Positions 1 through 57,250 of a stretch of DNA of 57,250 nt are shown here, in pieces. This DNA comes from Clostridia bacterium (GTDB taxonomy: Bacteria; Bacillota; Clostridia; Oscillospirales; CAG-272). The translations under genes and the position numbers were made by a program. Numbering within the stretch: the stretch's first letter is position 1; the number at the start of each line of letters is the position of its first letter. The notes below the pieces were generated by a model. That model saw only the letters and a list, made by a program, of their open reading frames with translations. It was not told the origin of the DNA and made no database searches. Location: assembly GCA_017387685.1 (NCBI GenBank), contig JAFOEU010000039.1, positions 1-57,250 on the forward strand. The letters are read 5' to 3'.

Positions 1-1821
1 ACGGGTGATTGCGGCTTGCAGATACTTTCCGACAAGACGCGGATCGCCGATTACAAGCTGTATCCGTCGGTTTTCGGTGAGGCGCAGGCTGCGACGGCTT
101 ACGAGCTGATGCTTGCGAAATTCACGGGTGCCGAGGTCGATTATGAAATCAGATATTACGAAAATGAGGAGACAGTTTACGGCTTGAAGCTTTTCTCCTC
201 GCTTTCAGATAGTTATGCCGAGGTATATGAGCCGAAAACGGGGATAGTCAATTCTCCTACGGTCATTACCTACGCGACCAAGGAGAACTACAAGGTCAAG
301 GACACCGAAGCCGCGCGACCTGCGACGCTTATTTTCAAGGTAGGCATCAAGGACGGCGTCCTTTACGCTTACACCGAGAGCGGCGAGGAAATTGCTCCGC
401 TTGTTGATGCGGTTGAATATCTGCGCGCGCGGATAATCCCCGCTTTTGCAATCGAGGATACCGCAACTGCCCCGATGCTGACCGATTTTATCAATTACCA
501 CAATATCGGCGACTGCTTTGTATTCTCGTCGGATGCCGAAATTCTCAAAAAGGTTCGCTCCGCAACACGCTCGGCGCGGCCGATACTCGATTTTTCCGAG
601 GCGGACAGCGTTGATCTTTCCAAGGTCAAGCTTGAAGCTTCAGCCGCGTGTGTCAAGGGAGTTATCATTGATTCCGGACTCCTCACGACCGAGGATGTCA
701 CCGCGCTCCGCGCATACGGTCTCTCGGTATTCCTTGTGACCGAGGAGGATACCGTGTCGATCCACGACGCGGTATTCAAGGGCGCGATGGGAATTATCTG
801 CCCCGATGCTCTGCGGGCTATCGCATATATGGAAACCTATACCGCCGAAACGCTCTGCTTCCCGACGATGATCGTCGCGCACCGCGGCGATATGCAGAAC
901 TGCCCAGAAAACGTACTTCGTTCGTATATTTCTGCGGCAAAGTCGGGCGCGGACGTCATCGAGCTTGATGTTTTTTTGACCAAGGATGGCTATCTCGCCA
1001 TAAATCACGATGCTACTACTTCGAAGTGGGATAAAAAGCTGACCGTCACCGAAAGCACGCGCGCCGAGCTTAAGGCTCTCAAAAACACGCAGAGCTCTGC
1101 CACGGCGGAGGACGAATTTACCTTCTTCGAGGAGGTTATGGATTATTTCTCGAAGAATTATCCCGACGTCGTTTTCCTTGTTGAGATCAAGGATAAGCGA
1201 AACGCCGTTATCGACAAGGTCTACGAGGTCACGAAGGCGGCGGGAATGCTCGATCGTATACTCATAATCTGCACCAACCACGGCATCGTCCGATACGCAT
1301 ATCAGACCTACGGCGTTGCCGTGCAGATGAACCGTTCCTATATCCACGATAAAACCAATCTCAAAGCTACCCTCGCGTATGCTTGTGAGGAGGTTACCGC
1401 GCTCAACAGTTCGTTCTTTACCGTTTGGGGCGATTGCATTTACGATCTCAATAAGTCGCTGCGTCACAGAGGAATCAAATATTCGCCCTGGACTACCACC
1501 ACCGCGGCGGCGACCGATTCGGATTTCGCGCTCGGATATCCCGAGTTTACCACCAACACGCCCCATCACGTTGACGGCTACGCAAGATATCTCCGTGCCG
1601 AGGTAAGCGCGGGCGGGGATGTCAAGGTTTGGCGCGTAAATTATGACGGAAGCGAAAAGCTCGTTACCGATGAAGTAAAGCTCATTGTCCTTGAAGGCGA
1701 GGTCAGCTTCAAGGGCGGCAAGATCACGGGCAGCGGTAGCTTCGCGTTCTCATACAGCTCAAAAATCGGCAATTATACCTATGAAATATGCTCGCAGTCG
1801 CTGATGACGACCAAGCGATAA
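1..1821 (+). CDS. Glycerophosphodiester phosphodiesterase family protein, 5' truncated by window edge
   Basis: The reading frame is open from base 1, so the true start lies outside the window; a TTG at base 16 has no ribosome binding site. The C-terminal half is a GDPD TIM barrel: HRGD near base 880, ENV in place of the usual ENT, ELDVFLTKDG, NHDAT, and later VEIKDK and TNTPH. These carry the catalytic His, metal-binding Glu/Asp and second His of the family, which hydrolyses glycerophosphodiesters to glycerol-3-phosphate and an alcohol. The roughly 280 residues before it end in a stretch resembling the last strands of another GDPD barrel (LSVFLVTEEDTV then GIICPDAL), but no HRG motif is visible, so this may be a degenerate domain. 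The M28 peptidase gene follows after 18 bases. An exported location is likely but the N-terminus is not visible. Confidence 0.82.
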   Translation, partial: TGDCGLQILSDKTRIADYKLYPSVFGEAQAATAYELMLAKFTGAEVDYEIRYYENEETVYGLKLFSSLSDSYAEVYEPKTGIVNSPTVITYATKENYKVKDTEAARPATLIFKVGIKDGVLYAYTESGEEIAPLVDAVEYLRARIIPAFAIEDTATAPMLTDFINYHNIGDCFVFSSDAEILKKVRSATRSARPILDFSEADSVDLSKVKLEASAACVKGVIIDSGLLTTEDVTALRAYGLSVFLVTEEDTVSIHDAVFKGAMGIICPDALRAIAYMETYTAETLCFPTMIVAHRGDMQNCPENVLRSYISAAKSGADVIELDVFLTKDGYLAINHDATTSKWDKKLTVTESTRAELKALKNTQSSATAEDEFTFFEEVMDYFSKNYPDVVFLVEIKDKRNAVIDKVYEVTKAAGMLDRILIICTNHGIVRYAYQTYGVAVQMNRSYIHDKTNLKATLAYACEEVTALNSSFFTVWGDCIYDLNKSLRHRGIKYSPWTTTTAAATDSDFALGYPEFTTNTPHHVDGYARYLRAEVSAGGDVKVWRVNYDGSEKLVTDEVKLIVLEGEVSFKGGKITGSGSFAFSYSSKIGNYTYEICSQSLMTTKR

Positions 1822-1839
1822 ACCGAAAGGAATATTAAA

Positions 1840-3063
1840 ATGAAACTTGAACTTATCAACAAGATCCTCGCCGACACCGCATACGTTCGTATGGGCGGCA
1901 GAGAAGAGGAGAAAAAGGCTGCCGAATATCTCGTCAGCGTTTGCAATGAATTTACAACTGGCGCGTATACCGAATCCTTCCCCGTCGATATGGCGGACAT
2001 CAAGCGCGCAAAGCTTTATGCCGACGGCGAGGAAATTGCTTGCAAGGGATATTTCCTTTGCGGCTCGGGAATTGCCGAGGGCGAGCTTTACTATCTCCGC
2101 TCGACCGATAAATATTCGCTTTCACAGTGCCGAGGCAAGATCGTTATGATCGATTCCTACCTCGGCTATTGGAGATACCGTGATCTCCTTGATAGCGGTG
2201 CGATCGCGTTCATCACTTTCGACGGTAACGTCAACTATGCCGACCGCGATATCGACCAGCGTGAGCTTCGTTCTTACGTAAGCAAGGGCGACAAGCTCCT
2301 CGGTGTCAATATCAACGCAAAGGATGCCGTTCGGATGATCGAGGAGGGCGTCAAGGATATCCGCATCGAGATCGAGCAGGACGAATACGTCGGCAACTCG
2401 CAGAACGTAGTGCTTGAAATGAAGGGCGAGCGCGAGGAATATATCGTATTCACCGCGCATTACGATTCGACCTCGCTTTCCACGGGTGCGTACGACAATA
2501 TGTCGGGCTGTCTCGGACTTCTCCATATGATCGAGTATTTCTCGAAAAATCCGCATTCCTATTCGCTCCGCTTCGTCTTCTGCGGAAGCGAGGAGCGCGG
2601 ACTTCTCGGCTCGAAGGCATACTGCGAGACTCACGGCGAGGAGCTTGACAAGTGCGTGCTCTGCATCAACCTCGATATGATCGGTTGCATTATGGGCAAA
2701 TTTGCATCCTGCTGTACCTCGGAGAAGGATCTCGTGAGCTACATTTCATATATGGGACTCGAGTGCGGCTTCCCCGTAAGCGTATATCAGGGAGTTTATT
2801 CGAGCGACTCGACACCCTTTTCGGATAAGGGCGTGCCCTCGGTATCCTTTGCGCGCCACGCACCCGGCAATACGGGAACCATCCACAACAGCTACGATAC
2901 CAAGGCTCTCCTCACCGCCGAGCAGATCGAGGCGGACAGCGAATTTATCACGAAGTTCGCCAACAGAATGGCGAACGCGGTCTATTGCCCCGTCGCACGC
3001 AAGATCCCCGATAATATGAAGCAGAAGCTTGACGAGTATTTGCTTAGAAAGAAGCCTGAATAA
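1840..3063 (+). CDS. M28 family zinc aminopeptidase with PA-like insert
   Basis: This 407-residue protein has the M28 di-zinc ligand pattern: His207 in AHYDS, Asp219 in AYDNMSG, the Glu251-Glu252 pair in GSEERGLLGS, Asp279 in NLDMIG, and a late His in RHAPGN or TIHNSYD. Residues about 55-165 fit a protease-associated (PA) insert, including RGKIVMID and GAIAFITFDG. No signal peptide is seen, so cytoplasmic release of N-terminal amino acids from peptides is likely. The start follows AAAGGA at a suitable distance and lies 18 bases after the GDPD stop, so the two genes are probably cotranscribed. A strong hairpin terminator follows at once. Substrate specificity cannot be read from sequence. Confidence 0.88.
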   Translation: MKLELINKILADTAYVRMGGREEEKKAAEYLVSVCNEFTTGAYTESFPVDMADIKRAKLYADGEEIACKGYFLCGSGIAEGELYYLRSTDKYSLSQCRGKIVMIDSYLGYWRYRDLLDSGAIAFITFDGNVNYADRDIDQRELRSYVSKGDKLLGVNINAKDAVRMIEEGVKDIRIEIEQDEYVGNSQNVVLEMKGEREEYIVFTAHYDSTSLSTGAYDNMSGCLGLLHMIEYFSKNPHSYSLRFVFCGSEERGLLGSKAYCETHGEELDKCVLCINLDMIGCIMGKFASCCTSEKDLVSYISYMGLECGFPVSVYQGVYSSDSTPFSDKGVPSVSFARHAPGNTGTIHNSYDTKALLTAEQIEADSEFITKFANRMANAVYCPVARKIPDNMKQKLDEYLLRKKPE

Positions 3064-3069
3064 AACTAA

Positions 3070-3096
3070 AAATCCGCCCGAGAGGGCGGATTTTTT
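3070..3096 (+). terminator. Rho-independent terminator after M28 peptidase
   Basis: Nine-base-pair stem (AATCCGCCC with GGGCGGATT) around a GAGA loop, followed by a T run. It begins 7 bases after the peptidase stop codon. The same stem recurs at 3757-3778. Confidence 0.9.
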
Positions 3097-3782
3097 GGCT
3101 GATGACAAACTTTTGTAAAATAAGACAGTGTGTCAGATTGCACAAAGATAGGCAAATTGATATGTTCGCACTATCAAAACGGGGTGCAGGGGGCGAAGCC
3201 CAAATTACGCACATGCTCGTCGACTCTGACGGTTTTCCTTGGAAAACGGCGGTGTTCAGCCGCCGAGGCAGAGCCGACTGTTGAGCTTTGCTCAACTATG
3301 TCATCCTGAGGGCACGTCCGCAGACGTGTGGTGCCCGAAGGATCTCGTGCTGACCGAGTTGTTCCTCGGTCAGCGCGGAACCGGCACGATGGAGTTTGAT
3401 GTGTATTACCGTAAAACTAAAGTCAAAGTACATTGTTAGCACATTCTAAAGATGATATAAACTAAATCACTGCGTAATTTTGTAACTACACAGTGATTTT
3501 CCGTTTCATATATATTCAGTTTTTTGGTGAAGTGCAGACCACTTCGCCAGCACCGCGACGCCCGAGGAACAACTCGGGCGTCACGAGATTCTTCGGGCGC
3601 CAAGCGGTCTGCGGACGCGCCCTCAGAATGACATCGTAAGCGATGAAGGGGGCTGCGCCCCCTTCACCCCTGCTTGCAAGTGCTAACATAGCTTTCTGTT
3701 TTTTGTACATATTGCTATATACTTGATAAAATTGACACTTTGTCAGTAAGCTGAAAAATCCGCCCGAGAGGGCGGATTTTTC
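3097..3782. repeat. Nested palindromic intergenic element (MITE-like, no ORF)
   Basis: No gene is supported here. The stretch is nested inverted repeats. The outer ends are inverted copies of a terminator hairpin plus a GCTnA-TGACAAA tail (from 3070 and back from 3778). Inside, 3160-3202 and 3646-3690 are inverted arms (TGTTCGCACT...GGGGTG versus its complement). Innermost arms are about 3299-3378 and 3544-3635. The two innermost arms hold the same pair of hairpins, but the stem bases differ in compensating pairs: CTGACCGAG/CTCGGTCAG in one and GACGCCCGAG/CTCGGGCGTC in the other, around an identical TTGTTC loop. Short open frames inside are not gene-like. Confidence 0.75.
3757..3782 (+). terminator. 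Second copy of the 3070 terminator stem
   Basis: The stem AATCCGCCC-GAGA-GGGCGGATT is identical to the one after the M28 gene, but no gene lies directly upstream on either strand. It sits at the right end of the palindromic element, immediately before the promoter of the next gene. Confidence 0.7.
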
Positions 3783-3811
3783 TTGACAACAAGGAGTTTT
3801 TATGATAAAAT
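3783..3811 (+). promoter_or_regulatory. Sigma-A type promoter for the 3857 gene
   Basis: TTGACA at 3783-3788, 17-base spacer, TAAAAT at 3806-3811. Transcription would begin near 3818, which argues against a start codon there and for the ATG at 3857. Confidence 0.75.
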
Positions 3812-3856
3812 ATAATCATGGAGATGCCCAAATATTCACACAGAAAGGATATTGAG

Positions 3857-4591
3857 ATGAAAAAAGTTTTGACTGCTTTGCTTGTATCGATTCCCTCGCT
3901 TTTGCTGTGCGCTTTGATAGTTTTTGGCGTGTTTTTGATGAAGATTCCCGTCACTCAAAAATCCATCGATCTGCTCGAAAAGGGAATGACCTTTGCTGAG
4001 GTCTTTGAGGTGTTAAAAAGTGATATAATTATTACACCGATTTCGGAAGCGGATGTTGAAAAGGCTAAATATGAGCTTTCTATTTTGTTTCCCAATGATG
4101 CTATAAACTATCTTGGAGAAGATTACGAAACGTTTTCGTGGCGTCAATATCAAATTTTTGAATGGCAGATGGAAAACGAAGATAACTTTATGATCTTTTT
4201 CGGAAGAGAAACCGGAGCGGATGGGTACGGAAAACTTGCTCGGCTTTCCATTAAGCGATCTGAATGGGAGCGCGAAAAAAGTGAAGGTCGTGAATTCAAT
4301 GAGAATAATGAAAATATCAAAATGAAGTATGTTTACGTATATGCTGTAAACGAACACGGCTTAGTTGCTTCTTGGGGAGATAATGATTCGGTTTTCATTG
4401 AATATGTAAACGCGGATAAGTTCTTCAATCACTACTGCTCGCTTGCGGTTTATTATGATGAGAGTACTTTTAAAAAAGAAGATGGTTACATTGACGATCG
4501 AATTATTGGTAGGACTAATTATTTACACAGTGTAAAAGCTGTTTCTATACGCTTCACCGATCCCGAAAAGGGCGAGCCTCAGTTTGGATAA
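3857..4591 (+). CDS. Hypothetical membrane-anchored protein
   Basis: The protein has 244 residues, with a basic N-terminus and one hydrophobic segment at about residues 5-25 (signal anchor), followed by an extracytoplasmic part. A short helix motif, KGMTFAEVFEVLKSD, right after the anchor resembles the start of SmpA/BamE-like folds, but the match is too short to name the family. The ATG at 3857 is preferred because it follows AGAAAGGAT and lies downstream of a consensus promoter; an in-frame ATG at 3818 coincides with the predicted transcription start. The gene is more AT-rich than its neighbours, which could mean recent acquisition. A terminator follows. Function unknown. Confidence 0.7.
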   Translation: MKKVLTALLVSIPSLLLCALIVFGVFLMKIPVTQKSIDLLEKGMTFAEVFEVLKSDIIITPISEADVEKAKYELSILFPNDAINYLGEDYETFSWRQYQIFEWQMENEDNFMIFFGRETGADGYGKLARLSIKRSEWEREKSEGREFNENNENIKMKYVYVYAVNEHGLVASWGDNDSVFIEYVNADKFFNHYCSLAVYYDESTFKKEDGYIDDRIIGRTNYLHSVKAVSIRFTDPEKGEPQFG

Positions 4592-4597
4592 ATGAAA

Positions 4598-4626
4598 AAG
4601 CACGGGTGTTAAATCCGTGCTTTTTT
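4598..4626 (+). terminator. Rho-independent terminator
   Basis: AAGCACGG and CCGTGCTT stem with T6 tail, 6 bases after the stop of the 3857 gene. Confidence 0.85.
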
Positions 4627-4700
4627 ACGCTGAAGGCTTGACTTTTTTTCCAAAATATTGTATCATTATATCAACATCAAAGAAAGGCAAGGTCAAAATA

Positions 4701-7502
4701 ATGACTAAACGTATTCTAAGCTTCATTTTGGCACTCACATTTGTGATCTGTCTGCTCCCCGCAAGTGCCCTCTCGGCTTTTGCCGAAGCGACCGTTATTG
4801 AAACTAAATGGTCGAACGGTGCTGTGGGCGGTCCCACCAACTCGAACAAGTACAAGTTCATTTCCAACGCAAACTACCGCACCTCCGATATCATCACTAT
4901 CGCAAAGGCGGGCACCAAGGTTTATTATACCGCCCCCACCAAGGCGGGTATCGGACACACGCTGTTCGCTGTTTCCGTTTGGGTACAGGAAAACGGCGAG
5001 TGGGTCGTTGACAAGGCGGCGGCTAATGTCGACGGTACTTTCGCTTACGGCAAGAGCATCGGTCAGACCGTTGTCTCGGGCGGTATAAGATACGAGTTCA
5101 TTACCGATAAGGATAACCAGTCGATCCGCTTCTCCTACGCCGCAGACGGTGACGGAAGCACTCCCGTTATCTATGCGGAGCCCACGACCGAGCCCTCGAC
5201 TCTCGATCAGCTGAACGCGCGCAACTTCACCGCTACCTTTGATGCCAACGGCACCATCGGCAACCTTCAGTGGTTCTGCGGATACGCATCCTCCGCGACC
5301 AACACCAACGGTTCGGCAAAGGAGGTACGCCACGCATCTGCGGCGTATGCCTTCTCGGGACTTATCCGTGTTCCCAAGGCGGGCACGAAGATCACCTACT
5401 CCTCCGCATCCAATAACAACGCCTTCAATGCCTTCACGCGCTATAAGCTTGAGGGCGGCAGATACGTTTACGATATCGGTTATGACGCGCAGAGCACCCT
5501 CGTAAAGAACGGCTCTACCTATACCTACGTTACCGAGTACGATAACGAGGTCATCCGCCTTTGCGTTAAGGCAGACAAGAATTATACCGATATCGCAGTT
5601 CCCGCTCCCGTGACAGTTAAGTGGGAGCAGACCAATTTGCCCGGAACGGCTTCGGGCAACGTCGAGCTTAAGACCGAATGGCCCGCTGCCGAGCTTATCA
5701 GTATGGTCACCGGTGCTCCCCTCATCGCGACCTCCGAGGTCAAGGGGCTTCAGTGGTACGACGGCTACGTAGGCTCGCAGTACCACGACAGTCAGGCGTT
5801 CAAGATCGCAAACGGCAACGCGGATTACGATTATTCCGACGTCTTCACCGTTCCGAAGGCGGGTACTACCGTTTACTTCTTCGACCAGACCTTCACTGAT
5901 TTCGACGGCAGCTCCTATGCTTCGACAAGCGTTATGACCATCTCGCATTGGAAAAAGGAAGGTTCAAATTGGGTATTTGATAAGTCGAAGGAATACCTCA
6001 ACGGATGTGACGTTTATAACGTCCTTATGACCAAGAATTACCGCCTCTACTCCTACACCACCACCGAGGATAACGAAAACCTCCGCATTTGTATGCGTTA
6101 CGCGGCAGTTTACTCGACCGAGGAGGAGATCATTCCCCCCATTTACCTCGTTGAGCCCACCGATTTTAAGACTATCGACAAGACCGGTGCGTTGACCGAT
6201 GCGTCTTACACCGATCCCTCGGGCGCAAAGGTTGATTACAAGATCTACCTCCCCGCAGGCTATACCGCAGATAAGCAGTACACTCTCGTTTTCGATAACT
6301 CCGCAGATTCCGCTATTGCAAACGCGCTTGTCGGTAAGAATTATAACGGCATCGTCCTCGCATACGCGGGCAATCTCGATGTTTCTCTCCGTCTTTTCGA
6401 TGAGGTAGTCAAGAACTATCCCGTTAAGGTTTCCGATCTTCTTGCAGTAGGTGACGAAAAGCTCGCGAAGCATTTCGTTGATTTTGAGATCATCAGACTT
6501 TGCGAGGCTATGGTAGTTACCTCGAACAATGTTCCCTCCGCAAAGTACGCATCCCTCAAGGCTATGTCTTCGTTCGCATCGGCAGAAGAAGCGGCTCTTT
6601 GGCTCGTCGGCGAGACTGAGGACTACTATGACGTTCTCGATGGAGTCAAGATGTACGCGATCGGTGACAGCTATTTTGGCGGCTCACAGCTCGGTCAGCA
6701 CCAGACCTGGGTCAACCTTCTCGGTTACAAGTACGGTATGACCTTCCACAACTACGGTATCGGCGGCAACACCGTTGCAACCGCGCGCGGTCAGTCGGGC
6801 AATCAGCCTCCTATGCACACCCGTTACGATCAGATGCCCACGGACGGCGACATCTACATCATCGAGGGCGGACGAAATGACCGTCATTACAGCGTTCCCT
6901 TCGGTGATAACGACAGCACGAAGACATCCACCTTCAAGGGTGCGCTCAACGTGATCATTCAGGGCATTCGCGCGAAGAATCCCGATGCCTTCATCGTTCT
7001 CGTAACTCCTTGGAGCTATGCTACCGAAACGGGTTATCTCGGTACCAATAACGATTACGCCGACGCGATGAAGGAGCTTGCCGAATACTATAACGATCCT
7101 CACGTCGTTTGTATGTACGCGGCAGATGCGGAGTACACCGGCGTTGATATGGCTGATGCGAAGTTCCGCGCAAAATATTGCCAGACCGCAAGTGACGTCA
7201 GCCACCTCAATGCAGACGGTATGTACCTCGTAGCACCTAAATTTGATAAGTGGCTCGCAGAGGCTTACGCGAAGTTCAAGGGCGCAACCCTTACCAACTC
7301 CGCAGAGGCAGAGCAGTTCCTCACTATTGAAGAGGAACCCGAGACCACCGCCGCTCCCGAGACCGAGGCACCTACAGTGACCGAAGCTCCCACGCAGACC
7401 GAGCCCGCGCCCGAAAAGAAGGGATGCGGCTCCATGATCGCAGGCGGTGCGGCAATTATCGCCATCCTCGCAACCGCTGTTGTTTTCAAGAAGGAAGACT
7501 GA
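4701..7502 (+). CDS. Secreted, C-terminally anchored SGNH/GDSL hydrolase with three N-terminal repeats
   Basis: A 933-residue protein with an N-terminal signal peptide ending near ALSAFAEA. Three repeats share a (K)AGTK/T-V-Y/T-Y/F core near residues 68, 224 and 384, a spacing of about 158, suggesting tandem beta-rich, possibly glycan-binding, modules. The SGNH catalytic domain is near residues 640-850: GDSYFGG (Ser657), GIGGN, EGGRND and the terminal D-x-x-H in DVSHLNADG. This family removes acyl groups from polysaccharides or lipids. The C-terminus has a Thr/Pro/Glu-rich spacer, EKKGCGS, a hydrophobic helix and the basic-acidic tail KKED. ATG 4701 is chosen because AAAGGCAAGG precedes it and the signal peptide begins there. 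The deacylation target is unknown. Confidence 0.85.
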   Translation: MTKRILSFILALTFVICLLPASALSAFAEATVIETKWSNGAVGGPTNSNKYKFISNANYRTSDIITIAKAGTKVYYTAPTKAGIGHTLFAVSVWVQENGEWVVDKAAANVDGTFAYGKSIGQTVVSGGIRYEFITDKDNQSIRFSYAADGDGSTPVIYAEPTTEPSTLDQLNARNFTATFDANGTIGNLQWFCGYASSATNTNGSAKEVRHASAAYAFSGLIRVPKAGTKITYSSASNNNAFNAFTRYKLEGGRYVYDIGYDAQSTLVKNGSTYTYVTEYDNEVIRLCVKADKNYTDIAVPAPVTVKWEQTNLPGTASGNVELKTEWPAAELISMVTGAPLIATSEVKGLQWYDGYVGSQYHDSQAFKIANGNADYDYSDVFTVPKAGTTVYFFDQTFTDFDGSSYASTSVMTISHWKKEGSNWVFDKSKEYLNGCDVYNVLMTKNYRLYSYTTTEDNENLRICMRYAAVYSTEEEIIPPIYLVEPTDFKTIDKTGALTDASYTDPSGAKVDYKIYLPAGYTADKQYTLVFDNSADSAIANALVGKNYNGIVLAYAGNLDVSLRLFDEVVKNYPVKVSDLLAVGDEKLAKHFVDFEIIRLCEAMVVTSNNVPSAKYASLKAMSSFASAEEAALWLVGETEDYYDVLDGVKMYAIGDSYFGGSQLGQHQTWVNLLGYKYGMTFHNYGIGGNTVATARGQSGNQPPMHTRYDQMPTDGDIYIIEGGRNDRHYSVPFGDNDSTKTSTFKGALNVIIQGIRAKNPDAFIVLVTPWSYATETGYLGTNNDYADAMKELAEYYNDPHVVCMYAADAEYTGVDMADAKFRAKYCQTASDVSHLNADGMYLVAPKFDKWLAEAYAKFKGATLTNSAEAEQFLTIEEEPETTAAPETEAPTVTEAPTQTEPAPEKKGCGSMIAGGAAIIAILATAVVFKKED

Positions 7503-7698
7503 TGATCTGCTTTGCAGAGTGATAATCTGCTAAAGCAGAGTGATAATCGCGCACGGCGCGAGTGATAATTTGCCTACGGCAAAGTAAAGAGGAATACTTG
7601 AAGTAATCTTAATCGATTGCTTTAAGTATTCCTCTTGTTTTATCGCTTTGCCCGAAGGGCAAATTATCACTCTTGCGAAGCAAGATTATCACTCCGCC
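7503..7698. repeat. Inverted array of short variable-stem hairpins with constant AGTGATAAT linker
   Basis: The left half (7507-7585) holds four short stem-loops (CTGC/GCAG, CTGC/GCAG, CGCGC/GCGCG, TTGC/GGCAA) separated by AGTGATAAT. The right half (about 7643-7712) holds three more (TTTGCC/GGCAAA, TTGC/GCAA, CGC/GCG) with the linker in reverse complement, ATTATCACT. A large hairpin lies in the middle. The stems differ while the linker is constant. The right half runs into the M20 gene, supplying its last codons (V-I-I-R-stop). Confidence 0.8.
7587..7640. terminator. Bidirectional terminator between convergent genes
   Basis: AAGAGGAATACTT and AAGTATTCCTCTT arms around a long loop, with T-rich flanks. 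It sits at the centre of the hairpin array and between the SGNH gene (+) and the M20 gene (-), so it can serve both. Confidence 0.7.
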
Positions 7699-9024
7699 TC
7701 AGCGGATTATCACTTCATTCTCTCCGTATTCGATACGGTCTCCCGTGCAGTTGAGGCTGTCGATGTAGTCGAGGTAGGCGCGTGCGCTTTCGAATTGAGG
7801 CTCGAATTCCTCGACGATCTTCTTTGCGCGTTCCGCACCGTCACGGAGAAGGAGCGAGAGCATCGAAAGCTGGAGCTTTGCGCTTCCTATGCAGGCGGCA
7901 ACGGGGTCTACGATCTGATAATCGTTGCCGTGCGAAGTACCCGATGCGCCGCCCGCGTAGGGGTGGATGACGGGCATTATGCAGGAAAGGTCGCCCATAT
8001 CGGTACTTCCCGAGCCGAAGCTGTGTCTCGCCTTCATTTCGTATTCGGGGATCGCCGCCTCTGCCGCCTCGAGGGTGAGGGCGATCATATTTTTATCGTT
8101 GACGAGGGGCGCGTAGCCGGGGATATCGGTGATGTCGATATTCGCGCCGAGCGAAAGTGCGCCGCCGATGAGGGCGCGGTTGACCTTTTTGTTTGCGCTG
8201 ACGATGGCGTCAAAGGTCTTGCCGCGAACATAGCTTTCAAGTGTTACGGTCTCGGGGATCGCGTTTACCATCTGTCCGCCGCTCGTTATGATCGGGTGGA
8301 CACGGATGATATCAGCCTCACGGAAGGTTTCGCGGATGGCATTAACGGCGTTCAGACCGCAGTTTGCGGCGTAGAGCGCGTTGGTGCCGAGGTGAGGCGA
8401 GCCGCCCGCGTGCGCCGCCTTGCCCTTGTAGGTGATCTTTTTAGCCATACAGCCAACCGAGCCGGGCGCGGTGCGGAAGGAGCCCGAGGTGTGGATCATA
8501 AACGCGATATCAACGCCATCGAAGAGCCCGCGCGAGAGGAATTCGCTCTTGCCGCCCATATATTTGATGACGCCCTGCTCGCGCAGACCCGCGCGGTATT
8601 CGATCTCAAGAAGCTCCTCAGCGGGGACTGCGCAGAGGCGTATTCTGCCCGAGAGGGTATCGAGTGCGCCCTCCTCCTTAAGTGCGGCGGCGATACCAAT
8701 CAGCGCGGCGCACTGCGCGTTATGACCGCAGGAATGGACTGCGCCCGTCGTTTTATCCGATTCGGGATGCTCGGGGCAGATTATCGAGTCGAGCTCACCG
8801 AGGATGAGCACCTCGGGACCGGGTCTGCCCGTGTCGAGCACGGTGACGAATCCCGTGATACCCTCAGCGGGAGTCAGCTCGTAGCCGAGTTCGGTGAAGA
8901 CCTTCTTCATATAGGCATCGGTCTTGTATTCCTTATATCCCGTTTCGGGATTCTGCCAGATGTATCTTTCGGATGCGAGTATAAGCTCGCGGTGTTTTTC
9001 TACTGCGGAATTAAAGTCGAACAT
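7699..9024 (-). CDS. M20 family (M20D-like) amidohydrolase/peptidase
   Basis: A 441-residue cytoplasmic enzyme of the M20 metallopeptidase clan. Visible metal-site motifs are ELDS, HSCGHNAQ, the AEELLE glutamates, IHTSG, and a late TSHGND histidine; the inserted dimerisation domain (AHAGGSPHLG) is also present. The pattern is closest to AbgB/HipO-type amidohydrolases that cleave N-acyl amino acids or p-aminobenzoyl-glutamate-like amides; the exact substrate cannot be told. The start at 9024 follows GAGGT; an upstream in-frame start would lie across the promoter. The last four codons lie inside a repeat linker. It appears monocistronic. Confidence 0.85.
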   Translation of the reverse strand: MFDFNSAVEKHRELILASERYIWQNPETGYKEYKTDAYMKKVFTELGYELTPAEGITGFVTVLDTGRPGPEVLILGELDSIICPEHPESDKTTGAVHSCGHNAQCAALIGIAAALKEEGALDTLSGRIRLCAVPAEELLEIEYRAGLREQGVIKYMGGKSEFLSRGLFDGVDIAFMIHTSGSFRTAPGSVGCMAKKITYKGKAAHAGGSPHLGTNALYAANCGLNAVNAIRETFREADIIRVHPIITSGGQMVNAIPETVTLESYVRGKTFDAIVSANKKVNRALIGGALSLGANIDITDIPGYAPLVNDKNMIALTLEAAEAAIPEYEMKARHSFGSGSTDMGDLSCIMPVIHPYAGGASGTSHGNDYQIVDPVAACIGSAKLQLSMLSLLLRDGAERAKKIVEEFEPQFESARAYLDYIDSLNCTGDRIEYGENEVIIR

Positions 9025-9051
9025 AATATTGTACCTCGCTTTTTTTGTTTT

Positions 9052-9080
9052 ATTATAGCACAAAATATATGAAAATGCAA
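9052..9080 (-). promoter_or_regulatory. Promoter of the M20 gene
   Basis: On the minus strand TTGCAT (9075-9080), 17-base spacer, TATAAT (9052-9057). The -35 box overlaps the edge of the dispersed GTGCGAACATAGC motif at 9077-9099. Confidence 0.7.
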
Positions 9081-9099
9081 GTGCGAACATAGCTTTCTG

Positions 9100-9330
9100 A
9101 ATATTGTCATAAAAGTTCGCCGTCTGCGGACGGCGGGGGTGACAGAGCGCAATCCTTCCCTACAGCCGGGAAGGATTGACTCTGTCCAAAATCGAGAAGC
9201 GGAGCTTCACGATTTTGAAGCGCGGTGGCGCGAGCTGAAGCTCGCGCATTAAAATGAGGCTCCGCCTCAAACTCCGCGAACTTTTGAAAAAGTTCGATCA
9301 AAACTTTGAGCTTTTTTGTTGGGTGAGTAA
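9100..9330. repeat. Cluster of unrelated small hairpins, no gene
   Basis: Several perfect short stem-loops follow one another: CGCCGTC/GACGGCG, AATCCTTCCC/GGGAAGGATT, AATCG-GAAGC/GCTTC-CGATT, GCGCGAGCT/AGCTCGCGC and GAGGC/GCCTC. No coding signal is seen. The layout resembles the other hairpin arrays but no constant linker is evident. Confidence 0.5.
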
Positions 9331-9356
9331 AAGGCTGACTCTTGCGAATCAGCCTT
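9331..9356 (-). terminator. Terminator of the amino acid ABC operon
   Basis: AAGGCTGA and TCAGCCTT stem with T run on the minus strand, directly after the ATPase stop. Confidence 0.8.
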
Positions 9357-9360
9357 GGTT

Positions 9361-10122
9361 TTATTCTTGTCCTGCGGAGAGGAATGCTATGAGTTTTTCG
9401 CTCTTGGGGTTGCCAAACAATTCCTCGGGTGTGCCTTCTTCCTCGATCACTCCGTCCGAGATGAAGATCACGCGGTCGGAGACGTGGCGTGCGAATTCCA
9501 TTTCGTGCGTGACGATGATCATCGTGCGCTCCGAGTCCTTCAGGGAGCGGATAACGCGAAGCACCTCGCCCGTCAGCTCGGGGTCGAGGGAGGACGTGGG
9601 TTCATCGAAGCAGAGGATGTCGGGGGAGAGCATAAGTGCGCGCGCGATAGCAACTCTCTGCTGCTGACCGCCCGAAAGGCGGCAAGGGTATTCGTTTGCC
9701 TTTTCGGTAAGTCCGACGGTGGCAAGGAGCTGTTTCGCTCTTTCTTCAATATCCTCGATCTTCTCGCCCGTTCCCATCCTCTTTGCGCGGAGCTTGGGGG
9801 CGAGCATCAGGTTTTCGATGACGCTGTACTGTGGGAAAAGGTTGAACTGCTGGAATACAAGCCCAAAGGAGAGCTGTGCTTCGGGCGCGATGGTGGGCTT
9901 TTCGCCTTCGGTTGCGGAAAATACTGTCTTATCCGCAACAACTATCTCGCCGTTGTTTGCGATCTCAAGGAAGTTGAGGCAACGCAGAAGCGTGGTTTTT
10001 CCTCCGCCCGATGAGCCGATGATCGAGAGCACCTCGCCTTTTTTCAGCGAAAGATCTATGCCCTTGAGCACCTCATTGTCCCCGAAACGCTTGCGGAGAT
10101 CTTTAACTTCAAGAATATTCAT
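9361..10122 (-). CDS. glnQ: Polar amino acid ABC transporter ATP-binding protein
   Basis: This 253-residue ATPase has Walker A GSSGGGKTT (36-44), Q-loop QQFNLFPQ, signature LSGGQ (149-153), Walker B LCFDEPTSSLD (171-180) and the switch region VTHEM. It closely fits the GlnQ/HisP/ArtM class, which energises import of polar amino acids. It is last in a three-gene operon after the binding protein and the permease; the permease stop is about 12 bases upstream. Substrate specificity cannot be assigned from the ATPase, and the gene symbol is a family label only. Confidence 0.93.
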   Translation of the reverse strand: MNILEVKDLRKRFGDNEVLKGIDLSLKKGEVLSIIGSSGGGKTTLLRCLNFLEIANNGEIVVADKTVFSATEGEKPTIAPEAQLSFGLVFQQFNLFPQYSVIENLMLAPKLRAKRMGTGEKIEDIEERAKQLLATVGLTEKANEYPCRLSGGQQQRVAIARALMLSPDILCFDEPTSSLDPELTGEVLRVIRSLKDSERTMIIVTHEMEFARHVSDRVIFISDGVIEEEGTPEELFGNPKSEKLIAFLSAGQE

Positions 10123-10134
10123 TTTCAGGTCTCC

Positions 10135-10782
10135 TTAATTGAAATAGCTCAGCTTCTTTTCAAGCTTTCCGAAGAGGAAGGTGAGAAGCGCGGTGAATAC
10201 GAGATAATAAACTGCGGTGTAGAAGAGCGGCCAGAGAAGTCCCGCATTTTTGATGTATCTCTGTGCGAAGTAGATCAGCTCGTAATAGGTTACGACACGC
10301 GCAAGCGAGGTATCCTTGACGAGGGTGATGATCTCATTCGACATAGGCGGGATGATGCGCTTGATTACCTGCAGAAGCACGACCTTGAAGAAGGTCTCGC
10401 GGCGTGTCATACCGAGAACCTGACCCGCCTCGTACTGTCCCTTGGCGATCGACTCGATGCCGCCTCGGTAAATTTCCGAGAAATAGCAGGCGTAGTTGAT
10501 CGAGAAGGTTATGTAGACCGCTGACACCGAGGTCAGAAGGACACGGCCGAAGATCAGACCGGGACCGTAATAGACGGTGATAAGCTGGAGCATAAGCGGA
10601 GTTCCGCGTATTACCCATACGAAAGCGCGTGTTAAAGCCGAGAGCGGCTTGAATTTTGACATCGAGCCAAATGCGATTATGAGTCCGAGCGGAAGGGAAA
10701 AGGCGAGTGTGACGAGGAATATTTTAAGCGTCTCACCAAAGCCGACCAAAAGGTCGAGGGTTATATTTATGAACTGTTCCAT
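10135..10782 (-). CDS. Polar amino acid ABC transporter permease (HisM/GlnP type)
   Basis: A 215-residue membrane protein with several hydrophobic helices and the EAA loop (YEAGQVLGMTRRE...IIPP) that contacts the ATPase. The ATG at 10782 is used; an upstream TTG at 10809 would lie in the loop of the hairpin between this gene and the binding-protein gene. No strong ribosome binding site is visible, which would keep the permease low relative to the binding protein. It is the only permease in the operon, consistent with a homodimer. Confidence 0.9.
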   Translation of the reverse strand: MEQFINITLDLLVGFGETLKIFLVTLAFSLPLGLIIAFGSMSKFKPLSALTRAFVWVIRGTPLMLQLITVYYGPGLIFGRVLLTSVSAVYITFSINYACYFSEIYRGGIESIAKGQYEAGQVLGMTRRETFFKVVLLQVIKRIIPPMSNEIITLVKDTSLARVVTYYELIYFAQRYIKNAGLLWPLFYTAVYYLVFTALLTFLFGKLEKKLSYFN

Positions 10783-10792
10783 AGTCTTAAAT

Positions 10793-10826
10793 ATTGCCCG
10801 GTTTGCCAATTGGCTCGCCGGGCAAT
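10793..10826 (-). terminator. Intra-operon hairpin, partial terminator or RNA stabiliser
   Basis: ATTGCCCGG and CCGGGCAAT arms between the binding-protein stop and the permease start. Such hairpins commonly hold binding-protein mRNA at higher levels than the downstream permease; that role is inferred here. Confidence 0.6.
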
Positions 10827-10836
10827 TTTACTTTCT

Positions 10837-11655
10837 TTAGTTTTTGATCAGAGCCTTTGCAAGGGTAAGGTCGACGATCGCCGCCTCGGAAGCACCCGAG
10901 AGAACCTCGAGGAGTGCATCGGTCTGTGCGGTTACGCCCTTGAGACCGCCCTTAAGAGAGTCGATGGAGAGGATAACGCCCTCGCCTGCGGAGCCTGCCT
11001 CAGCCGCGATGCTTACGCCCTGAAGATCGGAGAGAGTCTTGTACTTATCAGCGTTAGCCTTCTTGATAACGGCAACCTGAGTGTTGTACATATAAGGAGC
11101 GGTGCAATCTGCTGCAGCCTCGATAGCGTCGGTGATGGTCATACCGTTCCATACGCAGTCGATATCCTTGGATTCGAGAGCCATAAGCTTGTAGTCCCAG
11201 TCGATCTCCTTGAATTCAGCCTCAACGCCAAGCTTTGCGCATACTGCGCGCGCGTAATCTGCGTCAAATCCGATCCATTCACCGCTCTCGTCCTTGTAGT
11301 CCATAGGCTTATAGTCGGTGATACCGATCACAAGCTTGCCGTTAGCCTTAACGTAATCGTAGTCGCCGCTTCCCACACAGGGATCAGCCTTGGGGGTGTA
11401 ATCGTCCTTGCCGACAGCGCCGACCTCATATTTGGTCGAAAGCTCAGCGAGAGTGCCGTCGTTGATAAGCTCAAGGGTAATATCCTCAACCATTCTGGTG
11501 AGGTCGGAGCCGGAACGGAAAGCGATTCCGAAATATTCGCGCTCAAGACCGAGGTCAAGGATCATAAGATCATCATAGCTGCCGCCGCCCGCGCAGGATG
11601 CAAAAGCAGTGGTGAGCATTGCGAGTGCCATAAGAATAGCAATAAGTTTTTTCAT
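10837..11655 (-). CDS. Amino acid ABC transporter substrate-binding lipoprotein, circularly permuted
   Basis: A 272-residue family-3 solute-binding lipoprotein: signal peptide, lipobox FASC with Cys21. The domain order is abnormal. Residues 26-79 (DDLMILDLGLEREY, IAFRSGSDL, NDGTLAELSTKY) are the segment that normally ends these proteins, while the usual mature N-terminus (YDYVKANGKLVIGITD) starts only at residue 98. The protein then stops at AAIVDLTLAKALIKN, the point where that missing C-terminal segment should begin. All parts are present once and the length is normal, so it is a circular permutation with a 19-residue linker (80-97). WNGMTITD and EAGSAGEG support a polar amino acid ligand. 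First gene of the operon. Confidence 0.93.
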   Translation of the reverse strand: MKKLIAILMALAMLTTAFASCAGGGSYDDLMILDLGLEREYFGIAFRSGSDLTRMVEDITLELINDGTLAELSTKYEVGAVGKDDYTPKADPCVGSGDYDYVKANGKLVIGITDYKPMDYKDESGEWIGFDADYARAVCAKLGVEAEFKEIDWDYKLMALESKDIDCVWNGMTITDAIEAAADCTAPYMYNTQVAVIKKANADKYKTLSDLQGVSIAAEAGSAGEGVILSIDSLKGGLKGVTAQTDALLEVLSGASEAAIVDLTLAKALIKN

Positions 11656-11691
11656 TGTGAGAGTCCTTCTTTCTTGATTTTGGTAATTTAC

Positions 11692-11711
11692 TACTTTACC
11701 TTGTTAAAGTA
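11692..11711. promoter_or_regulatory. Candidate operator of the amino acid ABC operon
   Basis: A 7-base perfect inverted repeat (TACTTTA, 6-base centre, TAAAGTA) placed just after the -10 box, overlapping the expected transcription start. The position suits a repressor site; no regulator gene is adjacent. Confidence 0.5.
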
Positions 11712-11716
11712 ATAAA

Positions 11717-11745
11717 ATTATATCACTCTTGTCAGCGTTTGTCAA
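11717..11745 (-). promoter_or_regulatory. Promoter of the amino acid ABC operon
   Basis: Perfect TTGACA (11740-11745), 17-base spacer, TATAAT (11717-11722) on the minus strand. Confidence 0.9.
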
Positions 11746-11784
11746 GTGTTTTTTACAAATTTTCGAGAAATTTTAGAAAAAATC

Positions 11785-11815
11785 AAGTGCCGACTCATTT
11801 TTGGAGTCGGCACTT
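11785..11815 (-). terminator. Terminator of the YwaF-like gene
   Basis: Twelve-base stem AAGTGCCGACTC / GAGTCGGCACTT, followed on the minus strand by GATTTTTT. Confidence 0.9.
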
Positions 11816-11824
11816 AGGCTTAAA

Positions 11825-12583
11825 TTATGAGTTGTTTTTCTTTTTCCTGTCGATCAGATACCACGGCAGGTATGCGACGAAGTAGAGCGCGGTTATGACG
11901 GACGCCATAATCAGCAATCTCAGCGCGAAGTTGGAGGGGAGGATATCGAGTATCGACGGAGTTGCTTCGGGGCGCGCCATAAAGAGGTAGTTTGCTCCCG
12001 GGCCGATGATGACGTTTGCTATGTAAGCGACAACCGCGAGGATGGCAAGCCAGATGTAGGAGCGGAAGATCGATTTGAAATAAGGACGCATCTTATGTAC
12101 GAAGATCAGATAAAATATTCCGATATAACCGATCAGGTGCTCCGTCCAGAACTGATAAAAGCGGAAGCGCGTCGGGCCCGCGTAGGTGAGAACGGTCGGA
12201 GTGATCAAAGCAAAGGTAGTTCCGCAGAGTGCCCAGAAATAGCAGATATCGAAAAGATACTGATTCTTGCCGACCATCATAAAGCATCCGAATATGACCG
12301 CCCAGCCGCAAACGGCGATGGGAAGATGATCGACGGGGTTGGGATTAAGCTCGGTGATTCCGACAAGACGCCAATAATACGCCATTTCGGAAATTATCAT
12401 AATAAACGCGATAGCGTATCTGAAGCGATGCTCGTTTTTGCAAGCCGCGAGCTTATCGCGGAAATACCATATAGCGAAAATTACCGCCGCGCCGACGAGT
12501 ATTGGCATAAGGTGTGTGAGGGTGAAATTTTCAAATTCAACCTCTGTTCCTTGACCGAAAAAATAATGGAAAAAATCTTTCAT
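11825..12583 (-). CDS. YwaF/TIGR02206-like integral membrane protein
   Basis: A 252-residue protein with about seven hydrophobic helices. Order and motifs fit the YwaF (TIGR02206) family: an early Glu/His region (FTLTHLMPI), ELNPNPVDHLPIAVCGW, a TYAGPTRFRFYQFWTEH loop, and a short basic tail. The family's role is unknown. It is monocistronic, with its own promoter at 12615 and a strong terminator. The start at 12583 has only a weak upstream GGACGG; no better start exists. Confidence 0.82.
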   Translation of the reverse strand: MKDFFHYFFGQGTEVEFENFTLTHLMPILVGAAVIFAIWYFRDKLAACKNEHRFRYAIAFIMIISEMAYYWRLVGITELNPNPVDHLPIAVCGWAVIFGCFMMVGKNQYLFDICYFWALCGTTFALITPTVLTYAGPTRFRFYQFWTEHLIGYIGIFYLIFVHKMRPYFKSIFRSYIWLAILAVVAYIANVIIGPGANYLFMARPEATPSILDILPSNFALRLLIMASVITALYFVAYLPWYLIDRKKKNNS

Positions 12584-12614
12584 AATATGCCGTCCGAATT
12601 AGTTTGATGGATAA

Positions 12615-12643
12615 ATTATATCACAGAATTAAATCAATGTAAA
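12615..12643 (-). promoter_or_regulatory. Promoter of the YwaF-like gene
   Basis: TTTACA (12638-12643), 17-base spacer, TATAAT (12615-12620) on the minus strand. Confidence 0.75.
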
Positions 12644-12659
12644 GAGATTTAAGGTAAAT

Positions 12660-14525
12660 TTAAGAAATAACTTTTCTTCTTTTGATAAATCCTGCGAGCG
12701 GGAGGAGGATGAGGACAATTCCCGATGCGGAGATGATACCGCCGCAGCCTTTTTCTTCGATTACCTCGGTATTTATATCGGTAGTTGTTTCGGGAGCTGC
12801 CGTGATCGGAGCTTCGGTTTCGGGCGCGGTTGTTTCCTCGGGCTCATCCTTACCGAAGGTCAGCTTGATGGTCTTGTTCGACTCGCAGAAGTATTTGTCA
12901 AAAACGGTCGAATAGTACTCAACCTTCGCGTGCTTGCCGTCGGCGGTGAAGTACATCATACCTATCGCGCCGAGACCGCCGAGCTTTTTGCAGGTCGACT
13001 GCGGGTCCATAAGGATCTGATAGACGGTATTGCCCGCGTCGCCCTCACGGGGAGTGCAGACGATGGTATCGTGGTGCATATGACCGCTGACGATCATCGC
13101 GATATTTTGGTGCTTGCTGACGAGCTTTTCCCAAATATCCTCGCCGCTGTTAAGGGTTTTGACGTAGGTGTCGGGTGATGCGTAGTCATTCGAGTCGAGA
13201 GTGGTGCCGTCGGAATTGAGGTAGCCGTGGGTGGTGATGATCGCGCGGTGATCGGGGTGTGAGGTGAGGATATCGCTTGCCCACGCAAGGATATCGTCGG
13301 TCGCGCCGAAATCAAGAACGACAACGAGGTAATCTACCTCACCTACGGTGAAGGTGTGATAGGTATTGCGGACCGAGTTTTCGTCAAAGAATCCGCCGTT
13401 TTCGCGTACAAGCTGATAGTAGTGGCCCGTCTTTTTAGCATAAACGCTGTCGAGGACCTCCTTGCCGCCCGAGTTGATACCGTCGTGGTTACCGGGGGTG
13501 AGGGCGTAGGGAATATAGCCGTTGAGGCGGTTGGTCTGACGGAGTATGGTAGCCCATTCGCCGTCGGTGTTTGCATTTGTTATGTCGCCGAGACCGAGGA
13601 CGTACTGAATATTATGCGTTTTTCCCTTATCAACGAGAAAGTCGATCATAATCTTGAGCGAGCCGGGATAGCTCTGCGTCATATACTGAATGTCGGGGAG
13701 AAAGGCGAGGACGTAATCGTATTCGTACTCATCCTCGGCGCGGATCGCCTTCATTTCTTCCTCGGTCAAAAAGTAGCGGGAGTAGGTCATATCGTAGCCG
13801 TGACCGCTCGCATCGGGAACGTCGGATTTGGGCTGCGCCTTCGAGAGCTCGTAGAACATCATAAGCTCGCTGTCGGCAAGGTCGGGACCGTTTTGGTAGT
13901 CTGCGCGTATCTCGTCATTAGTTCGGACGTCGGAATATACCCAGACGTCACCGAGCGTGCCGCGAAATGCCTGCTCGTTGAGCGCACGGTAGTCGCCCGC
14001 GAGGCAGATCATATTGTCAAGAGTCTCGGGGGGAGCTTCGTACCAATCGGAGGTAGCCGTTTTTTGCTTGAGCTGACCGTTGATGTAGCAGGCGATCTGC
14101 TTGCCGTCGGTGCCCATGCCGTAAACTATGGCAACGTGCGTCCACGTGTCTGCGGGAACGGGGGCACGGGAGAATTTATAATCGTACATATTTCCCGCGT
14201 TATCGCCGAAGACGAGTCTCGGAACACCGTTTGAGTGAATTTCAAAGTTGACGTAATTGTCCTTGGAGAAGCTTTGATAGTTGGCGAGGATCGCACCGCA
14301 ACGCGCGGAATAGATGCTCTTGGGAACGTATACCCACGCCTCGAAGGTGATGGGCATCTTTTCAAAGCGCTTATCTGTGTTATAGTATCCAACGGGGTGA
14401 TCTATGCCGTTGGTCTTCGTTCTTTCGAATGTGATACCGCTTTTCGTATCTGCGGACGATACGGAGAGGGAGAGAAGCGAAAGCACGGTGATCAGACAAA
14501 GAAGGGTAGATATGATTCTTTTCAT
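12660..14525 (-). CDS. Secreted LamG-metallophosphoesterase with C-terminal GCG anchor
   Basis: A 621-residue exported protein: signal peptide to about residue 25; a concanavalin/LamG-like lectin fold at about 30-220 (FEAWVYVPKS, DTWTHVAIVYG, CYINGQLKQ, GTLGDVWVYSDVR); then a calcineurin-like metallophosphoesterase domain with PDIQY, GLGDITN, PGNHDG, ITTHGY and SGHMHHD supplying the two-metal ligands. The C-terminus has a Thr/Pro/Glu-rich spacer, EEKGCGG, a hydrophobic helix and RRK. This anchor matches that of the SGNH protein at 4701. It probably hydrolyses a phosphoester at the cell surface; the substrate is unknown. AGGAGAT precedes the start. Confidence 0.88.
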   Translation of the reverse strand: MKRIISTLLCLITVLSLLSLSVSSADTKSGITFERTKTNGIDHPVGYYNTDKRFEKMPITFEAWVYVPKSIYSARCGAILANYQSFSKDNYVNFEIHSNGVPRLVFGDNAGNMYDYKFSRAPVPADTWTHVAIVYGMGTDGKQIACYINGQLKQKTATSDWYEAPPETLDNMICLAGDYRALNEQAFRGTLGDVWVYSDVRTNDEIRADYQNGPDLADSELMMFYELSKAQPKSDVPDASGHGYDMTYSRYFLTEEEMKAIRAEDEYEYDYVLAFLPDIQYMTQSYPGSLKIMIDFLVDKGKTHNIQYVLGLGDITNANTDGEWATILRQTNRLNGYIPYALTPGNHDGINSGGKEVLDSVYAKKTGHYYQLVRENGGFFDENSVRNTYHTFTVGEVDYLVVVLDFGATDDILAWASDILTSHPDHRAIITTHGYLNSDGTTLDSNDYASPDTYVKTLNSGEDIWEKLVSKHQNIAMIVSGHMHHDTIVCTPREGDAGNTVYQILMDPQSTCKKLGGLGAIGMMYFTADGKHAKVEYYSTVFDKYFCESNKTIKLTFGKDEPEETTAPETEAPITAAPETTTDINTEVIEEKGCGGIISASGIVLILLPLAGFIKRRKVIS

Positions 14526-14552
14526 TTGTTCATCTCCTTTAGGGTTTTCTTT

Positions 14553-14581
14553 ATTTTACCATATCGGAGGACGGATGGCAA
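14553..14581 (-). promoter_or_regulatory. Promoter of the metallophosphoesterase gene
   Basis: TTGCCA (14576-14581), 17-base spacer, TAAAAT (14553-14558) on the minus strand. It is divergent from the promoter at 14600, giving a compact shared regulatory region. Confidence 0.75.
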
Positions 14582-14599
14582 TAGTTTTTTGAAAAAATA

Positions 14600-14628
14600 T
14601 TGATTTTTGAGATGAATTATGTTATAAT
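14600..14628 (+). promoter_or_regulatory. Promoter of the 14657 lipoprotein gene
   Basis: TTGATT (14600-14605), 17-base spacer, TATAAT (14623-14628); GGAGG follows at 14646-14650. Confidence 0.75.
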
Positions 14629-14656
14629 GGAAGTAGAATTTTTATGGAGGATAAAA

Positions 14657-15259
14657 ATGAAAAGAACAGTATCAGCTTTATTTGTGCTCATCGTGCTGAC
14701 CGCTTTACTTACAGCTTGCGGGGGCACGAAAGAGATAGATTATGAATATCAGGGATTCGTAATAGAGGTGTATGAAAATGCGAAGGGAGAAACCGCGATA
14801 GTTACGATCTGTGGCGATGTGGAATCGAACTTTGTTATCAAGGAAAATACGAAAATGATCGCTCCCGCCCAAAAGCCTGTAGCGGTTGGTGATTGCATTC
14901 TGCTGAATACGAAGCGCGAGGGTGATGAGGATATCAAGGAATGCAAGGTCCTCCCCGGATTTGTAAACGAGGGAAGGCTCGTTTATGTAGAAGGCGACGA
15001 TTCCCCCTATATTCTTGCAGAATTGCTTGAAGGACGCAGACTCTTTGCCAAGCTTATTGATGACGGTCAGAATCTTCAGCCGGGTACCTCAGGTATGGGC
15101 GACGTAATAAGAGTCTATCACCGTGATGTAGTGGATCTCACCGATCCGACCATTGCGGTAGAGGGACTTATCTACGTTGAAAACGGCAGCCCCGCCGACC
15201 TGACCGACGAGGATATCGCATTCATCGTTTCCGAGGGATATACCCCGATAGCGGAATAA
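14657..15259 (+). CDS. Hypothetical lipoprotein
   Basis: A 200-residue protein with a lipoprotein signal peptide and lipobox LTAC (Cys at about residue 18), followed by GGTKE. The remainder is beta-rich (FVIEVYENAKGETAIVTICG, KPVAVGDCILL) and may hold one or two small OB-like or SH3-like barrels; I do not recognise the family with confidence. ATG 14657 is chosen because a GGAGG box lies 6 bases upstream and the signal peptide starts there. The gene is single, with its own promoter and a bidirectional terminator. Anchoring on the outer face of the membrane is predicted. Function unknown. Confidence 0.75.
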   Translation: MKRTVSALFVLIVLTALLTACGGTKEIDYEYQGFVIEVYENAKGETAIVTICGDVESNFVIKENTKMIAPAQKPVAVGDCILLNTKREGDEDIKECKVLPGFVNEGRLVYVEGDDSPYILAELLEGRRLFAKLIDDGQNLQPGTSGMGDVIRVYHRDVVDLTDPTIAVEGLIYVENGSPADLTDEDIAFIVSEGYTPIAE

Positions 15260-15268
15260 AATAAATCA

Positions 15269-15296
15269 AACGCCCCGACAGTGCCGTCGGGGCGTT
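15269..15296. terminator. Bidirectional terminator
   Basis: AACGCCCCGAC / GTCGGGGCGTT, between the convergent lipoprotein and TauE-like genes. Confidence 0.88.
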
Positions 15297-15301
15297 TTCG
15301 G

Positions 15302-16027
15302 TTAAAAGAGCATCAGCACTCCGCTGATTATCATTCCTATGTAAATAACGTATTTCAGCTTTTTGGCGTCGAGCTTATCGAAGACCTTTCTGCCGAGGAG
15401 GTCGCCGCAGATACAGCCGATGATACCGACCAATCCGTAGAGGATGAGATCGGCTGTGATCATTCCGTTTATCGCGCGGTTGGCGATCGAGTAGACGTTA
15501 GTCAGGCAGAAATAAAACTGAATGGTGGCAAAATAGGTTATGTTATCGGGGGTTGCGCTCGTCAGATAGAGGACCGCGGGAGGTCCGCCCGTCGAGAAAA
15601 GTCCGTTGAGCGCGCCGCCGAGAGTGCCCGCAACGATGCCGTTCGGGACGGTCGGCTTGATCTTTATCTTTTTATTGAAGAAAAGAAAGTAAACGCTGAG
15701 GATAACGAGCACCGATCCGAGCAGTATCTCAAAGATCTTTGCCTCTATCTGTGCGGCAAAGTAGACCGCTATCGGGATCGAAATCAAAGCCGCTGCGAGC
15801 ATTGGGATAGCTGTCTTGTAAGCAACGTTTTTGCGGTATCTGATCGAATTGAAGGTTGTAGTGTAGCAGGAAAAAATGCAGGATATCGTTGCCGCCGCGG
15901 TGTGGGAGGGCATAAAATGCGGCAGAAACATCATCGTGAAGATGCCGAGCCCGAATCCGCTGACTCGCTGAACGAAAGCCGCTCCGAATCCGACGAGGAT
16001 GACGTATAAAAAGTGTAATGGTTCCAT
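15302..16027 (-). CDS. TauE/SafE (TSUP) family membrane transporter
   Basis: A 241-residue protein with about eight hydrophobic helices and the two-fold TSUP repeat, including VSGFGLGIFTM near the N-terminus and GALNGLFSTGGPPAVLYL in the second half. The family exports sulfite or sulfonates, or imports other organic anions. Its start is 8 bases from the stop of the PhnP-like hydrolase gene and its AGAGGTG box overlaps that stop, so the two are translationally close. A hydrolase releasing an organic anion together with an exporter is one possible reading; the substrate is not known. Confidence 0.85.
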   Translation of the reverse strand: MEPLHFLYVILVGFGAAFVQRVSGFGLGIFTMMFLPHFMPSHTAAATISCIFSCYTTTFNSIRYRKNVAYKTAIPMLAAALISIPIAVYFAAQIEAKIFEILLGSVLVILSVYFLFFNKKIKIKPTVPNGIVAGTLGGALNGLFSTGGPPAVLYLTSATPDNITYFATIQFYFCLTNVYSIANRAINGMITADLILYGLVGIIGCICGDLLGRKVFDKLDAKKLKYVIYIGMIISGVLMLF

Positions 16028-16035
16028 AGCACCTC

Positions 16036-16848
16036 TTAAAATTCTATCTCACATCCGTCGTAGGATACGAAATAACCGTATTCCGATGCGCGCTCGCAGA
16101 GGTGGGAGTGCAGAGGATTTCCGTTGTGCGAGAAGTGGTTTACGCAGATAGCGGTGTTTGCACCGACAGCACCGAGGGTGCGGAGTCTTTCGACAACGCG
16201 CTCGATGTTCGGGAATCCCATGTGATGTCCCGTGTCGGGAACGGGAATATCGACGTTGGTGCAGTCGAGGCTGAGCATATCGAAGCGGATTCCGCTTTTT
16301 TCGATATACTCAAAGGTTTCGTCAAAGAAGTAACCGGTATCGTGCGCGTAAAGCAGAGACTTGCCATCACACTCAATGATGTAATTGAGCGGTTCGCCGC
16401 CCGGCATATGGCGTGCGGGAAGTGCGGTGACTTTGTAGCCGCCGAATTCCACAACGTCAAAAGCCTTTATGATGTTGACGTGCACGTTCGGTATCTCCCC
16501 CTCCAAGGTGGAGGCGGCATAGGATGAGCAGTAAAGCTCGAGCGTGGGTACGCTCATATTATGCGCGTAACAGCCGTAGCGTCTGAAAAGATCGCGCTGA
16601 TAGAGGTGATCCGAATGCGCGTGAGTTATAAGAAGGTATTTGATCCGATCTCCGCGAATGCCGTGTGTGATAAAATGGTGGTAGGTGTCGGCGGGAAAGT
16701 CGATCAGCAGATCGTCGTTTATGAGCGACTGCGAGCGGGTGCGGATATTCTTGCCGCCGAGCTCTCTTGCTTCGTTGCAGTATTTACAGTTGCAAAATAC
16801 AGCGGGAAACGCTTCAGCCGCCGCAGTTCCGAGATATTTAAGTTTCAT
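16036..16848 (-). CDS. PhnP-like metallo-beta-lactamase-fold hydrolase
   Basis: A 270-residue enzyme with the metal motif HAHSDH (76-81), an early Cys19-x-Cys21-x2-Cys24 cluster followed by GGKNIRTRSQS, and later YAHDTG and a terminal NHFSHNG. The cysteines and the R-T-R-S strand match PhnP-type phosphodiesterases, which cleave cyclic ribose phosphates. No phn genes are nearby, so the name describes fold only. The start at 16848 has GGGAG at good spacing; an ATG two codons upstream is too close to that box. A paralogue is at 27207. It is cotranscribed with the TauE-like gene. Confidence 0.85.
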   Translation of the reverse strand: MKLKYLGTAAAEAFPAVFCNCKYCNEARELGGKNIRTRSQSLINDDLLIDFPADTYHHFITHGIRGDRIKYLLITHAHSDHLYQRDLFRRYGCYAHNMSVPTLELYCSSYAASTLEGEIPNVHVNIIKAFDVVEFGGYKVTALPARHMPGGEPLNYIIECDGKSLLYAHDTGYFFDETFEYIEKSGIRFDMLSLDCTNVDIPVPDTGHHMGFPNIERVVERLRTLGAVGANTAICVNHFSHNGNPLHSHLCERASEYGYFVSYDGCEIEF

Positions 16849-16876
16849 AAGCATGCTCCCTTCGGATGATAGGATA

Positions 16877-16905
16877 ATTATACCACATATATATGAAAGA
16901 GTCAA
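16877..16905 (-). promoter_or_regulatory. Promoter of the PhnP-like/TauE operon
   Basis: TTGACT (16900-16905), 17-base spacer, TATAAT (16877-16882) on the minus strand. Confidence 0.8.
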
Positions 16906-16969
16906 GTAATAGGAATGATTTAATAAAAGTCGGATATTATAGTGCTCGAAATATTATATCTGCTGACAA

Positions 16970-17217
16970 GGCGGCTCCGTCGCTTCCCCTCATCCACCGG
17001 CTGAGCCGGTCCCCCTTCCCCGCCGGGGAAGGTCTATAGAGCAAGTGCGAACATTAACTATATAGATAAGCGATTCATATATTTGGTAAAAAGCGTCATA
17101 ACAAATCAACTCACACCGAAATTCAGAAGGCTGAATGAGATTATTAATATACCTTCCCCGGCGGGGAAGGGGGACCGCGCGAACGCGTGGTGGATGAGGG
17201 GAAGCGACGGGGAGCTG
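16970..17217. repeat. Inverted-repeat element with covarying internal hairpins
   Basis: Two inverted arms of about 65 bases (16970-17036 and 17152-17217) share CGTCGCTTCCCCTCATCCACC and CCCCCTTCCCCGCCGGGG. Between these constant blocks each arm has a small hairpin of different sequence: CCGGC/GCCGG in the left, CCGCGCG/CGCGTGG type in the right. About 115 bases, including a copy of the GTGCGAACAT motif at 17041, lie between the arms. No gene is present; the rest of 16906-17315 shows nothing else. Confidence 0.75.
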
Positions 17218-17315
17218 TGTTAGAACCAAGCACGGGCGAGTGTCAAACTTTAAAGTTAAAAAATAAAAATCAGTAGCTATCCAATAAAATTGTTTGAAAA
17301 AATATTATTTAACTA

Positions 17316-17344
17316 TTGTATTTCCCGCGCTTTTATTGTATAAT
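17316..17344 (+). promoter_or_regulatory. Promoter of pepF
   Basis: TTGTAT (17316-17321), 17-base spacer, TATAAT (17339-17344). AGGAG follows before the ATG. Confidence 0.7.
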
Positions 17345-17371
17345 GAAGAAAAAACATAGGAGATTATCAAA

Positions 17372-19132
17372 ATGTATAACGAATGGTCACTTGACGTGTT
17401 TTATAAGGGCGCGGACGATCCCGCGCTCGAGCTTGATATGAAAAAGCTTGAGGATTGCGTTGGCGAATATAAGTCGGCGGTTTCAGCACTTGATGCGTCC
17501 GATGCAACAAAAACTCTCCGCCGCGTTATTGACGCGAAGGAGGAGATGGGCAAGCTCGTGCGCCGTCTGATGGGCTTTTTCAGCCTTCGCCGTTCGGCAA
17601 ATGCATCCGACACCGCGGGCGCGGTCTATATGACCAAGATTCAGGGTATGATGGCGTCGCTTGCAAAGGTGAATGTCGCGTATAACAAATTCGTCGGCGC
17701 GATCGAGGATATCGATGCCGTTATCGTGGGCGACGAGGTGCTTTCGCAGTACGGATTTTATTTTGAAGAGATCAGAAAATCGATCTCGCACACTCTCTCG
17801 GATGAAGCCGAGGAGGTTTTCGCAAAGCTGAATATCAGCGGCGGCAGAGCGTGGGGCGATCTTTTCTCTTATCTCACCGCAAACGTTGAGGTCGATTATA
17901 AGGGCGAAAAGACCACACTCTCCGCTATCCGCGGACTTGCCGAGAGCGACGATGCAACCGTCCGCAAGGAAGCCTACGAGGCAGAGCTTGCCTGCTATAA
18001 GAAGATCCGCGATCCGATCGCGTTTGCGCTTAACAGCATCAAGTCTCAGGTAAATACCGAAGCGGAGCTCCGCGGCTATGCCGATCCGCTGGCAATGACG
18101 CTTGAAGATTCCCGTATGGAAAAGGCTACGCTTGACGCTATGCTCGAGGCGATGCGCGAGTATATGCCAAAATTCCGCGAGTATCTGCGCCACAAGGCAA
18201 AGCTCCTCGGATATGAAAACGGTCTGCCCTGGTACGAGCTTTACGCACAGATGGGCGACGCGAGCGCGCAGACCTTTACGGTCGAGGAAGCTCACAAGTA
18301 CCTCGTCGAGCATTTCGAAAGCTTTGCGCCCGACCTCGCCGAGATGGTTGACCGCGCATTCAAAGAGGATTGGATCGACTTTTACCCCCGTGCGGGCAAG
18401 GTTGGCGGCGCGTTCTGCTCGAATCTGCCCTTCTTTGGTCAGAGCCGCATACTTACCAACTTCTCGGGCAGCTTCGGATCGGTCGTAACTCTCGCTCACG
18501 AGCTCGGTCACGCATACCACGGTCAGCAGATCGAGAGTCACCGTCCGCTCAATACCGGCTACACGATGCCTGTCGCGGAAACCGCATCGAACTTCAATGA
18601 GCTTATCATCGTAAACGATGCGATTTCGAAGGCGAAGGGCGGAGAGAAGATCGCGCTTATCGAAAGCCAAATTCAGGACTGTGCGCAGATTATTGTAGAC
18701 ATCTATTCAAGATTCCTCTTCGAGGATGAGGTCATCCGCCGCAGAAAGAATAAGTTTATGTTTGCCGACGAGCTTGAAGCGATCATGCTTGATGCGCAGA
18801 AGCAGGCATACGGCGACGGACTTGATCCCGATTATCTGCATCCCTATATGTGGTGCTGTAAGAGCCACTATTACAGCGCGGGACTCAGCTATTATAACTT
18901 CCCCTACGCATTCGGCGGACTCTTCTCGCGCGGACTTTACGCGAAGTATCTCGAGGAGGGCGAGGAATTCCTGCCCAAATACCGCGCACTCCTCAAGGCA
19001 ACCACCGTCGAGAGCGTTGAAAACGTAGCAAAGATTGCGGGCATCGACCTGACGAAGCCCGAATTCTGGCGCACGAGCTTGCAGGTGATTGCGGATAGAA
19101 TCGATGAGTTTATTGCGGAGACGAGTAAGTAA
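17372..19132 (+). CDS. pepF: M3B family oligoendopeptidase F
   Basis: A 586-residue cytoplasmic zinc peptidase of normal family length. The zinc site is HELGH (376-380) in LAHELGHAYHGQ, followed by AETASNFNE holding the third ligand Glu. The late WCCKSHYYSAGLSYYNFPYAFG region is typical of PepF and positions the substrate. These enzymes cut peptides of roughly 5-20 residues and support amino acid recycling or peptide use. AGGAG precedes the ATG, which has its own promoter. It appears monocistronic. Confidence 0.93.
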   Translation: MYNEWSLDVFYKGADDPALELDMKKLEDCVGEYKSAVSALDASDATKTLRRVIDAKEEMGKLVRRLMGFFSLRRSANASDTAGAVYMTKIQGMMASLAKVNVAYNKFVGAIEDIDAVIVGDEVLSQYGFYFEEIRKSISHTLSDEAEEVFAKLNISGGRAWGDLFSYLTANVEVDYKGEKTTLSAIRGLAESDDATVRKEAYEAELACYKKIRDPIAFALNSIKSQVNTEAELRGYADPLAMTLEDSRMEKATLDAMLEAMREYMPKFREYLRHKAKLLGYENGLPWYELYAQMGDASAQTFTVEEAHKYLVEHFESFAPDLAEMVDRAFKEDWIDFYPRAGKVGGAFCSNLPFFGQSRILTNFSGSFGSVVTLAHELGHAYHGQQIESHRPLNTGYTMPVAETASNFNELIIVNDAISKAKGGEKIALIESQIQDCAQIIVDIYSRFLFEDEVIRRRKNKFMFADELEAIMLDAQKQAYGDGLDPDYLHPYMWCCKSHYYSAGLSYYNFPYAFGGLFSRGLYAKYLEEGEEFLPKYRALLKATTVESVENVAKIAGIDLTKPEFWRTSLQVIADRIDEFIAETSK

Positions 19133-19137
19133 AAGGG

Positions 19138-19410
19138 AAAGTTGCTAGTTGCTAGGCGCTAGTTGCTAGTTAAAGGTAAATTTCCGCAAGCGGAAATTTC
19201 AATTTAAATTAAAAAATCTCGGATATCGTGAAGCTTGCGCTTCTTGATATCCGAGATTTTTATTTATTATCTTTTGATCTTATGCAACACTGTATTTTAT
19301 CAGCATCGCACAAAATTATTGAACTGTAATTTTCGACTTGTCGAAAATTTACCTTTAACTAGCAACTAGTAACTAGCAACTAGTAACTAGCAACTAGCAA
19401 CTAGCAACTC
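19138..19410. repeat. Palindromic element with tandem CTAGTTG heptamers
   Basis: The left end (19140-19185) has about four units of TTGCTAG/GTTGCTAG leading into TTAAAGGTAAATTT. The right end (19345-19407) is the inverse: AAATTTACCTTTAA, then about seven units of CTAGCAA/CTAGTAA. Between them are a GGTAAATTT-hairpin and a long perfect terminator-like stem at 19215-19258 with an inner hairpin. No open frame is gene-like. It lies between convergent pepF and SDR genes, where it can supply both terminators. Confidence 0.75.
19215..19258. terminator. Bidirectional terminator inside the CTAGTTG element
   Basis: AATCTCGGATATC / GATATCCGAGATT with an inner GAAGC/GCTTC stem and A/T tracts on both sides. 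Confidence 0.75.
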
Positions 19411-19412
19411 CC

Positions 19413-20177
19413 TTACAGCGTCGATCCGAAATCAGTAACAATCGTCTGTCCCGTGATCGCTCTCGATTCGTCGGATGCGAAGAAGAGAAGCATATTCGCT
19501 ACGTCCTCGGGCATACAGGGCTGTACCTTGAGGTCGTTGTGCTTCATCATCTGTCCGAAGATGTTCATATCCATATTAGCAGGGTTCATTCCCGCAACCA
19601 TGGGAGTGACGATCGTGCCGGGGCAGATCGCGTTGCAACGAACGTTCGTGCCCGCAAAACGGAGTGCGGTGTGTCTTGTCAGACCGATAACTGCTGCCTT
19701 CGATGCAACGTAAGCCGCACCGCCGCAACCCATTACGCCCGCAACGGATGCTACGTTAACGATCGAGCCGTAGCCCGTCTTCGCCATCTCGACTGCAACC
19801 TCGCGGGTCATGCACATGGTGCCCTTGGTGTTGATATCGATGACCTTGTTCATATCGTCATCGGTGAAGCTGTCGATAGCCTTGAGTCCGTTGTCGAGAA
19901 CGCCTGCATTGTTGATGAGAACGTCTACCTTGCCGAATTTTGCGATAGCTTCGGCAACGACTCGCTTGGCATCCTCTGCCTTGGATATATCGCTGACGAC
20001 GGGAAGAACCTCGCCGCCCGCAGCGCGGATCTTTGCGGCAACCTCTTCAAGCTGTGCTTCGCGGCGTGCTGTGATGACTACTTTTGCGCCCTCAGCGGCA
20101 AATTTCTGTGCTGTAGCGGCTCCTACGCCCGAGTTACCGCCCGTGATAATAGCGACTTTTCCTTCTAAACGGTTCAT
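19413..20177 (-). CDS. Short-chain dehydrogenase/reductase (SDR)
   Basis: A 254-residue classical SDR. It has cofactor motif GGNSGVG (13-19), NNAG (89-92), and the catalytic Ser144, Tyr156 and Lys160 at the standard spacing in AAYVASK. It resembles FabG/BaiA-like NAD(P)-dependent oxidoreductases that interconvert hydroxyl and keto groups. No fatty-acid or bile-acid genes are adjacent, so the substrate is open. AGGAGG lies 7 bases before the start. It has its own promoter, whose -35 box overlaps the end of the YgjV gene. Confidence 0.88.
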   Translation of the reverse strand: MNRLEGKVAIITGGNSGVGAATAQKFAAEGAKVVITARREAQLEEVAAKIRAAGGEVLPVVSDISKAEDAKRVVAEAIAKFGKVDVLINNAGVLDNGLKAIDSFTDDDMNKVIDINTKGTMCMTREVAVEMAKTGYGSIVNVASVAGVMGCGGAAYVASKAAVIGLTRHTALRFAGTNVRCNAICPGTIVTPMVAGMNPANMDMNIFGQMMKHNDLKVQPCMPEDVANMLLFFASDESRAITGQTIVTDFGSTL

Positions 20178-20211
20178 TGAAAGATCCTCCTGATTTATAA
20201 ATTTTTATTTT

Positions 20212-20240
20212 AGTATATCACATTTTGGTGTGTGTGTCAA
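20212..20240 (-). promoter_or_regulatory. Promoter of the SDR gene
   Basis: TTGACA (20235-20240), 17-base spacer, TATACT (20212-20217) on the minus strand; the -35 box overlaps the last codons of the upstream gene. Confidence 0.8.
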
Positions 20241-20752
20241 GTGTTTTTGCGATTTCTGATAAGCCCTATTATCGCCGAAGCCAGCACCGCGCTTTCGTAT
20301 ACCACGCCTCCGATCGAGAGGACGAAGAGGTTATAGATAAGGCAGAGGGGCGCTTTAACGAGCATTACCTTGCGCGTGTTCTGCGGGTCGGAGAGCGAGA
20401 GACCTACTGCGGTGCCGTAAAGACCGAGCATCAGGATGACCGAATACCACGCCTCCCAGGTCAGGATGGTCGTCACGGTGACCATAACGACGTAGAATAT
20501 CGGCTCAAACCAGCCCTTGCCGCCGCGTTTTGCGCGGAAGAAGTAGAGGATATTATTGACCGCCGCCAAGAGATTGAGTGCCGCCGCGCCGGGGGCACCG
20601 ATGAATAGATAGTGCGCCGCGAATATGAATGCGATCGTGATCTGAAAAGCCAGAATGCCTTTCGGCGTTTTCATCTGGAATGAGATGAAGCCGAGCACCA
20701 CGGCTGCGATCCCGAGAAATTGTCCTATGTAATAAAGAATGTTGTCGAGCAT
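20237..20752 (-). CDS. YgjV family inner membrane protein
   Basis: A 171-residue protein with about five to six hydrophobic helices. The N-terminal pattern IGQFLGIAAVVLGFISFQ and the middle NNILYFFRAKRG loop match the YgjV (Imp-YgjV) family, whose function is not established. Its start is 4 bases after the stop of the DUF4304 gene, so it ends a three-gene operon led by the TPR-DUF1963 gene. AAGGACAG precedes the ATG. Confidence 0.8.
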   Translation of the reverse strand: MLDNILYYIGQFLGIAAVVLGFISFQMKTPKGILAFQITIAFIFAAHYLFIGAPGAAALNLLAAVNNILYFFRAKRGGKGWFEPIFYVVMVTVTTILTWEAWYSVILMLGLYGTAVGLSLSDPQNTRKVMLVKAPLCLIYNLFVLSIGGVVYESAVLASAIIGLIRNRKNT

Positions 20753-20756
20753 AATT

Positions 20757-21464
20757 TTATCTGTCCTTCAAAGTTATATCCAATTTGGCTGCCAATTTTT
20801 CAAGATACTCCAGATGAGCTTTGTGCGGAGAAATCTTGTTTTTGCATTTCTTGTAATAGATATTGAACAGCTCTCCGGCTTTTTCAATATCACCCATTCT
20901 GCCGTGTATCATTGCTTCCTCAAGCAGTATGAGATGAGAGTTTAACGTGTCGAATTTTTTATATTTTCTCCGCTTTTCGAGGATGGAACGGCGATCCTTC
21001 AACACATCGAATGCGGGTAAAACGCAAACCTTGATCTGATAGAGAATGTCTGCGGATATTTCGTCGCTCGAGCCGTGCAGATTGTAAGTGGTGTCTTTTT
21101 TTCCTTTTACTTCTCCGAGTCGCGAACGCATACTGCACTCGTATTCGTGATAATATTTCTTTGGTTTTTCGTCCCCCTCGAAGCTGCGCAGCTCACATTC
21201 GGGCACACGGATGCCGATATTGACCCACATAAGATGAGTTTCATCTCTGTAAGACTGTCCGCATTGGAAGTTGATGACCTGCGAAATGTCACCGTCAACA
21301 AAGCGGTGAAGCGTGCGCCCGTGTTTACGAAATCCGAGAGGCTTGAGCTCGGCGTAGACTGCGTTTTCGATTATGTCAATGCTTTCCGTTGTACCGAGCA
21401 TATTTACTCTCTTGTCGTGCTTTTGCTTTATACCGATTGATGAAAGTACACGTTTCCAATCCAT
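20757..21464 (-). CDS. DUF4304-like domain protein
   Basis: A 235-residue soluble protein. Residues from about 30 (IDIIENAVYAELKPLGFRKHGRTLHRF...VINFQCGQSY...VNIGIRVPE) match the DUF4304 pattern, a small alpha-beta domain often found near polymorphic toxin or immunity genes; no toxin is seen here. The C-terminal half is helical with charged residues. The start at 21464 follows AGAGGT; an upstream in-frame start would overlap the previous gene. It lies 19 bases after the TPR-DUF1963 gene. Function unknown. Confidence 0.68.
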   Translation of the reverse strand: MDWKRVLSSIGIKQKHDKRVNMLGTTESIDIIENAVYAELKPLGFRKHGRTLHRFVDGDISQVINFQCGQSYRDETHLMWVNIGIRVPECELRSFEGDEKPKKYYHEYECSMRSRLGEVKGKKDTTYNLHGSSDEISADILYQIKVCVLPAFDVLKDRRSILEKRRKYKKFDTLNSHLILLEEAMIHGRMGDIEKAGELFNIYYKKCKNKISPHKAHLEYLEKLAAKLDITLKDR

Positions 21465-21483
21465 ATATCTACCTCTTAGGGAT

Positions 21484-23130
21484 TTACGCGCAATCCCAGT
21501 TATACATAACGTCGGAGAAGTCGCGTGCGCGGAGCTTGTCGCGCGGGATGAAGAATTGGCATCCGCCATCGTCGCCGAACATTATGAGGTCTTCCTCCTT
21601 GCCCGAAGCATCGGGCATCGTGTGGCTGACGATCTGGAGCAGAAGCGTGTCGTATTTGCGGAGATCTTCGCCTACGTCGCGCGGATCGTCCTGCATAAAG
21701 CAGGGGTAACCGCCGATTCGGTGGCCGCCGTAGCTGTTTTCTTCATAGATGAGATCGGATTCCTCGTCCTCAAGATCATCCGAGCCGTTTTCAAATCCCG
21801 CCTTTTTCAGCGCGGAATCGACAGCCGCTTCAAAGCGGTAGTCGCTCGAGAGCATACTGCCCATCGCGGGGGTGAGACGGACGGGGAAGGCGTGACGGAT
21901 GGGAAAATCGTCGGGAAGCTCGGGATCGTCGCGGAGGGTGGAATCGAATTTGTCCTCGTCCTCATCGTAAAGCACGCGGAAATCCTTCTGCGCCGCGGGC
22001 TCGTCGAGGTCGAGTCCGTAGTAATCGTTGCCCGAAATATAGAATCGCAGAACACCTTTTTCGGGGAAATCGGGGACGCCGCGCACCTCGGAGCACCATA
22101 TTGCCGCAAGAAGAAACATACGGTTGCCTTCGCTGTCGAGGGGAACGTCACGGTCGACGGGTGCACCGCCGAGACGTGTTTTGTTGCCGTCATCGGGTGC
22201 GGGGAGGCGGACCTCAACCATAGGCACGGCTGTATCACGCTTGATGAATCCGATCGCGCGGACTACCTCGTCGCGCACCTCGGGGGATTCGCCGAAGGGA
22301 TTGACGCCCTTTGCAATGCTGTCGAGGACTGCCATTACGTTATCTGCGTTCGCACCGTTTGCCACGCCGTGTTCGAAGTGCTTTTTGCTTTCCTCGGTGT
22401 TTCCGAGAGCGAAATACGCGACGGTCAGCGCGGTATCGGCTTGATAAAAGTTGTTTTTCAGCTCAAGTGCCTTGAGCGCGGGCTCGATGACCTTTGCCCA
22501 CTCGCAGTCGGCGAGGTAACCTTGCGCGAGGTTGTTGTAGGCGTGAGCGTTCGTAGGATCGTATTTTACCGCGTTTTCGTAGCACTTGATCGATTCCGCG
22601 TTTTTGCCGAGCTTCTTTTGCAGGATTCCGAGATTGGACCACGCCTGCGAGTGCTTTTCGTTGTATTTAAGAAGCTTTTCGTATTCTGCGACAGCCGCCT
22701 CGGGGCTTCCGCCGTCGGTGTAGCAGAGTGCCTTGAAGAGCAGAACGGCGCAGAAATCGTCGGCGGTGTTGCAGACCTTTTCAAGCTCGCCGAGAATCTT
22801 CAGCGCGCCCGTGTAGTTGTCCTGGTTGTAAAGCGCGAGGGCGGAGAGGAGCTTGTTTTTGTATTTCTTTGTATCGGGGCGTGAGAACGCAGAGCCGATC
22901 TCCTTGGCGTATGCCTTTTCGTATACCTTGTTCGAGCCGCCCGTTCTCGTTATCAGCTTGACGAGCGACAAGACGAGACCTGCGAGAATGATGGCGGGGC
23001 GCATCAAGAGATCAGTATCGATCTTCCAATCATTTTTTGCAATATCAGCAATCAGCAGAGCAACAACGCCCGCGATCGCGACCGAGATTATCAAAATTCC
23101 CACCCAAAGCGGGATGCCTTTTCTTTTCAT
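21484..23130 (-). CDS. Membrane-anchored TPR protein with C-terminal DUF1963 (YwqG-like) domain
   Basis: A 548-residue protein in three parts: two N-terminal membrane helices (residues about 6-60, with WVGILIISVAIAGV and AIILAGLVLSLV), a central set of TPR helices (ALYNQDNYTGALKILGEL, KHSQAWSNLGILQKKLGK, ENAVKYDPTNAHAYNNLAQ), and a DUF1963 domain at about 330-548 (RLGGAPV, CFMQDDPR, LLLQI, IMFGDDGG). DUF1963 proteins often occur as immunity-like or stress proteins of unknown role. AAGGAG lies 8 bases before the start at 23130. It leads the operon with DUF4304 and YgjV genes. Confidence 0.83.
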   Translation of the reverse strand: MKRKGIPLWVGILIISVAIAGVVALLIADIAKNDWKIDTDLLMRPAIILAGLVLSLVKLITRTGGSNKVYEKAYAKEIGSAFSRPDTKKYKNKLLSALALYNQDNYTGALKILGELEKVCNTADDFCAVLLFKALCYTDGGSPEAAVAEYEKLLKYNEKHSQAWSNLGILQKKLGKNAESIKCYENAVKYDPTNAHAYNNLAQGYLADCEWAKVIEPALKALELKNNFYQADTALTVAYFALGNTEESKKHFEHGVANGANADNVMAVLDSIAKGVNPFGESPEVRDEVVRAIGFIKRDTAVPMVEVRLPAPDDGNKTRLGGAPVDRDVPLDSEGNRMFLLAAIWCSEVRGVPDFPEKGVLRFYISGNDYYGLDLDEPAAQKDFRVLYDEDEDKFDSTLRDDPELPDDFPIRHAFPVRLTPAMGSMLSSDYRFEAAVDSALKKAGFENGSDDLEDEESDLIYEENSYGGHRIGGYPCFMQDDPRDVGEDLRKYDTLLLQIVSHTMPDASGKEEDLIMFGDDGGCQFFIPRDKLRARDFSDVMYNWDCA

Positions 23131-23158
23131 ATCGGTTCTCCTTTTCGGTGATAAAATA

Positions 23159-23187
23159 ATTATACTATGAAACGGACATTTTGTCAA
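23159..23187 (-). promoter_or_regulatory. Promoter of the TPR-DUF1963 operon
   Basis: Perfect TTGACA (23182-23187), 17-base spacer, TATAAT (23159-23164) on the minus strand. Confidence 0.9.
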
Positions 23188-23189
23188 GG

Positions 23190-23560
23190 TTAAGTTTTAC
23201 CGTGAGATCGTGTATCATTTTAGAAATGATAAGATTTGGAAAGCTATGTTTGCACACTCAAAACAAGTCTTCTTCGGCGTGGAAATGCTGTCAGCTTATA
23301 AGAAATCAAACAAGTGCGAACACAGCGTTCTCGGTGCCCCCTTATCACTCTCTGCGGAGGGAGCTTCTCCCGGGAGAAGCCTTGCGATACTGCTAACTCA
23401 ATTCAATACTTCTGAATTTTGTGCTATCATAATCTGAAAAATCGAACTGTGTTGCTATGAAATGTATTCTTTTAGTAGTTATTTTTATTGTATTTTTCAA
23501 AATATTGCAAATTAAATGGCGCTGTTCTACTTAATAGTGGATAAGACGCAAAATATAAAT
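23190..23560. other. Gene-free stretch with short inverted repeats
   Basis: No gene is supported. Inverted copies of the dispersed motif lie at 23239-23255 (GAAAGCTATGTTTGCAC) and 23311-23332 (CAAGTGCGAACACAGCGTT), followed by a GCTTCTCCC/GGGAGAAGC hairpin near 23370. The rest, from about 23400, is AT-rich and featureless. Confidence 0.5.
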
Positions 23561-23587
23561 AGAAGGCCTCTATTTAAGAAGCCTTCT
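23561..23587 (-). terminator. Terminator of the PASTA lipoprotein gene
   Basis: AGAAGGC / GCCTTCT stem just downstream of the stop on the minus strand, with a T-rich tail. Confidence 0.65.
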
Positions 23588-23592
23588 AAATA

Positions 23593-24465
23593 TCACCAAG
23601 ATATTGTAATTATAAATTCTATTTTGTCGGGGTGGTTGTGGCAATCTAAAATGTCGATCAGTATATAAACTCGTGTGGGTTTATCTACATTTAACTCTAC
23701 TAAAGGGACTTCAATAGTAAAATTGTGTCGATTATATCCAAAAAAATCGGAATCAGTATATTTTCCAGATATCGCAATTGACTGGTAATAATTATCTGTC
23801 AAAGAAGCGATTCCACTAATCTTTCCGCTGTTATTAGGATCGTACCACTTCCCGTATAGTTCCATGGTAGAACCGTAATTATAGTAAAAATCACTGCAAT
23901 CTATATATAATGTATCAACCTGTCTATAAACAGTACATGCACCCATCCAACAACCGATATCAAGATCTGTTATAACATTGGAGGCTTCCACACGCGAGGG
24001 TCCATACGAAAGGTAAACGGTAATCTTTGAATTCGGTTCAACAACGGAGCCTATTTCAGGCTCGGTTCTTGTCACATTACCTACAATTATTGTGTCACTG
24101 TACTCGTACGTGATTGTAGGGATAAGCTGATTAGAAGTGAGCACCTTTTTGGCAGTTTCTTCATCAACATTAGCAACATCGGGCACTCTTAATTGAGGAC
24201 CTTTTGAGATATAAATCGTTACAACAGAGTCCTTTTCTACAGAAGAGCCGACTGCAGGTTCGGTTTTAATGGTGTAGCCTTTAGCAACATCATCACTATA
24301 TTCGTAGACAACAGCGGGAATTAATCTGTTTGAGGATAATAGATTTTTGGCTGCCATTTCGTCAACATTAGTTATTTCGGGTATTTTGGCAGAGCCGCAA
24401 GAGACGAGACAGAGGCATACTAAAACGATGCATAGCAGAAAGAGTGATAACTTTTTATTGAACAT
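23593..24465 (-). CDS. PASTA-domain lipoprotein
   Basis: A 290-residue lipoprotein: signal peptide, lipobox LVSC (Cys about residue 23), two PASTA domains (about 27-90 and 91-160, each with A-K-x-L-x-S-N-x-LIP, EP-x-GS-x-V and V-x-I/V-Y-x-S) and a C-terminal beta-rich domain of about 120 residues with several cysteines that I do not recognise. PASTA domains bind peptidoglycan or mediate wall protein contacts. The gene is clearly more AT-rich than its neighbours, hinting at transfer. GAGGAC precedes the start. Single gene with own promoter and terminator. Confidence 0.83.
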   Translation of the reverse strand: MFNKKLSLFLLCIVLVCLCLVSCGSAKIPEITNVDEMAAKNLLSSNRLIPAVVYEYSDDVAKGYTIKTEPAVGSSVEKDSVVTIYISKGPQLRVPDVANVDEETAKKVLTSNQLIPTITYEYSDTIIVGNVTRTEPEIGSVVEPNSKITVYLSYGPSRVEASNVITDLDIGCWMGACTVYRQVDTLYIDCSDFYYNYGSTMELYGKWYDPNNSGKISGIASLTDNYYQSIAISGKYTDSDFFGYNRHNFTIEVPLVELNVDKPTRVYILIDILDCHNHPDKIEFIITISW

Positions 24466-24500
24466 TGTGAAGTCCTCAATAATCGTATTGTAGTTAGTTT

Positions 24501-24529
24501 ATTATACTACTTTTGTCGATTTTTGTCAA
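24501..24529 (-). promoter_or_regulatory. Promoter of the PASTA lipoprotein gene
   Basis: Perfect TTGACA (24524-24529), 17-base spacer, TATAAT (24501-24506) on the minus strand. Confidence 0.88.
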
Positions 24530-24630
24530 TAGTATAGCCAATTATGCTAATATAGAAAGCAAAATTCAGCGCAGAAACTATATTTGAGTATTTAGTTTAT
24601 CCAACTTTTAGAGAAACAAGATACTACCTA

Positions 24631-24659
24631 TTGCAAATTCCTCAATTTTATGATATAAT
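24631..24659 (+). promoter_or_regulatory. Promoter of the GH20 gene
   Basis: TTGCAA (24631-24636), 17-base spacer, TATAAT (24654-24659). GGAGG precedes the ATG at 24692. Confidence 0.75.
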
Positions 24660-24691
24660 GGTCTCAACAAAAAACTCCGACGGAGGCAAAA

Positions 24692-26305
24692 ATGAAAAAG
24701 AAGAATTATGAAACACTCGGCGTGATGCTCGATATGTCGCGCAACGCCGTTATGAGCGTTGAGTCGCTCAAAACTTATTTTGGCTATCTCAAAAAGATGG
24801 GCTACAACTGCGTTATGCTCTACACCGAGGACACCTACGAGGTTGACGGTGAGCCCTATCTCGGCTATATGCGCGGAAGATATTCGAAGGCAGAGCTCAT
24901 CGAGCTTGACGAGTACGCCGCAAATATGGGCATCGAGCTGATCCCCTGCATCCAGACCCTTGCCCACCTTCAGGGCTTCGTTCCGTGGCGTCAGGTTCCG
25001 ATCGATAACGAGGATGCAATGCTCGTTGACGATCCCCGTACCTACGAATTCATCGAGAACGCGATCAAGACCTGCCGCGAGTGCTTCAAGAGCAGCCGCC
25101 TCCATATCGGTATGGACGAGGCTTGGACTCTCGGACGCGGTAAGTTTATGGATCTTCACGGCTACGAGCATCCCACCTCGATCATCAAGCGCCACCTCGC
25201 GGCAGTTTGCGAGATCGTCCGCAAGTATGATTTCGAGCCTATGATGTGGTCGGATATGTTCTTCCGCTCGATCAACCCCGGCAACGCTTACTACACTCCC
25301 AAGCGCGAGATGCCGAAGGAGGTCATCGAGGCGGTTCCCGAGGACGTTATCCCCGTTTACTGGGACTACTACCGCGATAATGAGGAAGCATACGACAATA
25401 TGCTCTACAATCATGAGCAGCTTTCGAACAAGACCTGGTTCGCGGGAGGCGCGTGGACCTGGAGAGGCTTCCTTCCTATGAACGGATTCTCGATTTTGTC
25501 TATGCACTACGCTATCGACGCTTGCCGCAAGCACAAGGTAAAGAACATTTTCGTTACTATGTGGGGCGACGACGGACACGAGTGCTCCCGTTACGCAATT
25601 ATGCCCACCCTCTATAACCTCGCCGAGTACGTTCGAGGCAACAACGATGAGGAAAAGATCCGCCGCGGCTTCCGCCGTATCTTCGGCGCGGATTACGATG
25701 CTTTTATGTCGCTTGATAAGCTCAACGGTCTTGTAAAGAAGGCAAGCAGAAACGATGCGACCGCAAAGCTCGCACTCTTCAACGACTATTTCAACGGCTT
25801 CAACGATATCAGACTCCTTCCGAATCAGAATGAGTACATCGAGGCGGTTGCCGAGGAATGGCACGGCTACGCGAGAAAGTACCGCCGCTGGGCGTATATG
25901 TTCGACAGCGCGGCAAAGCTTGCCGATGCGCTTGCGATCAAGTACGATCTCGGAATCCGCACCCGCGCCGCATACCTTGCGGGCGACAAGGATACCCTCC
26001 GCGAGCTTGCAAAGAAGGATTACGTAAAGGTCTATAAGCTGATCGAAAAGTTCGCGCTTGCATTTGAGAAGCAGTGGAATATTGAGAATAAGCCCACAGG
26101 CTTTGACGTTCAGGATATCCGTCTCGGCGGTCTGCTCCGCCGTACCGACTCCTGCCGCCGCCGTCTGCTTGACTACACAAGCGGCAAGATCGACGAGATC
26201 CCCGAGCTTGCATTCGAGCTCCTCGAGGGCGTTGTTCCCTCCGGCTCCAACTGCAACTACGGAACTATGGTAACTCCCAACAGACTTTCACATAAGATCG
26301 TTTAA
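24692..26305 (+). CDS. GH20-family beta-N-acetylhexosaminidase
   Basis: A 537-residue cytoplasmic protein with a GH20-type TIM barrel. The catalytic motif is HIGMDE (138-143), where Asp142 would orient the substrate N-acetyl group and Glu143 act as acid/base. Supporting strands are YNCVMLYTEDTYEV, ELIPCIQTLAHLQ, MMWSDMFFR, PVYWDYY and TMWGDDG. No signal peptide is seen and the usual N-terminal GH20b domain is missing, so it probably releases GlcNAc or GalNAc from small imported oligosaccharides. It converges with the six-gene operon at 26348-33718 and may complement it. Confidence 0.85.
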   Translation: MKKKNYETLGVMLDMSRNAVMSVESLKTYFGYLKKMGYNCVMLYTEDTYEVDGEPYLGYMRGRYSKAELIELDEYAANMGIELIPCIQTLAHLQGFVPWRQVPIDNEDAMLVDDPRTYEFIENAIKTCRECFKSSRLHIGMDEAWTLGRGKFMDLHGYEHPTSIIKRHLAAVCEIVRKYDFEPMMWSDMFFRSINPGNAYYTPKREMPKEVIEAVPEDVIPVYWDYYRDNEEAYDNMLYNHEQLSNKTWFAGGAWTWRGFLPMNGFSILSMHYAIDACRKHKVKNIFVTMWGDDGHECSRYAIMPTLYNLAEYVRGNNDEEKIRRGFRRIFGADYDAFMSLDKLNGLVKKASRNDATAKLALFNDYFNGFNDIRLLPNQNEYIEAVAEEWHGYARKYRRWAYMFDSAAKLADALAIKYDLGIRTRAAYLAGDKDTLRELAKKDYVKVYKLIEKFALAFEKQWNIENKPTGFDVQDIRLGGLLRRTDSCRRRLLDYTSGKIDEIPELAFELLEGVVPSGSNCNYGTMVTPNRLSHKIV

Positions 26306-26310
26306 TAATA

Positions 26311-26345
26311 AAAAACTGCTCATTCCGCGGAATGAGCAGTTTTTT
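26311..26345. terminator. Bidirectional terminator
   Basis: A perfect palindromic stem AACTGCTCATTCC / GGAATGAGCAGTT with A and T tracts, between the GH20 gene (+) and the operon end (-). Confidence 0.9.
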
Positions 26346-26347
26346 CG

Positions 26348-27193
26348 TTAGAATTCGAGTTCAAAAATCTCACCTATATGGTTGCCGTAGATGCATCTGC
26401 CCTGATAAAAGTCAATCAGCTCCGCTTCGTCGGTGCATCCGGCTTCGAAGAAGTCGAAGAAGCGAGTCTGCTGTTTTTCTTTGGTATCGATGATTCGGAG
26501 CGCGGGGTGGACCTTTTCGCCGAAGCCCTCGACCGAGTAAATCTTACCATCGCGGCAGACCGCGCCTTGAACGTAATTGTGATAGGGAGTGTCGAAATAT
26601 TCCTTGATCATATCTGATGTGAGGGTGACCTCGCGAACGCCCGAGTCACCGATCTCGCCGTCGGAGAGGGTGGGAAGATCAAAGGAAAAATATCTCGTCT
26701 GCCCCTCGCCGTCGCGCATAACGAAGGCGTAGAGGAGAGAATTTTGAGTGTCAACGACAAAGTTGCCGTAAGGGCGTTTGTCCTCGACTGCGCCCGATGA
26801 TCTCCAAAGGTTGCGGTCGTCGGTGAATCCTATCTTGATAAGCTGAACGAGCTGGGTCGAAAAAGTGTTGCCCTCGCGTACGAGGCGGTAAACGCAGCAG
26901 ATACCGACGCGCTTATCCTCGGTTTTGGCGTAATTGTTGTAGACATTGCTGTAAAGCAAGGGGAATTCATCGCCCTCGGCGAAAAATTCGTTGCCGAAGG
27001 TGACGGAATTGCTGTGCGGTACGATAAGATCGATTTTGTCAAGCTTGAATTCCGCGATCGGGGTCATATTTCCTTCGATCTTTGTCAGGTCATAGACCGT
27101 GCACCCGCCCTTTGAGGAAAAGCGGAATAAATAATTTTTATAAATCGCACCGTCCTGCCCTCCGACGATGGTTGAAAGTTTTTTGATCTGCAT
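26348..27193 (-). CDS. Hypothetical beta-propeller-like protein
   Basis: A 281-residue soluble protein rich in short beta strands, with repeated pattern of hydrophobic strands ending in Y/F (AIYKNYLFRFSSKG, NSLLYAFVMRDGEGQT, DGKIYSVEGFG). This fits a small beta-propeller, but no family motif is recognised. It lacks a signal peptide. It is the last gene of the six-gene operon, 13 bases after the PhnP-like gene, with AGGAG before the start at 27193. A role in binding or sensing a carbohydrate-related ligand is only inferred from context. Confidence 0.65.
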   Translation of the reverse strand: MQIKKLSTIVGGQDGAIYKNYLFRFSSKGGCTVYDLTKIEGNMTPIAEFKLDKIDLIVPHSNSVTFGNEFFAEGDEFPLLYSNVYNNYAKTEDKRVGICCVYRLVREGNTFSTQLVQLIKIGFTDDRNLWRSSGAVEDKRPYGNFVVDTQNSLLYAFVMRDGEGQTRYFSFDLPTLSDGEIGDSGVREVTLTSDMIKEYFDTPYHNYVQGAVCRDGKIYSVEGFGEKVHPALRIIDTKEKQQTRFFDFFEAGCTDEAELIDFYQGRCIYGNHIGEIFELEF

Positions 27194-27206
27194 TTTTATT
27201 CTCCTA

Positions 27207-28052
27207 TTAGATTTCAATCTCCATCCCGTCGTATGCAACAATCATTCCGTACTCCGCCGCTTCTGCGGTGAGCTCGTCGTGCGTGCGGTCGACGAGGTGG
27301 CCGATGTGGCTGAGGGCGAATTTTGTGTTTTCATCGGCGTTTCCGTTTGCGCGGAGCATATCCGCCGTTTCGATGCACCAATCGAGGTCCATATGTGACT
27401 TTGTGATCTGCGCGCCTCGGCGGAGGGTGCAGTCCATTGATACAAAATCGAAGACAATTCCCGAATCCTTGATCCACTCGATTGCGTCGGAATGGAAAAG
27501 TCCCGTATCGTGCGCCCAGAGGATGCTTTTTCCGTCCTTTTCGATGACGAACATCATCGGCTCAAGCGCGGCAACGTGGCGCGCGCGTAGTGGTGTGACC
27601 TTATAGTCAAGGATGTTGACGGATTTATAGTATTCAAGAGTGTGGACCTCGGCGAGCGTCCAAGCCTTCGGGTCGCGCGTGCCTGCGGCGAATTCAGCCT
27701 TGTGCTTTTCAACAATCGCGCGGACTCCTCTGCCCGATGCCTCGCTGAGATAGAAATTCACGGGCTCTTCCATACCGCGAACGCGGCTGAAAAGGTCGCT
27801 TGTGAAAAAGTGATCGTGGTGGCTGTGCGTTACGAGTACGTGCTTCACCCGTCGCATATCGAGTCCCGCAAAGGCGCAATGGTGGAAGGTGTCAACCGAA
27901 AGGTCGATGGCAAGCTGTCCGTCAAGCAGAGCCATAGAGCGGGTTCTTATCTCCTTGCCGCCGACTTCGCGCGCGTGGCGGCAGATGCGGCAATCGCAAA
28001 ATACCTCGGGAAGTCCGTATCCTGCGCCCGTGCCGTAATATTTAAGCTTCAT
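27207..28052 (-). CDS. PhnP-like metallo-beta-lactamase-fold hydrolase (paralogue)
   Basis: A 281-residue enzyme that aligns almost without gaps to the 16036-16848 protein over its N-terminal part: same MKLKY start, Cys19-x-Cys21-x2-Cys24, GGKEIRTRS and metal motif HSHHDH (76-81), then WAHDTG, SHMDLD and a late LSHIGH. The family includes PhnP cyclic phosphodiesterases. The start at 28052 follows AAGGAG. It is fifth in the operon, 10 bases after the other MBL-fold gene. Two different MBL-fold enzymes in one operon suggest successive hydrolytic steps on one compound; that is inference. Confidence 0.85.
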   Translation of the reverse strand: MKLKYYGTGAGYGLPEVFCDCRICRHAREVGGKEIRTRSMALLDGQLAIDLSVDTFHHCAFAGLDMRRVKHVLVTHSHHDHFFTSDLFSRVRGMEEPVNFYLSEASGRGVRAIVEKHKAEFAAGTRDPKAWTLAEVHTLEYYKSVNILDYKVTPLRARHVAALEPMMFVIEKDGKSILWAHDTGLFHSDAIEWIKDSGIVFDFVSMDCTLRRGAQITKSHMDLDWCIETADMLRANGNADENTKFALSHIGHLVDRTHDELTAEAAEYGMIVAYDGMEIEI

Positions 28053-28062
28053 ATTTTTCTCC

Positions 28063-28833
28063 TTAAAGCTCAACGATATCGAGATCGTTTGCGATTGAGG
28101 CGTTCGGGAAGATGGCTTTTGCCCTTTCAGCTGCTGCCGCGGGGTCGGAAAGTATCTCTCTGCCGTGGTGGTTGAAGATTAGGCGTTTGATATTTCTCGA
28201 CTTTACGAATTCGCAAACGTCGGCAACCTTGTGGTGACCCGTTTCCATAATCAGCAGGTCGCATCCGTCCGCAATCAGCGGGTCGAGCTCGTGCGGATAG
28301 TGAACGTCACCCGAAAATACGATGCGACGGCCCTCTGATTCGATGAGGTATGAGTAGGAATGCCAATCGCCCGTGTCTGCTTCACGGAGGTGATCGTTGT
28401 GGATGGCGCTGACTCGGATATTTTCGTCCTCAAAAAGAAGTCCGTCAGTGATCTTGTGATCGACCATGCCGACTCCGCTTCCCTTTCGATGGGCGTTGGC
28501 AATCAGCTTGACTGCGGCGAGCTTATCGAGGTCGGGGACGAAAATATCGTATGAATGAGAGTTAATATGCTCGGTCTTTTTGACCCGCGCGACCTTGTTT
28601 ATGGTGAAAATGAGGTTGGCAAGCCCGCCGATGTGATCAATGTGCATATGCGAGATGAAGACTGCGCGGACACGCTGAACGTCGATGCCCGAGGTATATG
28701 CCGCGTGCGAGCAGTTTTCGCCCGCATCAAACCAATAATATATACCGTTTATTTCAAAAACGAGCGAGCAATGATGACGCCCCGCCTCGGGCTCGGTGCC
28801 CGAGCAGGTGCCGATGAAATTTATTTTGATCAT
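28063..28833 (-). CDS. RNase Z/arylsulfatase-like metallo-beta-lactamase-fold hydrolase
   Basis: A 256-residue protein with HMHIDH (62-67), an N-terminal strand NFIGTCSGTEPEAGRHHCS as in RNase Z-like and AtsA-like hydrolases, and later SGDVHYP, METGHH and FNHHGRE metal residues. It lacks the long exosite arm of tRNase Z, so a small-molecule phosphodiester, sulfate ester or lactone is more likely than tRNA. Start at 28833 lies only 5 bases after the stop of the TIM-barrel gene, suggesting coupling. Confidence 0.8.
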   Translation of the reverse strand: MIKINFIGTCSGTEPEAGRHHCSLVFEINGIYYWFDAGENCSHAAYTSGIDVQRVRAVFISHMHIDHIGGLANLIFTINKVARVKKTEHINSHSYDIFVPDLDKLAAVKLIANAHRKGSGVGMVDHKITDGLLFEDENIRVSAIHNDHLREADTGDWHSYSYLIESEGRRIVFSGDVHYPHELDPLIADGCDLLIMETGHHKVADVCEFVKSRNIKRLIFNHHGREILSDPAAAAERAKAIFPNASIANDLDIVEL

Positions 28834-28838
28834 TTTCT

Positions 28839-30911
28839 TTACTTTTTCGCGAAATATTCCGCAACCTGACGGCAGTTGAGGATTTTTTCGATGATCTGTC
28901 CTTTTGAAAAATAATAGTGGTTTGACGCCTCGTATCCGATGGCGGCATTTTTGTTCATTTGCTCAAGCATAAGTTGCGCGGTCTTTTCTTCGGATTCTGC
29001 AAGTTCTTTTGCATCTGCCCATCTGCCCTCGTCGCGGGCGCGGATGAAGCGGATCTGATCGTAGGAGGATTTGAAAATACAGTATGCCGCGCGAGCCATA
29101 ATAGCGACCTCGCTGTCGTCATCGTCATTTATCAGCGCAAGTCCCTTTTCCCAACCCTCGCATAGCTTGCGGAATTGGTCTTCAAAGATATCGACGGGAT
29201 AGATCGAACGCCACCGCTTGAGATCGTCGTAAGCAAAGCAGGTCATAGTTGCATTGTAGCCCGAGGGCGTCGGGAAGAGAGGATTCGACGGTCCTGCGTT
29301 CTGCGGACCTCTGTAGAGGGTGCTTATATGGAACGGAAATTCGCGGAAGGCATCGGAGAAGATCTTTTCAGCTTCGTAAACAGGCGCATCCGATTCGGAT
29401 CTTTCATAGAAATACTTTGCCGCCGCCCCGATATTGTTGCAAGGATAGCCGCCGAGCGTCCAGCTCAGCATAAGATGCTCGACTCCCTCATCAAGTAAGC
29501 CGCGGATGTGATCGTCGATCAGCGGAGAAACGGGGATGGCGGGTACGGTTGAAGCCTCCCAAGTGGTGCTGATCTGCACCTTTGCGCCGACCTCAAGTCC
29601 GCATTCCTTTGCCACGGACCATTCGCTTTTAGCCTTGTCGCCGGGACCGATGATGCTCATTGAGTAGTCAACTACGTTACCGCGTACTCCTCCGATCTCG
29701 AAGGGAACGTCAAGCTCGCTCTGCGCGAGCAGAATGACGTCCTTGCGAAGACGGCGGATGATCTCCTCGCTGAAGCCTCTCCAAGCCCAACCCCAAGCGA
29801 AGACCTTGATATCGCCGGAGACGCTGTGCGCGGCGTCGGCAACTGTATTGATGAGCTCGGAGATGACCTCGGGTGCGCTCCGCTTACTGCATCGCGGGCA
29901 GGTGCATTCGACGTTTATATCGCCCGAATGAGAATAGCAATTCGTCAGGTTCTCCGAGCGCGTTATCATAAAGAATCCTCCGATGAGGGGTACCTCGCGG
30001 CATATTTTTTCGATAGAATCGCGGATATAATTCCGCACCTTTTCGGTTGACGTGCAGAGCGCCGCGCCCTCGGGTCGTTCGTGCCCCTTGATGTCGGGGT
30101 GCTTTTCGAAGAATGAGGGCGGCATATAGCGCGGCTCGTTTATGTAAAGATAGAGCTTGATGCCGTATTTTGCGAGTCTTTCGGTCATTTTTCGCATACG
30201 CGCAAGACGGTCGGCGCATCCCGCTGAAATTGACGGTTCAAAGGGGAATTCGACGAGTCCCGAAAGCATTCCCTGCGTCCAGATGCCGTTGACACCGAGA
30301 GCGCGGTAAGCCTCGAGCTGTTCGTCGGGCAGATATACCTCGCTCGGCACGTCAAAGGCGTGCTGATAAAGACCCGAAAAGGCATAGATCATTCTCGTTT
30401 TGAAAATCTCCTTGCCTTCGCGGCTGATGTTGGGTACGCTGTATTCGAATTCAAATGCACGCTTGCCCGAAACGTCGACGGTCTGCATAACGGATTTGAT
30501 CTTTTCCGTTTGCGCGCGCTCACCGTCGGTCAGCTCACGCCAACGGACGGGTTCGCAGATCGGTTTGCTTTGCAGCTTTATGTCGAGAAAATCTTCCTCC
30601 TTAAGAATAAGCGCAAGCTCTCCCTCGGTCATTCCGAGCAGCTCGAGGAGTTGGGAGTAGGGCAGAATATGCCACATCTGACGGATTATCGTGATATATC
30701 CGCGCTCAAGCCATATATTGCCGGGGGCGTAATTCGGCAATCCCATTTCCTCCGCCGCGCGGATGACGTTTTCCTCGATCGTACCGAGAATTTTTGCGAT
30801 TCTTTCTGCGGGAACGTATTCCCAAGCTCTGAAAATGAACGCTTGGTGACGGGTTGGAAAATGCGGCGTTGGGAGCGCGTTTTGTCCGAGTGCCGGTAAG
30901 GTAAAAATCAT
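28839..30911 (-). CDS. Uncharacterised GH20-like TIM-barrel protein with helical N-terminal repeat
   Basis: A 690-residue soluble protein. Residues about 15-110 hold two related helical units (ERIAKILGTIEENVIRAAEEMGL and SQLLELLGMTEGELALILKEEDF) that resemble helix-turn-helix segments. From about 190 on there is a TIM-barrel-like part: GVNGIWTQGMLS, YGIKLYLYINEPRYMP, LIGGFFMITRSENLT, a CTCPRC pair, FAWGWAW, HLMLSWTLGGYP. The strand order and motifs recall GH20 and related barrels, but no HxGxDE is seen, so activity is uncertain. GGTGG lies 7 bases before the ATG; a TTG six codons upstream is less likely. It sits 14 bases after the C69 peptidase stop. Confidence 0.62.
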   Translation of the reverse strand: MIFTLPALGQNALPTPHFPTRHQAFIFRAWEYVPAERIAKILGTIEENVIRAAEEMGLPNYAPGNIWLERGYITIIRQMWHILPYSQLLELLGMTEGELALILKEEDFLDIKLQSKPICEPVRWRELTDGERAQTEKIKSVMQTVDVSGKRAFEFEYSVPNISREGKEIFKTRMIYAFSGLYQHAFDVPSEVYLPDEQLEAYRALGVNGIWTQGMLSGLVEFPFEPSISAGCADRLARMRKMTERLAKYGIKLYLYINEPRYMPPSFFEKHPDIKGHERPEGAALCTSTEKVRNYIRDSIEKICREVPLIGGFFMITRSENLTNCYSHSGDINVECTCPRCSKRSAPEVISELINTVADAAHSVSGDIKVFAWGWAWRGFSEEIIRRLRKDVILLAQSELDVPFEIGGVRGNVVDYSMSIIGPGDKAKSEWSVAKECGLEVGAKVQISTTWEASTVPAIPVSPLIDDHIRGLLDEGVEHLMLSWTLGGYPCNNIGAAAKYFYERSESDAPVYEAEKIFSDAFREFPFHISTLYRGPQNAGPSNPLFPTPSGYNATMTCFAYDDLKRWRSIYPVDIFEDQFRKLCEGWEKGLALINDDDDSEVAIMARAAYCIFKSSYDQIRFIRARDEGRWADAKELAESEEKTAQLMLEQMNKNAAIGYEASNHYYFSKGQIIEKILNCRQVAEYFAKK

Positions 30912-30925
30912 AGCGAAACCACCTT

Positions 30926-32293
30926 TCAAAGGAGTTCTATCCCCGAATATTCAATATATTTTTCGATCGTTTCCTTTTGTCTGCCGTAGAGTCCGCCGTC
31001 TTCAACGATTATCTCTGCGATTCGGTCGGATTCGCGTTCGGCAAGCTCATAAAGAAGTCGCGTGCAGGATTCGGTTGCGGTCTTGAGCGTATCCATCGCG
31101 TCCTCGTAATCGCCGAATTCGATAAATCTTTTGGCGAGATGTTCACTTGTGCACGCAAGCTGTTCCATTACCCCTCCCAAGGAGGCGAGCGAGAGCCGTA
31201 CTTCCTCGCCGAATCGTTCCTCATCGACCGAGACGAGAAGAGCGAGGCGTTTTAACTGCCACCAGAGCGAATTTTTATCGAATTTGCGGTCTGCCGTCTG
31301 CATTTTTTCGGGCAGATCGTTCATATAGACGGGGATATAAGCCGAAAGACAGGCTTGCGCGGGGGCATAGCGGGCGATGATGCCGAGGTCTTCGTCGTAA
31401 CGCGCGAGAAGGGAGGCAGAGGTCTCGCTTGCGCCCCACTCGCCTGCGTGCATACAGAGAGAGGCGAATGTTGCATTGGTTGCACCAAATCGAGGCGAGA
31501 TCAGCTCGTCATCGTGGTGATCACGCAGAATCGCGGCGAGGGTTGAGAAATCGTGCAGCTCTTTTTTTGCAAGGAGCTTGTTTGAACGGCGGTATCTTTG
31601 TGTGCCGCCCGAAAGATTCGAAACGTGACCGGTATACGCCTTGGCAAAGTCGAATGCTTCATCGGGCGCGAGCCAACGCTTTTCTCGCGCGATCGCCTCA
31701 AGATTTTCGGATGCCTTATCAAAATTCTTGCCGATCGAGTAGCAGTTTGAAACGCCTTGCGTATCCTTGACCTCACGCGCGACCCACTCGCGCCCCGCGG
31801 TTTCAAGTATCCAACATTCGTCTTTATCGGCGAGGATGAAGGAGTTTTCGTAATATCTTGTTTTCAGCTTGCTTGCGCCGGCTTTTTGTCCATATTGCTT
31901 CAGAAGTGTGGTGATGACCTCGATTGCCTCGCGTGCGGTTGCGGCGCGTTCAAGACCGAGGCGGAGCAAGTCCATTCCGAGAAGTCCTTCTTCGGTCTCC
32001 GACTCCATACGCGACCACTCGGCTTCATTGCCGATCATAAGCCCCTTTTCGTTGTAGCCCATCTCGAAGCCCCATATCCAATAGGGGCGCGAGCCGACGA
32101 CGGTGTATGTTTTTCTTACCTGCGGAATGTCGAGGTAGGTGGTGCGAAGAATTGCGCCTTCGGGGTACTCCTTTGCCTCGTAAAAGCAGAGAGGCTGCGG
32201 CTCGCCCGTGGGACGGTCGCTGTTTTTTGCGAGGATATTCTGCCCGTAGACGGAGCGGGATTTATTTATTACTAAAGTGTCACAGGATTGCAT
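30926..32293 (-). CDS. C69 family dipeptidase (secernin-like)
   Basis: A 455-residue N-terminal nucleophile hydrolase. MQSCDT places the presumed nucleophile Cys4 to be exposed after removal of the first residues; AKNSDRP, GFEMGYNEKGLMIGNEA and ADKDECWILETAG are typical of secernin/PepD C69 enzymes. These cleave dipeptides or related amides. No signal peptide. It is second in the operon, 12 bases after the propeller-like gene. Its presence among glycosidase-like and MBL-fold enzymes suggests a substrate having both sugar and peptide or amide bonds, such as a glycopeptide; this is inference. Confidence 0.85.
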   Translation of the reverse strand: MQSCDTLVINKSRSVYGQNILAKNSDRPTGEPQPLCFYEAKEYPEGAILRTTYLDIPQVRKTYTVVGSRPYWIWGFEMGYNEKGLMIGNEAEWSRMESETEEGLLGMDLLRLGLERAATAREAIEVITTLLKQYGQKAGASKLKTRYYENSFILADKDECWILETAGREWVAREVKDTQGVSNCYSIGKNFDKASENLEAIAREKRWLAPDEAFDFAKAYTGHVSNLSGGTQRYRRSNKLLAKKELHDFSTLAAILRDHHDDELISPRFGATNATFASLCMHAGEWGASETSASLLARYDEDLGIIARYAPAQACLSAYIPVYMNDLPEKMQTADRKFDKNSLWWQLKRLALLVSVDEERFGEEVRLSLASLGGVMEQLACTSEHLAKRFIEFGDYEDAMDTLKTATESCTRLLYELAERESDRIAEIIVEDGGLYGRQKETIEKYIEYSGIELL

Positions 32294-32305
32294 ATTGATT
32301 CTCCT

Positions 32306-33718
32306 TTATTTAGCTTCAAAGCAATAAAGATTGCCGTAGCTCCAGTTGTAGTCGCTTCCGCGGTGGCGGTCGAAGGTGAGCCAAAAATATCTCGTTCGCG
32401 AGCCGAGGCGAATCGGCATCAGCGTGCCCCAACCGCGGAATCCGCCGTCGGGGTAGTCGAATTTCGGCGCGCTCATTCCGTGCTTGCCGTAAATGCGGTA
32501 GTCGGAGGTAGCGTGGAAATCGTTGCCGCAGAGGAAATACCGCTCGCCGTTTACCTTTACGAAAGAACCGCCCGTTTCCGCGCCCGTGTAGCCCTTGCCG
32601 ATACATTTGTAGCCTTCAAAAGGTGAATCGGATTCAAAGAAAAAGTAGCGGTAATTCTTCGCCTCGGGATCGCGGCGGCAGATCGCCATAAGCCAGCGCG
32701 AGCGATCCGCATCGTAGAAGAAATCGGGGTCTTCGTCGCCCGCGAAAGCGAGAAATGCGTCGATCGGCGTGTCTTCGTTGGCTTTTGGCATCAATTCAAC
32801 GTCGATGACGTTGACACCGAAGCGCACGTCGCCGTCAAAGGTCGAATGCGCGAGGACGTGTTCGTGCGAGAAGGCGCAGACCCAAAGATACCAGAGCTTC
32901 TTTTCGCGGTGGTAGAGCAGGGAAGCGGCAACGTCGCCGCACCACCGTCCGTCTCCGCAGTCGTAAAAGAGCGCGCCCGTCAGCTCAAATTCGGCAGTCC
33001 CGGGTATCCAAGAGAATATCCCCTGAAACGTGCCCGCCTGCATACGAATGGACGCGGTTATAAAAATTTTGCCGTTTTCAACCATAACCTCGCCGTTTTC
33101 ATAACGCACGGGGCGCATATCCGCGATCGAGGTGCCGTTGTCGATGTAGAATTCGACCGCGCTTATCTCGGCGTCTCCCGAAACACTTAAAGCGGCAACC
33201 GACTCGGAAAATACGGCGTAATCGTTTGAATTATTGAATTCTTCCTCGGCGATGGTGGCGAAAAACTCCGCTTTGCCGTTCTTTTTGAAATAAACATCAA
33301 ACGCACCGGGACGACAGCTTACGATCATTGTATCGGATGCTTCGGGAAGGTCAAATTCTTCCGTATGATCACCGCAACGGTAGCGAAGCTTTTCGGCGGA
33401 CGTTGTGATTTCCGCCTCTGTGATAGGCAGAATAAATTTAAATCCCGCCTCGCCATTGATTTTGGCGGTCATCTCGTATGTAGCATAAGGGAAAAACTGT
33501 CCGATCAGACGGCAGACCGAGCCCGCGCGCACGCCGTAGCGATTTGATTCAAGGTATTCGTCGGCATCCTCCGACTTTGAGAGGATGGGATAAAGATCGC
33601 CGCGCGTGTCGCCCACGAAATCCTTGAAAAAGGACATTTCACCGAGCTTCAGCTTGAGATTTTTATACATAGAAAGCGAAAACTTTCGTTTGAATTCGAC
33701 ACTTAAAAGATCTTTCAT
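32306..33718 (-). CDS. GH43/GH32-like beta-propeller protein, function uncertain
   Basis: A 470-residue soluble protein. The first 200 residues are beta-sandwich-like (SVCRLIGQFFPYATYEMTAKING, DTMIVSCRPGAFDVYF). The C-terminal part looks like a five-bladed glycosidase propeller: SLLYHREKKLWYLWVCAFSH, EDPDFFYDADRSRWLMAICRR, GGSFVKVNGERYFLCGND, RYFWLTFDRHRG. The blade pattern recalls GH43/GH32/GH130, but the catalytic carboxylates cannot be assigned. It is the first gene of the six-gene operon and directly follows a consensus promoter. No signal peptide. Confidence 0.65.
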   Translation of the reverse strand: MKDLLSVEFKRKFSLSMYKNLKLKLGEMSFFKDFVGDTRGDLYPILSKSEDADEYLESNRYGVRAGSVCRLIGQFFPYATYEMTAKINGEAGFKFILPITEAEITTSAEKLRYRCGDHTEEFDLPEASDTMIVSCRPGAFDVYFKKNGKAEFFATIAEEEFNNSNDYAVFSESVAALSVSGDAEISAVEFYIDNGTSIADMRPVRYENGEVMVENGKIFITASIRMQAGTFQGIFSWIPGTAEFELTGALFYDCGDGRWCGDVAASLLYHREKKLWYLWVCAFSHEHVLAHSTFDGDVRFGVNVIDVELMPKANEDTPIDAFLAFAGDEDPDFFYDADRSRWLMAICRRDPEAKNYRYFFFESDSPFEGYKCIGKGYTGAETGGSFVKVNGERYFLCGNDFHATSDYRIYGKHGMSAPKFDYPDGGFRGWGTLMPIRLGSRTRYFWLTFDRHRGSDYNWSYGNLYCFEAK

Positions 33719-33742
33719 GTTTATTACCGCCTTTCTGCCATT

Positions 33743-33771
33743 ATTTTAGCATAAAATCGAATGGGTGTCAA
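33743..33771 (-). promoter_or_regulatory. Promoter of the six-gene operon
   Basis: TTGACA (33766-33771), 17-base spacer, TAAAAT (33743-33748) on the minus strand. No other internal promoter is apparent down to 26348. Confidence 0.85.
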
Positions 33772-33790
33772 TAGAAACGGGCAAATCGAA

Positions 33791-33822
33791 AACAGCACAT
33801 CCCAAGTCGAAGATGTGCTGTT
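33791..33822 (-). terminator. Terminator of the toxin-antitoxin operon
   Basis: AACAGCACATC / GATGTGCTGTT stem, 7 bases beyond the toxin stop on the minus strand. Confidence 0.75.
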
Positions 33823-33828
33823 TGCGTT

Positions 33829-34158
33829 TTATTTCCCGATAAATTTTCTCATAACTCTCGTATAGTCGCGTTTGGCGTTGAAAATCGCTAAAATATAAGA
33901 AGTTTCTGCCTTAGGATCGTAATGATAAAAGATCAGATGATCTTTATGTACCAGAAAGCGGTATCCTGCGCTGATCATTATTCTGTCTCGGGGAAGCGAG
34001 CCGCTCTCGGGAAAATCCTCGAGGAGCTTGGTTTTTTGGCGCAGTTCGTTGACAAAATTGATTGCTATACTCTTTTCGCCCGAAGCTTCTGCGATATATA
34101 ATGCAATATTCCGCAGATCCTCCTTCGCGGTTTCGGTAAACTTGACTTTAAAGCTCAT
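33829..34158 (-). CDS. RelE/ParE family toxin
   Basis: A 109-residue protein with the RelE/ParE pattern: KVKFTETAKEDLRNIALYIAE, a helical linker, FPESGSLPRDR, GYRFLVHKDHLIFYHYD and the C-terminal IFNAKRDYTRVM. Such toxins cleave mRNA on the ribosome (RelE) or poison gyrase (ParE); the arginine-poor active site does not allow a firm choice. The ATG overlaps the antitoxin stop as ATGA, so translation is coupled. It is the second gene of a bicistronic unit with its own terminator. Confidence 0.88.
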   Translation of the reverse strand: MSFKVKFTETAKEDLRNIALYIAEASGEKSIAINFVNELRQKTKLLEDFPESGSLPRDRIMISAGYRFLVHKDHLIFYHYDPKAETSYILAIFNAKRDYTRVMRKFIGK

Positions 34159-34451
34159 ATATCAAGATTCTCCAGTTCAGCGAGAATATCATCGAAAGCT
34201 TCGTCGGCGGCCTGAATTCTGCCGAGCTTGACGTCATCCATTGCCCCAGCCAAATGAGCGTATACTGCAAGCTTTTCTTCAAGCTCGGAGATGTATTTTT
34301 GCTGATCAATATAATCCTCGTGGCTGAGAAGGACGGTATCCTCCTTGCCGTTGACCGTGATGGCGACGGGGCTCGTTCTCGTCAAAGCCGATATCTGCGC
34401 GTAATTTGTCCTTATATCCTTTGACGGCCTTATTGAAATAAAATTGTTCAT
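34155..34451 (-). CDS. Phd/YefM family antitoxin
   Basis: A 98-residue protein whose N-terminal half fits the Phd/YefM DNA-binding dimerisation fold (ISIRPSKDIRTNYAQISALTRTSPVAITVNGKEDTVLLSHEDY). The C-terminal half (ELEEKLAVYAHLAG...FDDILAELENL) is helical and acidic and would wrap the toxin. AGGAGG precedes the start. The promoter carries an inverted repeat suited to autorepression by the complex. Confidence 0.9.
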   Translation of the reverse strand: MNNFISIRPSKDIRTNYAQISALTRTSPVAITVNGKEDTVLLSHEDYIDQQKYISELEEKLAVYAHLAGAMDDVKLGRIQAADEAFDDILAELENLDI

Positions 34452-34463
34452 ACAAAAACCTCC

Positions 34464-34508
34464 TACACTTGGTAGTATTATTATATCACAATTACGCTAC
34501 CGTGTCAA
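34464..34508 (-). promoter_or_regulatory. Promoter and operator-like repeat of the toxin-antitoxin operon
   Basis: TTGACA (34503-34508), 17-base spacer, TATAAT (34480-34485) on the minus strand. The promoter is spanned by inverted segments ACACTTGGTAG (34466-34476) and CTACCGTGT (34497-34505), a likely binding site for the antitoxin. Confidence 0.8.
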
Positions 34509-34524
34509 TATTTGCAGAGAAATT

Positions 34525-35388
34525 TTATTTTCCAATCGAATTCTTAAACTCCTGCGGAGTCATTCCCGTGTGTTTTTTATAGAGCCTGAAGAAGTTCGAA
34601 TAGTTCTTGAATCCCGCGGCAAAACAGGCGTCGCTTACGGGGTCTCCGCGGCGGATGAGGTCGTTGACGAGGTGGATGCGGCGAAGAACGAGATAGTCGC
34701 CGAGTGTTACGCCGACTTGCTCGCGGAAAAGGTGGCAGACGTGATATTTGCTGTGATAAAATTTGTCGGCGATATCCGAAAGCGATACGTCCTCTGTGTA
34801 ATGCGTGTTCAGATATTGCAGAATTTCAAGTATCAGCTCGTTTTCGATGCGCGGGGAATCGTTCGTCGGCTCGCCGCGGTCGGCGGCTTCGCTGATTGCG
34901 GCAAGAAGCTCGATGACCTTACAGCGCAGAAGGATGGGATCGGCACGTCCGACACCCGAGGCGTGGCTGAGAATATCGCGCATAAGTCGGTCGCCGCCGA
35001 TCTCGCGCATACGTTCGGCACGGAGAATGTTTCCGATGCCGCGCTCTCTTTCGTAGAAAAATTTGAAAAGTCCTGCATCCTTTGTGGCAAAGCCGTCGGT
35101 GATGCTTTCGCTGACGTGGAGCGAGATGCGCTCAAAGACTTCGTCTGCGGCTATCGTGCAACGGTGAAGCTCGGAGGGATTGAGGATTATCATATCGCCC
35201 GCGCCGAAGGAGTAGAGGCGACCCTCGATACGAATCTCGCCGTGTCCGCGCAAAAAGAGCAGGAGGATCAGCGACGTATCGTAGTGAAACTGCGCCATCA
35301 GGGCGTATTCGTCCGCGTAGCCGACCGTGTGGTGCACGCGGCATGCGGGATCGGCATCGTAGCATATTCGCGTTAAGTTTTCGTTCAT
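34525..35388 (-). CDS. AraC family transcriptional regulator
   Basis: A 287-residue regulator. The N-terminal half is a cupin-like sensing domain (HGEIRIEGRLYSFGAGDMIILNPSELH); the C-terminal about 100 residues form the double helix-turn-helix (SLSDIADKFYHSKYHVCHLFREQVG, then PVSDACFAAGFKNYSNFFRLYKKHTGMTPQEF). Such proteins usually activate sugar-use genes in response to a ligand. ATG 35388 is used, with GGGGGTTG upstream; a TTG four codons earlier is less likely. It is divergent from the SPFH gene and near the glycan operons, but its target cannot be assigned. Confidence 0.9.
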   Translation of the reverse strand: MNENLTRICYDADPACRVHHTVGYADEYALMAQFHYDTSLILLLFLRGHGEIRIEGRLYSFGAGDMIILNPSELHRCTIAADEVFERISLHVSESITDGFATKDAGLFKFFYERERGIGNILRAERMREIGGDRLMRDILSHASGVGRADPILLRCKVIELLAAISEAADRGEPTNDSPRIENELILEILQYLNTHYTEDVSLSDIADKFYHSKYHVCHLFREQVGVTLGDYLVLRRIHLVNDLIRRGDPVSDACFAAGFKNYSNFFRLYKKHTGMTPQEFKNSIGK

Positions 35389-35411
35389 TTCAACCCCCAA
35401 TATTTCAGATC

Positions 35412-35466
35412 ACAGCAATATTATACAACAAATCCGAATAAATGGCAATAGTATTTTGAAAATTGT
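35412..35466. repeat. 55-base direct repeat, left copy, carrying the AraC promoter
   Basis: Matches 36596-36650 at 48 of 55 positions in the same orientation. On the minus strand it contains TTGCCA (35443-35448), 17 bases, TATAAT (35420-35425), the promoter of the AraC gene. The two copies flank the SPFH gene. Confidence 0.75.
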
Positions 35467-35502
35467 GGGAAGGAAAAAATTTAATCTTTTTTATGAAAGG
35501 TA

Positions 35503-35531
35503 TTGACATTCACTTGATTGTGTGATATAAT
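35503..35531 (+). promoter_or_regulatory. Promoter of the SPFH gene
   Basis: Perfect TTGACA (35503-35508), 17-base spacer, TATAAT (35526-35531). Confidence 0.9.
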
Positions 35532-35583
35532 AATGTCAACAGAAAAACACAAGTTTTTCAAAAAAATGAAAAGGAGAAATATT

Positions 35584-36531
35584 ATGCCGTTTCTTATTGC
35601 TGGAGTTATTATCGTTTTTGTCCTTTTGGTCTCGTGCCTTAAGGTCGTTCCTCACACCGAGTCCTACGTTATCGAGCGTCTCGGTAAATTCCATACCATC
35701 TGGGGTGCAGGTCTTCACCTTCTCGCTCCCTTCGGTATCGACAGAATCACCGCCCGCGCTACCTCGAAGGAGAAGGTTCTCGATACCCCTCCCCAGAGCG
35801 TTATCACGAGCGATAACGTACCTCTCACCATCGACGCCGTCGTTTATCACAAGACCTTTGACCCCAAGCTTTACGCTTACGGTGCCGCAAACCCCGTTGA
35901 GGCACTTGCAAACCTCACTACAACCACTCTCCGTAACATCGTCGGCGAGCTTACCCTCGACGAATCCCTCACCTCGCGCGACAGCATCAATGCAAAGATG
36001 ACTGAAAGCCTTGACAGAGCGACCGATGAATGGGGTATCAGAGTTACCCGAGTTGAGATCAGAAATATCACTCCCTCGGCTGACATCCGTGAATCCATGG
36101 AAAAGCAGATGAAGGCAGAGCGCGCAAGACGTGAAACTCTTCTTGAAGCAGAAGGTCACAAGCAGGCGGTCATCACCCGTGCAGAGGGTGACAAGCAGGC
36201 AATGATTCTCGCCGCAGAGGGTGAAAGAGATGCCCGTATCGCAAGAGCAGAGGGTGAAGCACGCGCCGTTCTTCTTCAGAAGCAGGCAGAGGCAGACGGT
36301 CTCCGCGCTATTATGGCGGCTTGCCCCACTCCCGAGGTCATCGAGCTCAAGAGATACGAGGCTCTTGTTGAAATGGCAAACGGCACCGCATCCAAGCTGA
36401 TCGTTCCCACCGATACCGTTGAAATGGTCAAGAAGAATGCCGTTTTCACCGAAACAACAGGGCTCGGTAACGTAACCCCCGAAGCACCCAAGCCCGCAGC
36501 TCCCGTTAAACCCGACGTTTGCTGCGACTAA
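35584..36531 (+). CDS. SPFH/band 7 (stomatin/QmcA-like) membrane protein
   Basis: A 315-residue protein: one N-terminal membrane helix (FLIAGVIIVFVLLVSCL), then the band 7 domain beginning VVPHTESYVIERLGKFHTIWGAGLHLLAPF and continuing to RVEIRNITPS, then a long alanine/glutamate-rich coiled coil with repeated E-G-x-x-x-A units (AEGHKQAVI, AEGDKQAMI, AEGERDARI, AEGEARAVL) and a short tail with DVCCD. These proteins form membrane rings and often pair with a NfeD protein or membrane proteases; no such partner is adjacent. AAAGGAG precedes ATG 35584; upstream in-frame starts fall too close to the promoter. Confidence 0.92.
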   Translation: MPFLIAGVIIVFVLLVSCLKVVPHTESYVIERLGKFHTIWGAGLHLLAPFGIDRITARATSKEKVLDTPPQSVITSDNVPLTIDAVVYHKTFDPKLYAYGAANPVEALANLTTTTLRNIVGELTLDESLTSRDSINAKMTESLDRATDEWGIRVTRVEIRNITPSADIRESMEKQMKAERARRETLLEAEGHKQAVITRAEGDKQAMILAAEGERDARIARAEGEARAVLLQKQAEADGLRAIMAACPTPEVIELKRYEALVEMANGTASKLIVPTDTVEMVKKNAVFTETTGLGNVTPEAPKPAAPVKPDVCCD

Positions 36532-36542
36532 ACAGATTACTT

Positions 36543-36580
36543 AAGAACCCCAAGTGCCGAGGCGCTTGGGGTTCTTTTTT
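36543..36580 (+). terminator. Terminator of the SPFH gene
   Basis: AAGAACCCCAAG / CTTGGGGTTCTT stem with T tail. Confidence 0.9.
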
Positions 36581-36595
36581 ATGGCAATTATGATT

Positions 36596-36650
36596 ACAGC
36601 AATATTGTACAACAAATTGGCAAAATTGGCAATAGCATTTTGAAAATTGT
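36596..36650. repeat. 55-base direct repeat, right copy, with orphan minus-strand promoter
   Basis: Same orientation as 35412-35466. It keeps a minus-strand TTGCCA (36627-36632), 17 bases, TACAAT (36604-36609), but this points into the SPFH terminator and has no gene to serve. Confidence 0.75.
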
Positions 36651-36691
36651 TGATATATAATTATCACATCACATTTTTGAGAGGTACAAGA

Positions 36692-37954
36692 ATGAAAGAA
36701 TACTTGTATGACGTTGCGATAGTCGGTGCGGGACCTGCGGGTCTGGCGGCGGCTGTTTCAGCAAAGCAGAACGGCGCGGAGCGCGTTGTTCTGATCGAGC
36801 GCGACATTCGCGCAGGCGGAATCCTTCAGCAGTGCATTCACGCGGGCTTCGGTCTGCAGTATTTCGGCGAGGAGCTGACAGGCCCCGAATACGCCGAGCG
36901 TTTTGCCGATAAGGCAGCAGAAGCGGGCATCGACCTGATGACCGAGACCACGGCTCTTGAGATCCGTGAAAAGACACTCGTTTGCGTAAATACGAGCGGC
37001 GTTGTTCATATTCACTTCGGCGCACTCATCCTTGCAATGGGCTGCCGCGAGCGCACCCGTGCAAATCTCGTTATCCCCGGCAGCCGTCCCTCGGGCGTTT
37101 ACACCGCGGGTACAGCGCAGAAGCTTATCAATATCTACGGCAACAAGGTAGGTAAAGAGGTCGTTATCCTCGGCTCGGGCGACATCGGAATGATCATGGC
37201 GCGCCGCCTCACACTTGAGGGCGCGAAGGTCAAGGCTGTTGTTGAGCTGATGCCCTTCCTTGCGGGATTGCAGAGAAACAAGGTTCAGTGCCTTGACGAT
37301 TTCGGAATTCCGCTTATGCTCTCGCATACCGTCATCAACATCACGGGCGTTGACCGTGTTGAGAGCGTGACCGTTGCTCCCGTTGACGAAAACAAGCGTC
37401 CCCTCCTCGATAAGGCGGAGGTAATTCCTTGCGATACCCTCCTTCTTTCGGTAGGACTCATCCCCGAAAACGAGCTGACCACCACCGCGGGCGTTTCTCT
37501 TTCGGGCATCACAAAGGGCGCGTCGGTCAACCAGTTTATGCAGACCGAGATTCCCTACATATTCGCTTGCGGAAACGTGCTTCACGTTAACGACCTTGTT
37601 GACAACGTAAGCCGCGAGAGCGAAAAGGCGGGCAAGTACGCAGCTAAATACGCAAAGGGTGCGCTCACCTCGGGTGAGAGCATTGAGGTCAAGCCCGGTC
37701 AGGGCATCCGCTACGTTTGTCCGCAGACGGTGGACAAGTCCGCGGACGCAGACGTTGATCTCTTCTTCCGCACCGTCGTTCCCGCGCGCGAGACCACTCT
37801 CGTTGCATCTTGTAACGGCGAAGTGCTTGCAAGAAAGAAGCTTGCCGCGACAACTCCCGGAGCTATGGAAAAGCTCACTATCCCGCAGGATAAGATCGCG
37901 GGACTTTGCGGTGAGATCGTTGTAATCGCGGAGCACAAGGAGGTTCTGGCATGA
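36692..37954 (+). CDS. NAD(P)/FAD-dependent oxidoreductase, GlpA-operon partner
   Basis: A 420-residue flavoprotein of the pyridine nucleotide-disulfide type. It has FAD motif VAIVGAGPAGLAAA, RAGGILQQCIHAGFGLQYF, a second dinucleotide fold VVILGSGDIGMIMARRL and the late YIFACGNVLHVNDLVDNV FAD contact. It is first in a three-gene unit with a DUF1667 protein (4-base ATGA overlap) and a GlpA-like flavoenzyme. In Clostridia this trio is commonly annotated as anaerobic glycerol-3-phosphate oxidation; the true electron acceptor is unresolved. GAGAGGT precedes ATG 36692. No strong -35 box is seen; a TATAAT is at 36656. Confidence 0.87.
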   Translation: MKEYLYDVAIVGAGPAGLAAAVSAKQNGAERVVLIERDIRAGGILQQCIHAGFGLQYFGEELTGPEYAERFADKAAEAGIDLMTETTALEIREKTLVCVNTSGVVHIHFGALILAMGCRERTRANLVIPGSRPSGVYTAGTAQKLINIYGNKVGKEVVILGSGDIGMIMARRLTLEGAKVKAVVELMPFLAGLQRNKVQCLDDFGIPLMLSHTVINITGVDRVESVTVAPVDENKRPLLDKAEVIPCDTLLLSVGLIPENELTTTAGVSLSGITKGASVNQFMQTEIPYIFACGNVLHVNDLVDNVSRESEKAGKYAAKYAKGALTSGESIEVKPGQGIRYVCPQTVDKSADADVDLFFRTVVPARETTLVASCNGEVLARKKLAATTPGAMEKLTIPQDKIAGLCGEIVVIAEHKEVLA

Positions 37955-38319
37955 AAAAGACAATAATTTGTACCGTTTGCCCCAACGGCTGTGAGGTCGT
38001 TGCGGAATATACTTCCAAGGATGACGTTCAGCTCAGCGGAAACCGCTGCAAGCGCGGCGTTGAATACTGCATCAACGAATGCTTCGACCCGAAGCGCACT
38101 TTCACCTCTTCGGTTGCAATAAAGGGCGCAAGCCGCCGCAGAATGCCCGTCCGCACCTCTGCTCCCATCCCGAAGGACATGCTTTTCGCTTGCGCGGAAG
38201 AGGTTAAAAAGGTCACGCTTTCCGCTCCCGCCGTCTGCGGACAGACCGTAATTGCCGATATTCTCGGCACGGGCGTTGACCTTGTGGCTTGTATGAGCCT
38301 TGACAAAAAGGAGGACTAA
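37951..38319 (+). CDS. DUF1667 domain protein
   Basis: A 122-residue protein with CTVCPNGC near the N-terminus and GNRCKRGVEYC after it, four conserved cysteines that likely bind a metal or iron-sulfur cluster. It overlaps the previous gene by 4 bases and ends 3 bases before the next. It almost always accompanies the flavoprotein pair, so a role as an electron-transfer subunit is inferred; direct evidence is lacking. Confidence 0.88.
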   Translation: MKKTIICTVCPNGCEVVAEYTSKDDVQLSGNRCKRGVEYCINECFDPKRTFTSSVAIKGASRRRMPVRTSAPIPKDMLFACAEEVKKVTLSAPAVCGQTVIADILGTGVDLVACMSLDKKED

Positions 38320-38322
38320 ACG

Positions 38323-39759
38323 ATGATTAAAACAGACGTACTTATTATCGGAGCGGGCGCGGTCGGCGTAGCCCTTGCGCGTGAGCTTTCAAAATATAAG
38401 ATCAAGACCATCGTTTGCGATAAAAACGACGACGTCGGCGGCGATGCATCGAAGTCGAACAGCGGACTTACCTCTACGAGCGCGACGATGCCCGTCGGTA
38501 CGCTCGAGTGCAAGATCCGTACCATTTCTCACAGTATGGTAGACAACATCTGCCGCGACCTCGATATTCCGATCATCCATTGCGGCAGTATCGCGCCCGT
38601 ACTCTATCCCGAGCAGATGGAGAACGTACCGGGACTCCTCGCAAGAGCGTTCCAAAACGGCGTGTACGATTACGAATTCCTTCCCAAGGAAGATATCCTT
38701 GAAATGGAGCCGACCCTTAACCCCAACATCCTCGGCGGTATCTACAGCCCCCGCGACAGCCAGGTAAATCAGTTCCTCGTTGTTATTGCAGAGGCTGAAA
38801 ACGCGGCTGAAAACGGCGTTGAGTTTCTGCTTGACTGCAAGGTCGAGGATATCTGCGTTTCGAACGGCAGAGTAGAGAAGGTCGTGACCTCCAAGGGTGA
38901 GATCGAGGCGAAGTGGGTCGTTAACTGCGCGGGACTTCATTGCGACGATATCGCGAAGATGGTTGACGAGTGCGATTTCACCGTTCATCCCCGTAAGGGC
39001 GAGTTCTTCGTGTTCAGCCACAATACTCCCGTTAAGGTTTCTCATATCATTTCTTCCGTACCGTCCGCAAAGACGCGAGGAGTTCTCGTTATTCCCACCG
39101 TTGATAACAATATGATCGTCGGTCCGACCGCTGATGACGTTGAGGACAAGACCGACAGAATGACCACCCGAGAGGGACTTGAGTCGGTTCGTACTCAGGC
39201 GCTTGCAATGGTTCCCGGACTCCGCTTTGAGGATACCATCGCGCAGTTCGTCGGCGCACGTCCCGCACGTGAGCCCGAGGGATATAATATCGTGGTTTCG
39301 AAGAAGGCACTCGGATACGTTGGTATCTCGGGCGTACGTTCGACCGGACTTACCGCAAGCTTTGCACTTGCGAAATATATCGCACACGAGATGCAGGAGG
39401 CAGGACTCGTTCTTGAGCGCAAGGTCGGCTGGATCAGAACCCGCCGCGGAATCGTTCGCTTTGCAGATAAGACCGATGCGGAGCGCGATGCCCTCATCGC
39501 AAAGGATCCGCTTTACGGCAAGATCATCTGCCGTTGCGAGCAGGTTACCGAGAGCGAGATCCTTCAGGCGATCCGCCGTCCCGTAGGCGCGAAGACTCTC
39601 GACGCCGTCAAGCGCCGTGTACGCGCGGGAATGGGACGTTGCCAGGGCGGCTTCTGCTCCCCCCTGATCATCGAGATCCTCGCCCGCGAGCTCGGAATTC
39701 CCGAAGAGGAAGTCCGCAAGCGCGGTCAGAAGGCGTTTATGCTTGCCGATAACGATTAA
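38323..39759 (+). CDS. GlpA-like FAD-dependent oxidoreductase with C-terminal [2Fe-2S] domain
   Basis: A 478-residue enzyme. The N-terminal DAO-type FAD domain starts VLIIGAGAVGVALARELSKY and has GGDASKSNSG as in glycerol-3-phosphate dehydrogenases; NCAGLHCDDIAKM and GYVGISGVRSTGLTAS are further FAD contacts. The C-terminus is a BFD-like [2Fe-2S] module with CRCEQVTESE and MGRCQGGFC. It probably oxidises glycerol-3-phosphate or a similar 2-hydroxy acid or polyol phosphate. No glpK or glpF is nearby, although the GDPD at the window start would release the same product. A strong terminator follows. Confidence 0.87.
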   Translation: MIKTDVLIIGAGAVGVALARELSKYKIKTIVCDKNDDVGGDASKSNSGLTSTSATMPVGTLECKIRTISHSMVDNICRDLDIPIIHCGSIAPVLYPEQMENVPGLLARAFQNGVYDYEFLPKEDILEMEPTLNPNILGGIYSPRDSQVNQFLVVIAEAENAAENGVEFLLDCKVEDICVSNGRVEKVVTSKGEIEAKWVVNCAGLHCDDIAKMVDECDFTVHPRKGEFFVFSHNTPVKVSHIISSVPSAKTRGVLVIPTVDNNMIVGPTADDVEDKTDRMTTREGLESVRTQALAMVPGLRFEDTIAQFVGARPAREPEGYNIVVSKKALGYVGISGVRSTGLTASFALAKYIAHEMQEAGLVLERKVGWIRTRRGIVRFADKTDAERDALIAKDPLYGKIICRCEQVTESEILQAIRRPVGAKTLDAVKRRVRAGMGRCQGGFCSPLIIEILARELGIPEEEVRKRGQKAFMLADND

Positions 39760-39766
39760 TTATAAT

Positions 39767-39801
39767 AAAAAGCACATCTGCCGCGGCAGATGTGCTTTTT
39801 T
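39767..39801 (+). terminator. Terminator of the GlpA-like operon
   Basis: AAAGCACATCTGCC / GGCAGATGTGCTTT stem with A and T tracts; an identical copy is at 43811. Confidence 0.9.
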
Positions 39802-39828
39802 GAAATTATGGAATTTTTCGCAAATATA

Positions 39829-39857
39829 TTGCTATTCGATGCAATTTTTGCTATAAT
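39829..39857 (+). promoter_or_regulatory. Promoter of the glycyl radical enzyme operon
   Basis: TTGCTA (39829-39834), 17-base spacer, TATAAT (39852-39857). Confidence 0.7.
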
Positions 39858-39888
39858 TATGGTAACCGATGATCGAGAGGAGTCAAAA

Positions 39889-42108
39889 ATGAAAGGACTT
39901 CAACGAAATATAGACGAAGCGGTTATCGCTTTGACGGAAAAGCCGATGCTTGCCGCCGATGCCGAGAGAATACTTATTGCGCACAGCCTTATTGGCAAAA
40001 ACGCCGACGAGCCCCAACCCGTGCGTTTTGCGCGCGCTATGTCCGCGATACTGGACAGAGTATCCGTTCCTCTCGAGGATTACGACCTCATTGCGGGGCG
40101 CGTCCTACACAGAGAGCTCGACGGTGAGGAAGAGGCAATTTTTGCCGAGCTTCGCCGCGATCCGCACTCGCCTTATAAAGACACGGTATTCAGCTCGGGG
40201 CATTGCTCCTACGATTGGGAAATGATCGCAGAGCTCGGTCTGCCGGGGCTTATCGAAAAGGCTCGAGTATCTCTTTCGGAGAAAACGGACGCGGGCAGAA
40301 GAATATTCCTTTCCTCGCTGATCGAGGTCTATGAGGCGATCAGCCGTTATATCCTTCGCTATGCCGAGGCGGCAGAAGAGAAGAATATGCCCGCCCTCGC
40401 GCTGACCTTGAAAAAAGCGGCAACCGAAAAGCCTTCGGATATGCGCACGGTTCTTCAGCTTTTCTGGATCATCACCCTAATTGATTGCTCCTACGTTTCC
40501 CCGAACCCGACTCTGACTGTCGGGCGGCTTGATAAGATACTTTATCCTTTTTACAAATCCGACCTCGAAAGCGGCAGACTCACGCGCGAAGAGGCGGCAG
40601 ATCTGATTACAGATTATTACTGCAAGCACAATCTCAATATGGGGCGCGGCGAGCATCAGGTCGGCGACGCTTCAAATTCCACAACCTTTGAGAGAATTTT
40701 CAATTTTGACGCGCCGCAGTATCTTTTGCTCGGCGGAACCGATATTGACGGAAACTATGCCGTCAACGATCTGACCTGTCTTTTTGCCGAGTGCATACAG
40801 CCCGAGTTCAAGAACCCCGTCATTGTTTTCTATTACGCGCCGGGAATGGATAAGTCTTATCCCGAGCTTTGGCGCAAGCTGACGGAAAAGGCACTCCTTT
40901 CATCTTCTTTGATGTTCTATAACGATGCGAATATAAAAGGTGCGTACCGAAGCCTCGGACTTCGTGATGAGGAGTTCGTAAACTATCATCATTTCGGATG
41001 CAACTGGCCGTCCCCCGGCTCGCACAGCTTTTGGATCAACGGCTCGCCGTCATCGAAGCACTATTCCGCCTTTGAATCAAAGGAAGAGGAAAATTTGCTT
41101 TTGCATAAATTCACCCGCATTCCCGAGCGCGGTTGGCAGGACGTTTTTATAAATATTCTGCGATCCTTGCGCGATGATCGCGATGTAACGATAGACGAAG
41201 TTTATAAGAAATATTTCTCCTATATGGAAGATTTTATTTCCAACAAGACCGAGCGCGGAGTGCGCGAGCTTCGTATCCGCCGCCGCAAGCCCTATGCCGT
41301 CTGCTCCTTCACGGACTGCTTTACCGCACGTCCGATCGAGCGCGGAGAGTGCTTTACCGCCTGCGCGGAATATTTGTTTGCGATAATGAATTTTCAGATG
41401 TTCGGCACGGTCTGCGACTGCTTCACCGTGACGGATGCGCTCGTTTTTCGCGATAAAAGGCTGACACTTTCGGAGCTTATTGACGCGGTCGATGCGAATT
41501 TTGAAGGTCACGCGCGCACGCTTGCACTTTGCCGACGTGTTCCGAAATACGGCAGCGACGATGCATTTGCGAACTCTCACGTTCGCCGTCTGGCGGATGG
41601 AATGGCGCGTTTGTCGCGGAAATATGCCGAAAAATATCTCCGAACGGACGGATTTTTGCTCGTTCCGTGCCTGCAAAGCGATACATGGCATCTTAAATAC
41701 GGCAAAGACTACGGCGCCACGCCCGACGGAAGACTCGCAGGAATGCCTTTTTCACAAAATTCACGCCCCGCAAACGGCTCTTGCACGAATGGGCTGACAG
41801 CGATGTTCAATTCTATGCTGAATATCCCCGCGGACGGATTCCTTTCGGGCGCGCTCAATCTCGACGTTGACCGAAAGCAGTTTGACGGAGATGATGGGCA
41901 TCGGATTTTTGCGTCTATGCTCGCGCTTTATCTTGAACGCGGAGGATTGCACGCGCAGGTTACGTCGATCGATCCGGGAGATCTTATTGATGCACAGACA
42001 AATCCGCAGCTGCACAAAGACCTCCGTGTCCGAATCACGGGATACAGCGGTATTTTCGTGGATATCTCAAAGCCCTTACAAGACGATATAATCGAAAGAA
42101 TGAAATAA
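39889..42108 (+). CDS. Divergent glycyl radical enzyme (PFL-like)
   Basis: A 739-residue protein with the ten-stranded barrel pattern of pyruvate formate-lyase-like enzymes. The C-terminal glycyl radical loop is RITGYSG with Gly718, 21 residues from the end. The thiyl cysteine is Cys371 in HHFGCNWPSPG. Characterised dehydratases and lyases (CutC, glycerol dehydratase, HypD, HpdB) have GC-x-E here, with Glu as base, and PFL has a Cys-Cys pair; this protein has Cys-Asn-Trp and thus neither. Other supporting strands are NPTLTVGRLD and GEHQVGDAS. ATG 39889 follows GAGAGGAG. It is cotranscribed with an aldo-keto reductase and its activase. Substrate unknown. Confidence 0.87.
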   Translation: MKGLQRNIDEAVIALTEKPMLAADAERILIAHSLIGKNADEPQPVRFARAMSAILDRVSVPLEDYDLIAGRVLHRELDGEEEAIFAELRRDPHSPYKDTVFSSGHCSYDWEMIAELGLPGLIEKARVSLSEKTDAGRRIFLSSLIEVYEAISRYILRYAEAAEEKNMPALALTLKKAATEKPSDMRTVLQLFWIITLIDCSYVSPNPTLTVGRLDKILYPFYKSDLESGRLTREEAADLITDYYCKHNLNMGRGEHQVGDASNSTTFERIFNFDAPQYLLLGGTDIDGNYAVNDLTCLFAECIQPEFKNPVIVFYYAPGMDKSYPELWRKLTEKALLSSSLMFYNDANIKGAYRSLGLRDEEFVNYHHFGCNWPSPGSHSFWINGSPSSKHYSAFESKEEENLLLHKFTRIPERGWQDVFINILRSLRDDRDVTIDEVYKKYFSYMEDFISNKTERGVRELRIRRRKPYAVCSFTDCFTARPIERGECFTACAEYLFAIMNFQMFGTVCDCFTVTDALVFRDKRLTLSELIDAVDANFEGHARTLALCRRVPKYGSDDAFANSHVRRLADGMARLSRKYAEKYLRTDGFLLVPCLQSDTWHLKYGKDYGATPDGRLAGMPFSQNSRPANGSCTNGLTAMFNSMLNIPADGFLSGALNLDVDRKQFDGDDGHRIFASMLALYLERGGLHAQVTSIDPGDLIDAQTNPQLHKDLRVRITGYSGIFVDISKPLQDDIIERMK

Positions 42109-42120
42109 GGAGGTAATATT

Positions 42121-43056
42121 ATGAAAAATATAAATTTGAAAAACGGCTTGTCGGTCTCTCCTATATGCCTCGGCGCGATGATGTTCGGCTCGACGGTGTC
42201 GAAGGAGGATGCTTACGCGGTTCTTGATACCTTCGTCGGTATGGGCGGTAACTTCATCGATACCTCCAACAATTACGCACATTGGGCGGGAACGGGCGAC
42301 GAGAGCGAAACTCTGCTCGGAGAATGGCTTCGCGACCGCGGCTGCCGCGATAAGATAATTCTTGCCACAAAGGTCGGCTTTGACCGCCACGGCGTTGGCG
42401 CGGGACTTAAAAGAGAGCAGATCGAGTATTGGTGCGACGAGAGCCTTCGCAAGCTCGGAACCGACTATATTGACCTGTACTATGCCCACACCGACGATAT
42501 GAGCACCCCGATGGAGGAAACTCTCGAGGCGTTCGATTCGCTCGTCAGAAAAGGCAAGGTGCGCCTCCTTGGCGGCAGTAACTACGACACCTGGCGCTTT
42601 TCCGAATTCAATATGATGGCAAAGGAGCGGGGATGCACCCCCTATACCGTTATGCAACAGCGGTTTTCCTACCTCAACTGCCGTCTTGACCTGAAGCCGA
42701 ACTATATTTTCAACGAAAACGTCGGCAGAGAGCGTCTGCGCTATCTTGAAAACAAGGATATTCCGCTCGTTGCGTATTCATCCCTGATCAGAGGCGCATA
42801 CGAGGATATCTCCCGCCTGCCCGAAAACTATATCGGCGGCGCGCGCTTTGAAACGCTTGCAAATATGGCAAAGGAAAAGGGTGTCACCAACAGCGCGCTT
42901 GCCGTCGCTTGGATGTGCAACGCGCACCGAATGGAAGGCTTCCCGCAGGTCATCCCGCTTTTCTCGTCATCAAACGTAGAACATTTCAAGTCCAACTGCG
43001 AGGGTGCACAGCTCTCCCTCTCCGACGAGGAAATGGCGATCCTTACGAACGCATGA
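42121..43056 (+). CDS. Aldo/keto reductase
   Basis: A 311-residue (alpha/beta)8 oxidoreductase with the catalytic tetrad Asp47, Tyr52, Lys84 and His123 (IDTSNNY, ATKVGFD, YYAHTDD). NAD(P)H binding is indicated by the late PLFSSSNVEHFKSN region. It sits between the glycyl radical enzyme and its activase, 12 bases after the first and with an ATGA overlap to the second, so it very likely reduces the carbonyl product of the radical enzyme or prepares its substrate. GGAGG precedes the start. Confidence 0.9.
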   Translation: MKNINLKNGLSVSPICLGAMMFGSTVSKEDAYAVLDTFVGMGGNFIDTSNNYAHWAGTGDESETLLGEWLRDRGCRDKIILATKVGFDRHGVGAGLKREQIEYWCDESLRKLGTDYIDLYYAHTDDMSTPMEETLEAFDSLVRKGKVRLLGGSNYDTWRFSEFNMMAKERGCTPYTVMQQRFSYLNCRLDLKPNYIFNENVGRERLRYLENKDIPLVAYSSLIRGAYEDISRLPENYIGGARFETLANMAKEKGVTNSALAVAWMCNAHRMEGFPQVIPLFSSSNVEHFKSNCEGAQLSLSDEEMAILTNA

Positions 43057-43808
43057 TTCCGTATGTTTTTGATATAAAGCGATCCTCGACCGTGGACGGT
43101 CCCGGCATTCGCACCGCGGTGTTCTTCAAGGGCTGTAACCTTGATTGCAAATGGTGCCACAATCCCGAGGGCAAGTCGCCCGAGCCCGAGCTTGCTCTGT
43201 TCAGAGAAAAATGCATCGGATGCGGAGCTTGCTCCGAGGTTTGTGAGCATAGTGAAAATTGTATCCTTTGCGGAGAGTGCGCGGAGAGCTGTCCCGCCGA
43301 TGCAAGAAGGCTTTACGGCAGCAGATATACTGTCGATCAGCTTTACGAAATCATTTGCGCCGATGCCGATTATTACCGCGCGACGGGCGGCGGAGTGACT
43401 TTTTCGGGGGGCGAGTGTATGCTTTATCCCGAATATATCGCAGAGCTTGCCGAAAAGTGCGCGAAGAGCGGCATTTCCGTTGCTGTAGATACGGCGGGGA
43501 ACGTGCCGTGGAGCGCATTTGAAGCCGTTTTGCCTTACACTTCGCTCTTACTTTACGATATCAAGGCACTCGATCCCTCGCTTCATAAAAAAGGTACGGG
43601 CGTAGATAACAGTCTTATACTTGAAAATCTTGAAAGACTCCTCAAGGCGGGCAGAGAAGTGATAATACGCACGCCCGTTATTCCCGGATACAATGACGGC
43701 GCGGAGCTTGAGAGAATCTGTGCGTACTGCGCCGAGAGGGGACTTCGCCACGAATTATTGCCCTATCACGCAATCGGTGAGAGCAAAAAGAATGCCATTA
43801 TAAAATAA
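43053..43808 (+). CDS. Glycyl radical enzyme activating enzyme (radical SAM)
   Basis: A 251-residue radical SAM protein with Cys28-x3-Cys32-x2-Cys35 (GCNLDCKWCHNPEG), preceded by STVDGPGIRT. Two added ferredoxin clusters follow: Cys54/57/60/64 and Cys70/73/76/80. This layout is that of activases for CutC- and HPAD-type enzymes rather than PflA, which lacks the extra clusters. Later motifs are TGGGVTFSGGE and IRTPVIPGYND. It would install the glycyl radical on Gly718 of the upstream enzyme. The start overlaps the reductase stop. Confidence 0.92.
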   Translation: MIPYVFDIKRSSTVDGPGIRTAVFFKGCNLDCKWCHNPEGKSPEPELALFREKCIGCGACSEVCEHSENCILCGECAESCPADARRLYGSRYTVDQLYEIICADADYYRATGGGVTFSGGECMLYPEYIAELAEKCAKSGISVAVDTAGNVPWSAFEAVLPYTSLLLYDIKALDPSLHKKGTGVDNSLILENLERLLKAGREVIIRTPVIPGYNDGAELERICAYCAERGLRHELLPYHAIGESKKNAIIK

Positions 43809-43810
43809 TG

Positions 43811-43844
43811 AAAAAGCACATCTGCCGCGGCAGATGTGCTTTTT
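43811..43844. terminator. Bidirectional terminator
   Basis: Identical in stem to the one at 39767 (AAAGCACATCTGCC / GGCAGATGTGCTTT), between the activase (+) and the small membrane protein (-). Confidence 0.88.
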
Positions 43845-43855
43845 ATGATTGTAAA

Positions 43856-44083
43856 TCAGTCCTTCTTGTAACCGATGTTCTTATCCTTAGCGGGATCGAA
43901 GAAGAGGTTGCAGATGGAAGCAACGAGGGGGTAAATACCAAAAGTGAGGTATGTAAGAAGGAAGTATGCCCAAGATCTGGAGGTAAAGCCTTCGGGCTTG
44001 AGCTCGGTGTGGTTGATAATGATGCTTCCGATGAAGCCGAGGAAGAAGGTCAGGATAAAGCGAATTACGTTTTTGGTGTCCAT
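43856..44083 (-). CDS. Small TM2-like membrane protein
   Basis: A 75-residue protein with two hydrophobic helices (FILTFFLGFIGSIII and YFLLTYLTFGIYPLVASICNLFF) joined by a short polar turn, and a charged C-terminus. The pattern resembles TM2-domain proteins, but the typical GxHRFY motif is replaced by INHTELKP. AAAGGAG lies before the start. It is monocistronic with a consensus promoter and an unusually long leader of about 80 bases. Function unknown. Confidence 0.75.
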   Translation of the reverse strand: MDTKNVIRFILTFFLGFIGSIIINHTELKPEGFTSRSWAYFLLTYLTFGIYPLVASICNLFFDPAKDKNIGYKKD

Positions 44084-44116
44084 GGTAAATCTCCTTTATT
44101 TATAGATTACATAGTC

Positions 44117-44164
44117 GGAACACCCCTAAGAGCATGCATCAAAGACGATACCTTGGGATGTTCT
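44117..44164 (-). promoter_or_regulatory. Structured leader of the small membrane protein gene
   Basis: Minus-strand arms GAACATCCCAAG and CTTAGGGGTGTTC pair across 44118-44164 at the start of the transcript, leaving about 30 bases before the ribosome site. It may be regulatory; no known riboswitch class is recognised. Confidence 0.45.
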
Positions 44165-44170
44165 TTGCAC

Positions 44171-44199
44171 ATTATATCACAAAATTAGCGATATGTCAA
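44171..44199 (-). promoter_or_regulatory. Promoter of the small membrane protein gene
   Basis: Perfect TTGACA (44194-44199), 17-base spacer, TATAAT (44171-44176) on the minus strand. Confidence 0.88.
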
Positions 44200-44222
44200 C
44201 AAAATATTAAAAAATTTTTAAA

Positions 44223-45293
44223 TCAATATTTTCCAAGCTCGTGGGCAAGCCTTGCGATTTCCTTCATATTTGCAAATGATACCGAGTTTGGGATCGAGTG
44301 GTCGGAGGCGAAAACGTAGCCGCCGCCCTCCTTCATTGCGGGAATGATGCGCTGCATCTCCGACTTGACGAGGTCGAGGTTGTCCCAAAGCTGCGCGTTG
44401 ATGCCGCCGCGGAATGCGAGGCGGTCGCCGTAGAGCTTTTTCAGCTTGAAGGGATCCATTCCCGCCTTGACCTCAAGCGGATTGAGCATTTCAACTCCGG
44501 TTTCGAGTATGTCGGGGAGCAAGGGCTCAATGAAGCCGCAGGAATGCATCTCGGTGACCATTCCGCGCTCGTGCGCCCAATCGACTGCTTTTTTGTGGTA
44601 CGGCTTTAAAAGCTCGCGGTACGCGGAGGGCGAGAAGAAGGGCGAGCCCTTGTAGCCCATATCGTCGTACCAGAATATGCCGTCGAATTCGTATCCCGCG
44701 TCGAGAATTCGCTGACAGAGGTCGAGCGAGGTGTTGAGGTAAGTATCAAAAATGTCGGAGACCCAATCGGGATCGTCGTACATTGATATAAGCATATTTT
44801 CGGTGCCCGTCAGACGGGTGTGCGCCACGTCAAAGCCGAACCATACAACGAGCTGTAAAAATCTGCCCTCTGCCTTCCACTTCGGATAGTTCTCTTCAAG
44901 ATATTTCCACGGGATTCTGTCCTCGTGATAGGTATACATAGCGCGCTTTGCTTCCTCCCACTTTTCGGGAGTGTCATAATAAAATTCAAGCACCTCGGGG
45001 GTGGAATCGAGGACGTTGAAAACCTTCTGCGTGCCGCCCCAATAGGTTGTTTCGATGCGGTAGCGGTCGGTCTCCTCGAGTATTTTTCTTGTATAACGAG
45101 GGGAATTGTCGGGGCATACGCGGATGACGCGGTCAAATCCGAAATAATCCTCCCAAGCGACGTTCTTCGGCATACCCTCGGCGTGCCAACGCTTGATCGT
45201 TCCGCGCCAAGCGCCGTCGATCATAGGGATGCGGTCGATCTCCTGACGCTTGAAAACGCGGAGCATTCTTTCTCTTTCTGTAAGCTGTATCAT
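44223..45293 (-). CDS. Uroporphyrinogen decarboxylase family protein (methyltransferase-like)
   Basis: A 356-residue protein of the UroD/MtaA superfamily: ERMLRVFKRQEIDRIPM start, YDDPDWVSDIFDTYL, FWYDDMGYKGSPFFSPSAYRELLKPYH and TEMHSCGFIEPLLPDI, whose His and Cys recall the zinc site of cobalamin-linked methyltransferases. No haem synthesis genes are near, so a true HemE role is unlikely. It is the last gene of the sialidase/GH32 operon. Members of this family often occur in glycan-use loci, with unknown substrates. AAAGGAG precedes the start at 45293. Confidence 0.82.
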   Translation of the reverse strand: MIQLTERERMLRVFKRQEIDRIPMIDGAWRGTIKRWHAEGMPKNVAWEDYFGFDRVIRVCPDNSPRYTRKILEETDRYRIETTYWGGTQKVFNVLDSTPEVLEFYYDTPEKWEEAKRAMYTYHEDRIPWKYLEENYPKWKAEGRFLQLVVWFGFDVAHTRLTGTENMLISMYDDPDWVSDIFDTYLNTSLDLCQRILDAGYEFDGIFWYDDMGYKGSPFFSPSAYRELLKPYHKKAVDWAHERGMVTEMHSCGFIEPLLPDILETGVEMLNPLEVKAGMDPFKLKKLYGDRLAFRGGINAQLWDNLDLVKSEMQRIIPAMKEGGGYVFASDHSIPNSVSFANMKEIARLAHELGKY

Positions 45294-45306
45294 ATCGTAA
45301 CTCCTT

Positions 45307-46410
45307 TCAAAGCAGAGCGGTGTAGACTTCTTTGCCGCCGTTGACGTATACCTCAACGACGTAGCCGTCTTTCAGAATTTTGAGATCGTTTATTTTGCCG
45401 GTGTATACGACGGGCTCTCTGCCGTCGCGCTCGATGATGAATCCGTTTTCGGTGCGCCTTACAGATTCGTCTTCATCCCGAAGCAGATGACGCACCTCTT
45501 CGATCGGGTATGCGGTGATTTCTCCGTCCGAGAGCTTTATCTCGCGCGGTACGGACATACATCCGATATCGGATGCCGCATAGCCTTTGTATTTCCAGCC
45601 GGGGATCCACGAGATCAGAATGCTTCTGCCCTTGTGATCCCGAAATACCTGACCCGCATATTGATCGGGACCTTTGTCTGTTTCCGATTGATATTCGGGC
45701 GTGAATTTGTCATTTTCGAACTTTCCGAACATCACGGAAAAGTAGTGTCTTGCCTCAAGCGGACAAACCGATGCGGTGAGAAGAACGCCGTCACCTGCGG
45801 ACATAAATGACGGACATTCGGTATATTTGCAGTTCTGCCACTCGCTCATAATGCCGACGTAATCCCAAGCGAAAAGATCATCGGAAGAGTAAAGCAAAAG
45901 TCTGCCCGTCTTCGTTTCGGGATTTCCCGATGCCATTACGCAGTAATATTTGCCGTCTATAAAGCATACCGCAGGGTCCCTGAAATCGGGACCGCCGTCC
46001 GCGGGATAGTGGTCGATCACGGGATTGCCGGTGTATTTTTCGAAGCTTATACCGTCCTTTGAATATGCGACGCTTACCGTCTGAATCTTTTTTTCACCGT
46101 CCGCGGGCGTGCGGATTGAGGCGTAAAATAGGTAGAGAACGCCATCCCGGACGGTAGCAGTGCCCGACCAACATCCACCCGAATCGTAATCTCGGTCGGG
46201 ATAAAGCGCAACGGGGAGCTCCTCCCAATTGAGAAAATCCTTTGTCCGCGAGTGTCCCCAATGCATCGGCTGATGCCACGGAACCTCGTAATCGGGCGCG
46301 TGCTGATAGAAAACGTGATAATATCCGTCAAAGTAGACGAGGCCGTTCGGATCGTTGATCCAGCCTTTTTGCGGTCTGAAATGATATTTTAATTTTTGTG
46401 AGTAGTCCAT
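45307..46410 (-). CDS. GH32 family glycosidase (fructosidase-like), short
   Basis: A 367-residue enzyme with the GH32 signature WINDPNG (17-23; nucleophile Asp20), FRDP (143-146; transition-state stabiliser) and ECP (acid/base Glu198). These cleave beta-fructosides such as sucrose or fructans. It is about 100 residues shorter than usual, and the C-terminal beta-sandwich is reduced to a short strand-rich tail. It has no signal peptide. Its start abuts the stop of the sialidase-like gene. No fructose PTS, transporter or regulator is adjacent, so activity on another sugar is possible. Confidence 0.88.
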   Translation of the reverse strand: MDYSQKLKYHFRPQKGWINDPNGLVYFDGYYHVFYQHAPDYEVPWHQPMHWGHSRTKDFLNWEELPVALYPDRDYDSGGCWSGTATVRDGVLYLFYASIRTPADGEKKIQTVSVAYSKDGISFEKYTGNPVIDHYPADGGPDFRDPAVCFIDGKYYCVMASGNPETKTGRLLLYSSDDLFAWDYVGIMSEWQNCKYTECPSFMSAGDGVLLTASVCPLEARHYFSVMFGKFENDKFTPEYQSETDKGPDQYAGQVFRDHKGRSILISWIPGWKYKGYAASDIGCMSVPREIKLSDGEITAYPIEEVRHLLRDEDESVRRTENGFIIERDGREPVVYTGKINDLKILKDGYVVEVYVNGGKEVYTALL

Positions 46411-46411
46411 C

Positions 46412-47482
46412 TTATTTTATCTCGTCAAGCGCAAATTTTGCAATTCCGAGGCGGAAAAGGCAGACACCGTCCTCCTCGCCGCCGCGGCAATATGCGCAGA
46501 GCATCGAGCCGTCCGACGTGAAGAATACACCGGGGTAGCAGAATCCGCGTTCACCTTCTTCGATGATATTAAGCTCACCGAAGGTCTTGCCGTTATCAGT
46601 GCTCTTGCGGATGACGATCGGAGTTCTGCCGCAGCCCCATTTTGTATTTACCCGTCCGTTATAATTTGGAATGGGATTGTAGATGGCGTAAAGAGTTTTT
46701 TCATCGTAGCGCACGATCTGCATAGGAGAGTTGGGCGAGGTGAAGATGCTCGGCTCGGGGGAGGTGAAGCTGAGCAGTCCGTCGACCGAGTAGCTTTGAT
46801 ACTGATAAGAAGCACCCGTGCGCATCCACAGCCAGAAAACGTCCTTCGAAAGCTCGATGATGCCCGGCTCCTGCAGACCGTATTTGAGATTTATATGATC
46901 CGAGTGGCAGAGGCGGGCGTTCGGATGCATACGGAAGGTCACGCCGTCGTCATCGGATATCAGCAGAACGGTTATCGCGGGATTGTAAATTCCGTATTTG
47001 GTTTTATAAGCCGGATAATATGCCGCGGGTGCGATGATCCTGCCGTCCGAGGTACGGATGAGGCGGTCGTTGTTGATAACGTAGTAAGCGGACGGAACGT
47101 CCCAAACGGTGCGTTCGGGAGTGAAGGTTGCCCCTCCGTCACGCGAGACCGATCTTCCGAGGGTGGAGGTGCCGTCGTTTTCTTTGATAAGGAAATAAAA
47201 CGCGAGCGCGCCGTCCTTTAGAGTGAGCGCGGAAACGCTCATCACGTTTTCCGTGCCGAAAAAAGCTGCGGGTGCAATCATTTCGGGCGCGGACCAGCTC
47301 TCGCCCTCATCGGTGGAACGGATCATTTTGATGTTGCAAGCGGAGTGATCGTAGCCGTTTGCGCCGCAGTATGCGCTGTACGCAAACAGTATTTCACCCG
47401 AGGGGGTGCGGAGAAACGCGCCCTCGCTGTTTCGGGGATTGCCCTCGCTCGGAGGCAGATCGCAGACTAATCTGACGGTCAT
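46412..47482 (-). CDS. Sialidase/BNR-repeat family protein
   Basis: A 356-residue six-bladed propeller candidate with four Asp-boxes (S-x-D-x-G-x-S/T-W/F): near 56-63 STDEGESW, 113-120 SRDGGATF, 176-183 SDDDGVTF and 294-301 STDNGKTF. Arginines in the first and later blades (RLVCDLP, EEGERGFCYPG) may form the carboxylate-binding triad, but a full GH33 site cannot be confirmed. It lacks a signal peptide, so it is not a secreted sialidase of the usual type. It heads the operon with GH32 and UroD-family genes. GAGGA precedes the start at 47482. Confidence 0.82.
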   Translation of the reverse strand: MTVRLVCDLPPSEGNPRNSEGAFLRTPSGEILFAYSAYCGANGYDHSACNIKMIRSTDEGESWSAPEMIAPAAFFGTENVMSVSALTLKDGALAFYFLIKENDGTSTLGRSVSRDGGATFTPERTVWDVPSAYYVINNDRLIRTSDGRIIAPAAYYPAYKTKYGIYNPAITVLLISDDDGVTFRMHPNARLCHSDHINLKYGLQEPGIIELSKDVFWLWMRTGASYQYQSYSVDGLLSFTSPEPSIFTSPNSPMQIVRYDEKTLYAIYNPIPNYNGRVNTKWGCGRTPIVIRKSTDNGKTFGELNIIEEGERGFCYPGVFFTSDGSMLCAYCRGGEEDGVCLFRLGIAKFALDEIK

Positions 47483-47521
47483 ATCGTTTTTCCTCGCTTC
47501 AAAATAGATATATATACGTTT

Positions 47522-47550
47522 ATTGTACCATAATATGCGGGATATGTCAA
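47522..47550 (-). promoter_or_regulatory. Promoter of the sialidase/GH32/UroD operon
   Basis: TTGACA (47545-47550), 17-base spacer, TACAAT (47522-47527) on the minus strand. Confidence 0.8.
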
Positions 47551-47554
47551 GAAG

Positions 47555-47588
47555 AAAAAGCACACCTGCGGTGCAGATGTGCTTTTTT
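47555..47588 (-). terminator. Terminator of the purine permease gene
   Basis: AAAAGCACACCTGC / GCAGATGTGCTTTT stem with one mismatch and T tail, a near copy of the terminators at 39767 and 43811. Confidence 0.85.
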
Positions 47589-47589
47589 G

Positions 47590-48945
47590 TCAGATGAGTG
47601 CCAAGAGAATAAAGTTCAAAACGAACAAAGCCGTGCAAACCCAAAGGATAGGATTGATCTCTTTCACCTTGCCCTTGCAGGTCTTCACTATAACGTAGAA
47701 GATAAATCCTGCCGCGATGCCATAGGAAATGCTATAACAAAGAGCCATGAAAAATGCGGCGAAGAATGCGGGCAGAGCCTCGTCAAAGTCGTTCCAATCA
47801 ATATCTTTGAAGGATGATGTCATCATAACTCCGACAAGTACGAGCGCGGGGGCGGTTGCAGCGGCGGGAACTGCGCTGACGAATGTAGCAAGGAATGCCG
47901 AGAGGATAAAACAGATAGCTGTAACCACCGAGGTAAGACCCGTGCGTCCGCCTGCTCCGATACCTGCAGCACTTTCAACGAAAGTGGTGGTGTTTGAGGT
48001 GCCAAACAGAGCGCCGATAGAGGTAGCCGTTGCATCGGCGAACAGAGCCTTGTCCATCTTTGATTTAAAGCCTGTGCCTTCTTCCATTGCCTGCTCATCT
48101 TCCGCAGAGAAGATTCCGGCGCGTCTGCCTGTACCGATGAAGGTTCCGATGGTATCAAAGGTATCGGAAATGCTGAACGAGAAAATCGTGATCAGCACGA
48201 GAGGAAGCTTGGACATATCGGTGAAGAGGCTGGTGATTCCGCCCTCCTTGAAGATGGCAAGGAAGGTGGTGGGGAGCTGAGCGCAAGCGTCCGTGAAGCT
48301 GATAGTGTCGCCGAGTGTGGTAACACCGAAGGGGATGCCGATGAGTGTTGTGGCAACAATACCGATCAGAATCGCGCCCTTGACCTTGAGTATCAAAAGT
48401 GCCGCCATGATCACAAGGCCTATCAGGAACACCCAAAGAACGGGCTGGTTCAATGTAGCAAGCTCGGGAACACCGGCTCCAAAATTAAGTATGCTGACAT
48501 TCAAAAATCCGATATATGCAACGAAAATACCAATACCGCCGCCAATCGCGTTCTGAAGGCTGAGCGGAATGGCTTTTATGATATATTTGCGGATCTTGGT
48601 TACCGTGATAAAGATGTTGATAAGTCCGCAGATAAAGACCATAGAAAGCGCCTGCTGCCACGTGAATCCAAGACCGGAGCAAACAGTGTAAACAAAAAAT
48701 GCATTAAGTCCCATACCGGGAGCCTGCGCATAGGGAACATTGGCTACAAGGCCCATTATCAGCGTGCCGACAACGGCAGAAATGATGGTGGCAAGAAATA
48801 CCGCTCCCCATTCCATACCCGATTCCGCAAGAATGCCCGGATTAACTACAATGATGTACGCCATGGCAAAAAAGGTGGTCAGACCCGCCATGATCTCGGT
48901 AGACACAGTTGTACCATTTTCTTTCAAGTGAAACAGCTTTTTCAT
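47590..48945 (-). CDS. NCS2 family purine permease (AzgA/PbuG/PbuO-like)
   Basis: A 451-residue transporter with about 12-14 hydrophobic helices and AzgA-subfamily motifs: EIMAGLTTFFAMAYIIVVNP, APGMGLNAFF, NAIGGGIGIFVAYIG, DTIGTFIGTGRRAG and a late GTSNTTTFVESAAGIGAGGRTGL. The group imports hypoxanthine, guanine or adenine by proton symport. Its leader of about 30 bases has no purine riboswitch. AGAAGGAGAC precedes the start. Single gene. Confidence 0.93.
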   Translation of the reverse strand: MKKLFHLKENGTTVSTEIMAGLTTFFAMAYIIVVNPGILAESGMEWGAVFLATIISAVVGTLIMGLVANVPYAQAPGMGLNAFFVYTVCSGLGFTWQQALSMVFICGLINIFITVTKIRKYIIKAIPLSLQNAIGGGIGIFVAYIGFLNVSILNFGAGVPELATLNQPVLWVFLIGLVIMAALLILKVKGAILIGIVATTLIGIPFGVTTLGDTISFTDACAQLPTTFLAIFKEGGITSLFTDMSKLPLVLITIFSFSISDTFDTIGTFIGTGRRAGIFSAEDEQAMEEGTGFKSKMDKALFADATATSIGALFGTSNTTTFVESAAGIGAGGRTGLTSVVTAICFILSAFLATFVSAVPAAATAPALVLVGVMMTSSFKDIDWNDFDEALPAFFAAFFMALCYSISYGIAAGFIFYVIVKTCKGKVKEINPILWVCTALFVLNFILLALI

Positions 48946-48977
48946 AAAAAAAGTCTCCTTCTTGTAAATGTGGTATC

Positions 48978-49006
48978 ATTATACCATATATTTTGACATT
49001 TTTCAA
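48978..49006 (-). promoter_or_regulatory. Promoter of the purine permease gene
   Basis: TTGAAA (49001-49006), 17-base spacer, TATAAT (48978-48983) on the minus strand. Confidence 0.8.
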
Positions 49007-49056
49007 GGCATTTGTGTGGAAACTCAAAAAATAAGAGGAAATATCATGAATTAAAA

Positions 49057-49079
49057 AACGCACCCTTAAAGGATGCGTT
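49057..49079 (-). terminator. Terminator of the C39/beta-helix/SGNH operon
   Basis: AACGCACCC / GGATGCGTT stem with T6 on the minus strand side. Confidence 0.75.
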
Positions 49080-49096
49080 AGGAATGTATATTTCAT

Positions 49097-49750
49097 TTAC
49101 CTTGCAATAAAATATTTTGCAATCTCTTCAGCAACGAGCGCGTGTCCCGCTTCGGTGGGATGGTTGACGTGCGAGAGGTATTTCGCGAGATCGCTCGGCT
49201 CGGAAATGCGCTTTTCGAAAGCCTTGAAGCTGTCGGCAAGACCGAGATCGTAGCGGTCGGCGAGCATTCTTACCTGCTCCGCGTGGCGGACGAGAGCTTC
49301 CCATTTTTCATTTTGCTTGTAATAGGAATTATCCCAGGTCGGCGTGCAGAGGATCAGCTTTGTGCCGTACTCCAATGCCTTTTCGATCATCGAGCGCCAA
49401 GCTTTTTCGGCGGCTTCGAGACCTACCGCGCGATCGTTGAGGCTGTAATCTACCGTCATAATGTCGGGGCGGTGAGAGAGTACGTCGCGCTCAAAGCGCG
49501 CCTCGCCGCCCACGGAATTTTCACCTCCGATGGCGGTCACGATTACGTTGGTCACCGCGAAGGGAAAGCGCTCCTTTATCATTCTGTGCAAGAGATGCGG
49601 GTATGCGGAAAAGGTGTTGACGAAGGGAGTTGCGAAATATCCCGAGGGAACGCTGTGACCGTGGCAAACGACGTTGATAGTTCTGTTATTCGGCCATTTA
49701 GCCGCCATTTCGTTCAGTATCGGATCAAGATAGGTGATTCCTTGTATCAT
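49097..49750 (-). CDS. SGNH/GDSL hydrolase
   Basis: A 217-residue cytoplasmic SGNH esterase. Block I is CHGHSVPSGYF, with Ser as nucleophile and His in place of Asp in GDS; block II Gly is in AIGGENSVGG; block III is YSLND; block V is HPTEAGH with the catalytic His. It probably deacylates a carbohydrate. It is the last gene in an operon with a beta-helix protein and a C39-like peptidase. Its start lies 18 bases after the beta-helix stop with AAAAGAGGT nearby. Confidence 0.85.
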   Translation of the reverse strand: MIQGITYLDPILNEMAAKWPNNRTINVVCHGHSVPSGYFATPFVNTFSAYPHLLHRMIKERFPFAVTNVIVTAIGGENSVGGEARFERDVLSHRPDIMTVDYSLNDRAVGLEAAEKAWRSMIEKALEYGTKLILCTPTWDNSYYKQNEKWEALVRHAEQVRMLADRYDLGLADSFKAFEKRISEPSDLAKYLSHVNHPTEAGHALVAEEIAKYFIAR

Positions 49751-49768
49751 ATCGGTAACCTCTTTTTA

Positions 49769-50875
49769 TCAGATTGTGTCGTATCCAAAACGCGTGACCT
49801 TGAATTTTTCGGTGCAAAGGGTGGGAAATTCCTTCTTTCCCCAGGGCTTGTGCCATCGAAGCGAGCCGCGGAGACGTCCCTCTGTGTCGCGGACGCCGTA
49901 TTTGAGCTGTGAAACCTCGGGGCTGAGTCCTGTTCCGCATTCAAAATTGAGCGTGCCGATCTCGACGTTGCAGGGACCCTTCGGCATTCCGAAGAGATCG
50001 ATGTCGGCGGTCGAAACGATCACGGTGTTGTGCTGTGCGACTATGTGGTTGATGACCGAGAGGTGGGAGCAATCGTGGAAGGTGATGCCCTCCTCGCAGT
50101 TGTGTATATAGAGATAGTCGGCAACAACGTGCTCGCCCGCGACAAGACCGTAGCGATAGCCCTGAACTCCGACGTTGCGAATGACGTTGTTGTCGTTCTG
50201 ATCGCCCGAGAGGATGAGTCCCGCGGTGTGGCAGGGGTTGTGCTGCAGCTCCTTACCGAGGACGGTATCACCGACGTTTTCGGAGAGCGCAAAATGGCTG
50301 TCGCAGATATGAACGCGGCTTACGTTCTGAAGGTTGACCGCGGACTGAGTGGGATACATCTTATCGTGGCGCATCGGAACGCGGAAATCGAGATTGGCTA
50401 TCGAAAACTGCGAGACGCTGAATTTTCCCTTACAGCTCGTGCCCTCGGGCGCGGCGAGGATGGAGTAGGGGCGCGCCGTGCCGTCGTGCTCCTCGGGAGC
50501 GTCCCAATCCGAGAAAATTCGGGTATTGTTATAGCCGAGAGGCTTTTCCGCAAAGCAGGTGGGCTCGAAGTTATCCTTGACCGAATCGAGCTTGCGCACG
50601 ATATAGGCGTTGAGGATCTTGCAGGGCATTTCGCCCTCAAGCATAATGTTGGCATCCCCAGGAGGGATCATAAGCTGTGCGCGGAGAGGCTTGCCTTGGT
50701 ATTCCTCGACGGCGGGGGAGGCGATTCGGTATCCGCCGCGGGTGTAGGGGAAAAGTATCTTGCCGCCGCCGCGCTCTGCCGCAAAGTTGATCGCAGCTTG
50801 AATTGCCGCGGTATCGTCGGTGATTCCGTCTCCCTTCGCGCCGAAATCAAATACGTTTATTCCAAAACTGCTCAT
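49769..50875 (-). CDS. Right-handed beta-helix protein, pectate lyase superfamily
   Basis: A 368-residue protein starting with the pectate-lyase-superfamily signature NVFDFGAKGDGITDDTAAIQ, then AERGGGKILFPYTRGGYRI, followed by repeated short strands (NVSRVHICDSHFALSENVGDTV, NVIRNVGVQGYRYGLVAG, ADYLYIHNCEEGITFHDCSHL). Such helices act as polysaccharide lyases, hydrolases or epimerases. The catalytic residues are not evident. No signal peptide. The ATG lies one base after the stop of the C39-like gene, so the genes are coupled; AGAGGAAA serves as its ribosome site. Confidence 0.82.
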   Translation of the reverse strand: MSSFGINVFDFGAKGDGITDDTAAIQAAINFAAERGGGKILFPYTRGGYRIASPAVEEYQGKPLRAQLMIPPGDANIMLEGEMPCKILNAYIVRKLDSVKDNFEPTCFAEKPLGYNNTRIFSDWDAPEEHDGTARPYSILAAPEGTSCKGKFSVSQFSIANLDFRVPMRHDKMYPTQSAVNLQNVSRVHICDSHFALSENVGDTVLGKELQHNPCHTAGLILSGDQNDNNVIRNVGVQGYRYGLVAGEHVVADYLYIHNCEEGITFHDCSHLSVINHIVAQHNTVIVSTADIDLFGMPKGPCNVEIGTLNFECGTGLSPEVSQLKYGVRDTEGRLRGSLRWHKPWGKKEFPTLCTEKFKVTRFGYDTI

Positions 50876-50876
50876 T

Positions 50877-51470
50877 TTATTTCCTCTTTCTTGCAAAAAG
50901 ATGATATTTGGTTCTTCCGGGCTTAGTTTCGCTGTGAACGATGTTGACGTCACAGTAGAGATAGGGGTAATTATCCTCGTTGACTCTGCCGAGCCTTTCG
51001 GGTATTTTATATTTTTCCGCAGACCACGATGGATCGATAATGCAGAATTCCTCGCCGTCGGTGGAGATCAGGGATATGTAATGTCCGCTCTTGGTAAAAA
51101 GACCGATGGTGGCATCCTTTGGAATGCCGACGTGCGAGATGATCGCACCTCCTGCGCGCAGATGAGCGATAGCTTCGTCGAGATCGTTGGTCTTTGAGTA
51201 GGAGAGCCCGAATTTCTCCGCAATAACGGGACCGAGCATCGACATATCCGTGCCGACACCGTGATTTGCCCCGCACTCCTCCGAAATGCGAACACATTCT
51301 TCGATATCAAGGCTCTTATCGGTCAGCAGATCGACGGTCATACAGGCACAGCAAAGTCCGCACCCCGAGCTTCTGACGGTGGTCTTCTTCTTTTCCTCGG
51401 GTACGTCTGCCTTTTTAATCTTGGTAGGGTAGGGAAGATGCGGGTATTCAAGCTGATTAACGTATCGCAT
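50877..51470 (-). CDS. C39-like cysteine peptidase
   Basis: A 197-residue papain-fold protein of the Peptidase_C39_2 type: SSGCGLCC with presumed nucleophile Cys37, SGHYISLIS with the His, and CIIDPSW with the Asp. There is no signal peptide, ABC transporter or leader-peptide gene, so bacteriocin processing is not supported. It heads the operon with the beta-helix and SGNH proteins. It may cleave peptide or amide bonds in the same substrate, or be a transglutaminase-like enzyme; unresolved. Confidence 0.78.
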   Translation of the reverse strand: MRYVNQLEYPHLPYPTKIKKADVPEEKKKTTVRSSGCGLCCACMTVDLLTDKSLDIEECVRISEECGANHGVGTDMSMLGPVIAEKFGLSYSKTNDLDEAIAHLRAGGAIISHVGIPKDATIGLFTKSGHYISLISTDGEEFCIIDPSWSAEKYKIPERLGRVNEDNYPYLYCDVNIVHSETKPGRTKYHLFARKRK

Positions 51471-51498
51471 AGCGGGACTCCTTTAACTTATTGTATTA

Positions 51499-51527
51499 AT
51501 TATACTATAAGTAAAGCAGAGTGTCAA
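51499..51527 (-). promoter_or_regulatory. Promoter of the C39/beta-helix/SGNH operon
   Basis: Perfect TTGACA (51522-51527), 17-base spacer, TATAAT (51499-51504) on the minus strand. Confidence 0.88.
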
Positions 51528-51621
51528 GGAGTGCGGGGAATTTAATGAAAAAATCCGCCCTCGATAAGGACGGATGTAAAAAAGTTTTATATGAATGCAG
51601 TCAAGCTCTTCTTGATAAAAA

Positions 51622-51713
51622 TCACGCCGAAGGCGTGTATATCATCCGCAGCTTGTCTGCGGTATATCATCAATGCGAAGCATTGTATATCATCAAGCCT
51701 GCGGCTTGGATAA
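51622..51713. repeat. Array of variable-stem hairpins with TATATCATC linker
   Basis: Four stem-loops in a row: ACGCC/GGCGT (loop GAA), CGCAG/CTGCG, AATGC/GCATT (loop GAA), AAGCC/GGCTT (loop TGC). The first three are each followed by TATATCATC; the last is followed by GGATAAAA and a terminator. Stems differ; linker and loop types are constant. Confidence 0.78.
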
Positions 51714-51716
51714 AAA

Positions 51717-51743
51717 AATTCCGAGAACCAAGTTCTCGGAATT
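51717..51743. terminator. Terminator of the four-tRNA operon
   Basis: AATTCCGAGAAC / GTTCTCGGAATT stem with A and T tracts directly beyond the last tRNA. Confidence 0.88.
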
Positions 51744-51746
51744 TTT

Positions 51747-51822
51747 TGGAGCGGATTACGGGGATCGAACCCGCCACCTCAACCTTGGCAAGGTTGCGCT
51801 CTACCAAATGAGCTAAATCCGC
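51747..51822 (-). tRNA. tRNA-Gly(GCC)
   Basis: The minus-strand sequence folds as a cloverleaf: acceptor GCGGATT/AATCCGC, anticodon stem CAACC/GGTTG with loop TTGCCAA (anticodon GCC), T arm GCGGG-TTCGATC-CCCGT. CCA is encoded. Last of four tRNAs. Identical to 57174-57249. Confidence 0.96.
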
Positions 51823-51825
51823 ATA

Positions 51826-51901
51826 TGGTGCCTCCGGTCGGAATTGAACCAACGACACGGGGATTTTCAGTCCCCTGCTCTACCAACTGAGCTACAGAGG
51901 C
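51826..51901 (-). tRNA. tRNA-Phe(GAA)
   Basis: Acceptor GCCTCTG/CGGAGGC with A discriminator and encoded CCA; anticodon stem GGGGA/TCCCC with loop CTGAAAA (anticodon GAA). Confidence 0.95.
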
Positions 51902-51918
51902 AAAAGATTAGGGGATGA

Positions 51919-51995
51919 TGGCGACCCGGATGGGGCTCGAACCCACGACCTCCAGCGTGACAGGCTGGCGCTCTAACCAACTGAGCTACCGGGCC
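51919..51995 (-). tRNA. tRNA-Asp(GTC)
   Basis: Acceptor GGCCCGG/CCGGGTC, anticodon stem CCAGC/GCTGG with loop CTGTCAC (anticodon GTC), G discriminator and encoded CCA. Confidence 0.95.
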
Positions 51996-51999
51996 ATCA

Positions 52000-52075
52000 T
52001 GGTGGGAACAATAGGGCTCGAACCTATGACCCTCTGCTTGTAAGGCAGATGCTCTCCCAGCTGAGCTATGCTCCC
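52000..52075 (-). tRNA. tRNA-Val(TAC)
   Basis: Acceptor GGGAGCA/TGTTCCC, anticodon stem TCTGC/GCAGA with loop CTTACAA (anticodon TAC), encoded CCA. First tRNA of the four-gene operon Val-Asp-Phe-Gly. Confidence 0.95.
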
Positions 52076-52118
52076 ATAATGATCGTTGATCCGACAAACC
52101 GTTTCAACAACGGATAAT

Positions 52119-52147
52119 ATTATATCACAAGTAAAACGGTTTGTCAA
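52119..52147 (-). promoter_or_regulatory. Promoter of the Val-Asp-Phe-Gly tRNA operon
   Basis: Perfect TTGACA (52142-52147), 17-base spacer, TATAAT (52119-52124) on the minus strand. AAACCGTTTTAC after the -35 box is repeated inversely (AAACGGTTTG) in the leader. Confidence 0.9.
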
Positions 52148-52214
52148 TACCTTTTTTGAAAAAAGTGAAGAAAAATGCAAATATTTTTATGAAATTTTTC
52201 GATCACGGTACGAA

Positions 52215-53000
52215 TCATATACCGTGGGATGCTCTGTACTTCCTGATAACGTGTTCCCCGAGCGTTGGGAGGTGATTTTGAGAGTTATAAAGCTTACATA
52301 TCTCCTCGTCGCGTGCATCGGGAGACTGCTCGATCAGCTCTCTGATGATGTCAAACGGTTCAAGGCAAGCATCAAGTGCCGATGCGACTGCGCTTTTGCC
52401 GAAATACATTCTGCCTAAGGGATAGTAATCGTGGGCGGTGAGGATCGAATCTATATTCATTCCGCGCAGCTTGCCGATTGCCTTGGCGTATTCGGGCTGG
52501 AAGGATATATTCGCTCCCCAAAGCCCCGAGCCGAGGATGCCGTATAGCTGCAGGCAATCGCCGCTGATGAGCGTTTGGGTTCTGCTGTCATAAAGTGCCG
52601 CGCTGTCTTTGGTATGTCCCGTGATAAAAACAACTGAAAGCGAATCAAGCAGAAGCTTGCCCTCTGAGGGCGACAAAAATTCGTATCCTTCAAATTTTTC
52701 GCGAAGAGCCTCGCTCCTTGAAATGATGCATGCTTTCGGAAATGCCTTGAGCAGATCACCAAGACCTCCCGCGTGGTCGGTATGATTGTGGGAAATAAAG
52801 ACGTATCGGAGCTCGTCTTCACCGATGCCGAGCTCGCCGAGCGCGGGGATGATGGCGTCCTCGACGTCGCACGCGTAGCTCGCTGTGTCAAACAGCAAAG
52901 CTCCCGCCTCGGTCTTTATGAAATATACGGTTGTGAAGATATCCTTGTAGGGGATGGTGAGCGCGTATGTATATTCGTTGATCTTTTCTAAGTTTTTCAT
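52215..53000 (-). CDS. Metallo-beta-lactamase-fold hydrolase
   Basis: A 261-residue enzyme with HNHTDH (71-76), TGHTKDS, SGDCLQLYG and a late TAHDYYPLG, the usual MBL metal set. The arrangement is that of glyoxalase II-like or lactonase-like hydrolases; substrate unknown. It is last in a four-gene operon, 6 bases after the GH43 gene stop. No terminator is obvious between it and the tRNA promoter. Confidence 0.85.
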   Translation of the reverse strand: MKNLEKINEYTYALTIPYKDIFTTVYFIKTEAGALLFDTASYACDVEDAIIPALGELGIGEDELRYVFISHNHTDHAGGLGDLLKAFPKACIISRSEALREKFEGYEFLSPSEGKLLLDSLSVVFITGHTKDSAALYDSRTQTLISGDCLQLYGILGSGLWGANISFQPEYAKAIGKLRGMNIDSILTAHDYYPLGRMYFGKSAVASALDACLEPFDIIRELIEQSPDARDEEICKLYNSQNHLPTLGEHVIRKYRASHGI

Positions 53001-53006
53001 TTTTTC

Positions 53007-53927
53007 TTAAACTTTGTCATAATAGCGCTCCGCGGTGATAGCTCCGTCCTTGACGTGAAGCTTGCAAACTCTTGCCGTGCGCGCCTCTACGTATTCATCG
53101 CTCACCGCGCCGACGATATCTCTGCCGTGGTAGATCGCGTAGTACTGACCCTTATACTTGATAACGCTGTGATGTCCCGTGCCCTCTTCAAAATCGTTTT
53201 TGATCATAACGGGATCGAACGCGCCGTCCTTCGTGTGCTTGACGAACTCAACCTTTGTCAGATCGCTTTCGTCAGACTTTGCCGAAGCATATCCGATGTG
53301 GTAGGAGTCGTTTTCAAAGCAGCCGCCGCTGTACATAACGTACTGCCAATCGCCCTCGCGGAACCAGAATGCACCCTCGATCGTGTGCCAATCTCTGCCG
53401 TCACCAAAGCGGTTGCGCTTGAAGATCTCCTCGTCCATGGTGGGAACGATCATTTCCACGGGCTGATTTGCGGGGGTCATGGGATCGATCAGACGGTCTA
53501 TGTAGATGCGCGTACCGATGCGTTCGCAGCTTGTATTATCCTCGGAATACCACAAAAAGAGTCCGTCTTCGGTTTCAACAACGTGTGAATCGATAGAAAA
53601 ACGCTTGTAGAAGCATACTTCATTCTTAAAAGGACCAAGCGGGGAATCGGCAACTGCCGCGTGCATATATTCAAATTCATCGTCCGTCGAGCTTGAAACG
53701 TAAATGTAATAGCGACCGTTGATCTTCGCAACCGACGGCGCCCAATATTCAACGCGCCCCTTGATAGAAAAAACGATGCCCTCGTAGTGCCATACGCCGA
53801 ATAGATCGTCGGCTGAATAAGCCTCAACGCCGTCGTGCGCGGTAACGTAGAGATAGAGCTTGCCGCCGTCCTCGAAAATATAGGGATCGGGCTGATGCTT
53901 TCCGGTTACGTCAAATTTAAGCTTCAT
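53007..53927 (-). CDS. GH43-like glycosidase
   Basis: A 306-residue five-bladed propeller: HQPDPYIFEDGGKLYLYV carries the catalytic base Asp, FSIDSHVVETEDGLFLWYS the pKa-modulating Asp, and WHTIEGAFWFREGDWQYVMYSGG the acid Glu; TGHHSVIKYKGQYYAIYHGRD closes the fold. These are typical of GH43 arabinanases, xylosidases or galactosidases. No signal peptide, so it acts inside the cell on imported oligosaccharides. Start 12 bases after the beta-helix stop, with AGGAGGAATAC. Confidence 0.87.
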   Translation of the reverse strand: MKLKFDVTGKHQPDPYIFEDGGKLYLYVTAHDGVEAYSADDLFGVWHYEGIVFSIKGRVEYWAPSVAKINGRYYIYVSSSTDDEFEYMHAAVADSPLGPFKNEVCFYKRFSIDSHVVETEDGLFLWYSEDNTSCERIGTRIYIDRLIDPMTPANQPVEMIVPTMDEEIFKRNRFGDGRDWHTIEGAFWFREGDWQYVMYSGGCFENDSYHIGYASAKSDESDLTKVEFVKHTKDGAFDPVMIKNDFEEGTGHHSVIKYKGQYYAIYHGRDIVGAVSDEYVEARTARVCKLHVKDGAITAERYYDKV

Positions 53928-53939
53928 AATGTATTCCTC

Positions 53940-55004
53940 CTATACTCGTTCATCCTTGATCATTTTCGCGCCGTTTGCGGCTTCGATGCCGAAAAGCACG
54001 AGATTTTTCATCGCGCCCGCAAGCGAAATGACGTAATATCCTTCGCCGCGAACGTTTTTTACGGTAATATTGTAGGTTTCGTCTTCCGTGGAGTGACGCG
54101 GGCCGTAAAGACGTGTGTCACCGATGCGGACGGCGAAAATGCCGCTGTCCATATGCGCGGATTCGCGCCCCATATCGATAACGCCGTCGATCACGATATC
54201 GTGAAGCTTGATATCACCTTGATTAAGTAGACGCACGTTCGTGCAAAAAGCAGCGGTGCGGATATTTTTGATCTCCACATTGCAGATATCGGACGGAAGA
54301 CCTTCTACCGCAAAGGTTCGCTCAAGACTTCCGTTCAAACCTGTCAGAGCGACAGAATCATCCTCGGTGAAGCCCGTGATATTCTCGATCAATATATCGT
54401 GGCATCCTTGGCGGAGATCGATTCCGTCGGCGTTCTTTACAAGAACCTCGTCATATTTGCTCCGTATCAAGCCGTGATATTCGTTGCCGTCTTGGTCGAT
54501 GCCGATGTCACTCGCGCAAAAGTCGATGTTTCCGATGTATCCGTTTGAGCAATAAACGAAATTGAGCGCCCACCAACGCTGATTGTGACAAGAGAGTCCG
54601 GAAATTTTAAACCCGTCGACGTTGGTGAAGAGAAGAAGATTGTTTTTTCGGATGTGCGGCAAGCCGTCGCGCGAGTGATTTTTCTCCGAGAGTCCGTTGT
54701 ATTTTCCACCGTCGAGGATGGCTTTCCCGCGGCCGATGATATTGATATTTCTGTCCGTGCCCGCGATCGTTTTGCCGAGCTCGGTTTCGTGGTTTTCGTT
54801 GACGAACATATTTGAATAAACTCCGTCAGCCATACGGAGATGAGCATCCTCAAGGATCAGGGTGAAGTTTGAGGGCAAACGGATCGCCTCGGCGATCTCA
54901 AAATTGCCGCTGACCGTTGCGGTGCGGCTTTTGTCGGCGACGGCTTGCGCGATCTTTGATGAAATATACGCGCTTCCGTTTTTAGTAAAAACATTATCGG
55001 GCAT
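53940..55004 (-). CDS. Right-handed beta-helix protein (GH28-like)
   Basis: A 354-residue protein made of parallel beta-helix coils: NFTLILEDAHLRMADGVYSN, NINIIGRGKAILDGGKYNG, GFKISGLSCHNQRWWALNFVYC, and the core NADGIDLRQGCHDILIENI, FTEDDSVALTG. The paired N-A-D-G and E-D-D match the carboxylate pattern of GH28 polygalacturonase-like hydrolases. No signal peptide. Its start lies 12 bases after the first MBL-fold gene. It likely cuts a uronic-acid or rhamnose-containing oligosaccharide; the substrate is inferred. Confidence 0.83.
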   Translation of the reverse strand: MPDNVFTKNGSAYISSKIAQAVADKSRTATVSGNFEIAEAIRLPSNFTLILEDAHLRMADGVYSNMFVNENHETELGKTIAGTDRNINIIGRGKAILDGGKYNGLSEKNHSRDGLPHIRKNNLLLFTNVDGFKISGLSCHNQRWWALNFVYCSNGYIGNIDFCASDIGIDQDGNEYHGLIRSKYDEVLVKNADGIDLRQGCHDILIENITGFTEDDSVALTGLNGSLERTFAVEGLPSDICNVEIKNIRTAAFCTNVRLLNQGDIKLHDIVIDGVIDMGRESAHMDSGIFAVRIGDTRLYGPRHSTEDETYNITVKNVRGEGYYVISLAGAMKNLVLFGIEAANGAKMIKDERV

Positions 55005-55016
55005 TTTACGGACTCC

Positions 55017-56252
55017 TTATAAAGGCAGTGTGATATTTTCTCCGCGTGCAATGTGGAAAATGCGCTTGCCCGCGTTCATTTCCTCGACGTAAACCTTCGT
55101 TGCGGGGAAGGTCCACATCGTCTCTCTGTCCCAGTCGCGTGCGCGGAGCGGCCAGAGCATATGCTCGGGGTCGATATCGTAATAGAAGCGCAGAACGTCG
55201 GTGTCCCAAGCGTGGTGCGCAAGCTGATAATAGTCGCTCTTGAGATACGAGCCGTAGATATCGTGGATCCACTGACATTCCTCCGCGCCTGAAATGTCGG
55301 CAGGGAAGATCAGCGATTTGCCCGAAAGAAATACGCGCGTGACGAGCGAGGTATCGTTGACGGGCATTTCAACGCCGTGGAATTCCTCCTGGGTATAAAG
55401 CACTTCGACGCGCGCATCTCCGACCGAGAAGGTCTGTCCCGTGTGCGCTTTCCAGACCTTTGCTTCGGGGAATGCGCGGAGCGTACCATCGATCCAGCAA
55501 GCGTAGTTTGCCGAGATCTCGTACCAAAGCTTCATATGGAAACGGTGTCCCGCCGCCATATTCATTACGAAATTTCTGACGGTGACATCATTTGCATAGC
55601 GAGTGGCAAACTGATACACGCCCGCGGTGTGGTCGAAATGCGGGTGGGTGAGGATCCAAGCGTCCACCACGGGCTTCTGTCCCTCGGGGGTGACCGAGCG
55701 CATCACGTTGTAGATCTTTTCCTCGTCGCCGCCGCGGTCGCCGAGACCGTCATAGATAAGGAAATGTCCCTCACCGAGCGAGAAAACGTAGCACATTCCG
55801 AAATTCTTCGCCTCATCGTTCGGCGCGATCTGCGTAACGGTCTTCTGTCCTTCGTAATGATCCTTTTCGCCAAGCTGTGCGGGCATCAGCTCGCCCGACT
55901 CGGCACAGACCATTCGCGCTTGCTGACGAGAAGGGAAGTAGGAGGCGTAGCGGTAGCCCTCGGGGAGGGGGATCGAAAGGAAACGGTTGCCTGCAATCTC
56001 GGATATCTTAGCGCTCGGATTGTTTGCAAGTTCCTCTGCAGCGTAAGCCTCGAATTCCTCGGGAGATACGCCGTCCTTGACCTGCAGAACAACGCCGTCA
56101 CCGCAGTCCGCGGTCAGATTCTTTTCGGTCTTATTAACGTAACGCGACATAAATACAGCCGCCGCCTCCTTGAACGCGCGAGCGGCAAGCTCAACGTCCA
56201 TACCGTCGCGGATTTCTTTATCGGATGAAAATAATACGTTGTTCTGTTCCAT
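55017..56252 (-). CDS. Large metallo-beta-lactamase-fold hydrolase
   Basis: A 411-residue protein: an N-terminal region of about 150 residues with no recognised domain, then an MBL fold with HPHFDH (203-208), GHRFHMKLWYE, NDTSLVTRVFLSGKSLIFPADIS and a late LAHHAWDTDVLRFYYDIDPEHMLWPL. It is first in the operon MBL/beta-helix/GH43/MBL. The ATG at 56252 has only GTGTGAG upstream, a weak site; the leader holds two overlapping small hairpins (56267-56279 and 56277-56295) that could affect translation. Substrate unknown. Confidence 0.8.
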   Translation of the reverse strand: MEQNNVLFSSDKEIRDGMDVELAARAFKEAAAVFMSRYVNKTEKNLTADCGDGVVLQVKDGVSPEEFEAYAAEELANNPSAKISEIAGNRFLSIPLPEGYRYASYFPSRQQARMVCAESGELMPAQLGEKDHYEGQKTVTQIAPNDEAKNFGMCYVFSLGEGHFLIYDGLGDRGGDEEKIYNVMRSVTPEGQKPVVDAWILTHPHFDHTAGVYQFATRYANDVTVRNFVMNMAAGHRFHMKLWYEISANYACWIDGTLRAFPEAKVWKAHTGQTFSVGDARVEVLYTQEEFHGVEMPVNDTSLVTRVFLSGKSLIFPADISGAEECQWIHDIYGSYLKSDYYQLAHHAWDTDVLRFYYDIDPEHMLWPLRARDWDRETMWTFPATKVYVEEMNAGKRIFHIARGENITLPL

Positions 56253-56309
56253 AGCCAACTCACACAGTGCAAAATGCACCGAGATCCTTTCGGTGGAAAT
56301 TTTATATTC

Positions 56310-56338
56310 ATTATAGCATATTTTTTGGCGGATTGCAA
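56310..56338 (-). promoter_or_regulatory. Promoter of the MBL/beta-helix/GH43/MBL operon
   Basis: TTGCAA (56333-56338), 17-base spacer, TATAAT (56310-56315) on the minus strand. Confidence 0.8.
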
Positions 56339-56387
56339 TATAAAAACAGCTTTTCACCGAGGCGGATGAGTTACAGCCCTTGGGGTT

Positions 56388-56439
56388 CATGATATACACG
56401 ACGGCGCGTGATGATATGCCAAGCCTGCGGCTTGGATAA
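56388..56439. repeat. Short variable-stem hairpin array with ATGATAT linker
   Basis: ATGATATA, stem CACG/CGTG, ATGATATG, stem CCAAGCC/GGCTTGG (loop TGC), then ATAAAAA and a terminator. The linker is the reverse complement of that in the array at 51622, and the last hairpin (AAGCC-TGC-GGCTTGG) is shared with it. Confidence 0.7.
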
Positions 56440-56440
56440 A

Positions 56441-56472
56441 AAATCCTGAAAGCAGAGCTTTCAGGATTTTTT
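56441..56472 (-). terminator. Terminator of the small hypothetical gene
   Basis: AAATCCTGAAAGC / GCTTTCAGGATTT with AGA loop and A/T tracts. The stem is identical to that at 57033. Confidence 0.85.
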
Positions 56473-56498
56473 GAGACGCGTTGACAAAAAAGATGCCG

Positions 56499-56783
56499 TT
56501 AATCTTCAGGCTTTGTTATGCTCCAACTTGAAACAAAATCGGGATTTTCAATCTGTTTCCCGTTGGATTTAAGTGTGTAAATTCCCTTTTGGGCTTTTTT
56601 CAATGATTTAAGGTCGGGTGGCAGCGTTGCTATTTCTCCGTCATCGGTTTTGATTGAAATTACATCATCAATCGAAACAATTTCACCAAAATACTGATAT
56701 CTATCCAACAGTTCATCGTCGTGAGAAAAAACAGATATTCCGACTAAAACTGTTTTACCTATATATTTTTTATAATTAGGCAT
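56499..56783 (-). CDS. Small hypothetical protein
   Basis: A 94-residue soluble protein with strand-rich sequence (KTVLVGISVFSHDDELLDRYQYFGEIVSIDDVISIKTDDGEIATLPPD) that could form an SH3- or Tudor-like barrel, then a short C-terminal tail ending SSWSITKPED. I do not recognise a functional family. The gene is monocistronic with its own promoter at 56807; AAAGGCGG precedes the start. It is AT-richer than its neighbours. Confidence 0.7.
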   Translation of the reverse strand: MPNYKKYIGKTVLVGISVFSHDDELLDRYQYFGEIVSIDDVISIKTDDGEIATLPPDLKSLKKAQKGIYTLKSNGKQIENPDFVSSWSITKPED

Positions 56784-56806
56784 ATTATCACCGCCTTTCC
56801 AGTATT

Positions 56807-56835
56807 ATTATAGCATTCTTGGGGGTGGATTGCAA
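56807..56835 (-). promoter_or_regulatory. Promoter of the small hypothetical gene
   Basis: TTGCAA (56830-56835), 17-base spacer, TATAAT (56807-56812) on the minus strand; closely similar to the promoter at 56310. Confidence 0.8.
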
Positions 56836-56855
56836 GAGGTTCGGCAAAATCCGTT

Positions 56856-57028
56856 TGCGCAAAGCGCAACATCATTGATGCGAAGCATCACATCATTGCG
56901 AAGCACATCATTTGCACGAAGTGCAACCTCGTTCATTTGTGTCCGCCTGCGGCGGAATGATATTGACCTTCGGTCAAATGATGTTGCGTGCAAGCACGCA
57001 AATGATGTTGTGTCCTGCGGACACAAAT
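56856..57028. repeat. Large inverted array of variable-stem hairpins with CATCATT/AATGATG linker
   Basis: Left half: stems TTGCGC/GCGCAA, GATGC/GCATC, TGC/GCA and TTGCAC/GTGCAA joined by CATCATT. After CCGCC/GGCGG the linker flips to AATGATRTTG and joins TTGACC/GGTCAA, TTGCGTGC/GCACGCAA and TTGTGTCC/GGACACAA. Loops are mostly GAA, TTC or TGC. No gene lies in 56836-57063. Confidence 0.8.
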
Positions 57029-57032
57029 GAAA

Positions 57033-57063
57033 AAATCCTGAAAGCGATGCTTTCAGGATTTTT
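57033..57063. terminator. Terminator of the right-hand tRNA cluster
   Basis: AAATCCTGAAAGC / GCTTTCAGGATTT stem with GAT loop, directly beyond tRNA-Cys. Confidence 0.88.
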
Positions 57064-57137
57064 TGGAGGCGCCACCCGGAATCGGACCGGGGATAGAGGT
57101 GTTGCAGACCTTTGCCTTACCGCTTGGCCATGGCGCC
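57064..57137 (-). tRNA. tRNA-Cys(GCA)
   Basis: Acceptor GGCGCCA/TGGCGCC, anticodon stem AGGT/ACCT with loop CTGCAAC (anticodon GCA), encoded CCA. Confidence 0.95.
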
Positions 57138-57173
57138 TAATAATAATGGGCACGTTTTGCGTACCCATGTTTT

Positions 57174-57249
57174 TGGAGCGGATTACGGGGATCGAACCCG
57201 CCACCTCAACCTTGGCAAGGTTGCGCTCTACCAAATGAGCTAAATCCGC
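57174..57249 (-). tRNA. tRNA-Gly(GCC), second identical copy
   Basis: Base-for-base the same tRNA as 51747-51822, with encoded CCA. It precedes tRNA-Cys in the transcript; the promoter is beyond the window. Confidence 0.96.
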
Positions 57250-57250
57250 A

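Follow-up and report, generated by a model that had tools for sequence, protein, structure and literature searches.

The window, by which we mean the whole stretch of 57,250 nucleotides analysed here, carries on its minus strand an open reading frame (10837..11655, read from 11655 to 10837) exactly where the earlier note had claimed one; the open frame, its match to PF00497 and a rotation scan (see below) assign it to a circularly permuted family-3 (SBP_bac_3) solute-binding lipoprotein (SBP) of 272 aa. Upstream of it lies a promoter-like site (11717..11745, minus strand; TTGACA-17-TATAAT, with TG before the -10 element), which matches the sigma-70 hexamers at 12/12 positions, four promoter-like sites being found in the 3 kb scanned against 2.2 expected. 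Between this site and the start codon there is an operator-like palindrome of 18 bases, ACTTTA-N6-TAAAGT (11693..11710, assigned to neither strand), for which one match was found in the window against 0.05 expected (one mismatch allowed). Genes for the permease and ATPase of a type-I importer are located directly downstream: the ABC permease gene (10135..10809, minus strand; BPD_transp_1, PF00528, 69.7 bits) begins 27 bases past the end of the SBP stop codon and is followed by the ABC ATPase gene (9361..10122, minus strand; PF00005, 112.8 bits). A gene for an M20-family peptidase/amidohydrolase (7699..9090, minus strand; PF01546, 44 bits) comes next, separated from the ATPase gene by a weak terminator-like hairpin (9255..9269, minus strand; five such sites in the stretch scanned against 3.2 expected); an M20 gene is also present 1.8-3.5 kb downstream of the SBP gene in three congeneric loci (L026, L027 and L028).

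On its upstream side, the SBP gene is preceded by a gene for a TMEM164-family membrane protein (11825-12583), and a terminator-like hairpin with 13 pairs in its stem (11784-11816) separates the two. Two large secreted-looking proteins are encoded near the transporter (4617-7502 and 12660-14525); their C-terminal tails are alike by eye, and their domains are a GDSL lipase and LamG plus metallophosphatase, respectively. The draft genome of the window contains one further SBP_bac_3 gene, in canonical order.

Order of the parts in the window protein

The protein begins with a signal peptide (residues 1-20; 11596..11655, minus strand), read by eye from the sequence preceding Cys21, and this cysteine (11593..11595, minus strand), which stands in a FASC motif, is the predicted lipidation site; the lipoprotein signal with the lipobox Cys reads MKKLIAILMALAMLTTAFASC. 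Residues 26-79 (11419..11580, minus strand) constitute the moved block, which opens with SYDDLMILDLGLEREYFGIAFRSGSDL, closes with AELSTKYEV and comprises, in GlnBP numbering, the end of lobe 2 together with the second segment of the hinge and the C-terminal portion of lobe 1. A linker (residues 80-97; 11365..11418, minus strand), which contains Cys93 and occupies the gap between the two HMM matches described below, connects what was the C terminus with the former N terminus. The canonical N-terminal part then extends over residues 98-272 (10840..11364, minus strand; PDB matches e.g. 98-267) and stops after the lobe-2 helix VDLTLAKALI. About the last quarter of the canonical chain is now at the front, and the new termini are placed where, in the parent order, the helix VDLTLAKALI is followed by the strand YDDLMILD; the canonical relative L012 is uninterrupted at this point (...IIDITMANAMTGEGTSYEDLAVSF...EEYGIAFRKNSDL...). 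The block order given in the earlier note, namely Cys21, the canonical C-terminal block at 26-79, the linker, the canonical part at 98-272 and the stop, was thus confirmed. One detail needs correcting: the motif YVKANGK begins at residue 101 and not at 98.

A canonical profile HMM was built on 14 canonical homologues (268 positions). The best collinear match of the native window protein to this profile scored 238.9 bits and covered profile positions 35-206, and the moved block gave a separate match of 35.8 bits (positions 208-261), located ahead of the former in the chain. Since the C-terminal part begins at profile position 208 and the N-terminal part stops at 206, every part is present once within the 272 aa, as had been stated previously, and the new termini adjoin each other in the profile of the parent. 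In the rotation scan, the mature chain was restarted at every point and scored against the same HMM; restarting at residues 82-89 produced a single match of 288.6-289.0 bits over profile positions 35-261, with the peak of 289.0 bits near residue 87.

Searches against PDB sequences agreed with this. With the native chain, the best stretches began at residue 95 or later (60 of the 85 matches listed), the moved block appeared as an insignificant second match in the three PDB alignments shown, and 5tuj, 5t0w and 4zv1 were matched over residues 99-267, 98-267 and 106-271, respectively, whereas the chain rewritten in canonical order (236 residues) aligned with its two top-scoring chains, 5tuj and 5t0w, over residues 5-230 and with 4zv1 over 11-230. 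SBP_bac_3 was the sole Pfam family that matched the window protein at E<=0.001, with 98.3 bits (cut-off, 26.4) over residues 109-267 only; because of this restricted coverage, such proteins are probably read as ordinary SBPs or as fragments. The collinear canonical order was not found along the whole chain; both segments are homologous to family 3 with their order exchanged, and since the C-terminal block precedes the N-terminal part, the protein is a permuted rather than an ordinary member of PF00497. The parent N and C termini both lie within lobe 1 by the GlnBP boundaries. Block order, the rotation scan, the occurrence of the same order in other genomes and purifying selection (see below) bear out the central claim of the earlier note: judged from its sequence, the window protein is a real circular permutant of a family-3 lipoprotein, and the permuted chain would presumably retain the parent fold.

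Conservation and selection

The search of related genomes for the same order, which had been proposed as a check, was positive. Among the 59 genomes compared (the window's own included), three other congeneric genomes carry the full permuted order over the full length (L003, L004 and L005), with 90, 85 and 82% identity, and the operator, permease and ATPase of the window locus are present in them as well. At the family level, a window-type gene, its order checked, was detected at E<=1e-60 in 7 of 295 genomes, own included, a match set from which G004, the genome with 82% identity, is absent at this threshold. Nonsynonymous to synonymous rate ratios (dN/dS) were calculated by the Nei-Gojobori method between the window gene and six homologues: the gene as a whole gave 0.06-0.17 and the moved block 0.02-0.20, and the linker gave 0.12-0.56 in three pairs, the other three being saturated. 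The window gene is under purifying selection.

These data also bear on two trivial explanations. The permuted order could be a wrong join made in metagenome assembly or binning, given that the window comes from a draft genome of 116 contigs and 85% completeness and that most of the named carriers of permuted genes are MAGs. Against this, the identical order occurs in the three other congeneric genomes at 82-90% identity, permuted relatives are found also in the strain-named record L071 and in G366 (about two contigs), and the window frame is uninterrupted, with start, stop and neighbours all in place; misassembly was rejected on the first of these grounds, and the probability that we leave to an artefact is practically nil. 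Alternatively, the gene could be a rearranged remnant on its way out, for which its patchy occurrence (the 7/295 family genomes above) might speak; such decay is extremely unlikely, since the dN/dS of the gene is that of a constrained sequence, on which ground a pseudogene was rejected, the frame is open in all seven copies compared, and the promoter-like and operator-like sites are kept.

Permuted relatives in other genomes

A junction profile, composed of the old C-terminal block, the linker and the old N-terminal start, was run against 394 genomes of the order and 398 of the phylum, and the frames obtained were read with the canonical profile. Permuted genes were confirmed in at least 33 of the 394 and at least 10 of the 398 genomes (the window's own genome being in both sets); one of the 33 order-level cases, L053, is cut by a contig end, and G042 and G051, among the 394, also carry permuted genes (L033 and L034). 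When 84,980 species with named records were scanned, 27 of the best 80 loci proved to hold a permuted gene, of which 23 name the class Clostridia and four name no phylum; the named carriers include Blautia, Acetatifactor and Ruminococcus MAGs and the strain-named record 0.1xD8-71. The matched frames numbered 203 in total (94 permuted and 109 canonical). After three canonical frames had been dropped by length filters and repeats had been merged, the collection comprised 72 distinct permuted proteins, with that of the window among them, and 101 canonical proteins; five additional permuted proteins (L197, L198, L199, L201 and L202) stand outside the 72. The single case described in the earlier note is one of many.

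A lipobox was recognized by a simple pattern rule in 68 of the 72 permuted and 85 of the 101 canonical rows, the lipoprotein signal of the window protein being therefore common to most canonical relatives sampled. In 65 of the 72 permuted loci, the 2.5 kb downstream of the SBP gene contain one permease gene and an ATPase gene, both in its orientation, and in none of those 65 does this interval hold two permeases; of the remaining loci, one has the SBP fused to the permease (L153), two have an ATPase match only and four have neither. Matches were scored by similarity to the corresponding proteins of the window at E<=1e-8, and in many loci the sequence extends for only about 1.1-1.5 kb past the SBP gene. 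The fused product of L153 (2219-3808; 530 aa) is a permuted SBP joined directly to a permease and has no lipobox by the pattern rule. L034 (3017-5673) contains two very divergent SBPs in permuted order that flank an ATPase-like gene, and it has the longest branch in the quick tree described below.

Break positions

Three main classes of break were distinguished among the 72 permuted proteins, all in lobe 2: class A at profile positions from about 206|208 up to 215|219 (n = 28, the window type included), class B at about 167|168 (n = 2) and class C at about 137|139-153 (n = 42). Class C was split by eye on the helix that follows the first hinge strand, which is lost in C1, kept at the new N terminus in C2 and kept at the new C terminus in C3; an automatic split gave at least one C1 protein, L082, a wrong label and grouped the highly divergent pair of L034 with C1. 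Numbered as in GlnBP, the N-terminal part ends at 158-175 in A (with the exception of L121, at 126, a weak match that stops early), at 124-126 in B and at 94-97 in C (one at 103), and the C-terminal part starts at 163-184 in A, 125-130 in B and 96-113 in C (four weak C matches at 126-134). In GlnBP, residues 90-180 form the small domain, lobe 2 (PMC7400645 and PMC13229503). The last residue of the N-terminal part is within lobe 2 in all 72 proteins and the first residue of the C-terminal part in 71, the exception being the truncated L053, in which it falls in the hinge. This restriction to lobe 2 is partly an effect of detection, in that breaks in the first 40 or so residues or in the last lobe-1 helices would escape the junction query; as the junction profile ends, by eye, near GlnBP residue 40, breaks at about 45-89 should have been detected.

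The control region was compared over the same collection by scanning up to 300 bases upstream of each gene for the palindrome core CTTTA-N6-TAAAG, with spacers of 4-8 bases allowed. The core was found upstream of 12 of 71 permuted genes (type A, 9/27; type B, 2/2; type C, 1/42) and 18 of 101 canonical genes, at distances of 31 to 161 bases and with a spacer of invariably 6 bases, and the pattern was absent upstream of the other 59 and 83 genes, respectively. Because the core is common to some canonical genes, the window gene seems to retain a control region of the family, and its palindrome is possibly the operator of some regulator.

Phylogenetic analysis and number of origins

Trees were built from rows rearranged into canonical order. 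At least 12 changes between permuted and canonical order were counted on a quick tree of 173 rows and 11 on a careful tree of 60 chosen rows; restriction to the N-terminal part did not reduce the count (13 changes). Permuted genes are scattered among canonical genes on the trees. The sister group of the Lachnospiraceae C1 clade in the careful tree is the canonical L105/L134 (99/96), and a further C1 pair is placed among the canonical L014-L021. L057 has a window-type break, yet in the careful tree it is sister to the canonical L012 (99/82), apart from the window clade; the support for this pairing is 0 in the quick tree, the surrounding clade having 93. The deep part of the trees is weak for C2, C3 and L034, which are on long branches. 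Topology tests, for which the groups were chosen after inspection of the quick tree, rejected a single clade of all permuted proteins (p-AU = 1.5e-69), all of type A as one clade (p = 1.2e-86), the two C1 groups held together (p = 3.7e-33) and the window type held together with L057 (p = 0.003). Since permuted genes are scattered and a single common origin is rejected, the rearrangement recurred; on the evidence of these trees, circular permutation with breaks in lobe 2 is shown to be a recurrent event of family 3 within the phylum.

The change counts carry no direction, and we infer that the canonical order is the ancestral one. Parsimony, which scores a change in either sense alike, would also accommodate one ancient permutation followed by repeated reversion to the canonical order, and the careful tree, unlike the quick one, does place the canonical L193 within a permuted clade of type A. 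Such a history is very unlikely in view of the several distinct break positions, of the absence of any permuted chain among the PDB matches listed and of the p-AU of 1.5e-69 against one permuted clade, though this last value is by itself compatible with nested reversions.

Route of origin

For each permutation we propose that the SBP sequence was duplicated in tandem and in frame behind a single signal peptide and that the redundant ends were then lost. If permutation proceeds by duplication, fused tandem genes are expected as intermediates (PMC3320104), and tandem fusions are present among the relatives: L149 (787 aa) combines two closely similar SBPs with a tail resembling a permease, L206 has two fused SBPs (528 aa), and L204 (617-4288; 1224 aa) consists of a signal peptide, a C-terminal part (profile 139-258), three whole SBPs, an N-terminal part (43-136) and a permease, that is, of four SBP equivalents in a tandem array in permuted register. 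These fused copies, L204 included, look like surviving duplication intermediates. Tandem fusions need not be intermediates, however, for they occur for other reasons, as in two-domain SBPs such as GlnPQ. The earlier note had proposed duplication and trimming; fused tandem SBPs in relatives, one of them in permuted register, lend this proposal indirect support, and at the window locus itself no duplication intermediate was seen.

A known alternative route (PMC3320104) is fission into half-genes and re-fusion in the reverse order, for which the loops of lobe 2 would be plausible split points; we regard it as unlikely, because fused tandem copies do exist in relatives. Two candidate relics of duplication were discarded. 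Cys93 was considered as a relic lipobox from the signal peptide of the second copy; it is kept in the window-type relatives L003-L005, L038, L039, L041 and L197-L200, but L047 and L048, the earliest branches within the window clade in the careful tree, lack it, and the idea was dropped. A read-through match after the stop of L013 was rejected as a relic since the permease start codon is located only about ten bases past that stop.

Proposed working of the permuted protein

The window gene very probably encodes a working lipid-anchored SBP of an amino-acid-type ABC importer whose chain is circularly permuted. The permuted chain is expected to form the two-lobed trap of ordinary SBPs, which is plausible because lobe 1 contains both of the old termini and the linker between them has about 18 residues. 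The new N terminus would lie in lobe 2, about five residues beyond Cys21, and this proximity would shift the membrane anchor from lobe 1 to lobe 2. As there is one permease gene, the permease is presumably a homodimer with two like docking faces for both lobes, and we propose that the lobe-2 anchor is tolerated for this reason; the idea would explain why a moved anchor is tolerated, not why it should be favoured. The permutation may also affect hinge behaviour or docking on the permease, as suggested in the earlier note. As for the ligand, the equivalent of GlnBP Asp157 is retained in the window protein and that of Arg75 is Ile, the latter position being Arg in 34 of the 101 canonical and 30 of the 72 permuted rows. 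From this replacement, and from the non-Arg residues in many canonical relatives, the ligand may be something other than a plain alpha-amino acid.

Tandem and permuted domains can swap segments. The active form could accordingly be a domain-swapped dimer or multimer in which each trap is built from two chains, a possibility to which the array of SBP units in permuted register in L204 lends some colour. We consider it improbable, as the linker at residues 80-97 looks long enough for self-closure and as TpMglB-2, a permuted SBP of solved structure, is described as monomeric (PMC4990184). A broader proposal, which we advance tentatively and hold to be somewhat less than evenly probable, is that about ten independent permutations of family 3 took place in the phylum, always with lobe-2 termini, because a lobe-2 anchor, or a permease joined to lobe 2, alters presentation of the receptor to a homodimeric permease. 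If this were true, the permuted classes would be convergent adaptations in which tethering geometry and hinge behaviour could be compared as in a natural experiment, and the tandem arrays would be living intermediates.

Comparison with known systems

Natural permutation of an SBP is already known. TpMglB-2 (Tp0684) is a naturally permuted glucose-binding lipoprotein, proposed as type Ic or cluster Bc, and its authors raise tethering as a possible cause of the permutation (PMC4990184). It and the window protein are alike in that both are naturally permuted, lipid-anchored SBPs whose genes cluster with those of an ABC permease and ATPase; its homologues are found in treponemes and Gram-positive bacteria, many from the gut. 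TpMglB-2 differs, according to that source, in being a sugar SBP (type I, cluster B) with a single N-lobe rearrangement and in having 13% identity in the permuted part, with a possible origin from another gene, whereas the window group belongs to family 3, has several lobe-2 breaks, retains clear homology in both parts and has repeated origins. Homology of the window protein to the cluster B sugar SBPs was not found in the Pfam search at E<=0.001; it resembles TpMglB-2 in permutation and is not a member of that group.

TpMglB-2 apart, no natural permuted SBP comparable to the window protein, and none of family 3, was found among the open-access papers listed; PMC12667903, PMC2912341, PMC6588880 and PMC7683729 have no bearing on such proteins. 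Circular permutation has also served to engineer SBP-based sensors, which is not natural permutation. That family 3 has been permuted repeatedly, with breaks at several points of lobe 2, is apparently unreported as far as the literature was searched. DNA methyltransferases and saposin/swaposin share the proposed duplication route, with documented intermediates (PMC3320104), but are unlike the window protein in that they are not two-lobed transport receptors.

Relative to the canonical GlnBP, ArtJ, HisJ and FliY (PF00497), the window protein has homology in both parts, the operon layout and the Asp157 equivalent in common, and it differs in the exchanged order of its parts, in its anchor on lobe 2 and in the change of Arg75 to Ile. 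To our knowledge, most accounts of natural circular permutation concern one old event in each family. In the present case a very common receptor family is permuted repeatedly, at several break sites, beside living relatives of canonical order; owing to this coexistence, the model of permutation by duplication, the capacity of two-lobed receptors to tolerate new termini and the tethering idea put forward for TpMglB-2 can all be tested directly. A natural re-wiring of a common protein family is thereby opened to experiment; the host is a gut bacterium.

The SBP domains of GlnPQ are assumed to be in canonical register. Transporters of this type, with tandem SBDs, have several SBP domains per chain (PMC8025302), and the window protein differs from them as one SBP equivalent in a separate lipoprotein. 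A GlnPQ-like tandem chain is the expected start for permutation by duplication, and in L149 and L204 tandem units are fused to the permease. A fusion of another kind was observed in L203 and L205, in which a canonical SBP domain is located behind a multi-span membrane protein that looks like a symporter of the sodium:alanine type rather than an ABC permease.
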